This document shows positions 1 to 35,396 of a stretch of 35,396 nucleotides of DNA, piece after piece. This stretch comes from Thermoanaerobaculia bacterium (GTDB lineage Bacteria; Acidobacteriota; Thermoanaerobaculia; Multivoradales; JAHZIX01), in contig JALXFE010000599.1 of assembly GCA_027069135.1 (NCBI GenBank), positions 1 through 35,396 of the forward strand, given 5' to 3'. Within the stretch, counting starts at the first letter, position 1. The number at the start of each line of letters is the position of its first letter. The notes under the pieces were generated by a model that was not told where the DNA came from, searched no databases, and saw nothing but the letters and a program-made list of their open reading frames with translations. The position numbers and the translations under genes are program-made.

Positions 1-319
1 CGATATAGCTAGGATGGTTGTGGCTCTCCATCTTGAAGACCGCGACCCAACCATGGCCGACATCGACGACGCCAGCATTCTCACCGGGGCCCTGAAGAAC
101 CCGGGGTCCTTCCGAAGGAAACTCCCGTAAATAGATCTTCGACGATTTATAGGAGCAGTGTTCCGACCACAGGGCGGAGGTGATTCCCAACTCCGTGAAG
201 GTCGGGTTGCGCCCCATCAGCGATCGCAGCCGGTCGAATTCTTCACTGGAGAGGCCATGGGCCTGGGCCAGCTCCAGATCGACCCTCGGCTCTTCGCGAG
301 CGACAGCAGAATCGCTCAA
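1..319 (-). CDS. purL: Phosphoribosylformylglycinamidine synthase, large subunit PurL (N-terminal part, cut by window edge)
   Basis: PurL is the synthetase subunit of FGAM synthase. It uses ATP and ammonia delivered by PurQ to convert FGAR to FGAM in purine synthesis. About 106 residues are visible. They contain the family's N-terminal hallmarks: [10 protein letters not shown], the [10 protein letters not shown] motif, [13 protein letters not shown] and [10 protein letters not shown]. There is no suitable ATG. The likely start is TTG at 319-317, which overlaps the purQ stop codon (TTGA overlap) and gives a normal N-terminus. The overlap implies translational coupling to purQ. The gene runs off the left edge, so its C-terminal part is not seen. 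Identity is secure; the TTG start is inferred. Confidence 0.93.
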
Positions 320-1029
320 GAGGCCACCCCCTGGAGCTCCGCCGCACATGCTTCTACCAGTCCGGAGAAGAGGGCTAACCCGTCCGTATTCCCCAAGATC
401 TCCTCGGCGCAGCGCTCCGGATGCGGCATCATCCCCAGAATGTTGCCTCGGTCGTTGGCAATCCCGGCGATATCCCGCGCGGATCCGTTGGGATTGGCTT
501 GGCAGGCCGGCTGCCCTTCGGCGTCACAGTAGCGAAACACCACTCGGCCCTGGGCCTCCAGGTCGTCCAGGACCTCCTCCGGCGCCTGGAAATTCCCCTC
601 CATATGCGCGATAGGCACCCGAATGACCTGACGGGAACGGTAGGCGCTGGTAAAGGGGAGGTCTGTCGTTTCGACCCGGAGAAAGACATCCCGGCACTCG
701 AATCGCAGACTCTGGTTGTGTACCAAAGCGCCCGGGAGAAGGCCTGCCTCGAGAAGGATCTGGAATCCGTTGCAGACCCCCAGGACGAGCCCTCCGGCTT
801 CGCCGTGGCGGCGAACAGCCCCCATGATCGAGGACAAAGAGGCTAGCGCTCCGCTCCGCAGGTAGTCCCCGTAGGAGAAGCCTCCGGGCAAGACCACCAG
901 ATCGCACCCCCGGATGTCCTGGTCCTGGTGCCAGAGGAACACCACATCCTGCCCCAACACATGTTTCAGCACGTGGTAGATGTCGTGGTCACAGTTGCTT
1001 CCCGGGAAGACGACGACGCCACATTTCAT
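316..1029 (-). CDS. purQ: Phosphoribosylformylglycinamidine synthase, glutaminase subunit PurQ
   Basis: PurQ is a class I glutamine amidotransferase that makes ammonia for PurL, with PurS as bridging subunit. The 237-residue product starts [16 protein letters not shown], as PurQ proteins do. It has the nucleophile elbow GVCNGFQIL with the catalytic Cys, the oxyanion-region motif [13 protein letters not shown], and the C-terminal HPE in [10 protein letters not shown]. Length is normal for a stand-alone PurQ. The ATG at 1029 overlaps the purS stop (ATGA). A longer frame extends upstream into purS but adds no conserved sequence, so the inner start was chosen. Confidence 0.96.
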
Positions 1030-1280
1030 GATGCGCTCTCCGGCTCCAACTCGAGGGAGTAGTCCTCCACCACCGTGTTCGCCAGAAGTTTTTCGCACAT
1101 CCCCTTGAGCAACTCCTGAGCCTGGGCCCGATCTTCGACGTCCAACTCGAGATCGAAGCTCTTTCCCGCCCGGACCTTCCGGACGGATTCGAACCCGACC
1201 CGCTGGAGGGTCTGAAGAATCGCCTTGCCCTGGGGGTCGAGGATCTCCGGCCGTGGATACACCGTAACCCTTGCCCGCAT
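1026..1280 (-). CDS. purS: Phosphoribosylformylglycinamidine synthase subunit PurS
   Basis: PurS is the small bridging subunit that docks PurQ on PurL in the three-part FGAM synthase. The 84-residue product begins MRARVTVYPRPEILDPQG and includes the conserved stretch around LQTLQRVGFESVRKVRAGK. Its length is typical. The ATG at 1280 is preceded by an AGGAAAGG ribosome-binding site, 5 bases beyond the stop of the upstream hydrolase gene. A frame from 1322 would add 14 residues reading into that gene and is unlikely. The order purS-purQ-purL is the usual one for this type of enzyme. Confidence 0.93.
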   Translation of the reverse strand: MRARVTVYPRPEILDPQGKAILQTLQRVGFESVRKVRAGKSFDLELDVEDRAQAQELLKGMCEKLLANTVVEDYSLELEPESAS

Positions 1281-1285
1281 GTTCT

Positions 1286-2068
1286 TTAAGCCTTTCCTGG
1301 TTGTGAAGGCACCTCCAACCACGTGGTCGGCTGATGCTGTTCCGTCACGACGGTTTGTGCTTCCGCCCCGCAGGTGTCCAGGGCCTCTCCCACAGCCTCG
1401 GCAGCAAGCGCTGGAAGATTATTGGTTTGAGAGAGATGGTACAAGACCACCCACTTCAAGCGTTCGCTCACAAGCTCCGGGATGCCCTCGGCAGCCTCAC
1501 GGTTGGATAGATGTCCATGGCGCCCGGCGACGCGCTGTTTGAGGGCCCAAGGGTAGGGGCCATCCCGCAACATCGTCAGATCGTGGTTGGTCTCAAGGAT
1601 CAAGAAATCCAGATCCCGAAGGCGCCCCCAGGCCAGGCGGGTACGGCTCCCCAAATCCGCAGCCAAACCCAGGCGCCGGCCTTCGTCATCCTGAAGAACC
1701 AAGCCCACCGGTTCCCGCGCATCGTGAGGAATCGCAAAGGGCTCCACCTCGAATCCGGGCACCTCCTGCTTTTCCCCGGAGCGCAGAGCGATTCCAGGCC
1801 GCTTCAAGGGCAGATGGGATAGCGTTCCCTCGGTGGCGAACACGGGAAGGCCGTAGCGACGGGAAAAAAGCTCCGCTCCGCAGACATGGTCGGAATGCTC
1901 GTGGGTCAGGACCAAGGCTTCGATGGTCGTAGGGTCTACCCGCAGAGCTCTCAAGCGCAGCTCCAGCTGGCGACAGGAGAACCCTGCATCCACCAAGATG
2001 CTGTGGCCGTCGCTTTGAACGACCACGGCATTTCCCCGGCTGCCGGAACCCAGAACGGCAATCTTCAT
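1286..2068 (-). CDS. Metallo-beta-lactamase-fold hydrolase, YycJ/WalJ type
   Basis: This 260-residue protein begins MKIAVLGSGSRGNAVVV, the signature start of YycJ/WalJ-like MBL-fold proteins. The metal-binding motif HEHSDH is at residues 56-61 (H56, H58, D60, H61), and further metal-site candidates include AADLG and HLSNREA. Members of this family are described as putative nucleases or DNA-metabolism hydrolases; the substrate here cannot be read from sequence. The ATG at 2068 with GGAAG upstream was chosen over an in-frame TTG at 2083. It lies between the class-II phosphodiesterase-like gene and purS and is probably cotranscribed with both. No signal peptide is seen, so it should be cytoplasmic. 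Confidence 0.82.
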   Translation of the reverse strand: MKIAVLGSGSRGNAVVVQSDGHSILVDAGFSCRQLELRLRALRVDPTTIEALVLTHEHSDHVCGAELFSRRYGLPVFATEGTLSHLPLKRPGIALRSGEKQEVPGFEVEPFAIPHDAREPVGLVLQDDEGRRLGLAADLGSRTRLAWGRLRDLDFLILETNHDLTMLRDGPYPWALKQRVAGRHGHLSNREAAEGIPELVSERLKWVVLYHLSQTNNLPALAAEAVGEALDTCGAEAQTVVTEQHQPTTWLEVPSQPGKA

Positions 2069-2104
2069 GTGTGCTTCCGACAAGAAAAACAGCGGCCGAG
2101 ATGG

Positions 2105-2869
2105 CTATCCGAACTCATAGGTCCGGCCTTGCTCGACAAAGCCGACCTCCGGACGCCCGAGGGATGCCACCTCTTGACGGATCTGCTCCACGTAGGGGGG
2201 CTTGAGATGGTGCAGATAAATAGGAACCTGTCGCTCCAACTTCGCGAGCTCTGAGGCCAGGGTCTGCGGTGTCAGGTGCTTTGAGATGTCCGCGACGCGC
2301 TGCATCGAATTATCGAAGCTGGTCTCGATGAAGACCGCCTTCAAATGGGGTGTCTCGTTGGCCACCTCCCAAAATCGCTGCGTGGGTCCGGTATCGCTCG
2401 ACCACAGAACCGCGGAGTCGCCCTGCTCAATCAGGAATCCAAAGGTCGGAACCACATGGTCGACGGCGATCGGGGTGAAACGAACCCCCTCGATGACCTT
2501 GGTGACCTCGGTGGCCAGCTCCTCGAAGCGCACTGAGGGGAGGAGGTGATTCGGCAGCCGGGAAAAATCCGGCCAGACTTCGTTGTTGAACAGGTACTTG
2601 CGGATCGCGTAAATGGTGGCCGCGGACGCATGGATCTCAACCGGGCGATTCGTCTGCCCGAAGACGTTCTCGATAAAGAAGGGGAGGGAATTCGTGTGAT
2701 CCATGTGGGAGTGAGTCAACACGATCGAGCGCACCTGACGCTGCTCCTGGATGGAAAGACCCTGGGTCAAGGAACCGGCGTCCAAAGCGACGGTTTCGTT
2801 GACAAGGAGGCAGGTCATGCGGCTGTGGAGACTCTCTCCGCCATCGCCGCCCAGGACTCGAATTCGCAT
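2105..2869 (-). CDS. MBL-fold protein resembling class II 3',5'-cyclic-nucleotide phosphodiesterase
   Basis: The 254-residue protein has an MBL fold. HSHMDH sits at residues 53-58, and the N-terminal strand MRIRVLGGDGGES precedes a loop with VNETVALDAG. The extended motif THSHMDHTNSLPFF and the later SSDTGPT and ETSFDN blocks resemble class II cyclic-nucleotide phosphodiesterases (yeast Pde1-like), which hydrolyse cAMP or cGMP. That activity is inferred from family resemblance only. It is the first gene of the run that continues into yycJ and purSQL. No strong ribosome-binding site precedes the ATG. A promoter candidate with a palindrome in its spacer lies at 2932-2960. Confidence 0.7.
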   Translation of the reverse strand: MRIRVLGGDGGESLHSRMTCLLVNETVALDAGSLTQGLSIQEQRQVRSIVLTHSHMDHTNSLPFFIENVFGQTNRPVEIHASAATIYAIRKYLFNNEVWPDFSRLPNHLLPSVRFEELATEVTKVIEGVRFTPIAVDHVVPTFGFLIEQGDSAVLWSSDTGPTQRFWEVANETPHLKAVFIETSFDNSMQRVADISKHLTPQTLASELAKLERQVPIYLHHLKPPYVEQIRQEVASLGRPEVGFVEQGRTYEFG

Positions 2870-2931
2870 AACGTGAGGGAAAGTCTATCGTCGAACGCCG
2901 ACTTTGGACAAGGCGGTCTTCTCTAATCTGC

Positions 2932-2960
2932 ATTTCAGTATTGCGCTCAATACAGGTCAA
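2932..2960 (-). promoter_or_regulatory. Promoter of the phosphodiesterase-yycJ-purSQL operon with operator-like palindrome in the spacer
   Basis: On the minus strand TTGACC (2960-2955) and TGAAAT (2937-2932) are 17 bases apart. They match the sigma-70 boxes at 5/6 and 4/6 positions. The spacer is filled by a perfect inverted repeat, GTATTG-CGCT-CAATAC (2938-2953). A dimeric regulator bound there would cover both boxes. Start of transcription would be near 2925, leaving a leader of about 55 bases. The repeat and boxes are seen; function is inferred. Confidence 0.5.
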
Positions 2961-3035
2961 CAGCCCCCACTACTCGGCCGCCCCCCCGTTGGAGAGGGCG
3001 GCTCGAAGAAGATTCCACCGTGCTGAAAGAAGCTG

Positions 3036-5957
3036 CTAGAACCGGTTACCGATGTAGAAATCCGTCCGGAAGCTATCCGCTGAGGTGTCGAAATCGTATT
3101 GCTTGGCAAAATCCCAGTTCAGATTCAGACCGAAGAATCGGAAGCTGAAGCCAAAACCATAGGCCGCCACCCCGTCCTCCGCTCCGATCGGCGGGGTATC
3201 CCGGTCTTCCCGCTCGAAGAAGGTGAATTCCTGCTGATCGGCGAACCAACCGCCACCGATGTCGAAGAACACCCGGGCTCGGATGCCTTGGAATGCGTAG
3301 ATCGGAGTCGCCAGCAGGTCGATGAGCGGAAAGCGATACTCAAGATTGGCAAAGAACACCCGATCGCCGATAAGCTCCCGAAAATCAAAGCCTCGCACCG
3401 AATCCAAGCCTCCGAACTGGTAGAAGCCCGGCTGGTTTCCTTCGACGGCCCCGGCGAAGAGACGCAGGGCCAGATTGCTGCGCCGAGTCACCGGGATGTA
3501 CTTACGGCCGTCCACGGAGAGGCCCGAGGTCAGCGTTCCGCTCTCGTCGAAGTCCGGCGCGTAGGAAAAATCAGCCCTCCACCGATAGCCGCTGATCGGC
3601 CCGTAGGAAGCGAAGATGGCTGCATCCCCGACGAGAGACGTCCCTACCAGCGGAAAATCGTCGCTGACATCCTGGCCACCGGCAGCGCCCAATGCACCGG
3701 TGATCGGGTCTACCGTCAACAGCTGCTGGGCGAAATCGCGGAAGATGTACGCCAGACTGAACTCCGCTCGGGTCTTCAAGCCGAAAGGATAAATCAACGA
3801 TCCCTGGACCCCCAACTGCTCGAACGCCTCGTCCCCACGTTCGGTTCTCCCCCCTCGTCGATCCTGAACCCGGTAGAAGTACTTGGTATCGAAGAGCCGC
3901 GCTTGCCACTGCCACCGGTTGCGCAAGTCCAAATAGCGCACGTCGAAATTGGACAGGCTGTTTTGGGAATCGAAGATGCCGACGATGCGGCGATCCCCCA
4001 GGTAATCGGACCATGTTAGGACCACTCGGCCCAGCAGGGTCTGGTTATCATCGATGCCGATGAAACTGTCGGCGTTCTCCAAGAAGAAACGGTAGCCACC
4101 GTATTCCTCCTTGTTGGATTCGTCCACAGCGACTTGGATGTCCGGCTCGAAGGCCGGGAGATCCCCCATGGACACCGGCTCACCGGTCACCTCGACCATC
4201 TCCGTCTCGCCGATCGGCTCGTCCGTATCGGTGACGAAGAGCTTGAAGGCACCCTTCCAATAACCGGTATACACCAGCCGCTTGTCACCATCTTCCGGAG
4301 TTAACACCGTGGGCATGAAACAGCCGGTAACGGCGTCGGTGTACTGCCTCACCTCGCCGGTCTGCAGATTCATTCCGAAAATATTGTCGGATCCCGTGCG
4401 ATCAGAAGTGAAATAGATCCAATTCCCGTCGGGGTCAAAGACCGCGTCCATTTCGGTGAATTCACCGGTCGTGATCTGGTAACGCCGAGAAGGATCCTCC
4501 GTCGAGAGCCGGAAGAGCTTCCCCTGCTCGCCAATGACGGCCGTATAGACGAGCCATTGTCCGTCCGGGGAGTAGGTCGGCGCTCCGTCATAGACGGAAT
4601 CGTCCGTCACGTTCGTCGTCTCGAGGGTTTCAAGATCCAATTCGAAGATGTCGAAGCGGCCCTGCCGACTGCCGGAGAAAGCGATGGTGCGGCCATCCGG
4701 ATTCCAGGCCGGGGAAAGTGGCTGCTCGATTTCTATATCGATGATCCGGTCGACACCCCCTTTGAGCACGTCGATGAGGATCAGGCTACGGCCTCCGTCC
4801 CGTTTGGCAAAGACCGCCAACTGATTCCCGTCCGGGGAAAAGGCGAGATCCCGCCCCATGGCCCGGCCGGAAGTGAGGAACTGACTGTTGAAATATTGAT
4901 ACTTGGTCGCCAGCCCCTTGGTCAGATTCTTGATGAATCGGCGGCGCTTGGTATCGAAGAGCACGATATCGAGATCACCTTCGACCACTCCCAGGGCCGC
5001 TACCAGATCACCGGAGGGCGACGCCACCGGAGAAATCCCCTGACTGTTGGGGGTTCCCTGGACGCGAAAGGGTCTCCCGAAATCACCGGGCTCACCGGTC
5101 TCGACCAACTTCGGCAAGTACTTCTGCCGCAGCCATTTGCGGAAATCCCGATCGAAATCCTCGCCCTCGATCTTCAAAGCCCGCAGAATCGCCCGATCCG
5201 GACGGGAGCCGATGGTATTTCGGAATTCGTAGAGAAAATCCAGCAGCCCATCCTTTCCCCAGCGCTCCTCGATGTAATCGAAGGCCGCATGTCCGAACCG
5301 GTAAGCGAAGAAGCCTCCAAAATTGGATTGAGTGATCGACGGGATGATGTCGTTGACGACGGCATCCTTGAGATACATCTCGTCCTGGGTCGTTTCGTCC
5401 TTCGCCATATAGCTGGCAAGACCTTCCATGAGCCACAGGGGGGGGCTCGCTGCGAGCCCCTTTGCCAGGCTGCCCTGAAATAGAATGTGGTACTCAAAGA
5501 TGTGGGTGAGCTCGTGGGTGATCAGCGCCAGCAGCTCCGGATCCGGCATGTCCGCGGGTAGAACCATGCGGTTGCGTACCGGCGAAGCAAAAGCCCCGAC
5601 CCCTTCCGGGATGAAGTTCAGAATGATGTTGTTCTGCTCGAAGGCTGAGTGGGTCGCGTAGAAAACCAGCGGGGTCGGCTCCTGGATCTGAAAATCGAAC
5701 TCGCGGGAGAGCCGATCGTAGGCGCTCTCAGCGAAGGAGACCAATTTCTCCAGAAGAGCCGCCTCCTCTTCGTAATAATAAATATCGAAGTGAGGGGAAT
5801 GGTAGATCTTCCATTCGAAATCCCGATATTGAACTTTGTTCTTGCCGAAATTATCTGCGTACTGGGCCTCGGCCACGCTGCCAGAGACAAGGGCCGCCAG
5901 TACCAACATCGGCACAAGAAGAGTTGGGCGGAAGGGAAAGGCTTTGGATGGAATCAA
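3036..5957 (-). CDS. Outer-membrane fusion protein: MA-like metallopeptidase, TolB-like propeller, D15/BamA-like beta-barrel
   Basis: This predicted 973-residue protein starts at a TTG (5957) four bases after GGGAGGA; an ATG at 5909 is the alternative. Residues 1-32 form a signal peptide ending AEAQ. A gluzincin-type peptidase domain follows, with HELTH at 148-152 and the third-ligand motif EGLASY near 178, so the zinc site looks intact. From about 300 to 510 there are four or more PD40/TolB-like blades (SPDGNQLAVFA, NPDGRTIAFSG, SPDGQWLVYT, DPDGNWIYFTS). The C-terminal third resembles Bac_surface_Ag (D15/Omp85-like) barrels, with the stretch FGGLDSVRGFDFRELIGD and a final aromatic RF. It probably sits in the outer membrane with the peptidase and propeller in the periplasm. 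Substrate and partners are unknown. It is last of a three-gene minus-strand run. Confidence 0.85.
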   Translation of the reverse strand: MIPSKAFPFRPTLLVPMLVLAALVSGSVAEAQYADNFGKNKVQYRDFEWKIYHSPHFDIYYYEEEAALLEKLVSFAESAYDRLSREFDFQIQEPTPLVFYATHSAFEQNNIILNFIPEGVGAFASPVRNRMVLPADMPDPELLALITHELTHIFEYHILFQGSLAKGLAASPPLWLMEGLASYMAKDETTQDEMYLKDAVVNDIIPSITQSNFGGFFAYRFGHAAFDYIEERWGKDGLLDFLYEFRNTIGSRPDRAILRALKIEGEDFDRDFRKWLRQKYLPKLVETGEPGDFGRPFRVQGTPNSQGISPVASPSGDLVAALGVVEGDLDIVLFDTKRRRFIKNLTKGLATKYQYFNSQFLTSGRAMGRDLAFSPDGNQLAVFAKRDGGRSLILIDVLKGGVDRIIDIEIEQPLSPAWNPDGRTIAFSGSRQGRFDIFELDLETLETTNVTDDSVYDGAPTYSPDGQWLVYTAVIGEQGKLFRLSTEDPSRRYQITTGEFTEMDAVFDPDGNWIYFTSDRTGSDNIFGMNLQTGEVRQYTDAVTGCFMPTVLTPEDGDKRLVYTGYWKGAFKLFVTDTDEPIGETEMVEVTGEPVSMGDLPAFEPDIQVAVDESNKEEYGGYRFFLENADSFIGIDDNQTLLGRVVLTWSDYLGDRRIVGIFDSQNSLSNFDVRYLDLRNRWQWQARLFDTKYFYRVQDRRGGRTERGDEAFEQLGVQGSLIYPFGLKTRAEFSLAYIFRDFAQQLLTVDPITGALGAAGGQDVSDDFPLVGTSLVGDAAIFASYGPISGYRWRADFSYAPDFDESGTLTSGLSVDGRKYIPVTRRSNLALRLFAGAVEGNQPGFYQFGGLDSVRGFDFRELIGDRVFFANLEYRFPLIDLLATPIYAFQGIRARVFFDIGGGWFADQQEFTFFEREDRDTPPIGAEDGVAAYGFGFSFRFFGLNLNWDFAKQYDFDTSADSFRTDFYIGNRF

Positions 5958-5988
5958 GGAGTCCTCCCGTGGGCTGTCAGGTTCCGGG

Positions 5989-6684
5989 CTAGTCTGTGAA
6001 AAGGGTGCGGCTCGCATCAACGTCTTTTTGAGTGAACAAGCCCAGGATTCGGTCTTCCAGCTTGTTGAGGTTGGCGAACATGCCCTGCAGCGGGTCCGCC
6101 TCGTCCCCTTCGTAACTCTGAAAGTCCTTGAAATTATCGCTGAACAATGGCTCGCCGGTCTTGCCATCGTAGACCTGCATGAGAATGTCGTAAGAGAAGC
6201 CTGTCTGCTCGACCAGGACTTGGCGGTAGTAGGTTTGGCCGTTGAACGGTGAAACGTAGGGCTCCGTGCGGTAGCCCGTATGATCCTGGACATCGAAGTC
6301 GAGACTGCCCGCGACCACCAGATCTGCCTGGGTTCTCTCCCCGATGACCCGCCAAAAGTCCCGCTCTTTGGCGAGTTGGTCGATATCGTAGGTCGGATAG
6401 TCGATGGGCCCCGCTTCGATGAGCTTGAGGTCCGATTCTCGCCGCATCACCTTCGTAAGGTAGCGCTCGAATTCCTTCTGGACATCGATATTCCGTCCCC
6501 CGGCGGAGGGCTCTCCTTCGCGGCTGACGACGAGAAAAGGGGCGATCGTCACCGATTCGCGCCCCTTGAGGTCGATTCGTGCACGTTGGGGAAGCTTCAG
6601 CCGGACATCCACAGTACCGGCCGCAGCAGATATCGCCACCAACGCAATACAAGCCGTGAGCGAACGCAGAACCCAATGTCGCAT
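5989..6684 (-). CDS. Secreted protein of unknown function, envelope module
   Basis: The 231-residue product has a signal peptide (MRHWVLRSLTACIALVAISAAAG), then a mixed alpha/beta domain. It includes ESVTIAPFLVVSREG, a segment on the LTKVMRRESDLKLIEAG pattern, and TQADLVVAGSLDFDVQD. The arrangement 'conserved strand, helix, then a strand reading LVVAG' recalls CsgG/TolB-N-like periplasmic lipoprotein domains, but no diagnostic motif is present and there is no lipobox. It lies 31 bases before the peptidase/propeller/barrel gene and 45 bases after the TPR lipoprotein gene, on the same strand. A periplasmic accessory role is likely. The ATG has a GGAG site 9 bases upstream. Confidence 0.7.
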   Translation of the reverse strand: MRHWVLRSLTACIALVAISAAAGTVDVRLKLPQRARIDLKGRESVTIAPFLVVSREGEPSAGGRNIDVQKEFERYLTKVMRRESDLKLIEAGPIDYPTYDIDQLAKERDFWRVIGERTQADLVVAGSLDFDVQDHTGYRTEPYVSPFNGQTYYRQVLVEQTGFSYDILMQVYDGKTGEPLFSDNFKDFQSYEGDEADPLQGMFANLNKLEDRILGLFTQKDVDASRTLFTD

Positions 6685-6729
6685 GGTCGAATCTCCAGTA
6701 TAAAAATTGACTTCAAGAAGCCATCGAGC

Positions 6730-7140
6730 TCAAGTGGCGGAATCCGGTGCCGGGGCGGTCTCATCGTCCCCTTCGCCGTCCTCGGATTCCGTCGGTTTAA
6801 AGCTCTGGTAGAACTCCACGAATCGGGTGTAGTTTGCCTTCAGGGTGCGGTCCGTGGGAGCCAGACGAAGAGCCTTGCGATAGTTTTCGAGGGCTTCCTC
6901 GAAATTGCCCGTCGCTTCGCATGCCACTGCGAGATTGTTGTAGACCTTGGGGTTGCTGGAATCCAGCCGGGCGGCCTGCCGAAACCGAAACAACGCCTCG
7001 TTCCAGAGCTGGCGCTGGGCCATGGTCACTCCGAAAGCGAGCTGAGATTCGGGGGTTTCCGTCACCACCGCGGGTGCGCTGCCGCAGGCCCCGACAAACC
7101 CGAGCCCGGAAACAAGCAGGAGAGCTGAAAGTCCTCGCAT
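6730..7140 (-). CDS. Small TPR lipoprotein
   Basis: The 136-residue product has a lipoprotein signal peptide with lipobox FVGAC (Cys at residue 19). It then has two to three tetratricopeptide repeats, clearest in NPKVYNNLAVACEATG and FEEALENYRKALRLAP. The tail is acidic (ESEDGEGDDETAP). It is first of the three-gene envelope module and divergent from dprA. TPR lipoproteins commonly act as assembly partners of outer-membrane machines, which would fit the barrel protein downstream; that is inference. A GTG at 7143 directly before the ATG has slightly better spacing from the GAGGA site and may be the true start. Confidence 0.8.
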   Translation of the reverse strand: MRGLSALLLVSGLGFVGACGSAPAVVTETPESQLAFGVTMAQRQLWNEALFRFRQAARLDSSNPKVYNNLAVACEATGNFEEALENYRKALRLAPTDRTLKANYTRFVEFYQSFKPTESEDGEGDDETAPAPDSAT

Positions 7141-7377
7141 CACTGTTCAATCCTCATTCGGCGCAGCTCTTGTGCCTCCGCGACACAAGTCCAACCCGTG
7201 AATTCTCTGGCTGTCAAAGCCCGCCGAGTATATACGAGCACAACACCCCGGCCTGGATTTCCTATTCCCGCGATCTTGCCATTTCACCCTCTTCTCGTCC
7301 CTTGTGAGCGATGGGGCCCGGAAACTCCGTCCAAGAGTAACGAGAGCCCCTCAAAAGCAGCCACAGGAGTCCCGAAA
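7141..7377. other. Divergent intergenic region between the envelope module and dprA
   Basis: The 237 bases must hold promoters for both directions. A CTTGTG/CACAAG inverted repeat (7169-7174 and 7184-7189, spacer 9) lies close to the lipoprotein gene. A TTGACA on the minus strand (7217-7212) has no convincing -10 partner. An open frame extends dprA upstream through this region but shows no conserved protein sequence. Confidence 0.35.
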
Positions 7378-8499
7378 ATGACCACCGAATCGTCCCTGAA
7401 GATCGCCTTGAACGCCAGTTGGAAACTGCATCGCGCCGCCGTCTGCCGGCTCTGCCGGAACATCGACCGCTGGACCGGACCGGCACCCCGCGGAGCACGT
7501 GCTCGAGATGAAGAGGCCCAGATCCTGGGAATTCCCGCCGACCAGTTGGAGAAAGCGCGGGCCGTCGCTGCCCAAGCATCGGTCCAGGCGGGCCAGGAGA
7601 TCGAGCGTGCCGCAGCCGCCGGAGCCCGAATCCTCACTTCCGGGGACCTCGAATACCCGAGGATGCTGAACGACCTGCAACTCCCGCCTCCCGTCCTCTA
7701 TATCGCCGGGGAGGTCCCGGAGCAACCGTCCGTAGCCATCGTCGGCTCCCGCAAATCGAGCCCTTACGGCAAGACGGCCGCCACTTTCTTTGCGCGGGGC
7801 CTGGCAGAAGCCGGAGTCACGGTCGTTTCCGGTTTTGCCCGGGGCGTCGACGCGACGGCTCATGGCGCCGCATTGGAGCCGGAGGTGGGCCGCACCGTCG
7901 CCGTCCTGGGTTGTGGACTGGACATCCCCTATCCACGGGGCCACACCGCCTTGAGAGAGGCCATCGTCCGGCAAGGCGCGATCCTCAGCGAGTTTCCCTT
8001 CGGCGCGGAGCCTCGGCGCTGGAGCTTTCCCATCCGCAATCGGGTCATCGCCGCTCTGTCCTCCGGCACGCTGGTCATCCAGGCGGGAAATCGTTCCGGC
8101 TCTTTGATCACCGCCCACCACGCGCTGGAGCTCGGACGGGAGGTGTGGGCCGTACCGGGACCGATCTTCGAGGACGGCTCCCCGGGCCCCAACAACCTGA
8201 TCCGCGACGGCGCCGGCCTGGTTCAACACCCGAGGGATATCCTGGAATTTCTTCAGCCTCCGCGCAGCCTCCCGCTCGATCTGCCTCCCGCGGTCCCGCA
8301 ACCCATCCGAGCTCTCCCGGCGGGTCTCGGCGGCAAGATTCTCAAGCGTATCCCCCCCGGCGAGAGTCGCTCCCCGGATTCCCTCGTCGAGGCTACCGGA
8401 CTCCCCATCCACAATCTCTTGGCGGAGCTTCTCAACCTCGAGCTCACCGGCTGGCTCCGCCGCCTTCCAGGCCCGGCCTACCGGAGGGTTCTCGAATGA
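7378..8499 (+). CDS. dprA: DNA-processing protein DprA/Smf
   Basis: DprA binds incoming single-stranded DNA and loads RecA during natural transformation. The 373-residue product has the Rossmann-like DprA core: GDLEYPRMLNDL, the VAIVGSRKSSPYGK nucleotide-fold motif, VSGFARGVDATAHGAAL, FPIRNRVIAALS, and SGSLITAHHALELGREVWAVPGP. A C-terminal winged-helix region follows a proline-rich linker. No N-terminal SAM domain is evident. The ATG at 7378 is 8 bases after AGGAG; an upstream in-frame start would add 60 unconserved residues. It is followed by the antitoxin remnant and trmFO. In many bacteria topA lies between dprA and trmFO; here it does not. Confidence 0.93.
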   Translation: MTTESSLKIALNASWKLHRAAVCRLCRNIDRWTGPAPRGARARDEEAQILGIPADQLEKARAVAAQASVQAGQEIERAAAAGARILTSGDLEYPRMLNDLQLPPPVLYIAGEVPEQPSVAIVGSRKSSPYGKTAATFFARGLAEAGVTVVSGFARGVDATAHGAALEPEVGRTVAVLGCGLDIPYPRGHTALREAIVRQGAILSEFPFGAEPRRWSFPIRNRVIAALSSGTLVIQAGNRSGSLITAHHALELGREVWAVPGPIFEDGSPGPNNLIRDGAGLVQHPRDILEFLQPPRSLPLDLPPAVPQPIRALPAGLGGKILKRIPPGESRSPDSLVEATGLPIHNLLAELLNLELTGWLRRLPGPAYRRVLE

Positions 8500-8591
8500 A
8501 CGACCACCCATCCTCTCGCTACGACGGAGTCGACGACAAACCGGTCCGAATCAAGTACCCCAAAAAGGAGCGAATAGGAGGTCCGAGATGA
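8496..8591 (+). CDS. Possible 31-residue peptide overlapping the dprA stop
   Basis: An ATG overlaps the dprA stop (ATGA) and opens a short frame rich in charged residues (DDKPVRIKYPKKERIGG). It ends where the antitoxin-like frame begins. No family is recognised. The tight coupling is the only argument that it is translated; it may equally be the remnant of a longer gene. Confidence 0.25.
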   Translation: MNDHPSSRYDGVDDKPVRIKYPKKERIGGPR

Positions 8592-8857
8592 ATTACTGCG
8601 AGGACATCAAGCCCGTCACCTACATGAAATCCCGTGCCGCAGAATTACTCCGTACCCTGGAAAAGAATCGCCGGCGACTCCTCGCACGACTTCGGCGAAA
8701 GGCCGCGCCCCATACAACCTTATCCTCTGCGCCGGCGCCAGCTGCCCGAACTTCAAGACCCACCAGCTCGAAGACCTTCTCCTGCGTCGCCTCGTCAGAG
8801 CTTGAGTCCATGACGGCGCTCCAGACAACCCCGGCCAGCCTCGGCGCCCTTTTCTAA
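8588..8857 (+). pseudogene. Phd/YefM-type antitoxin remnant
   Basis: The first 29 residues (MNYCEDIKPVTYMKSRAAEL and the following LLRTLEKNR) match the N-terminus of Phd/YefM-like antitoxins, which typically read 'EDIKPVTYLK..AAELL'. The expected continuation (ITQNGE.. and a VL..EEY block) is absent in all three frames. Instead an arginine- then serine/proline-rich tail follows and looks non-coding. A strong AGGAGG site 7 bases upstream is retained. No partner toxin gene is present. I read this as a truncated antitoxin; a short functional N-terminal DNA-binding peptide cannot be excluded. It occupies most of the 429-base gap between dprA and trmFO. Confidence 0.55.
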
Positions 8858-8915
8858 TGCCCTGCCCGGGGAAGCTCAAAGGCGAAATTGCCGATTCGCC
8901 TCCGCCCAAGAGCCC

Positions 8916-8928
8916 TATAATCCCCCTC
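8916..8928 (+). promoter_or_regulatory. Consensus -10 box for leaderless trmFO transcription
   Basis: A perfect TATAAT (8916-8921) ends 7 bases before the trmFO ATG, so transcription would begin at or next to the A of the start codon. No Shine-Dalgarno sequence lies in TCCCCCTC before the ATG. The -35 region is weak (GATTCG at 17-base spacing). The -10 box is seen; leaderless expression is inferred. Confidence 0.4.
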
Positions 8929-10290
8929 ATGAACAAACCCGTCCATGTTGTCGGAGCCGGTCTCGCCGGATCCGAATGCGCGTACCAGCTGGCTCGGCGT
9001 GGGATACCCGTGGTGCTGTATGAGATGCGGCCGGTGAAATCGACACCGGCCCATAGCTCGGCGAAATTCGCGGAATTGGTCTGCAGCAACTCGCTGCGCA
9101 GCGACGACCCTTTCCATGCGGCGGGCTTACTGAAGCGAGAGATGGAAGCCTTCGGCTCCCTGATCATCGGTGCCGCGCGGCGAGCGGCAGTCCCCGCCGG
9201 CAGTGCTTTAGCAGTCGACCGGGAGCTTTTCGCCGATGAAATCACCGAGACCCTCCGCCGGCACCCGGACATCGAGATTCGCCAAGAGGAAGTCACGGAG
9301 ATTCCGCAAGGAGAGACCGTCCTCGCCACCGGTCCTCTGACCTCCGAGGCCCTCTCGCAACAGCTTCTCGAGCTTCTCGGAAGTGACCACCTCTACTTCT
9401 TCGACGCCATCGCTCCTATCGTCGAGGCGGAGAGCCTCGACCTGACCAGGATCTTTGCCGGCTCTCGCTACGGCAAAGGAGAAGGGGACGATTACCTCAA
9501 CATCCCCCTCGATCGAGACCAATACCTCGCCTTCCACGAGGCCCTGGTCAACGCGGAGGTCGTCCAACCGAAGGAGTTCGAAGACGTCAAATTCTTCGAA
9601 GGTTGTCTCCCCGTAGAAGAGATCGCCCGCCGTGGCGTCGACACCTTGCGCTTCGGCCCCATGAAACCCGTCGGCCTCACCCCTCCGGATGGCAGTCGCC
9701 CCTACGCCGTGGCCCAGCTGCGACAGGAGGACCTAGCCCGCAGCCACTACAACTTCGTCGGCTTCCAATCCCGGCTCAAATGGGGGGAACAGAAACGCAT
9801 CTTCGGAGCCTTGCCGGGCCTCGAAAACGCCCGTTTCGTGCGCCTGGGCCAGATCCACCGCAACACCTTCATCAACGCTCCCATACATCTGGACGCCTTT
9901 TACCGGGTCAAAGAGAAGCCAAGTCTGCGCCTGGCGGGACAGATCACCGGCGTCGAGGGGTACTTGGAATCCGCGGCCACGGGGCTCGCCATCGCGCTCT
10001 ACGCGACCCTGGAACGGGGTGGACGGCCGCCGGCCGCCATGCCTGCCACCACCGCCTTCGGGGCCATGACCCGGCACCTTGTGGAATCGAATCCGAAGCG
10101 CTTCCAGCCGGCAAATATCAACTACGGCCTCTTCGAGCCGCTGGGCCGGAGAATCAAGAAACGGGAGCGCCGCGCGGCCTACGTCGAACGGGCTCACGAG
10201 GCCCTATGCCTTTGGGCCGCCGATCAGGGCCTGAAAACAGAAAAACCCCTCAAGACCCCAACCGAAACAGCTGCAGCGGCGCAGCCCTGA
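8929..10290 (+). CDS. trmFO: Methylenetetrahydrofolate-tRNA-(uracil-5-)-methyltransferase TrmFO
   Basis: TrmFO methylates U54 in the T-loop of tRNAs, using methylene-tetrahydrofolate and FAD. The 453-residue product has the N-terminal FAD motif VVGAGLAGSECAYQLARRG and the family block YEMRPVKSTPAH. The reactive-Cys motif FAELVCSNSLRSDD and the second cysteine motif FFEGCLPVEEIARRG are both present. GQITGVEGYLESAATGL is the C-terminal FAD contact. Length is typical. A longer frame begins at 8857 but its first 24 residues are unconserved. xerC follows 22 bases later. The C-terminal 20 residues (TETAAAAQP and before) are low-complexity. Confidence 0.96.
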   Translation: MNKPVHVVGAGLAGSECAYQLARRGIPVVLYEMRPVKSTPAHSSAKFAELVCSNSLRSDDPFHAAGLLKREMEAFGSLIIGAARRAAVPAGSALAVDRELFADEITETLRRHPDIEIRQEEVTEIPQGETVLATGPLTSEALSQQLLELLGSDHLYFFDAIAPIVEAESLDLTRIFAGSRYGKGEGDDYLNIPLDRDQYLAFHEALVNAEVVQPKEFEDVKFFEGCLPVEEIARRGVDTLRFGPMKPVGLTPPDGSRPYAVAQLRQEDLARSHYNFVGFQSRLKWGEQKRIFGALPGLENARFVRLGQIHRNTFINAPIHLDAFYRVKEKPSLRLAGQITGVEGYLESAATGLAIALYATLERGGRPPAAMPATTAFGAMTRHLVESNPKRFQPANINYGLFEPLGRRIKKRERRAAYVERAHEALCLWAADQGLKTEKPLKTPTETAAAAQP

Positions 10291-10312
10291 GGCCCAACCC
10301 CGGGGGACGAAG

Positions 10313-11245
10313 GTGAACACTCTGGCCTACCGATTTCTCCGCCACCTTCAGTTGGAGCGGGGCTACTCCCCCCGCACCTTGGAGGCCTATGAATCGGACC
10401 TCCTGACCTTCACCCAATTTCTCCAACAGGACTACCTAGGGCAGGAAAAAGTGTCGCCCCAGGAAGTCGACGCCGCAGCGATCCGTGCTTTCCTGAGCCA
10501 CCTCACCCGACGAAAGCTCTCCCCGGCGAGCCAGAGCCGGGCGCTGTCGGCGCTGCGCAGCCTCTTTCGCTTCGCCTGCCGGGAAGGTCTCCTGGACGCC
10601 AACCCGGCGGCGGCGGTCAGAACTCCGAAGCGACCCAAGAAATTGCCCAAGGACCTCCGCCCCGGCGAAATCGGAGCTCTCCTCGACGGTGCGCCGGAAC
10701 GGGAAGGCTCCTTAGCGTTGCGGGATCAAGCTCTCCTCGAAATCCTCTACGCCACCGGTCTCCGGGTCAGCGAGCTCGTGGGGCTCGATTGGTGCGACCT
10801 GAATCTCGACGAACGTTCCTTGAGAGTCCTCGGCAAGGGCCGCAAGGAGCGGATCGTACCCTTCGGAAAGACCGCCCTCGAAGCGCTCACCGCCTGGCTC
10901 GACGTCTGGGACGAGGTACGCTCCAAAGCCACGGCCAACCCTTCCAACAGCGGCGAAGCGATCTTTCTCCACCACCGCGGGGGCCGCTTGAGCGCCCGCT
11001 CCGTGCGTCGAATCCTCGACCGTCGCACCCGGGAAGTCGCCCTGGGAAGAGGGGTTCACCCCCACTCCCTACGCCACTCCTTCGCCACCCACCTCCTCGA
11101 GGCGGGCGCCGACCTACGGACGATCCAGGAGCTCCTCGGCCACAGCTCCCTCTCCACCACCCAGCGCTACACCCACCTGGAGCTGGACCGCCTGCTCAGC
11201 GTCTACCGCGGCGCCCACCCCCGGGCAAAGCGAGAACCCGACTAG
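10313..11245 (+). CDS. xerC: Tyrosine recombinase XerC
   Basis: This 310-residue recombinase would resolve chromosome dimers at dif with XerD. An N-terminal SAM-like core-binding domain (residues 1-100) is followed by the catalytic domain with all six residues: R151 (ATGLRVSEL), K175 (LGKGRKER), H251 and R254 (HSLRHSFATH), H277 (LLGHSSLSTTQ) and Y286 (QRYTH). Start is GTG at 10313. The trmFO-xerC order is widespread; the hslVU genes that often follow are missing, and an insertion-sequence remnant begins about 50 bases downstream. XerD rather than XerC is possible, but the gene neighbourhood favours XerC. Confidence 0.9.
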   Translation: MNTLAYRFLRHLQLERGYSPRTLEAYESDLLTFTQFLQQDYLGQEKVSPQEVDAAAIRAFLSHLTRRKLSPASQSRALSALRSLFRFACREGLLDANPAAAVRTPKRPKKLPKDLRPGEIGALLDGAPEREGSLALRDQALLEILYATGLRVSELVGLDWCDLNLDERSLRVLGKGRKERIVPFGKTALEALTAWLDVWDEVRSKATANPSNSGEAIFLHHRGGRLSARSVRRILDRRTREVALGRGVHPHSLRHSFATHLLEAGADLRTIQELLGHSSLSTTQRYTHLELDRLLSVYRGAHPRAKREPD

Positions 11246-11292
11246 CTGAAGAACTAGCGCATGAGCGCAGGGAAATCTCCCCAGAATAGAAG

Positions 11293-11357
11293 AACGCCTT
11301 GTTTTCCGCGGTATTGCAGAGGTACGAAACAAAACAAACCAAGAGAGACAGGGCGTT
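11293..11357. repeat. Imperfect inverted repeat at the left side of the IS1380 remnant
   Basis: AACGCCTTGT (11293-11302) and ACAGGGCGTT (11348-11357) are complementary at 9 of 10 positions and flank an A-rich stretch just before the transposase reading frame. It may be a subterminal repeat or regulatory hairpin of the element. A matching right end was not found. Confidence 0.3.
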
Positions 11358-11361
11358 TCAG

Positions 11362-11966
11362 GTGAATAAGAATGAAGTCCGTCTCGACCCCCGCTGGAAG
11401 CCGGTGACTTCGGACCCCGTTCTCAGAGGTGGGAACATCCACTACGAAGTCGCGGGACGCACCCGCGCGATCGGCTGCGGCGGCCTCGGGTTGCTCCAGG
11501 AAGTGGTCGAGACCGTAGGCCTGCGAGAAGCCATCGACGACGAGGTTCAGCTGTTCAAACGACGTAAGCCGTACCACGAGTCAGATCACGTTCTGGCCTA
11601 GGTCTTCAATATCCTGGCCGGCGGCCAGTGCCTCGATGACCTGGAGCGCCATCGCAATAACGAAGCCTTTCTTGACGCCCTTGGCGCCCGCCGGATTCCT
11701 GGAGCCACGACGGCAGGAGACTTTCTTCGTCGTTTCGACGCAACGTTGGTGCGCGACCTGATGGCCGCGATGCAACGTTCCAGCGCTAAGGTCTGGCGGG
11801 GCCAGCCCAAGAAGGATCGCCGTTTGGCCCTGATCGACGCCGACGGCACTCAGGCCGAGACCTCCGGCGAGTGCAAGCAAGGCATGGGCACCTCCAAAAC
11901 AACGGACTGTGGGGCTTGAAGCGGCTACTCTCCCCGTGCACCACAAGAGATGCGCCGGGACATGGG
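11362..11966 (+). pseudogene. IS1380-family transposase, interrupted and truncated
   Basis: Reading through a stop codon reveals an IS1380-type transposase N-terminal half. NIHYEVAGRTRAIGCGGLG and RRKPYHESDHVL come before TAG at 11599; FNILAGGQCLDDLERHRNNE, FLDALGARRIPG, TTAGDFLRRF and LALIDADGT (first catalytic Asp) come after it. Near 11895 the frame shifts, continuing as NNGLWGLKRLLSPC, and similarity ends by about 11966. Family members are roughly 430-500 residues, so more than half is lost. The likely start is GTG at 11362. The copy is dead. It sits between xerC and the FG-GAP gene, and may mark a deletion or rearrangement point. Confidence 0.85.
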
Positions 11967-11989
11967 GCGGGAAATGGGGCGGGAAATGG
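11962..11989. repeat. Two 12-base tandem repeats at the broken end of the transposase
   Basis: ATGGGGCGGGAA occurs twice head to tail (11962-11985), followed by a partial third copy (ATGG). It lies where transposase similarity ends and before the FG-GAP gene, and may be a scar of the event that truncated the element. Confidence 0.7.
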
Positions 11990-12011
11990 AGATAGGCTCT
12001 GGAAGGGAAGT

Positions 12012-13676
12012 CTACGACACCACCTGAGACCACTTCGAAAGGTCGCCGCTCTCGAAATCGTCCCGGAAGAGATCGTCGATCCGAACGTCGAGGATCTGAT
12101 CCGCCTCTATATCTTCGAGGACGGTCGTCCAGCCGCCGGGCCAATGAACCACGATTCTCTCGACCCGGTCGAAGGTTCCCAGACCGAAGAAAGCCTCTGC
12201 CGGCTCTTGGCCGAGGAAGCTGACGCCAGCGCTGATCCCACGGGTGAGAGTGTGGCCGGGGACTTCGACGGTGATGCGAGCGCCGATGGCGTGGGAGTTG
12301 GGCCCCGCCATACGGGGACGAAGGACGAGGTAATGACGCTCCTCGGCCGGTACGGAGGGCTGATTCTCGAGCACCCGCAGGGGACCGGATACGGGAAAAT
12401 CCCGAGTTGTCTGGACGAGATCCAGGTCACCATCCCGGTCCAGGTCTGCAGCGACCAGGGTGCTTCCCCAGAGAGTATCGTCGACCCCGGCTTCAATGGA
12501 GACATCGCGGAAGTCGAAAAGGGCGCCTCCGTTGCCTAGGAAGAGACGGGAGGAGTCTGATAGGTAGGGCTGGTAGGAGAAACCGTTGGTCGCTGCCAGA
12601 TCGAGCCAGCCATCGGCGTCGGCGTCGAAGAAGGTCGTCCCCCAACCCCACCCGGTGTCGGCGACCCCCGAGGCCAGGGTTACGTCCGTGAAGAGGGGCG
12701 AGCCCGGCGAGGAATCGTTGCGCAAGAGGGTATTGCGGCGCCCCGGAACGAACTCGTAGATATTGGTGGCGTAGAGGTCCGGATCGCCGTCGTTGTCGTA
12801 GTCGCCCACGGCGACCCCCATCTCATTCCAATCGGAGGCGGCACCGGCCATCGGAGCTCGATCCTCGAAGGTCCCGTCCCGGCGATTCATCCACAGGCGA
12901 TTCTCGGAAAAATCCACCGTGACGAACACGTCCTGCCAACCATCGCCATCGAAATCGTGAATCACCGGTTGCCAATGCCCCCGCTTGTCGAGGCCGATAC
13001 CGCTCTCCCGGCTGGCGTCGGAGAAGGTGCCGTCCCGGTTGTTGAAATAGAGCTTGGCCTCCTCCACCCACATGCCGATGAACAGATCCAGATAGCCGTC
13101 GTTGTTGAGGTCCCCGGCACTGATGCCTCCCCGATGCTCTCGGATGTCGTGGTCGGCGCCATCGTCGAACAACCCGGATCCGGCCGTGACATCCTGAAAT
13201 ATGCCACTTGGCCCCTGACGAAAGAGGCGTAGCAAAGAAACTCCGGCAGGGCATCCGCCGGTGAGCTGATAACAATCCCGGGCCACCAGGAGATCCAAGT
13301 CTGCGTCCCCGTCATAGTCGAACCAAAGGGAAGTCCTGGATCGATCCGTCGAGGCCAGCCCCGCCGCCTCGGCGACCTCCTCGAAAACACCGTCCCCCAA
13401 ATTCCGGTACAGCTGGTCCGCATGGCCTTCCCGATTGGGAACGAAGAGATCAATGTCCCCGTCACCGTCGTAATCCGCCAGGGCGGCACCGCCCCCCATG
13501 CGCCCGGAGACGTAGGGCCCAATGCCCCGGGCCTCACCGACTTCGAAAAAACTAGGGGGAGGGTTCTGGGCGGCGGCGCTCCAAGAGAGCAGCGACAGAA
13601 GGCTGAGAACACCCATCCGGCAGGTCGCCGAAGCACCTCGGTGGGGCCACTGAGTTGAAAGGCTCTGCTTCACCAT
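12012..13676 (-). CDS. Secreted FG-GAP/VCBS repeat protein with C-terminal ASPIC/UnbV domain
   Basis: The 554-residue product has an N-terminal signal sequence (hydrophobic [16 protein letters not shown] at about 20-36). At least seven calcium-binding FG-GAP/VCBS repeats follow, each with a D-x-D-x-D-G-x-x-D-L loop ([91 protein letters not shown]). They should fold as a beta-propeller. Residues from about 470 form an ASPIC/UnbV domain ([41 protein letters not shown]). Such proteins are exported and thought to bind ligands or surfaces; exact function is unknown. It is monocistronic and divergent from EF-G. The start at 13676 has AGG upstream; ATG at 13616 is a possible alternative. Confidence 0.88.
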
Positions 13677-14070
13677 CTTTACGAACCTCAAAGGCCCAAG
13701 GCCCAGAGAATCTAATGCCTCCCCATCTTTCCGCGTCCCGCCGCCGGGCGCAACCTCGGACCCGCCGAAAGGTCCCGTCCTCGGCCTTGATCGAAGAAAC
13801 CCGGGAGCTCTCGATGGATTGAGCAGGCTCCCGGCAAGGGCCCACCTCGGGGGGCTAAAGACCTCGAAAGACTCCGGAAAGGCCCAGAAAAAACACCCGG
13901 ATAGGCTCTCCGGCATTGACTATTTCGCTCCAGCTGAAGTAATTTCTCCCTCCCACGGGGTCGAGCCGCGACGGTTTGACTTCGGTTCACCTGAAACCAT
14001 CGCAAATTTTTCGAGTACCTTCCGGCCGCCAAGAATGGGCAGCCAGGAACGACCATCCGGAAGAAAGCCC
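13677..14070. other. 394-base divergent region upstream of EF-G
   Basis: No conserved gene is seen, although a frame stays open upstream of EF-G from 13819. A hairpin lies at 13801-13834: CCGGGAGC pairs perfectly with GCTCCCGG, with an inner CTC/GAG. On the minus strand it is followed by GTTTCTT. A weak promoter candidate for EF-G is TTGACT (13916-13921), 18 bases, TAATTT (13940-13945). Both are tentative. Confidence 0.3.
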
Positions 14071-16161
14071 ATGAGCCACGAAATCCAGCGGGTCCGAAAT
14101 ATCGGCATCTCCGCTCACATCGACTCCGGCAAGACGACCTTGACGGAGCGTATCCTCTTCTATGCCCAAAAGATCCACGCGATCCACGATGTCAAGGGTA
14201 AAGATGGCGTCGGCGCCACCATGGACCACATGGAGTTGGAACGCGAGCGCGGCATCACCATCACCTCCGCTTCGACCTACCTCGAGTGGAAGGATTACCA
14301 CCTCAATGTCATCGACACCCCCGGCCATGTCGACTTCACCATCGAGGTGGAGCGGGCCTTGCGGGTCCTCGATGGCGCGATCCTGGTGCTCTGCGCCGTC
14401 GCCGGCGTTCAATCCCAATCGATCACCGTCGACCGGCAGATGCGCCGCTACAACGTTCCTCGCATCGCTTTCATCAATAAATGTGACCGCACCGGAGCCA
14501 ATCCGCAGCGGGTCGCCCGGGCGCTGCGCGACAAGCTCAATCACAATGCGGTGCTAATGCAGCTGCCCATCGGGCTGGAAGTGGACCACGAAGGCGTCGT
14601 CGATCTGGTAGAGATGAAGGCCATCTATTTCCGCGGCGACAACGGCGAAACCATCGAAGAGGGTCCCATCCCGGCGGACTTACAAGTTGAGGCCGAGGCC
14701 GCCCGAGCCACCTTGATCGACGCGGCCAGCATGTTCAGCGACGACCTCCTGGAGGCCGCGTTGGAAGAGACCGTCACCCCGGAGCTGATCCGCGAAGCGG
14801 TCCGCAATGGTGTCCTCTCTCTGGAAATGACTCCGGTTTTCGTGGGCTCGGCTTACAAGAACAAGGGTGTGCAGCCGCTGCTCGATGCTGTCAACGCCTA
14901 CCTACCGAGCCCCCTCGATCCACCCATCGAGGCCCTGGACCTCGAAAACGACAACGCGGCCGTAAGCCTCGAGTCGGACCCTTCCAAGCAGACCGTGGTC
15001 TACGCTTTCAAGTTGGAAGACGGCCGCTACGGTCAACTGACCTTCGTTCGGGTCTACCAGGGTACCCTGGCCAAGGGAGACACGGTATACCGCGCCAGTA
15101 CGGGTAAGAAGATCAAAATCGGCCGGTTGGTGCGGATCCATGCGGACGACATGGAAGATATTCCTCGCGCCGAAGCTGGCGATATCGTCGGTCTCTTCGG
15201 CATCGACTGCCATTCCGGAGAGACCTTTTTTGGCGACGGTCCCCGTCTGGCGATGACCTCCATGCACGTGCCCGCAGCGGTGATCTCTCTTTCCGTGACC
15301 CCTGTGGACTCCAAGGCCCAGAACAATATGTCGAAGGCCTTGCAGCGCTTCACCAAGGAGGATCCGACCTTCCGCGTACGCCTCGACCCGGAAAGCGGAG
15401 AGACCATCGTCTCCGGGATGGGCGAGCTCCATCTCGAGATCTACGTCGAGCGCATGAAGCGGGAGTACAAAGCGGAGGTCGAAACCGGTGCTCCCCAGGT
15501 CGCGTACCGGGAAGCCATCTCCCAGCGGGGCGAATTCAACTACGTTCATAAGAAGCAGACCGGTGGCTCCGGTCAATACGCCAAAGTTGTCGGCTATTTG
15601 GAGCCCATCGACGAGGCCGAGTACGAATTCATCGACAAGATCAAGGGCGGAAACATCCCGACGGAGTACATTCCCGCCTGTGACAAGGGCTTCCAGGCTG
15701 CCATGGAAAAGGGCCGCATGATCGGCTTCCCGGTGGTGGGAATCCGTGCCGTGCTCCTGGATGGAAACTCCCACGCGGTGGACTCCTCCGACATGGCCTT
15801 CATGGTGGCCGCTCGCTCGGCTTTCCGTCAGGCTTTCACCAAGGCCCGGCCGAGAATTCTGGAACCGGTCATGAAGGTGGAGGTAGAAGGTCCCGGTGAG
15901 TTTCAAGGGGCGATCTACCGTACTCTCATGCAGCGTCGAGGCAACGTCCTCGGTTCTACGGAAGATGGTGGTTTCGCCCGGGTCGAAGCGGAAGTGCCCC
16001 TGGCCGAGATGTTCGGCTATTCGACAGACCTGCGCTCTGAGACCCAGGGCAAGGCCGAGTTCACCATGGAATTCGCCAAGTACGCGCCGGCCCCGTCCGA
16101 AGTGACCAAGGAGCTACGCGAGAAATATAGCGGCCAGGTGGCCGAGGAGGACGAGAAATGA
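14071..16161 (+). CDS. fusA: Elongation factor G, mitochondrial EFG1/spdEFG1-like type
   Basis: EF-G is the GTPase that drives ribosomal translocation. The 696-residue product has five domains of normal length. GTPase motifs are AHIDSGKTT (15-23), RGITITSAS (switch I/G2), DTPGHVDF (G3), NKCDR (G4) and GSAYKNKG (G5). Domain II contains the [18 protein letters not shown] region, domain [13 protein letters not shown], and domain V the RRGNVLGS block. Canonical bacterial EF-G reads [16 protein letters not shown] is typical of the mtEFG1/spdEFG1 subfamily. No str-operon genes (rpsL, rpsG, tuf) are adjacent. The ATG at 14071 has a weak GGAAG site; its stop overlaps the next start. Confidence 0.93.
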
Positions 16162-16877
16162 GCGAGGTGATGATCAACCTGCGGCGTTCACCCCGCAAGC
16201 TCCTGGAACGCGACGGCCATCCGGGCCCCGGCCCGGGCCAATTGGCGCTGATTCTGGCCCGGGCCGGCGTCGGTAAGACGGCTTTCCTCGTCGATGTCGG
16301 CCTCGACGCCCTGCTCTCCGGCCAAAAAGTGCTTCACGTCTCCCTGGACAGCACCGTCGAACGGGTGCGTACCTGGTACGACGACATCCTGATGGAGATG
16401 CTGCGCAGTGAGAAGAAGCTAGAGCACGCCTCGGCCCTGGAGCTCGAGATCGAGAAGCGGCGGCATATCCATACCTACGTGGGTCATTCGTTCTCGACGG
16501 AGCGACTCCGGGATGCCATCGCCCTCCTCCGGGATGTGATGCACTTCGAGCCTGCCGTCATCCTGTTGGACGACGTCAACGCGGACACCCTGACGGCTGA
16601 AAAGATCGAGAGTGTCAAGGCAGTGGTCGAAGAATTCGGCGCCGAGCTCTGGATGGCCTGCCAGACCTTCCGCGAGGGTCCTCAGGCGGAGGCCGGGCAT
16701 TTGCCGCCCCCCGCGGACCAATTCGAAGACCAGGTCGACCTGGCCTTTCAGCTGATTTCCCAAGACAGGAAGGTTCGGCTCCACGTTCTCAAAGACGGTA
16801 GCGAGATGCTGGATGAGGATCTTCACATCCTCCTGGACCCCAAGACCCAACTCGTCACCGTCGGGTACAGCACCTGA
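16158..16877 (+). CDS. RecA/KaiC-like P-loop ATPase of unknown function, coupled to EF-G
   Basis: The 239-residue protein has a Walker A motif, [10 protein letters not shown] (residues 34-43), in a RecA-like core. Strand-turn segments [10 protein letters not shown] and a Walker B-like [12 protein letters not shown] follow, then [12 protein letters not shown]. The final strands read VRLHVLKDG and DLHILLD. It lacks the DNA-binding loops of RecA, and no named family is recognised. Its ATG overlaps the EF-G stop (ATGA), so it is translationally coupled and probably made in step with EF-G. A clear intrinsic terminator follows. A role in translation or in regulating EF-G is suggested only by this linkage. 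Confidence 0.75.
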
Positions 16878-16907
16878 TTCGGCAAGTACCGACCCGAGCC
16901 AGAAGGT

Positions 16908-16944
16908 AAGGCCCTCCCGGAGATCTTCTCCCGGAGGGCCTTTT
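16908..16944 (+). terminator. Intrinsic terminator after the EF-G/ATPase operon
   Basis: GGCCCTCC (16910-16917) pairs with GGAGGGCC (16933-16940). The stem continues, after a C-C mismatch, with GGAG/CTCC around a five-base loop, and is followed by TTTT. Flanking AA/TT lengthens the stem. It closes the two-gene operon 31 bases after the ATPase stop codon. Confidence 0.88.
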
Positions 16945-17086
16945 GGGAACCGCCCCTGCCGGAGACCGCCGGAACAGGCACCCTGCCCCACGGGGTAGGG
17001 TGACCCTCCAAAAGCATGTGGCTCGGTTGGTGCCGACCGGCTAACCTGGAGCCCCGTTTTCTCTCCGAGCCGTACCCGAGGACACT

Positions 17087-18067
17087 ATGAAGACCAAGAA
17101 GTACCGTCATTACTACCAACACCTAGGTGATCTGAAGAGTCGCCTCAGTGAGAGCCTTCCTCGGCAACAGCTGCGGGCCCTGCACGAGGTTCGGGCCCAT
17201 CGGCACTTTCTGGTCGTCGGTCGACTGCTCTTGACCCTCCTCCTGGCCGGCGCAGCTCTTTGGCAAACCCGCTGGCCCTGGCTGTGGTTCCCTGCAGCGA
17301 TGATCCAAGGGTTCACCCTGTTGGGATTCGTCATCCTGCTCCACGAGCAGATTCACAAGATGATCTTTGCGACCTCGCGACCCCGGCTCGAACGCTTTCT
17401 TGGGCTCTTCTATGCCGCCGTGACCGGGATCTCCGCCACTCAATTCTGCAACTGGCACCTGCAGCATCACGATCAGTTGGGTTCGGACTCCGCGGACCCC
17501 AAACGCGCGCATCTGAGCCCCAAACGCAATCGCCGCTGGTTCAAATTGCTCTACTTCACGCCTGCTCTCTTCTTCCTCTACACCCGTGGAGCCCTGCGTG
17601 AAGCCCGCACCTATCCCTCGCAAACCCAGAAGATCATCCGCCGGGAGCGCCTCGGTAATATCACCCTCCATTTAGCGATCCTTGCCACGATCGGCGTCCT
17701 CGGCGGGCCTTGGGTGCTACTCCGGGTCTACGTCCTCCCGGTCTTCTTCTGCTTCCCCATCGCCTTTAGCGTCAATCGCCTGGGGCAGCACTACAACATC
17801 GATCCGGAAGACCCGGCCAAATGGTCGACCCGGGTCGACGGCAACCCGATCTGGCATTTCCTAATGGTGTGGTCGAACTTCCACCTGGAGCACCACTACT
17901 ACCAGCGGGTGCCCTTCTACAATCTGAAGAAGCTGAATCGGGCCCTTCTGCCTTTCTTCCTGAAGACCGGTCTCCGGAATCGCGGCTACCTGGAGCTGAT
18001 CTGGGGCTGGTTCGTGCAGAACCACCGAGCCCACACCCGCTGGGAGCGGGAAAAAACCGAGGCCTAA
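17087..18067 (+). CDS. Membrane fatty acid desaturase family protein
   Basis: The 326-residue integral membrane protein has the three histidine boxes of the di-iron membrane desaturase/hydroxylase family: HEQIH (86-90), HLQHH (124-128) and HLEHH (266-270). Pairs of membrane helices lie near 41-60 and 67-85 and near 192-228. The family introduces double bonds or hydroxyl groups into acyl chains using oxygen and electrons from ferredoxin or cytochrome b5-type donors. The exact substrate and regiospecificity cannot be read. A GAGG site precedes the ATG. It is preceded by a terminator and convergent with the polyferredoxin gene, so it is probably transcribed alone. Confidence 0.85.
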   Translation: MKTKKYRHYYQHLGDLKSRLSESLPRQQLRALHEVRAHRHFLVVGRLLLTLLLAGAALWQTRWPWLWFPAAMIQGFTLLGFVILLHEQIHKMIFATSRPRLERFLGLFYAAVTGISATQFCNWHLQHHDQLGSDSADPKRAHLSPKRNRRWFKLLYFTPALFFLYTRGALREARTYPSQTQKIIRRERLGNITLHLAILATIGVLGGPWVLLRVYVLPVFFCFPIAFSVNRLGQHYNIDPEDPAKWSTRVDGNPIWHFLMVWSNFHLEHHYYQRVPFYNLKKLNRALLPFFLKTGLRNRGYLELIWGWFVQNHRAHTRWEREKTEA

Positions 18068-18080
18068 ACTCGAGAGAACC

Positions 18081-19007
18081 CTAGCCGCCGGTGGCAAACG
18101 TCGAGTTGGGATGCTGCGACTCGGTGCCGGCGGCTTCCTCTTCGATGCGCTGGGGACCGGAGAAAAATCCGATCAGGAGAGGGACTTCATCGCCCCCTTT
18201 CTTGGAGATCATGAACTCACAGGCGCGAACGCAATCCCCGCACTCCAGGCAATGATTTCGCCCCGGGGCTTCAGCGATGGAAATGCCTGGCCGCGAGCCC
18301 GTAGGCGCCATCAGATCCCGCGGCGCTAGATCGACGGGACAAACGTTGTCGCAAGCATTGCACTCGATACAGGCCGCGTTTTGGTTGCGGAAATGCACCC
18401 CATACCAGCGCGCCGGCGAAACGAAGGAGTAATAAAGGCCGATGGGGCAAGTGCTCATACAGAATCCCCAACGCCACCAGCGACCGTGGGAGTAGGCCGC
18501 CACGACACTGAGAAAAAGGACCGCCCAGGCCAGGATGAGGGCCTTCGAGCCTCCCATCCAAAGGACCCGCAGGTCGACCCACCAGGCCATGACCGATAGC
18601 ACCAGGGCGCCGCTGAAGGCCGCTCCCCGAGCGCTTGCCAGGAGCTTCCCGCGTCGGTCCAGGCCCGGTGTTTCAACCGCTTCCCCGAACCGGCTCAACT
18701 GACCCACCGGGCAGCCCCAGCCACAGAAAAGACGGCCACCGGCTACATTGACCAAGAAGGTCACGACATAGAAAAGGCCGATCCCGACCAAGACTCCCGC
18801 CAGGCCGTGACGGAAAGACGCACCACGAAAAAGAAGGGCGTGACGGCCGCCCCAGAGATCCACCCGAGCCAAACCGCTCAAGGGAACTCCGAAGAGCAGG
18901 CCCAGGGTCAGCGCCATTCCCACCACCCTCCAATGATTGAAGCGGTGTCCCGTGTTGCGCAGAGCACGCAAGATTTTCAGGCGGCGAGAAATGGGTTGAC
19001 GGCTCAT
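18081..19007 (-). CDS. Membrane polyferredoxin (NapH/CcoG-like 4Fe-4S protein)
   Basis: The 308-residue protein has four to five membrane helices and several cysteine clusters. FCGWGCPVGQ (C95, C99) and FCMSTCPIG (C183, C187) are the membrane-proximal Cys pairs typical of NapH/CcoG proteins. Two ferredoxin motifs follow: C213-x2-C216-x2-C219-x3-C223P and C253-x2-C256-x2-C259-x3-C263. It should carry two 4Fe-4S clusters on the cytoplasmic side. It is divergent from the cbb3 oxidase genes, and CcoG-type proteins reduce copper for cbb3 assembly, so a role here as the CcoG equivalent is attractive. The classical CcoG motif was not seen, so it could be another electron-transfer protein. Confidence 0.8.
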   Translation of the reverse strand: MSRQPISRRLKILRALRNTGHRFNHWRVVGMALTLGLLFGVPLSGLARVDLWGGRHALLFRGASFRHGLAGVLVGIGLFYVVTFLVNVAGGRLFCGWGCPVGQLSRFGEAVETPGLDRRGKLLASARGAAFSGALVLSVMAWWVDLRVLWMGGSKALILAWAVLFLSVVAAYSHGRWWRWGFCMSTCPIGLYYSFVSPARWYGVHFRNQNAACIECNACDNVCPVDLAPRDLMAPTGSRPGISIAEAPGRNHCLECGDCVRACEFMISKKGGDEVPLLIGFFSGPQRIEEEAAGTESQHPNSTFATGG

Positions 19008-19209
19008 AGGTCAGAGTCCTTTCCGAAGGGGGAAGGCTAGCAGGGCTCCGCCCCTCTCCACCACCCTTACTCGACAGGCCCCCCCTACCCTATCGGGCGG
19101 TGCGGAACCTCGGAGTAGGTGCTAAAAATCTTGGAAACTCACTTCGTTCCGCTTCTGTGCAAGAATTAGTCTCGCATTGAGAACCAATTCGACGGTTTCC
19201 GGAGATTCG
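19008..19209. promoter_or_regulatory. Divergent control region between the polyferredoxin and cbb3 operon
   Basis: The 202 bases separate divergent genes and must hold both promoters. No FNR box (TTGAT-N4-ATCAA) was found. The stretch from about 19120 to 19175 is the most AT-rich part, and probably holds the oxidase promoter, but no clear -35/-10 pair stands out. Confidence 0.35.
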
Positions 19210-19821
19210 ATGGACGAGCGTACCCGACAGCAGCTCATCGACCAGCACCGTGAGGCGATCCAGAACCTGGAGAGTCCACCGGCTACCGAGTCTCAGGGCG
19301 AGACGAGTTGGCCTCCGGACCGCTTCTACCTTCTGTGGCATATCGTCGTAGGAATGGCCCTGGGTGGCGCCGGTTCCCTGGTGAGTCTGGTCGCCAATAT
19401 CGTCGGCGCACCGCTCTTCGGCCGACATCCCATGGAGCTCATCCGAGTCTTCCTGACGTTTCCCATGGGGGAACGGGCCCTCAACGTCGAGCAGGGCTTT
19501 GTTCTCATGGTGGGCTGCGTACTCTTCCTCGCCACCGGAGCCGTCTTCGGCGTACTGATCCACCTCGTCCTCTCGGTCTACTTTCGCGAGGCCGCCACCG
19601 GGCGCCGCTTCGTGGTCGCCACGGTCATTGGCCTCGCCCTTTGGGTGATCAACTTCTACCTCATTCTCAGCTGGCTCCAACCTTTGCTCCTGGGAGGCAA
19701 TTGGGTGGTGCAGATGATTCCGCCCTGGGTCGGCGCCCTGACCCATTTAGCCTTCGCCTGGACGGTGGCCGCGGGCCAGGTCTTGGGCCGCTTTGAACCC
19801 CAAAAGAGCACCCACGCTTAG
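19210..19821 (+). CDS. Four-helix membrane protein, first gene of the cbb3 operon
   Basis: The 203-residue product has a hydrophilic N-terminus (about 40 residues) and four predicted membrane helices. These are near HIVVGMALGGAGSLVSL, GFVLMVGCVLFLATGAVFG, FVVATVIGLALWVINFYLI and PPWVGALTHLAFAWTV. His residues occur in helix-adjacent positions (LLWHIV, LIHLVL, LTHLAF) but no haem- or metal-binding pattern is certain. Not recognised as a named subunit. Its place at the head of the oxidase operon, 10 bases before the cytochrome gene, suggests a structural or assembly role. The ATG at 19210 has GGAG 6 bases upstream and was preferred to a TTG at 19177. Confidence 0.75.
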   Translation: MDERTRQQLIDQHREAIQNLESPPATESQGETSWPPDRFYLLWHIVVGMALGGAGSLVSLVANIVGAPLFGRHPMELIRVFLTFPMGERALNVEQGFVLMVGCVLFLATGAVFGVLIHLVLSVYFREAATGRRFVVATVIGLALWVINFYLILSWLQPLLLGGNWVVQMIPPWVGALTHLAFAWTVAAGQVLGRFEPQKSTHA

Positions 19822-19831
19822 GAAACCGACC

Positions 19832-20917
19832 ATGACCGAACCCGACAGCCCTGTGACGACTCTCCCACTGCGACGCTCGAAGCCCCGAAAGCCTGTCCTC
19901 GGGATGGTTCTGTCGATTCTGGCGGGCAGCCTCCTCGGCGCTTGCTCCGGCCAAGTCCCACCACCCTCGGCGGCGCCAGCGAGCGAAGAAACACCCAATG
20001 CTTCCATCGAATACGCCAACTGGGAAACGACCGAACCGGGGGCCTACGACGACTACAACCTGCGAGCCAACCTCCTCCAACGGGGGCATAAGGTCTACCT
20101 CAAATACTGCGTGGGCTGTCACGGCGAGTATGGTGACGGGGCCGGGGTCGCCGCGGTACGGTTGATCACCAAGCCCCGGGACTTCACCCAGGGGATCTAC
20201 AAATTCCGCTCGACGGACTCCGGCAGCTTGCCCCTGGAACAGGATCTCTACCGCACCATCACCCGGGGCTTGAGCCGGGTCAGCATGCCCGCCTTTCCCC
20301 TCATGCCGGAAAACGAAAAACTCGCCGTCATCGAGTACATCAAGACCTTCTACCCACGGTGGGAAGAGGAGAAAGACGACCGGCGCATCGTGGCCATCCC
20401 CCAGCCCCCGGAGGATTTGGTCGACGACCATCGGCAGCTTCGAGGCCGCGTCGTCTACCTGCAGATGGGCTGCTCGAGCTGCCACGGATTCGACGGTCGC
20501 GGCGCCGGCGCCACCCGAACGGAATATACGGATTCCTGGGGTAACCCCCAGAAACCCTTCGATTTCACTCGCGGAAGCCTCAAGGGAGGCAACGCGCCGG
20601 AGGATATCTACCGCACCTTCCACACCGGCCTGCGCAGCATCATGCCTTCCTTCGGCGGAGACACCTTGGCGGCGGTCACTGCCGACGGCCTCGCTGCCGT
20701 CACCGCCAATATCGAGGCCATGGAAGCTGCCGAGCTCGAAGGGGTTCTCGAGGACTTTCCTGCCGATGGGAACTCCGTCTTCGGCGAGATGGGCGAGTCC
20801 CAACGGCAGGAGCTTGCCGAACGCAACAGTTGGGACCTGGTCAGCTACATCCTGGCGCTTCGTACCCCAACCACCACGGCAGCGGCAGTCCTCGGCGTGG
20901 AGAAATCCCGTGGCTAG
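19832..20917 (+). CDS. Dihaem cytochrome c lipoprotein
   Basis: The 361-residue protein has a signal sequence with lipobox LLGAC (lipidated Cys38). Two class I cytochrome c domains follow: CVGCH at 93-97 with likely Met ligand in SMPAFP (M152), and CSSCH at 214-218 with likely Met ligand in IMPSFGG (M271). It should be anchored to a membrane facing the periplasm and pass electrons to the oxidase. It precedes ccoN. The locus has no gene resembling CcoP, the usual membrane-bound dihaem subunit, so this protein may take its place. Start chosen at ATG 19832 with AGGAAA upstream; the last 20 residues look unconserved. Confidence 0.88.
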   Translation: MTEPDSPVTTLPLRRSKPRKPVLGMVLSILAGSLLGACSGQVPPPSAAPASEETPNASIEYANWETTEPGAYDDYNLRANLLQRGHKVYLKYCVGCHGEYGDGAGVAAVRLITKPRDFTQGIYKFRSTDSGSLPLEQDLYRTITRGLSRVSMPAFPLMPENEKLAVIEYIKTFYPRWEEEKDDRRIVAIPQPPEDLVDDHRQLRGRVVYLQMGCSSCHGFDGRGAGATRTEYTDSWGNPQKPFDFTRGSLKGGNAPEDIYRTFHTGLRSIMPSFGGDTLAAVTADGLAAVTANIEAMEAAELEGVLEDFPADGNSVFGEMGESQRQELAERNSWDLVSYILALRTPTTTAAAVLGVEKSRG

Positions 20918-20968
20918 AACATCGAGTTTGCCCTCCGAAACGGCTGGAGAAAGAGGAGTCTGACCCTG

Positions 20969-22417
20969 ATGAGTGAACCCCAAAGCTCTGCCCTGAGCAC
21001 AACCGCCGCGGAGGCCCCCTTGGTCCGGCGAGATCTCGTGAAATGGCACGTGATCGCCGGTGTCAGCTGGCTCGCCATCGCCTTATTCGCCGGCCTCTTC
21101 TACTCCTTGCAGCTCCTGCAGAGCTGGCCGTTGCCCAAAATCGCCGTGCTCTCTCCGGGCCGTATCCGGTTGATCCACACCAACCTCATCGCCTTCGGAT
21201 TCCTCACCAACGCCTTCCTGGCGATGCTCTACTGGACCGTGCCACGGCTCACCGGATTGCGGGTGGCCTCCAAGAAGTTGGGTTGGCTGATCTATGCCGC
21301 CTGGAATGGCATCATCCTCGCCACCTGGGTGGGCTTGCATCTGGGCGAGGCTCAGGCGGTGGAATGGGGCGAGACCCCCGTGTGGGTAGATCCCCTGGTG
21401 GTGGTCGGCGCCATCCTGGTGTGGATCCAGTTCTACACTCCCATCGTCAAGACCAAGGAAAAGGCCCTCTACGTCACCCTCTGGTACTTCTCCGCCGGCT
21501 TCGTTTGGCTCGGCTTGACTTACATCATGGGCAACTTCTTCCCCGAATACCTGGTCGCCGGCAACGCCGCAGGTCCCCTGCTGGGCCTCTATATCCACGA
21601 TCTCGTAGGTCTGTGGGTAACACCCATGGGTTGGGGCATGATGTACTTCTTCGTCCCCATCCTCCTGAAAAAGCCCATCTGGTCCCACGCCCTATCCCTG
21701 GTGGGATTCTGGGGATTGGCCTTTTTCTACCCGCTTCAGGGCGTTCATCATTTTCTCGGATCACCGATCCCCATGTTCGCCCAATACAGCGCCGTGGTCA
21801 GCACCATCGCCGTCGAGATCGTCGTGACCACCGTGGTAATCAATTTCTTCATGACCTGGAAGGGTAGTGAAGCGACCCTCAAGACCAGCATTCCCATCCG
21901 CTGGTTCTTCCTCGGTGCGCTCAACTACGCCATCACGTGCTTTCAATGCGCCTTCCAGGTGACCCTCACCTTCCAGCAAGTCATCCATTTCACGGATTGG
22001 GTGGTCGGCCATGCGCACCTGGTGATGTTCGGCGTCTTCAGCTTCTGGATCTTCGGCATGATCGAGCACCTTTGGCCCAAGCTCACCGGTCATAATTGGC
22101 GCAGCGAAAGCCTACGCCGATGGAGCTTCTGGCTCACCGCCCTCGGGTTGTGGGGAATGTTCCTCACCCTCACCGTCAGCGGCCTCATCGAGGGCTTCAT
22201 GTCCATGAATCTGGTACCCCGAGAAACCATCTTGCAGACGATGACGCCTTTCTGGTTGGTACGGACCATCACCGGAATCTCCATCATCAGCGGATTTGCC
22301 TGCCTGGTCGTCAACATGGTGCTGACCGCTCGGGCCGGCCGCATCGCCCACATCGATACGGACTACTCACCTTACGAGGACGTCGAGCAGGGGGAGGTGG
22401 CCATTGGAGCGGTTTAG
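20969..22417 (+). CDS. ccoN: cbb3-type cytochrome c oxidase subunit I CcoN
   Basis: CcoN is the proton-pumping catalytic subunit that reduces oxygen at haem b3-CuB. The 482-residue protein has 12 or more membrane helices. Predicted ligands: H70 and H350 for low-spin haem b; H210, H260 and H261 for CuB; H348 for haem b3. Y254 is placed for the Tyr-His cross-link typical of cbb3 enzymes. Relative to the Pseudomonas stutzeri enzyme, every landmark is offset by three; on that alignment the conserved Glu323 is Gln326 (in CFQCAF). GAGGAG precedes the ATG. ccoO overlaps the last 14 bases. Confidence 0.93.
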   Translation: MSEPQSSALSTTAAEAPLVRRDLVKWHVIAGVSWLAIALFAGLFYSLQLLQSWPLPKIAVLSPGRIRLIHTNLIAFGFLTNAFLAMLYWTVPRLTGLRVASKKLGWLIYAAWNGIILATWVGLHLGEAQAVEWGETPVWVDPLVVVGAILVWIQFYTPIVKTKEKALYVTLWYFSAGFVWLGLTYIMGNFFPEYLVAGNAAGPLLGLYIHDLVGLWVTPMGWGMMYFFVPILLKKPIWSHALSLVGFWGLAFFYPLQGVHHFLGSPIPMFAQYSAVVSTIAVEIVVTTVVINFFMTWKGSEATLKTSIPIRWFFLGALNYAITCFQCAFQVTLTFQQVIHFTDWVVGHAHLVMFGVFSFWIFGMIEHLWPKLTGHNWRSESLRRWSFWLTALGLWGMFLTLTVSGLIEGFMSMNLVPRETILQTMTPFWLVRTITGISIISGFACLVVNMVLTARAGRIAHIDTDYSPYEDVEQGEVAIGAV

Positions 22418-23156
22418 TTTCATTTTCCTCGTCGCCGGAATTCTCTTCTTCGTCCTCGCCTTCGCGGTGAGCGGCTGGATTCCCATGCTGACGGTGCAAC
22501 ACCTGGAGGTACGCACCGTTGAGCAGATGGCCGAGCAGCCCCCGCTGGAATTCGCGGAGCTCAAGGCCGACTACCCGGAGGCTTTTGCCAAAGCCTACGG
22601 CGACGTCTCCGACTCCCAAGCCTTTGCCGACGCCCTACGTACCGGCCACAAGACCTACATCGGGGAAGCCTGCTGGCATTGCCACAGCCAGCAGATCCGC
22701 CCCTGGGGCAATGACGAGGCGCGCTATGGCCGCAAGAGCTTCCCGGAGGAATACCACAACGAGCTCAACATGCCGCCCCTTTGGGGTACCCGCCGGATCG
22801 GCCCGGATCTGATCCGCCGTGGCGGCAAGCAATCGAACGACTGGCACGTCGCCCATTTCTACAACCCACCGGACGTCAACCCCGTGAGCGTCATGCCGTC
22901 CTACCCCTGGTTCTTTGAAGAGGACGGCCTGACCCCAAACAAGAAAGGGCTCTCGATCATCGCCTACGTCCAATGGCTGGGGTCCTGGATCCCGACAGTG
23001 GACGAGACGATCTACGAAGTCCCCTTCATCGAAGAAACCTATCCGCCCGCCGTCCTGAACCGGCCGTCCAGACCGCTGGACTCCGAGGGCACAGAGGGAA
23101 CCGACGAGAACCCCACAGACACACCGACCGAAGACGGCGACGACTTCTGGGAGTAA
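22404..23156 (+). CDS. ccoO: cbb3-type cytochrome c oxidase monohaem subunit CcoO
   Basis: The 250-residue product has one N-terminal membrane helix (about 7-24) and a periplasmic cytochrome c domain. CWHCH (90-94) sits in the CcoO context GEACWHCHSQQIRP, followed by RYGRKSF, WGTRRIGPDL, DWHVAHFYNP and the Met-ligand motif VMPSYPW. It passes electrons to CcoN. Start is TTG at 22404, preceded by GGGGGAGG, and overlaps ccoN by 14 bases. The C-terminal 40 residues are acidic, rich in Thr, Glu and Asp, and probably disordered; that tail is not usual for CcoO. Confidence 0.93.
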   Translation: MERFSFIFLVAGILFFVLAFAVSGWIPMLTVQHLEVRTVEQMAEQPPLEFAELKADYPEAFAKAYGDVSDSQAFADALRTGHKTYIGEACWHCHSQQIRPWGNDEARYGRKSFPEEYHNELNMPPLWGTRRIGPDLIRRGGKQSNDWHVAHFYNPPDVNPVSVMPSYPWFFEEDGLTPNKKGLSIIAYVQWLGSWIPTVDETIYEVPFIEETYPPAVLNRPSRPLDSEGTEGTDENPTDTPTEDGDDFWE

Positions 23157-23159
23157 GCC

Positions 23160-23519
23160 ATGCCTGAAAGTTCTATGCCACCACGGGGACCGCGACCGGT
23201 TCCGCCGATACGCGAAGAACCATCCCTCAAGATGCGGTGGTTCCTGTGGATCTTCAGTGTCGTTCTGGTACTGGTGGCCGGCTCAGCGTTCCTCTTCAAG
23301 CTCATCGAGTTCTACAACACCGCCACCACCTCCGGCCCGAGCGCCCTCGGCTCATTCTTGATCCCCGTCCTCAACTACCTCCTGGTGGCGGGCGGTTTCT
23401 TCTGCCTGTTTCTATGGGCCTACATGACCGGCCAGTTCCGGGATATGGAAGCACCGAAGTACCGCATGCTCGAGATGCAGGCCCAGATCGACCACCAAGA
23501 GAAGGAGGCCTCCTCGTGA
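23160..23519 (+). CDS. CcoS-like cbb3 assembly protein with an extra N-terminal helix
   Basis: The 119-residue protein has two membrane helices (about 26-48 and 66-86). Its second helix and following motif FLWAYMTGQFRDMEAPKYRML match the CcoS pattern 'FFWA...GQFDDLEGP..R(I/M)L'. CcoS is needed to complete cofactor assembly in cbb3 oxidases. Usual CcoS is about 50-70 residues with one helix, so the first helix and its proline-rich leader are an addition. It lies between ccoO and the 48-residue peptide gene, whose GTG overlaps its stop. Assignment rests on the short motif and position, so it is moderately sure. Confidence 0.65.
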   Translation: MPESSMPPRGPRPVPPIREEPSLKMRWFLWIFSVVLVLVAGSAFLFKLIEFYNTATTSGPSALGSFLIPVLNYLLVAGGFFCLFLWAYMTGQFRDMEAPKYRMLEMQAQIDHQEKEASS

Positions 23520-23662
23520 GCGACCCGAAGCAGGGGACTTTCCGCCGGCACAAATACCTGAGCTACCAGGGGTATGAATTTCCCTGGTACGTCACGCTGA
23601 TTTGGATCAGCTTCTTCATCGGAGGCCTGGCCTACTTCGTCTACCACGTGTTGATCCAGTAG
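23516..23662 (+). CDS. 48-residue single-helix membrane peptide in the cbb3 operon
   Basis: A GTG start overlaps the stop of the CcoS-like gene (GTGA). The peptide has a basic N-terminal half (FRRHKYLSYQGYEF) and one membrane helix (YVTLIWISFFIGGLAYFVYH). It resembles small oxidase subunits such as CcoQ or CcoH in size and topology, but has no diagnostic sequence. It ends 16 bases before ccoI. Translation is supported by the overlap, the coding-like composition and its position within a tight operon. Confidence 0.7.
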   Translation: MSDPKQGTFRRHKYLSYQGYEFPWYVTLIWISFFIGGLAYFVYHVLIQ

Positions 23663-23678
23663 CTCCGGAGCGGACCTC

Positions 23679-26096
23679 ATGGCCCGACCCTCGAGGGAGG
23701 CACCCTCCGGCTGCACCCATTGCGGCTTGCCCATGGCTACCCGCCGAGGGACCGAGGATTTCTGCTGTTTCGGCTGCCGCTTCGCCTATCAGATGGCTCT
23801 GCCCGGTCTCAGCAGCCCCGGGCAAGACTCCTCCGAAGATCCCCCGCCCTCGACCCTCTTCCTGCGCCTGGGCCTCGGAATCTTCCTCGCCTTCAACATC
23901 ATGGCGGTCAATTGGGTGTTCTATTCCCAGGAGCTCTTCGGCCGACCCGCCGAAGCCGGAGCCGCCTACAGCTCTCTCACGGAGCTTTTCGCCTACCTGG
24001 CCCTCTTCCTGGCGACCGCGGTTCTGGCCCTTCTCGGAATCCCCCTGCTGAGCACGTTGCTCAAGCCGAGAGCGACGGTCACAAACCCTGTCGGCGAAGC
24101 CAAGCGCCGCCGGCGCCCGGGAAGCAGCCACCTGATTCTCTTGGGAGTCTTTTCCGCCTACGCGCTCAGTGTGTTCAACACGGTCCGGGGGCAGGGGAGC
24201 CTCTACTTCGACACCGCGGCCATGGTGTTGGTGGCGGTAACCCTGGGCAGCTTTGTCGAAGGTCGCGCCAAGCTCCAGGCGGCGCGCTCTACGACCTCGC
24301 TCCACCGAGATCTGCCGCCGACCGTCTTGGTTCGACGAGGAGCTTCCCTCGTCGAGACGAGATTAGAGGACGTCACGACCGGCGATGTGGTCCGGATCCT
24401 GCCGGGAGAGCTCATCGCCGTCGACGGTCCGGTCGTCGAAGGCGTCAGTCGTGTGGACGAGGCCAGCCTGACCGGAGAAGCACGACCGAGAACCGTCGAG
24501 GGCGGCAGCGCCCTACTCGCCGGCACCCACAACCTGGAGGGACAGCTCTGGGTCCGTACCGAACGCGTCGGAACCGCCACGATCCTCGCCCAAACCGAAC
24601 GCTCCCTCCTGGAGGCGAGAGCCCTGCAACCGGCGATCCAGAGACTGGCGGACCGGGTGGCGGGAGTCTTCGTCCCGGCGGTGATTCTCCTCGCTCTCGC
24701 GGTCTTTGCCCAGAAGACAGTCACCGGCGACCCCGGCGAAGGCATCCTCCGGGGCCTCGCCGTGCTGCTCATCAGCTGCCCTTGCGCTTTGGGTCTGGCG
24801 GCTCCTCTCGCCAGCTGGAACGCCCTGCGCCGGGCGGCAGCTCGGGGAATCCTGGTGGATTCCGCCGTGACCCTGGAGCGGGCCGCGACGGTGGACCGCA
24901 TCTACTTCGACAAGACGGGCACACTGACCGAGCCGGAGCTGGATCTTGAAGGCGTGGTCACGGCCCCCGGCGTGGAGCCGGCCCAGGCCTTCCATTGGGC
25001 TGCCCGCCTGGAAGCCGCCAGCCCCCACCCCATCGCCCGAGCCTTCCTCCGCCGGACGGCGCAGGTGGAAGATTCTCTGCCGTCATCGGGGCCGGAACCC
25101 GCCGCCGCGGCGCGGGTCGTCCCGGGCCGGGGAGTCGAGGGGGAGGTGGACAGGCCCGGACCAAGTTCCGAAGAGAACCCCGCCGCCCTCCGTCTGCGCC
25201 TGGGAAGCGAGACCTGGGTCCGGGAAAAGGGCCTCTCCACCGAACTCGATCGAAGAAATCCCCCTCAATCCCCCTTCTGCAAAGGGGGACGCCGCCGACC
25301 GCCCAAGAGCAGCATCGTGGACTCCTATGGTCGTTCACCGGGCTTGACTCCTAAGAGGATATCTACATCGCCTAGCGCTCCGGCGGGTGCTGTCTTCCTC
25401 TTTACGGACGATCGAATCCTGGCTCGTTTCGAGCTGGTGGAGAGCCTTCGCCCGGGAGCCGCCGCCGCGGTGACTCGCCTCCGAGCCCTGGGAATTCGCC
25501 CCGGGATCCTCACCGGAGATTCCCCAAGGGCCGCCCGAGCCGTGGCGGATCAGCTGGGGATCGCCGCCCGGGGTGCTCTGCTGCCAGCCGACAAAGTCGC
25601 CTGTCTGAGTGACCAACGGAAACTCTCTCGAACCTCCAGAGGAGCCCGATTGGCCATGGTCGGTGACGGTCTCAACGACGCCCCGGTACTGGCCGCAGCG
25701 GACCTGGGAATCGCTGTCGGCTCGGCCTCGGATCTGGCTCGCCGCTGCGCCAACGTCCGCCTGGTGGAGGACCGACTCGACCGGCTGCCGATCCTCTTTG
25801 AGATCGCCCGGGATTGCCGACGCCGCATCCGCCGCAACCTGGCCTTTTCCTTCGCCTTCAACTCCGTCGGCATGGGCCTCGCCGCAACCGGCCGCCTCAA
25901 CCCCATCTTTGCCGCCATCGCCATGGTCGTCTCGAGTCTCGTGGTGGTGCGCATCTCCAGCCGCGCCGGCCAAACGACGCCCAACCGGACGGATGCCCCG
26001 ACCGCCCTCTCGGGCTCGCCGGACTCCCTGCCAGCAAACCTGGAGCGCAGCCGGCCGTCCCTATCGGCCGAGGACACCCTGAGGGCTCGCGCATGA
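23679..26096 (+). CDS. ccoI: Copper-transporting P1B-type ATPase CcoI/FixI
   Basis: CcoI exports copper for CuB assembly of cbb3 oxidase. The 805-residue protein has an N-terminal cysteine-rich domain (CTHCGLP then FCCFGC, residues 12-33). Eight membrane helices include the CPC motif (SCPCALG, near 367). It has the TGEA actuator loop (near 265), the phosphorylation motif DKTGT (Asp near 411), the HP motif of the nucleotide domain (SPHPIA) and GDGLNDAP (near 662). No GMxCxxC heavy-metal domain is present between the Cys-rich domain and the first helix. About residues 526-567 are an unusual basic, proline/serine-rich insertion encoded by a palindromic repeat. The stop overlaps the next ATG (ATGA). 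Confidence 0.92.
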   Translation: MARPSREAPSGCTHCGLPMATRRGTEDFCCFGCRFAYQMALPGLSSPGQDSSEDPPPSTLFLRLGLGIFLAFNIMAVNWVFYSQELFGRPAEAGAAYSSLTELFAYLALFLATAVLALLGIPLLSTLLKPRATVTNPVGEAKRRRRPGSSHLILLGVFSAYALSVFNTVRGQGSLYFDTAAMVLVAVTLGSFVEGRAKLQAARSTTSLHRDLPPTVLVRRGASLVETRLEDVTTGDVVRILPGELIAVDGPVVEGVSRVDEASLTGEARPRTVEGGSALLAGTHNLEGQLWVRTERVGTATILAQTERSLLEARALQPAIQRLADRVAGVFVPAVILLALAVFAQKTVTGDPGEGILRGLAVLLISCPCALGLAAPLASWNALRRAAARGILVDSAVTLERAATVDRIYFDKTGTLTEPELDLEGVVTAPGVEPAQAFHWAARLEAASPHPIARAFLRRTAQVEDSLPSSGPEPAAAARVVPGRGVEGEVDRPGPSSEENPAALRLRLGSETWVREKGLSTELDRRNPPQSPFCKGGRRRPPKSSIVDSYGRSPGLTPKRISTSPSAPAGAVFLFTDDRILARFELVESLRPGAAAAVTRLRALGIRPGILTGDSPRAARAVADQLGIAARGALLPADKVACLSDQRKLSRTSRGARLAMVGDGLNDAPVLAAADLGIAVGSASDLARRCANVRLVEDRLDRLPILFEIARDCRRRIRRNLAFSFAFNSVGMGLAATGRLNPIFAAIAMVVSSLVVVRISSRAGQTTPNRTDAPTALSGSPDSLPANLERSRPSLSAEDTLRARA
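25256..25290 (+). repeat. Palindromic repeat inserted in frame within ccoI
   Basis: The DNA reads AAATCCCCCTCAAT, then TCCCCCTT (25269-25276), loop CTGCA, and AAGGGGGA (25282-25289). The arms form a perfect 8-base-pair stem. It encodes NPPQSPFCKGG, a peptide pattern known from dispersed palindromic repeats in many bacterial genomes. The surrounding insertion (to about 25380) does not look like P-type ATPase sequence and the frame is preserved. It falls between the end of the nucleotide-binding domain and the return to the phosphorylation domain. Confidence 0.75.
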
Positions 26097-26809
26097 CCGA
26101 TCTCGGCTCCGGTGGCCTCTTCGCCGCTCTTTTCGTGGCCGGCATGGCCAGCAGCCTCCATTGCGTGGGGATGTGTGGACCGCTGCTCGTGGCCTTCTCA
26201 AAGCTTCTCCAGGGATCCGGGGAACGGAATCCCGGCGGCTGGTGGCTCTACCACGGAGGCCGTATCTGGACCTACGCTCTGCTGGGCTTCCTGGCCGGTT
26301 GGCTGGGGTTTGAAGCTCGGGCCTTGAGCGCGCTTGCCGGCTGGCATCGGCCGCTCGCATTAGCCTTCGGTGCCTCGGTTCTGCTGGCCGGTCTGGCGGC
26401 CCTCGGCTGGCTGCCCGGATGGCGCTTCGCAGCCACGGCCCAGGGCTGTCTAGCCCAGGTCAGCGGCCGAAATCCCTGGCTCGGCCGCCTGGCCCACGAT
26501 CCCCGGGCCCCGGCGCGCTTCCTCCTGGGTGCCGTCATGGGGCTCCTCCCCTGCGCCATGGTCTACGCCGCCCTCCTCCTCGCCGCCGCCCTGCCGACCC
26601 CGCTACACAGCGCCGCCGGCATGGCCGCTTTCGGCCTCGGCACCCTCCCCTCCCTCACCGCCGTCATCCTCGGCACCCGGCTAGCTCCCCCCTGGCTCCG
26701 AGCCCACGGCCCCCGCCTCACCGCCGTCCTCTGGATCAGCATCAGCCTCATCATCCTCTGGCGCGCCCTGGCTCTCGATCCAACTGGGACCGGGCATATG
26801 GGGCATTGA
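26093..26809 (+). CDS. DsbD_2/TauE-SafE-like membrane protein of the cbb3 locus
   Basis: The 238-residue polytopic protein has about six helices and the family's N-terminal motif ASSLHCVGMCGPLL, with a later GLLPCAMVYAAL. Proteins of this type (PF13386-like) often lie beside ccoI in cbb3 loci and are proposed to help copper or cofactor delivery. The paired His-Cys and Cys residues in HCVGMC could bind metal. The ATG at 26093 overlaps the ccoI stop. A longer upstream frame exists but reads into ccoI. It is the last gene of the operon; no clear terminator was seen after it. Confidence 0.82.
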   Translation: MTDLGSGGLFAALFVAGMASSLHCVGMCGPLLVAFSKLLQGSGERNPGGWWLYHGGRIWTYALLGFLAGWLGFEARALSALAGWHRPLALAFGASVLLAGLAALGWLPGWRFAATAQGCLAQVSGRNPWLGRLAHDPRAPARFLLGAVMGLLPCAMVYAALLLAAALPTPLHSAAGMAAFGLGTLPSLTAVILGTRLAPPWLRAHGPRLTAVLWISISLIILWRALALDPTGTGHMGH

Positions 26810-26905
26810 GGGAACATCAGTCCCGGAATCGGAGTCCTGTGCCACACTTGCCCCATGACACGGAGGGAGATTCAAGCTCAATGCCTGACCCGGCCAAGCA
26901 GCTGG

Positions 26906-27741
26906 TTAACCCGAAACGATCCGCAAAGCCTGCTCGACAGCCTCGTCGAGACCAAGAGGGCCAACAATGGAATGGGACAACCGTAGGTTCAGGAGCCGGG
27001 CTTCGCCAATCTTCTTGAGAACCCCTGAGCTTGGAGCGAGGAGGAGCACCGGGCCTCGCAGGCGCTTCGTGCGGCCGACGATCTCCTCGAGCTTCTCTGC
27101 CTCGAGCCGTTCATTGACTTCGATGAGGAGGAGCACGTTGTCCCTCGGAGACTCCTCTCGGAGCCCCAGCAACCGGTCAAGGGAATCGAGCTCGCCGAGC
27201 ATTCGATCTCTTGAAACGCGGAGCCATACAGCAAAGACAGAGTCAGGATCCGGCCTCTTCGGCGAAGAGCCCCGATATACCCGTTGATCGCCTGGAGATC
27301 CTCGCCGAGGCGGCCGTAGGATCGCCTTTCTTCGACGGACTTCAGCCGGTCGAGAGCCTCAGAAACCTGCGGCCAGGGCGGAGAGGTACTGAGGATAAAC
27401 GGCTCGTCCGCGAGGGTATAGAGGCTCAGACCGTCGAATAGCCGGCCGATGAATTCATTGAGATCGAGGATCAGCCTTCTCTTGTCCTGGATTCCTTCAG
27501 GAAGCTCCGGGACATCGAGGGCCGGAGCCAAGGGCTGCTCTTCGCGGGCGGCCTCGGAGCCGGCTTCATCAGCTGTGGGAGTCAGGCTCCTCCCGTGAGG
27601 ATCGAACCGGAATAGAAATCGGTACGGGTCGTCGCCCATGGGCTCGAGGAGAGGATCCTCCAAGAGAATGGCATCCAGAGCAGCTTTCGGTGGAAGGAAA
27701 GAGCCAAGCGAGCCCCGGAGATCGAGGCTGCCGGGGGCCAC
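26906..27741 (-). pseudogene. Unknown protein gene split by a frameshift
   Basis: Two minus-strand frames join end to end. The first (GTG at 27741, GAGGGGG upstream) reads MAPGSLDLRGSLGSFLPP and on to ALRRRGRILTLSLLYG. It then degrades to serine/arginine-rich sequence. From about 27230 the second frame takes over (WLRVSRDRMLGELDSLDRLL) and continues sensibly to 26906. A single-base change of phase near 27210-27235 would restore one protein of about 278 residues. Neither part is recognised. The second half has an alternating pattern (DNVLLLIEVNERLEAEKLEE, GPVLLLAPSSGVLKKI) compatible with an alpha/beta domain. It may be a true mutation or a sequencing error. Confidence 0.6.
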
Positions 27742-27967
27742 GACCCCCTCTTATTGTGGCCAGACCCCGGTCACGGTGCAAGTGTTGAAAGCAGGGAGCT
27801 TAGCGCTGTCCGTCATTCATCCTGAAGACTTAATATGCTCCAATCTGAGCGATATAGTCGTCTGAACTGGCCCAGTTCCCTTGGAGGTTCCAACTCTTGA
27901 GAGGATGGAAACTCTAAACTTCCGGGGCTTTTCAACCTCTGCTGGACCGATGAGATAAGCTCAACCC

Positions 27968-28186
27968 ATGGCTGAAGCACTTCTAGACCTTGACGCCCTC
28001 TCCGACGAGGAGCGCATCGATCTTGCGGTAGCGCTCTGGGAAAGTGTGGGCGAGGGAGGGAAAGCTCTACCACTGACCCCGGGTCAAGCTGAGGAGCTCG
28101 ACCGACGGGTCGCCGCCTATCGGGCAGACGCAGACTCCGGCACCCCGTGGCGTGAAGCGATCCGGCGGATCGAAAACCGCCGCTGA
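27968..28186 (+). CDS. Addiction-module antitoxin (ParE/RelE-associated, TIGR02574-like)
   Basis: The 72-residue protein matches the short 'addiction module' antitoxin family. It has LSDEERIDLAVALWESV near the N-terminus, then LTPGQAEELDRRVAAYRADA and the C-terminal SGTPWREAIRRI. Such proteins fold as helices that wrap the partner toxin and usually repress their own operon. The stop codon shares one base with the toxin start, the usual coupling. The 226 bases upstream are divergent from the frameshifted gene, and no clear promoter was found there. Confidence 0.88.
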   Translation: MAEALLDLDALSDEERIDLAVALWESVGEGGKALPLTPGQAEELDRRVAAYRADADSGTPWREAIRRIENRR

Positions 28187-28482
28187 TGGCTCGCCCGCTG
28201 GGCATCCGTCCGGAAGCCGAAGCCGAGATCGCAGAAGCTCACGACTGGTACGAAGAACGAAGGAAGGGCCTCGGTGCCAAGTTCCTTGCAGAGGTCAAGA
28301 AGGCGCTATCTGCAGTCGAAGAATCACCGGAACGCTTCCCCATCATTCGCAACGGCGTCCACCGCAGACTCCTAGGCCGCTTCCCTTACTCGATTCTCTA
28401 CCTTGCTGAGCAAAACGAGACCGTAGTGATCGCCTGTTTCCATGGCAAGCGCAACCCGAAACGGTGGCAGTCTCGGACCTAA
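28186..28482 (+). CDS. RelE/ParE-family toxin
   Basis: The 98-residue protein has the RelE/ParE pattern: IRPEAEAEIAEAHDWYEERR at the N-terminus, GLGAKFLAEVKKAL, then IRNGVHRRLLGRFPYSILY and the closing strand VVIACFHGKRNPKRW. Family members act on DNA gyrase (ParE) or cleave ribosome-bound mRNA (RelE); the GRFPYSILY and CFHGKRNPKRW endings are closer to the ParE-like branch. It follows its antitoxin with a one-base overlap. Both genes look intact. Confidence 0.88.
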   Translation: MARPLGIRPEAEAEIAEAHDWYEERRKGLGAKFLAEVKKALSAVEESPERFPIIRNGVHRRLLGRFPYSILYLAEQNETVVIACFHGKRNPKRWQSRT

Positions 28483-28600
28483 CCTCCTCTTCTTGTGGCC
28501 ACCCAGACCCGCTTACCTTCGGCTGGAGCTTTGCGCCAACGAAAGCTACCTGCTTTGCCGCGTCGCGGCGTTCGGTGGCTACGGCAGAATCGAGCCGTTC

Positions 28601-28629
28601 TTGACACACCGCGGCAAGATTCCTAGGAT
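28601..28629 (+). promoter_or_regulatory. Strong sigma-70-type promoter of fadJ
   Basis: TTGACA (28601-28606) and TAGGAT (28624-28629) are separated by exactly 17 bases. This matches the -35 consensus fully and the -10 at 4/6 positions. Transcription would begin near 28636, about 55 bases before the fadJ ATG. The 209 bases between the toxin gene and fadJ hold no other recognisable feature. Confidence 0.65.
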
Positions 28630-28691
28630 GGCTTGGGCGGCGTTCGTCGCTGGAAATGAGATCGGGGCCGTAGAAATGAGGAGCGTGAGGC

Positions 28692-30848
28692 ATGACTGAG
28701 GGTACAGATGCAACGACCGACGAGCGCGCCGCGCTGCGGCTAGACCGAAGGGATGGCGTCGCCTGGTTGACCTTCGATGATCCGGAAAAGAAAGTGAACA
28801 CCCTTTCAAGCCGCCTCTTCGGGACGTTCGAGGGCTTTCTGACCCAGCTCGAAAACGATCCGCCCCGGGGACTGGTGCTCATCTCCGGTAAGCCGTCCAA
28901 TTTCATCGCCGGTGCAGATATCGAAGAGCTCCAAGGCTTGGGCGACCCGGCCGATGTGGCCGCCATGATCAACCGCGGCCATGCCCTGGCCAACCGCTTG
29001 AACGCCCTGCCGTTCCCGGTGGTCGCCGCCATCCACGGGTCCTGCTTGGGTGGCGGCCTGGAGCTGGCCCTGGCCTGCCATCGGCGGGTCGCCACAGAAG
29101 ACAAGAAGACGAAACTTGGCCTGCCGGAGGTTCAATTGGGACTCATCCCCGGTCTCGGCGGTACCCAGCGGCTGCCGCGCCTCATCGGGGTGGCGGATGC
29201 CTTGCCCCTGATCCTCACCGGCAAGCAGGTCGACGCCAAGAAAGCCAAGCGCCTCGGGATCGTGGAGGTGACCTGCTCCAGGGCTGACCTCGAGAGCGCT
29301 GCCCTCAAACTCCTCGAGCAAGGCAAGACCGCCCGCAAGCCGAAGAAGGCCTTCGGTCAGAGATTGGCCAACTTTCTGGCTGAAGCACCGCTCCTCAGCG
29401 GCCTGGTCTACTCCAAGGCCCGGGACGGGGTGATGTCCAAGACCGGTGGCCATTACCCGGCCCCCTTGAAAGCCATCGAAGTGGTGCGGGAAGGAATGAA
29501 GCTCTCCCTTCCGGAAGCTCTGAAAATCGAGACCCGAGCCTTCTCCGATCTCGTGGTGACGGATGTTGCCAAGAGCCTCATGGGGGTCTTCTTCATGAAG
29601 ACCGACGCCGACGGTCGCGCCGCCGCCCTGGCCGCTCAATATCCCGGCGAGCTGGAGAAGGTCGGTGTCGTGGGGGCCGGTTTCATGGGCGCCGGAGTGG
29701 CTCAGCTTCTGGCCTACCGGGACACCCAGATTCTACTCAAGGACCGAGACCAAGACGGCCTTGGGCGAGGACTCGAGACCATCCGCGGCCTTTTCGACAC
29801 ATTGGTCGAGCGACGGAAAATGAAGCCCGCGGAGCGGGATCTCGCCGTGAGCCGGGTCGAGGGCACGGTCGAGTATGCCGGCTTCGAGCACACGGATTTC
29901 GTCATCGAAGCGGTCTTCGAGGACGTGGGTCTGAAGCAGAAAATTCTCCAGGACGTCGAGGCTGCCGGTCCGGAAGGATTGATCTTCGCTTCCAACACCT
30001 CGACCATCCCCATCGCCCGCATCGCCGAGAAAAGCCCCAAGCCGGAAAACGTCCTGGGGATGCATTTCTTCAGCCCGGTCCACAAAATGCCCTTGGTGGA
30101 GATCATCCGCCACCCCGGCACCTCGGACGCCGCCGTCGCCGCCACCGCCAAGGTGGGCCTGCGCATGGGCAAGACTCTGATCGTCGTCAACGACGGGCCG
30201 GGCTTCTTCACCACCCGGGTCTTGGCCCCCTTCATGAACGAAGCGGCCTGGATCCTCACCCAGGGAGCTCGGGTCGAGCAAATCGACAAGGCCCTGACCC
30301 GTTGGGGCTTTCCGGTAGGCCCCATCGCCTTGATGGACGAGGTGGGGATCGACATCGGCGCCCACGTCACGAAAGTCCTTCTCGAATACTTCGGCGACCG
30401 CATCACCCCGCCGCCACTCTTCGATCGCCTCATCGAGGACGGCCGCAAGGGCCGCAAAGGGGGCAAGGGCTTCTACACCTATGGCCAGGGCCCAAAGAAG
30501 GTGGATGAAACCGTCTACCCTCTCCTCGACTGGAAGGAAGCGAAAATCGACGACCAGGAGATCGTGGAGCGCTGCTGGATGCAGATGCTCAACGAGGTCG
30601 CCTATTGCATCGAAGAGGGCATCATCACCAACCCCGTCGACATCGATCTCGGTGTGATCTTCGGCTTCGGCTTTCCCCCCTTTCGCGGCGGCATCCTGAG
30701 GCAGGCGGACAAATTGGGGCTCCCTCATATCGTCGAACGGCTGCGGTATTACGCGGCGACCTACGGCGACCGGCTAGCTCCGGCACCGCTCTTGGTGGAG
30801 ATGGCCGAAAAAGGCTCCACCTTTCGTTCGCCGATTTCCCCGAATTGA
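28692..30848 (+). CDS. fadJ: Bifunctional enoyl-CoA hydratase / 3-hydroxyacyl-CoA dehydrogenase (FadJ-like)
   Basis: This 718-residue protein carries out the hydration and NAD-dependent oxidation steps of fatty acid beta-oxidation. The N-terminal crotonase domain has the oxyanion and catalytic motifs FIAGADIEEL, GSCLGGGLELALACH and GLPEVQLGLIPGLGGTQ. The dehydrogenase domain begins with the NAD motif GVVGAGFMGAGVAQ (about 325). It contains FASNTSTIPI, GMHFFSPVHKMPLVEII and NDGPGFFTTRVLAP, followed by two C-terminal helical domains ending GFPPFRGG. Length fits FadJ/FadB. No thiolase gene (fadI/fadA) is adjacent. GAGG lies upstream of the ATG. Its stop codon is part of the -35 box of the proBA leader promoter. 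Confidence 0.95.
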   Translation: MTEGTDATTDERAALRLDRRDGVAWLTFDDPEKKVNTLSSRLFGTFEGFLTQLENDPPRGLVLISGKPSNFIAGADIEELQGLGDPADVAAMINRGHALANRLNALPFPVVAAIHGSCLGGGLELALACHRRVATEDKKTKLGLPEVQLGLIPGLGGTQRLPRLIGVADALPLILTGKQVDAKKAKRLGIVEVTCSRADLESAALKLLEQGKTARKPKKAFGQRLANFLAEAPLLSGLVYSKARDGVMSKTGGHYPAPLKAIEVVREGMKLSLPEALKIETRAFSDLVVTDVAKSLMGVFFMKTDADGRAAALAAQYPGELEKVGVVGAGFMGAGVAQLLAYRDTQILLKDRDQDGLGRGLETIRGLFDTLVERRKMKPAERDLAVSRVEGTVEYAGFEHTDFVIEAVFEDVGLKQKILQDVEAAGPEGLIFASNTSTIPIARIAEKSPKPENVLGMHFFSPVHKMPLVEIIRHPGTSDAAVAATAKVGLRMGKTLIVVNDGPGFFTTRVLAPFMNEAAWILTQGARVEQIDKALTRWGFPVGPIALMDEVGIDIGAHVTKVLLEYFGDRITPPPLFDRLIEDGRKGRKGGKGFYTYGQGPKKVDETVYPLLDWKEAKIDDQEIVERCWMQMLNEVAYCIEEGIITNPVDIDLGVIFGFGFPPFRGGILRQADKLGLPHIVERLRYYAATYGDRLAPAPLLVEMAEKGSTFRSPISPN

Positions 30849-30873
30849 CACCGGAGCACTCCGGCCATAGCAT
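30845..30873 (+). promoter_or_regulatory. Promoter of the proBA leader, overlapping the fadJ stop
   Basis: TTGACA (30845-30850) and TAGCAT (30868-30873) are 17 bases apart. The spacer contains a perfect palindrome, CCGGAG-CA-CTCCGG (30851-30864). The -10 ends 7 bases before the ATG at 30881, so the transcript would start at or beside that ATG. The same 7-base gap occurs before trmFO. Confidence 0.6.
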
Positions 30874-30880
30874 GGAATCC

Positions 30881-30988
30881 ATGAACCGTTTCGCTTCATC
30901 GACCCCGACAGGATATCTTCCCGGCCCGTGCCTGTCGGCGAGCCCGTTCCCTCGACGCCGTAGCCACATACAGCCGGGGGTCGGTTAG
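30881..30988 (+). CDS. Putative proline-rich leader peptide of proBA
   Basis: A 35-codon frame starts at ATG 30881, apparently leaderless, and ends with TAG at 30986-30988. It has six proline codons (positions 9, 14, 16, 22, 24 and 32): STPTGYLPGP, SASPFPRRR, and IQPGVG at the end. Its last codons overlap RNA segment 2 of the attenuator (30976-30984). That is where a terminating ribosome would have to sit to permit the terminator. An in-frame ATG at 30872 is upstream of the predicted transcript start. Translation is not proven, and the frame also stays open upstream inside fadJ, so the evidence is the arrangement, not the length. Confidence 0.5.
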   Translation: MNRFASSTPTGYLPGPCLSASPFPRRRSHIQPGVG

Positions 30989-31049
30989 CCGCAAAGTCTC
31001 GAACTCAATAGAAGCGAACCCGACCCCCAGCCCGGCGCTGGGGGTTTTT
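30898..31049 (+). promoter_or_regulatory. Putative proline attenuator of proBA
   Basis: Segment 1, CGACCCC (30900-30906), pairs with GGGGTCG (30977-30983) in segment 2. Segment 2, GGGGGTCGG (30976-30984), also pairs perfectly with segment 3, CCGACCCCC (31020-31028). Segment 3 overlaps the left arm of the terminator, CCCCCAGC (31024-31031), whose right arm is GCTGGGGG (31037-31044). Thus 2:3 and 3:4 are mutually exclusive, as are 1:2 and 2:3. Ribosome stalling at proline codons would favour 2:3 and read-through into proB; translation to the stop would cover segment 2 and allow termination. Pairings are seen; regulation is inferred. Confidence 0.6.
31024..31049 (+). terminator. Intrinsic terminator upstream of proB
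   Basis: CCCCCAGC (31024-31031), loop CCGGC, GCTGGGGG (31037-31044), then TTTTTC. The stem is a perfect 8 pairs. It may end fadJ transcripts and also serve as the attenuator terminator for proBA, since its left arm overlaps the anti-terminator partner. Confidence 0.9.
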
Positions 31050-31104
31050 CATTTTGCTCAGCGCCTCGATGGGCGCGTTTGCTGTCGAATTCGGAGGTTC
31101 AGCC

Positions 31105-32310
31105 ATGAGTATCGCAGAAGCATCCCCCGTTCCGGAGGCCCAAGACATCCGAGCTTTGGGCTCCTCGGAGACCCCTCGTCCGGCGATCTCCGAAGCTCGG
31201 CGCATCGTGGTCAAGTTGGGAACCCGGGTCCTCACCGACAAAGATGGGTACTTAGCCAGCGCGCGCGTCGGAGCCCTGGTGGCGACAGCGGCGGCCATCC
31301 GCCAATCCGGCCGGGAAGTGATGCTGGTCAGCTCCGGCGCATTGGCCCTCGGCTGCAAGGTCTTGGGCTACGAAATCCCACCCAACCGCCCGGATCTGCG
31401 CAGGGCCTGTGCCGCCGTCGGCCAGACTCAGCTCACCGCCCTCTACGAGCACCGCCTGAGCCTCCACGGCCTGGTCGGGGCGCAGGTCCTGGTCAGCGAG
31501 AGTGATTTCGACGACCGCGACCGCAATCTCAAGCTCCGCAGGACCTTGGACGCTCTGCTCCAGCGCGGCGTCGTCCCCATCGTCAACGAAAATGACGCCA
31601 TCGCTGCCGCGGACCTCCCCTCCGTCGATGGCACCCACCGACCCGTGTTCGGCGAAAACGACCGTCTGGCGGCGCTGGTCTCGAGCGCTGTCAAGGCAGA
31701 TCTCCTGGTGCTCCTGACCAACGTCTCCGGTGTCTTCGACGCCAACCCCCTGGAAAATCCGGAGGCCAAGCTGCTCACCACCATCGAGGACTCGAGTGTG
31801 CTGTCGGCCTGCACCGGGGCGGGCTCCCTGGTCAGCCGGGGCGGTATGCGGTGCAAGGTGGAGGCGGCCTTGATCGCATCCTCCGGCGGCTGCCATGCGG
31901 TGATCGCCAGTGGCGTCGACCCGGGAGTCTTCTCCCATCTGATGGCCGGGGAAGATGTCGGGACGTGGTTTCCGGCCCAAGGAAATCTGGACAGCCGAGA
32001 CCGCTGGATCGCCTATTCCACCGCCATAAGAGGCGTGCTCCACCTGGACGCCGGAGCGGTCCGGGCCCTTCGCGAGCGCAACGCTTCCTTGTTGGCCAAA
32101 GGCCTCGTGGCGGTGGATGGAGAGTTCGGTCCCGGGGACGTGGTGGAGCTGCGAGGCCCGGGCCGGGAGCTCGTCGGCCGGGGATTGATCCGCTTCAGCG
32201 CCGCCGGTGTCGACCGCTGGCGCCAGGGCAAGGCACCGGCGGAAGCGGCGGGCCAGAGCACCTTGATCCGCCGCAATTTCATCGTCCTGGCACCGGAAGG
32301 GGAGCATTGA
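31105..32310 (+). CDS. proB: Glutamate 5-kinase ProB
   Basis: ProB phosphorylates glutamate in the first step of proline synthesis and is usually feedback-inhibited by proline. The 401-residue product has the amino acid kinase motifs VVKLGTRVLT, LVSSGALALG, RRACAAVGQ, NENDAIA and FGENDRLAALVSSAV. The LLTNVSGVFDANP block is followed by SLVSRGGMRCKVEAA. A C-terminal PUA domain (from about residue 300) is present. An N-terminal extension of about 30 residues precedes the kinase core. The ATG at 31105 is 7 bases after GGAGG and was preferred over 31054. proA starts 2 bases after the stop. Confidence 0.95.
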   Translation: MSIAEASPVPEAQDIRALGSSETPRPAISEARRIVVKLGTRVLTDKDGYLASARVGALVATAAAIRQSGREVMLVSSGALALGCKVLGYEIPPNRPDLRRACAAVGQTQLTALYEHRLSLHGLVGAQVLVSESDFDDRDRNLKLRRTLDALLQRGVVPIVNENDAIAAADLPSVDGTHRPVFGENDRLAALVSSAVKADLLVLLTNVSGVFDANPLENPEAKLLTTIEDSSVLSACTGAGSLVSRGGMRCKVEAALIASSGGCHAVIASGVDPGVFSHLMAGEDVGTWFPAQGNLDSRDRWIAYSTAIRGVLHLDAGAVRALRERNASLLAKGLVAVDGEFGPGDVVELRGPGRELVGRGLIRFSAAGVDRWRQGKAPAEAAGQSTLIRRNFIVLAPEGEH

Positions 32311-32312
32311 GC

Positions 32313-33602
32313 ATGGATATCCAACCTGAGACTCTCGCCGCCTCTGTGCGCAAGGCTCAGCGCTCCTTCGGAAGTAGCCGCGGCGAGCAACGCTCCGCCG
32401 TATTGCTGCGCCTGGCCACGATCTTGGTAGACCGGGAAGCCTCGTTGCTCCAAGCCAACCGCCGGGATCTCGAGGCGGCCGATGAGAGCGGTCTGACGGG
32501 AACCCTCCTCAAACGGCTGGCGTTGACTCCGGAGAAGCTCGCGACCCTGCGCGAAGGCGTCTTGCAGCTGGCAGCTCAAGAAGACCCCCTCGGACGGGCG
32601 CTGCGTCGCACCGAGCTCGATGACGGCCTCCTCCTGACCCAGGTCGCGAGCCCCTTGGGAGTGCTGTTGATCATTTTTGAAAGCCGCCCCGACGCGGTGA
32701 TCCAAATCGGATCCCTGGCCCTGCGCACCGGCAATGGCGTGATCCTCAAAGGCGGCTCCGAGGCCCTGCACTCCAACCGAGCCCTGGTCGACTGCCTCCG
32801 CCAAGCCTTGGAAGAGGAGGGGCAACCGGCAGATGCCGTCGTGGGCATCGAGGGACGCCAAGCCGTCGCCGAGCTTCTGGCCCTGGACCACCACATCGAC
32901 CTGGTCATCCCCCGAGGTTCCGGAAAGCTGGTGCGGTCCATCCAAAGCTCTACGCGCATACCCGTCCTCGGCCATGCGGAGGGGATCTGCCACCTATATC
33001 TCGACGCCTCCGCCGATCCAGCGATGGCGGCGCGTCTGGCGGTGGACGGCAAATGCAGCTACCCCTCCGCCTGCAACGCCACCGAGACCCTGCTGGTCCA
33101 TCACGCCTTCCTTCCCCACCTTGCCAAGATCGGTGAGGCATTGGCCACCGAAGGTGTGAAGATCCAGGCGGACGACCGTTCCCACCCCCACATTGCCGGT
33201 GCCCAACTGGCTCACGAGTCGGCCTGGACGACGGAGTGGGGAGACCTGACCCTGGGAGTCCGGGTGGTCGATAGCCTGGAAGAGGCCATCGACCATATCC
33301 ACCGCTACGGCAGCGCCCATACGGACGCCATCGTCACCGAGGACGACCTGGCCGCGGAACGCTTCCTCCAAGAAGTGGACTCCGCCTCGGTCTTCGCCAA
33401 CGCCTCCACCCGTTTCGCGGACGGCTTCCGCTATGGCCTGGGAGCCGAGGTCGGCATCGCCACCGGGAGAATCCACGCCCGGGGCCCGGTCGGCGTCGAT
33501 GGCCTCCTCACCACCCGCTGGTTGCTGCGCGGCGAAGGTCAGACCACCGGCGATTACGGCCCCGGAAAACGAGCCTTCACACACCGGCAGCTGGCGGTCT
33601 GA
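32313..33602 (+). CDS. proA: Gamma-glutamyl phosphate reductase ProA
   Basis: ProA reduces gamma-glutamyl phosphate with NADPH to glutamate-5-semialdehyde, the second step of proline synthesis. The 429-residue protein has SPLGVLLIIFESRPDAV, RTGNGVILKGGSEALHSN, VIPRGSGKLVRSIQ and the catalytic-cysteine motif YPSACNATETLL (C254). The C-terminal VFANASTRFADGFRYGLGAEVG and ARGPVGVDGLLTTRW are also typical. It follows proB with a 2-base gap. HepT converges on its 3' end 11 bases away. No proC is present in the window. Confidence 0.96.
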   Translation: MDIQPETLAASVRKAQRSFGSSRGEQRSAVLLRLATILVDREASLLQANRRDLEAADESGLTGTLLKRLALTPEKLATLREGVLQLAAQEDPLGRALRRTELDDGLLLTQVASPLGVLLIIFESRPDAVIQIGSLALRTGNGVILKGGSEALHSNRALVDCLRQALEEEGQPADAVVGIEGRQAVAELLALDHHIDLVIPRGSGKLVRSIQSSTRIPVLGHAEGICHLYLDASADPAMAARLAVDGKCSYPSACNATETLLVHHAFLPHLAKIGEALATEGVKIQADDRSHPHIAGAQLAHESAWTTEWGDLTLGVRVVDSLEEAIDHIHRYGSAHTDAIVTEDDLAAERFLQEVDSASVFANASTRFADGFRYGLGAEVGIATGRIHARGPVGVDGLLTTRWLLRGEGQTTGDYGPGKRAFTHRQLAV

Positions 33603-33613
33603 GACGGGAGTAC

Positions 33614-33946
33614 CTAGAAAGACACCAAGGGAAGGATGTTCTCAACCAAGGCTGGTAGGTCCCGCTCCAGGGTTCTCCAGATTTCATCTATATCGACACC
33701 GTCGTAGTTGTGAATGACAATGTCTCGTAGTCCAGCCGCTTGGCGCCAAGGGATGTTCGGGTGTCGTTGGCGGAACTCCGGTGAAAGGCGTTTTACTGCC
33801 TCCCCGAGTACCAGTAGTTGGTGAAGGACCGCGGATTGGGTTTTGAGATCCACGAGGAACTCGTCCCGTGAGACCGAGGTTCCAAATTCTATCGCTCGGC
33901 GAGCCGCTTCGACAATATCTAATAAGGTCGCCTCATCCCTGGGCAT
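33614..33946 (-). CDS. hepT: HepT-like toxin (DUF86 family)
   Basis: The 110-residue helical protein is a HEPN-type RNase of the DUF86 family. Its catalytic R-x4-H motif is R74-DIVI-H79 followed by NY81. Other family-like segments are LLDIVEAARRAIEFG and LLVLGEAVKRLSPEF. The partner nucleotidyltransferase gene lies just upstream with a 14-base overlap. In characterised pairs MntA adds AMP to the Tyr next to the HEPN motif (Y81 here) and blocks the toxin. The motif is intact, so the toxin should be active. Confidence 0.87.
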   Translation of the reverse strand: MPRDEATLLDIVEAARRAIEFGTSVSRDEFLVDLKTQSAVLHQLLVLGEAVKRLSPEFRQRHPNIPWRQAAGLRDIVIHNYDGVDIDEIWRTLERDLPALVENILPLVSF

Positions 33947-34313
33947 AGATGGTCCTCGCCTCGTCGAGGATGGCTTCGCGGCGGGGACGATTGCGGCTCG
34001 CTTCGATAGCCCTTCGGTTCACCAGATCTACCTTACGACCGACGAGCCTAGCCAATTCATCTTGCATCGCCACCCGGTCAAAGAGGCTCCACTTAGCTCC
34101 CGGTGAGAACGTCACTAAGAAATCGACATCGCTCCCCGGCCGAAAATCCCCTCGAAGAATCGATCCGAAGAGTGCCAACTCCTCAACCCTCCAACGATCG
34201 CAGAAGCTTGACAAGTCTCGCACCCCAAGACGACTCAGGCGTGCAACGTCTCCGAGCATGATGGACTGTCGAGTCGGCGTGCTGGAAATCTCTTGGTGTT
34301 TCTTCCCTTGCAT
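33933..34313 (-). CDS. mntA: MntA-like nucleotidyltransferase antitoxin
   Basis: The 126-residue protein has a minimal nucleotidyltransferase fold. The GSx10DxD motif is complete: G50-S51 in LALFGSILRGDFRPG, then D62 and D64 in SDVDFLV. A third acidic position is plausible in GRKVDLV. It would AMPylate the HepT toxin encoded directly downstream. Its end overlaps the hepT start by 14 bases. An internal ATG at 34259 (MLGDVARLSRLGV) would trim 18 unconserved residues and is a realistic alternative start. Confidence 0.85.
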   Translation of the reverse strand: MQGKKHQEISSTPTRQSIMLGDVARLSRLGVRDLSSFCDRWRVEELALFGSILRGDFRPGSDVDFLVTFSPGAKWSLFDRVAMQDELARLVGRKVDLVNRRAIEASRNRPRREAILDEARTIYAQG

Positions 34314-34470
34314 CTCGGTGCCTAACTACTTTCGAGCACCGCATTGCCCAGAAAACGAGCCGTGCCCTTCCTGAGCTTCGAGGCTATCATTGCCGCACGC
34401 TCACCCGGCCCCCGAAGGCCTGGACACAGCCCAGATCAGAGCCCAAACCACCACCAAGGAGACCCGGACC

Positions 34471-35023
34471 ATGCTCTTCACCCCCGCATTTGCAAAGCGT
34501 GCTGCAAGCTTCTTGTGGGTAGTTCTTTCCGCCCTCGGGGCGAGCCTCTCGGTGCCATCCCCCGACCTTTCGGCGGATCGCCGGACTACGAAAAGATCCG
34601 GCAACGGGTCCGGGCGGTCTATCCGAAAGAAGGCACCCGGGTCACCTTCCCGGAGCTGGGCCTCGAAGTGCTCAACCTCCACCACGGCAGGGGCCGCAAG
34701 CCCTTGGTTGAGAATCTGGGCCTGATCGTCCGCCTGGGCAACTTCAAGGTTCTCCATGTTGGGGATACAGAAATCACCCGCGAAGAGCTCGCCGCCACCG
34801 GTCTGGCAGAAAATGCCATCGACCTGGCCTTGATCCCGGACTGGCTTCTCGTATATCCCCCCTGGAAAGGAATGGTGGAATCCATCCTCCGGCCCCGACA
34901 CCTGGTGGGGCTCACCTCCGAGCCCAATACGGCCCCGAAGACTTCCGACGGATCCGCCAGGCCAGCCCGGGGGTTGTGATTTTCCAAGAAAAACTCGAGG
35001 TCCGTAGTTTCACGAGCGGCTGA
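34471..35023 (+). pseudogene. UlaG-like MBL-fold hydrolase gene, deleted and frameshifted
   Basis: An ATG at 34471 with GGAG upstream opens a signal-peptide-like start (MLFTPAFAKRAASFLW, ending ALGASLS). Within about 90 bases the sense frame shifts to YEKIRQRVRAVYPKEGT. That frame continues as LHVGDTEITREELAATGLAE, the C-terminal half of UlaG-like MBL hydrolases. The N-terminal metal motif HxHxDH is missing, so roughly 100 residues are deleted. A second shift near 34915 moves to a frame ending YGPEDFRRIRQ, VVIFQEKLEVRSF and TGA at 35021. With the metal site gone the gene cannot be active. Confidence 0.75.
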
Positions 35024-35113
35024 TCCTTGTCCCCTGTGATCGCTGCGAACCAAGCCTACTTGATCGGCGTCCTGGGGACCTACTGGTGCCTGCAGCAAGG
35101 AAGTGACCTGCTG

Positions 35114-35144
35114 TTGTGATCTATCGAGGGCTGAAAGCTATAAT
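35114..35144 (+). promoter_or_regulatory. Promoter candidate for the DUF2442 gene
   Basis: A perfect TATAAT (35139-35144) is preceded by TTGTGA (35114-35119) at 19 bases, slightly long. Transcription would start near 35151, just before a 13-base tandem duplication, giving a leader of about 50 bases to the ATG at 35204. Confidence 0.4.
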
Positions 35145-35153
35145 CGTCCCGAA

Positions 35154-35179
35154 CGGGAGACGGCGTCGGGAGACGGCGT
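35154..35179. repeat. Perfect 13-base tandem duplication
   Basis: CGGGAGACGGCGT occurs twice in direct succession (35154-35166 and 35167-35179). It lies between the TATAAT box and the ribosome-binding site of the DUF2442 gene, so it is in the presumed leader. Confidence 0.85.
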
Positions 35180-35203
35180 GATTTCACCAAGAGGTAATAC
35201 TCG

Positions 35204-35396
35204 ATGTACCAACCCATAGAAGTGACAGCGCTTCCGGGCTACCGACTCAAGATGACCTACTCGGATGGCGCAGCTGGCGAGGTGGACCTGTCGGATTTGG
35301 CGGGTCGGGGTGTCTTTGCACTCTGGGACCAGCCGGGTGCCTTCGAAAGCGTCCGCGTTACGCCCTGGCGGGCGATCGCCTGGTCGGACGATGTCG
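35204..35396 (+). CDS. DUF2442 family protein (N-terminal part, cut by window edge)
   Basis: The 64 visible residues match DUF2442. They begin YQPIEVTALPGYRLKMTY, then SDGAAGEVDLSDL, GVFALWDQPGAFESV and the closing WRAIAWSDDV. These small proteins are often encoded next to DUF4160 or in toxin-antitoxin neighbourhoods, and their function is unknown. AGAGG lies upstream of the ATG. No DUF4160-like gene is seen directly upstream, where the UlaG-like remnant lies. The gene runs off the right edge. Confidence 0.82.
   Translation, partial: MYQPIEVTALPGYRLKMTYSDGAAGEVDLSDLAGRGVFALWDQPGAFESVRVTPWRAIAWSDDV

Follow-up and report, generated by a model that had tools for sequence, protein, structure and literature searches.

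The ccoI gene and its setting

The stretch of DNA considered here (the window; 35,396 nucleotides) belongs to the draft genome of a member of the Acidobacteriota, which has 7.17 Mb in 626 contigs. It carries a gene for a P1B-type copper ATPase of the CcoI/FixI kind (Table 1), in which the CPC, DKTGT and GDGLNDAP motifs are all intact. The neighboring genes encode proteins with FixS, FixO, COX1 and cytochrome c domains, together with a DsbD_2-type membrane protein, and positions 18000-26800 form a cbb3 oxidase cluster. Because of the TIGR01525 match and the cbb3-type neighbors, CcoI would be the natural name for the gene product, as judged from family and context.

Of the four matches nearest to CcoI, three come from family f6, where the best E-value is 1e-199; in three relatives from the same family as our genome, it is about 1e-47 to 1e-50. 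This pattern suggests that the cbb3/CcoI genes were either gained in this genome or lost in its same-family relatives. Mis-binning of the contig was considered and rejected, as the window gene at 28692-30845 is closest (69%) to a genome of the same genus, G001. On the minus strand at 33614-34313, two small adjoining open reading frames resemble a HEPN/MNT toxin-antitoxin pair.

Table 1. Features of the ccoI gene and of the repeat that it contains.
Feature	Position	Strand	Basis
ccoI/fixI-type P1B copper ATPase gene	23679..26096	+	ORF, 805 aa; TIGR01525 above cut-off; neighbors
Dispersed palindromic repeat, in frame, residues 526-563	25255..25366	+	consensus match; homologues without it
Hairpin module, GAAATCCCCCTC-stem, encodes NPPQSPFCKGG	25255..25289	+	common to relatives of family f6
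Left arm of perfect stem, TCCCCCTT	25269..25276	+	sequence, fold
Right arm of perfect stem, AAGGGGGA	25282..25289	+	sequence, fold
Body module, encodes RRRPPKSSIVDSYGRSPGLTPKRIS	25290..25366	+	found in own genome only

The repeat in ccoI

A preliminary description of this DNA had placed a palindromic repeat with a perfect stem at 25256-25380, inserted into ccoI with the frame left open and adding about 40 residues. The stem lies where it was said to lie, the reading frame is open throughout, and P1B-ATPase families are matched on either side of the insert. The insertion itself also stands, but its limits are now those in Table 1 (112 nt, encoding a basic stretch of about 37-38 residues), and the stem makes up only a part of it. 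No orthologue is close enough to serve as an empty site; since the nearest ones are only 50-55% identical, the borders rest on similarity between the copies of the repeat.

The element has two modules. One is a hairpin preceded by a leader, GAAATCCCCCTC(A/G)A, and the other is a 77-nt body. At ccoI, the hairpin is flanked by GAAATCCCCCTC and ACGCC, and its perfect 8-bp stem encloses a 5-nt loop, CTGCA; the DNA hairpin has a predicted energy of -8.4 kcal/mol, which was equaled in five of 200 shuffles. The window contains this exact stem a single time and none of 30 Markov resamples contains it, while perfect 8-bp stems of any sequence number 10 in the window versus a mean of 5.3 in the resamples. 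The ccoI copy matches positions 1-112 of a 114-nt consensus, drawn partly from that copy itself, at 86% (E 3.0e-31). Terminal inverted repeats are absent from the ccoI copy, which has a single short internal stem, and folding the full copy (118 nt) gives no gain in stability over shuffled sequences (z -0.04). Only one of its six frames is free of stops, that of the gene, as is expected inside a gene. The element was also considered as a known RNA family, and this was rejected because the lone Rfam hit fell far below the cut-off.

The CcoI loop that carries the insert

None of 19 CcoI-like homologues has the NPPxSPF stretch (a twentieth locus, the fragment L092, was left out of the alignment), and so it is not ordinary conserved protein sequence. 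In the alignment interval bounded by W512 and V570, 18 of the 19 homologues have 11-38 residues, compared to 58 here; the other, an alphaproteobacterial protein with 26% identity, has 59 residues, which align as unrelated. Subtracting 37 residues from our 58 leaves 21, within the normal range. The same loop in the orthologue from genome G033 contains a short direct peptide repeat, SVLSRDSVLSRD, another sign that it tolerates insertions.

Codon usage was scored by log-odds, with a model that was trained on 17 segments of genes from the window and applied to all of the repeat loci described below. In the ccoI frame, the score is positive in both flanks and negative over the insert.

An AlphaFold2 model of CcoI built with 18 sequences (mean pLDDT 77.2, pTM 0.73) has a fold that matches the solved copper ATPases 4bbj and 3rfu. 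It places the insert in a loop of the cytoplasmic domain, in the nucleotide-binding region, between a confidently modeled helix (511-516) and strand (571-575). Residues 526-566 are coil with pLDDT below 50, consistent with a disordered loop. The model, the homologues and the copy number of the repeat in the genome, the three checks suggested in the preliminary description, all turned out in its favor. Low confidence would also be expected of an insert without aligned relatives, and so we consider it likely, from the model, that the insert lies exposed in a disordered surface loop.

Copies in the genome

The repeat is present in many copies. With a 171-bp query (25230-25400), 18 places in the genome match at E<0.01, the query itself among them; with the 114-nt consensus, 24 match at E<0.04 and 30 at E<=1. 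A partner-hairpin pattern added three more loci. Merging the query, consensus and pattern searches by hand gives 25 loci, a count that omits C441, probably a chance match, and the one-mismatch pattern hits C171, C467 and C603. The copies are spread over many contigs, some longer than 80 kb.

At least 90 nt of the element are present at five loci: the window, C50, C423, C447 and C440. C423 and C50 are near full length, being 79% (query 21-128, E 1.9e-19) and 76% (query 27-137, E 1.2e-15) identical to the window sequence. The frame used in ccoI is also open in the three long intergenic copies, C50, C447 and C440. No target-site duplication was seen by eye at C50 or C423, and an ATCG present on both sides of the ccoI copy is unconvincing as one, since the net gain would then be 118 nt, a length that cannot be divided by three.

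Substitutions among 10 copies show no codon periodicity and no third-position excess (0.43/0.45/0.46 in the body). Selection on the encoded peptide was therefore rejected, and the peptide itself is probably unselected, to judge from these sequences.

Copies in frame in other genes

Four of the 25 loci are intragenic. Besides ccoI, they include one gene for a propeller protein with Lactonase and WD40 domains by Pfam (C423) and two polyketide synthase (PKS) linkers (C461 and C153). The C423 copy lies within a 568-aa open frame and its peptide includes RNPPRSPFAEGGRHPPSKS; the codon score upstream is not decisive, and homologues of the propeller do not extend across the site of the insert. The copies in ccoI and C423 share their reading frame and peptide (RNPPQSPFCKGGRRRPPKSSIVDSYGRSPGLTPKR and RNPPRSPFAEGGRHPPSKSRNTDSQGRPPGLTAKR, respectively).

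A pair of elements on contig C158 was considered as a fifth intragenic case because of the 241-aa open frame around it, but the codon score is below zero and the Met start is downstream; the pair is counted as upstream of a gene. Contigs C158 (1-725) and C423 (11368-13069) appear to overlap within one lactonase/propeller gene. If so, the start of this gene would be preceded by a pair of elements, in addition to the in-frame copy.

The two PKS copies are without the body and are read in a different frame from those in ccoI and C423. In both, the hairpins form inverted head-to-head dimers, which the ccoI copy does not, and a single best frame is shared by both flanks. Pfam assigns the C461 host a Beta_elim_lyase domain followed by a KS domain that starts at residue 574, and the C153 host a KR-ACP-KS order with KS from residue 547. 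The linkers before KS encode PPLEKGGQGEFS at C461 and PPLEKGAQGGFS at C153, each followed by EPIAI. They match the consensus at 34-37 of 39 bases on the left and 35 of 38 on the right. Because the KS regions are only 59% identical in DNA versus about 90% for the hairpins, duplication of a module is an unlikely source of the two linkers, and the comparison argues for what look like separate insertion events.

Relatives and other taxa

Among 58 other genomes, four have matches to the element (E<=0.001), and these cover only query positions 1-40: G044 has at least 15, G033 has 11, G029 has three and G031 has one. Three of the four belong to family f6. Three relatives of family f1 have no match, and of the 59 genomes searched, our own included, ours alone gave the longer body. 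The hairpin pattern occurs at 17 sites in G044, seven in G033 and five in G029. In f6, the hairpins are often inverted pairs of about 95-100 nt that end GAAATCCCCC...GGGGGATTTC. Of 29 sites retrieved from f6 genomes, 27 were distinct and scored, and none was judged a clear in-frame insertion.

One site in G044 and one in G033 have a hairpin at the same position before similar genes, which are presumably RND efflux-like. This hairpin is probably one insertion common to two species of one genus.

In a sample of the phylum, five of 396 genomes match, our own included, and the three f6 carriers are outside this sample. Beyond the phylum, the hairpin or the leader is present in four Pseudanabaena/Planktothrix plasmid records (at 87-91%) and in 61 stretches of viral contigs.

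Comparison with known repeat families

In-frame insertion of this kind is already in print. Passages of two reports describe Rickettsia palindromic elements (RPEs) inserted in frame in genes, with enzyme activity kept in the one case tested (PMC2229807, PMC10969869). Passages of the first also describe in-frame fusions of MITEs in enterobacteria and Neisseria (PMC2229807), and part of another report places REPs inside genes of several species, with linkers or loops as their possible sites (PMC3733652). Our searches of the openly licensed literature gave no report of such insertions for the Acidobacteriota or for PKS linkers, and searches with the peptide and DNA strings of the element gave nothing relevant among the matches listed.

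The preliminary description likened the insert to RPEs, and its behavior bears this out. As far as those passages describe RPEs (including RPE-4 and RPE-6), they are dispersed palindromic repeats of about 100-150 bp with an open frame, found in frame in conserved genes. Our element is multi-copy and, with 112 nt at ccoI and five of 25 loci of at least 90 nt, falls in the RPE size range of about 105-146 bp; it lies in frame in ccoI, the lactonase/WD40 gene and two PKS genes. However, RPEs have a long stem with terminal inverted repeats, whereas the ccoI copy has only its 8-bp stem, the host belongs to the Acidobacteriota by its nearest named relatives and not to the Rickettsiales, and only four of the 25 loci are intragenic. 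The likeness is one of behavior; as an analogy, it holds for what the element does, without making the element an RPE by descent.

The hairpin also resembles GTAG/CGTC REPs, which, in the part of that report drawn on here, are 20-40 nt hairpins, often in inverted head-to-head dimers and mostly intergenic (PMC3733652). Such dimers are present at C461, C153 and several f6 loci, but not at ccoI. No GTAG is beside the stem, the flanks being those given above. On the complementary strand, the flank is CGTCCCCCTTT at ccoI and CCTCCCCC in several copies from f6, so that reading it as a CGTC tag is ambiguous, and the AT reported for the first stem positions of CGTC REPs is absent. A difference is the 77-nt body joined to the hairpin here. 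Finally, small non-autonomous MITEs (ERIC, Correia/NEMIS, YPAL) share open frames and gene fusions with our element, according to passages of PMC2229807, but they differ in that no target-site duplication was found here and the ccoI copy is without terminal inverted repeats.

Genes for Y1_Tnp are present in all seven genomes searched, including the three f1 relatives without the element. Of 96 matches, 12 loci were read with flanks of up to 1.5 kb, and none had the hairpin beside Y1_Tnp; the hairpin-flanked RAYT of REP/REPIN systems is thus absent at these 12.

Interpretation

We are highly confident that the ccoI stretch is a dispersed, non-autonomous, REP-like palindromic element inserted into a variable cytoplasmic loop of CcoI. 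That it should instead be an ordinary fast-evolving loop, with a palindromic stem that arose by chance in coding DNA rich in GC, is hardly credible. Homologues do vary in loop length (11-38 residues) and 8-bp perfect stems do arise by chance in the window, but near-full-length copies (76-79%), intergenic ones included, are found elsewhere and are not ccoI paralogues, and codon usage across the insert is non-coding; repeat searches of the genome rule out a chance palindrome. It is very improbable that the insertion damaged ccoI, making it an early pseudogene, or that it is a binning or assembly artefact. A draft in 626 contigs and the missing close CcoI match in three same-family relatives would fit this; against it, the frame and catalytic motifs are intact over 805 aa, the coding score resumes beyond the insert, a gene on the contig is closest to same-genus G001 (69%), and copies occur on many contigs, some longer than 80 kb.

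Another reading is that the element is useful, providing flexible linkers and loops, chiefly between PKS domains, that selection has kept. Two of the four in-frame copies directly precede KS, both as inverted pairs, and these hairpins are conserved in diverged PKS modules. However, there are only two such cases, neutral insertions also survive in linkers and loops, and the repeat has no codon periodicity, so we think this improbable. Most likely, the element is a non-autonomous, REP-like selfish repeat that is tolerated in loops and linkers.

For such a selfish repeat, we propose that the element was copied into ccoI by a trans-acting transposase, possibly of the Y1/HUH type. Since this copy has no stop in the gene's frame, CcoI would have gained about 37 basic, disordered loop residues, and we predict that the protein most likely stayed functional and that the insertion was neutral. 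Copies in other positions or frames would have been removed by selection. The element would then persist where a loop or linker accommodates about 37 extra residues and otherwise between genes.

Among the extensions of the finding, the PKS linkers are of the greatest interest. A bolder view, which we hold to be doubtful, is that a REP-like family outside the Rickettsiales has repeatedly supplied proteins with new segments, having built loops and linkers between domains in four or more unrelated genes of one genome, and that inverted pairs became pre-KS linkers of PKSs and were kept because they work. In conclusion, the ccoI case and its counterparts show that small palindromic repeats can insert into genes of the Acidobacteriota as protein-coding sequence, and NPPxSPFxKGG peptides in annotated proteins, as well as those from other frames, can derive from repeats. 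With a cbb3-oxidase copper pump, a secreted propeller and polyketide synthases as hosts, the question of tolerance or use becomes testable.

Follow-up and report, generated by a model that had tools for sequence, protein, structure and literature searches.

Organization of the proBA leader region

The window, a 35,396-nt stretch of DNA from a member of the Thermoanaerobaculia, carries the genes for glutamate 5-kinase and glutamate-5-semialdehyde dehydrogenase downstream of fadJ. The features of this region are as follows.

28692–30848: fadJ ORF, whose stop codon lies under the promoter
30845–30873, plus strand: sigma-70-type promoter by sequence match, TTGACA-N17-TAGCAT, overlapping the fadJ stop codon
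30881–30988, plus strand: leader ORF of 35 codons, MNRFASSTPTGYLPGPCLSASPFPRRRSHIQPGVG followed by a stop
30900–30906, plus strand: segment 1, CGACCCC, complementary at 7/7 positions to GGGGTCG (30977–30983) of segment 2
30944–30952, plus strand: codons Pro22-Phe-Pro24, proposed accessory control codons (Pro before or within the Arg core in 7/7 leaders)
30953–30961, plus strand: codons Arg25-Arg26-Arg27 (CGA CGC CGT), proposed main control codons (at the Arg-Arg position of 7/7 leaders)
30976–30984, plus strand: segment 2, GGGGGTCGG, left arm of the antiterminator, within the leader ORF
30986–30988, plus strand: leader stop codon TAG, directly 3′ of segment 2
31020–31028, plus strand: segment 3, CCGACCCCC, right arm of the antiterminator, overlapping the left arm of the terminator
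31024–31049, plus strand: intrinsic terminator, CCCCCAGC-CCGGC-GCTGGGGG-TTTTT (hairpin 31024–31044, TTTTT 31045–31049)
31092–31096, plus strand: GGAGG, ribosome-binding site of proB
31105–32310, plus strand: proB, glutamate 5-kinase, ATG at 31105 (TIGR01027, 305 bits)
32310–33602, plus strand: proA, glutamate-5-semialdehyde dehydrogenase (above cut-off for TIGR00407 and PRK00197)

Directly past proA, on the minus strand, lies a toxin-antitoxin pair of a HepT ribonuclease and an MntA nucleotidyltransferase (PF01934, PF01909; 33614–34313).

The two promoter boxes, TTGACA at 30845–30850 and TAGCAT at 30868–30873, are separated by 17 nt and constitute the sole sigma-70-like site in 30500–31400, where 0.1 is expected from shuffled sequences. 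The ATG of the leader ORF at 30881 is located 7 nt past the −10 box, and a second in-frame ATG is found at 30872. Judged by the promoter spacing, the ORF probably starts at, or adjoins, the 5′ end of the transcript and is translated leaderless. It encodes MNRFASSTPTGYLPGPCLSASPFPRRRSHIQPGVG, with six proline codons, and ends with TAG at 30986–30988. The 9 nucleotides of segment 2 are fully complementary (9/9) to those of segment 3. When 30881–31046 is folded without constraint, the minimum free energy structure contains the 1:2 and 3:4 hairpins together. This predicted combination of the 1:2 hairpin with the terminator is the default state expected of an attenuator. All these elements had been named in a preliminary description of the sequence (the promoter, the 35-codon ORF with its six proline codons, the 1:2, 2:3 and 3:4 pairings, the stop after segment 2, the terminator and proB), and each was confirmed base for base.

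The stability of the fold is moderate when the window's genome is taken alone (z −1.6), and GC-rich DNA gives rise to chance ORFs. Both points would fit an unregulated intergenic terminator, belonging to fadJ or to a short transcript, that happens to lie behind such an ORF. However, the 7.17-Mb genome contains a single instance of the combined motif GGGG-N28-58-CCCCCRG-N4-20-CYGGGGGTTTT, and this is the proB leader. As a control, the pattern read backwards was run against 149 genomes of the class and matched none. The comparison with other genomes, described below, also argues against an unregulated terminator and makes it very improbable: the layout recurs before proB in seven diverged genomes whose upstream genes differ, and the promoter-to-ATG spacing and the position of an Arg-Arg pair are shared.

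Conservation of the leader upstream of proB

A proB gene was located in 23 of the 72 genomes of the order; in the class, it was recognisable (E ≤ 1e-25) in only 32 of 149. The same leader layout was found upstream of proB in seven genomes of the order (G000, G023, G016, G029, G040, G012 and G004), which fall in three families (f1, f2 and f6). Common to the seven are a promoter with a 17-nt spacer, an ATG 7–11 nt past the −10 box, and an ORF of 30–55 codons. Near the end of every ORF lies an in-frame GGGG, followed by the stop after 2–6 codons, and the terminators take the form CCCCC(A/G)G...C(T/C)GGGGGTTTT. The −35 boxes of the other six leaders are TTGACA (4/6) or TCGACC/TTGCGC, followed by TA(G/C)NNT. 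The genes 5′ of the leader vary between genomes, and the element is therefore assigned to proBA rather than to fadJ.

In a tree of 40, the proB proteins of the seven leader genomes and of G001, a genome of the window's genus, form one clade with 98/94 support. Upstream of the G001 proB no leader is recognisable. Nor could one be recognised before the remaining proB genes of the order (G003, which runs off its contig, was excluded), and the proB genes belonging to f18, within the class, have none either. The absence of the short ORF from relatives had been put forward in the preliminary description as evidence that would speak against an attenuator. Such absence is seen in G001 and for most other proB genes of the order, but the comparison indicates that the putative switch is confined to one proB clade, within which it is conserved.

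Alignment of the leaders by MAFFT loses register between the stop and the terminator, and RNAalifold applied to this alignment is reliable for the terminator only. The antiterminators were therefore judged sequence by sequence. By this procedure the antiterminator and terminator helices fold in 7/7 leaders. The antiterminator arms are built from different bases, being GGGGTTGTTC/GAACAACCCC in G040 and GGGGGTCGG/CCGACCCCC in the window. The sixth pair of the terminator covaries between A-U and G-C across relatives. Outside the GGGG:CCCCC core the pairing statistics over the seven leaders are modest, with Stouffer z of −2.0 for the inner antiterminator helix and −2.5 for the 1:2 pairing, which stands out in G016 and G012.

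The stretch between the stop and the terminator, 28–41 nt in the seven leaders, is unconserved except for CCCCC. This bears on the possibility that a protein- or ligand-binding riboswitch or a T-box, and not translation of the ORF, controls the terminator. The proBA genes of Bacillus are indeed controlled by a T-box (PMC9245794). Nevertheless, so short and variable a region leaves this the least probable of the explanations considered. The leader gave no Rfam match at the gathering threshold and none of substance at a relaxed threshold, and neither a T-box stem I or specifier loop nor the antiterminator T-box sequence was found in these searches. Searches of Rfam, Pfam and NCBIfam with the leader RNAs and peptides likewise yielded no matching family.

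A ribosome-mediated attenuator of proBA is very probable, and is strongly supported because seven leaders keep the layout though their peptides are almost unalike and their proB proteins form one clade. Leaders of similar construction before ilvD and leuA in the same class, described in the next section, point in the same direction. The anatomy of the leader and its recurrence in seven genomes were established by sequence comparison of this kind, as were the Arg core and the absence of arg genes presented below.

Arginine and proline codons in the leader peptides

Near the GGGG codon the seven leader peptides read SPFPRRRSHIQPG, PCPRRRRTSSRLG, PRFRRPVSDMAPG, RPVRRPRTQSILG, APARRPRLPDRLG, APCVRRRPRFRMG and VARAPRRTLYIRG. 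Outside an Arg-Arg core (PRRR, PRRRR, FRRP, VRRPR, ARRPR, VRRRPR and PRR) they are almost unalike. An Arg-Arg pair is located 6–10 codons 5′ of the GGG codon in 7/7 leaders, compared with a mean of 0.84 after the residues are shuffled. None of 20000 shuffles reached seven such leaders; the resulting p < 5e-5 serves as a guide only, as the position was chosen post hoc and the leaders share ancestry. A Pro-Pro pair at the same position was found in 0/7 leaders. When a four-residue block at this position is considered, 25 of the 28 cells are Arg or Pro, and 20 of these are Arg. The codons of the core vary among CGA, CGC, CGT and AGG. In the window, the run CGA CGC CGT (30953–30961) immediately follows the last useful proline codon and had gone unremarked in the preliminary description. 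A ribosome with Arg25–27 in the A site would clear segment 1 without reaching 30976, as the mechanism requires.

The preliminary description had considered the attenuator to be probably proline-responsive. Proline alone would be read if the ribosome stalled at Pro22 or Pro24 and the arginine codons were incidental. The operon makes proline, the leader has six proline codons, and Pro lies within or beside the Arg core in 7/7 leaders (p 0.027). A proB attenuator in another class, described below, is also clearly proline-based. On the other hand, the number and position of the prolines vary, with only two Pro codons among the 30 of the G016 leader, whereas Arg-Arg is invariant in 7/7. Proline is frequent in this GC-rich DNA whatever the frame, with 7 to 19 prolines in every 98 codons of the two alternative frames. 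Furthermore, Pro32 is unusable as a control codon because it lies on segment 2. A switch that responds to proline only is consequently unlikely, though it is the strongest of the competing explanations. The earlier proposal is incomplete, arginine probably being read as well, and the expected conservation of proline codons in the ORFs of relatives holds for their presence beside the core, not for their number or position.

It is likely that arginine is the main, or a joint, amino acid sensed. Because Pro codons are present beside the Arg core in every leader, a joint signal of Arg and Pro appears likely, by analogy with Leu, Val and Ile, which are joined in ilv leaders. The respective shares of Arg and Pro are indistinguishable from the sequence. 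As for the match between control codons and operon product, proline is the classical product, and arginine is a product if ProBA and ornithine aminotransferase (OAT) replace argBC.

Matches to the attenuator pattern were checked singly and comprised ilvD, leuA, ilvB and tRNA-operon attenuators and several plain terminators. The ilvD leaders contain VVVLIVLVLLVILSQTTGG and LVLVLISVLLLIPSGVG, the leuA leader contains FLLLVSLLLIEPIVPGVT, and an ilvB leader was found as well. In these leaders the runs of Leu, Val and Ile codons lie shortly 5′ of the same GGGG, at about the place where the proB leaders carry the Arg core, 6–9 codons short of the in-frame GGGG of the antiterminator. These branched-chain leader-peptide attenuators, from the same class or phylum (L234, L239 and L244 for ilvD, L240 for leuA, L252 for ilvB), are apparently undescribed so far.

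An alternative would be arrest by a SpeFL-like nascent peptide, whose Arg-rich sequence would bind arginine, ornithine or proline inside the exit tunnel so that the arrested ribosome drives the switch. The Arg-Arg motif recalls the HIRRT of the speF leader (PMC6386406), and glutamate semialdehyde, ornithine and arginine are metabolic neighbours. However, arrest of this kind would be difficult to reconcile with seven peptides that are unconserved outside the Arg-Arg core, none of which matched the SpeFL-type DUF2618 peptide (PF10940) or another family. The ilv and leu leaders of the same order are, moreover, ordinary codon-run attenuators. Nascent-peptide arrest is thus improbable.

Probable arginine route in genomes with the leader

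Both argC (TIGR01850) and argB (TIGR00761) score far below cut-off in six of the seven leader genomes (G000, G029, G012, G004, G040 and G016), one of which is 100% complete. By contrast, argG, ornithine carbamoyltransferase (OTC) and OAT are above cut-off in all six, and in G000 argG adjoins a lyase gene that fits argH. The simplest route to arginine in these genomes would run from glutamate via ProB and ProA to glutamate semialdehyde, from there via OAT to ornithine, and then via OTC, ArgG and ArgH. Since argB and argC are missing while OAT, OTC and argG are kept, ProBA is probably a source of arginine in addition to proline. In the genome of the window, which lacks argB and argC but has OAT, OTC and argG-argH, arginine would thus be a sensible signal for proBA.

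The direction of the OAT reaction, like the regulation itself, is inferred here. The equilibrium of OAT favours the catabolic direction, and the enzyme usually runs opposite to the route proposed. The sole clear OTC gene of G000 adjoins an arginine deiminase gene (L212 15303–17762, G000:C447, minus strand), and the OTC there may be catabolic. The argG and OAT genes were also considered as carriers of the same Arg leader and rejected, since neither has one. Within the order, leader type and pathway are only loosely associated, because G023 has an Arg-type leader despite the presence of argB and argC, and seven proB genomes of the order without argB and argC have no leader.

A second proB attenuator in genus g95

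Across 396 genomes of the phylum, a survey identified a second proB attenuator in genus g95, which belongs to another class (G306, G209, G278 and G346; L246, L247, L248 and L249). It resembles the leader of the window in an apparently leaderless ORF, with about 9 nt between a −10-like box and the ATG, a GGGG beside the stop, and a terminator of the form CCCCCRG...CYGGGGGTTTT. It differs in its codons and its setting. The leaders MIPVATLNPIPSQPIPGIPVGGV, MIPVATINPRPSQPTSGVPAGGD and MMYQPTFNPRPSQPTSGEPVGGV share conserved proline codons (NPxPSQP) and are devoid of the Arg core, and the g95 proB belongs to a different clade than that of the seven leader genomes. It was predicted beforehand that the acetylated arginine route would be kept in this genus, and a search of 11 g95 genomes indeed placed argC above cut-off in every one, the four with the proline-type leader among them. 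Only in the g95 attenuator does proline alone look like the sensor.

In this comparison the putative sensor codons match the operon's role: Pro where ProBA makes proline, and Arg with Pro where ProBA probably makes both. It could equally be true or not that proBA is tied to the two end products of glutamate semialdehyde by a bivalent Arg and Pro attenuator in argBC-less bacteria that make arginine via ProBA and OAT, while a separate proBA attenuator in a class that keeps argC reads proline only, the sensor codons following the metabolic role of the operon. If so, a simple genomic rule would emerge, in which control codons reveal the product that a shared pathway serves. Where argBC is missing, the route to arginine appears to run through ProBA, OAT, OTC and ArgGH; the proBA leader would tell what the cell senses, and the comparison makes this route testable.

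Proposed mechanism and relation to known attenuators

The leader is likely to operate as an attenuator of the trp/leu type on a leaderless mRNA, with Arg as control codons and Pro alongside. RNA polymerase would start at about 30880, and the leader ORF would be translated from the leaderless 5′ end. With no ribosome present, segments 1 and 2 would pair and the 3:4 terminator would form. If charged tRNAs are plentiful, the ribosome would reach the stop and cover segment 2, and the terminator would again form. When charged tRNA-Arg, and probably also tRNA-Pro, is short, the ribosome would stall on the P-x-P-R-R-R codons and remove segment 1, so that segment 2 (GGGGGTCGG) could pair with segment 3 (CCGACCCCC). 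The 2:3 pairing would let the polymerase read on into proBA. Besides proline, ornithine and arginine would then derive from the glutamate semialdehyde that ProBA makes. The stalling and the identity of the sensed tRNA are likewise inferred.

Leader-peptide attenuation is a textbook mechanism. Leaderless leader ORFs are also known from the Cys attenuators of mycobacteria, which have another amino acid and another target. Candidate terminators are not obvious in mycobacteria (PMC1262725). Ribosome-mediated attenuators have been described for trp, his, leu, ilv, thr and phe, and for cys in Actinobacteria (PMC1183508, PMC1262725), and proline is unmentioned in both reports. A survey of 2010 that predicted attenuators in phyla including Acidobacteria noted an associated function for almost none of them (PMC2965389). 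The preliminary description knew of no proline leader-peptide attenuator of proBA in this kind of bacterium, and the open-licence literature likewise yielded neither a published one, an earlier description being possible, nor a published case of Arg codons controlling such a terminator. With the classical amino-acid attenuators of Proteobacteria and Actinobacteria the leader shares an ORF with putative control codons, predicted 1:2, 2:3 and 3:4 pairings that exclude one another, an intrinsic terminator and a biosynthetic operon. It departs from them in that the target is proBA, the codons are Arg with Pro, the ORF is apparently leaderless, and segment 2 is located inside the ORF just before the stop.

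Two other systems are close in function. In Salmonella and E. coli, the orf34/speFL leader of speF senses arginine through two consecutive Arg codons, a precedent for such sensing, and is metabolically adjacent through ornithine; unlike the present leader, it acts by Rho-dependent termination and mRNA decay (PMC6386406), and its peptide family PF10940 is not matched by the window leader. The tRNA-Pro T-box of Bacillus proBA and proI relieves premature termination of proBA through uncharged tRNA, the effect proposed for the window leader, but by direct binding of the tRNA (PMC9245794), in contrast to the translated leader described here.

Leader ORFs before a tRNA cluster

Leader ORFs encoding MKAITLSLLSYSMLTIVRGIEV and MKRILLPLSSYSMLTNVRGVEV, each closed by a stop codon, were also found in front of a cluster of six tRNA genes; they show the same promoter spacing, a GGGGG, an antiterminator and a terminator (L225 1405–1600 with tRNAs at 1677–2296, G044:C374; L226 1405–1600 with tRNAs at 1831–2386, G033:C265). 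The order of the cluster is Ser(tga)-Tyr(gta)-Leu(tag)-Leu(gag)-Leu(caa)-Ser(gct), and every member is a class-II tRNA. The arrangement looks like a putative leader-peptide attenuator through which a tRNA operon would respond to the tRNAs it encodes. The codons CTC CTA AGT TAC TCG and CTG of the G044 leader fit the anticodons of the cluster.
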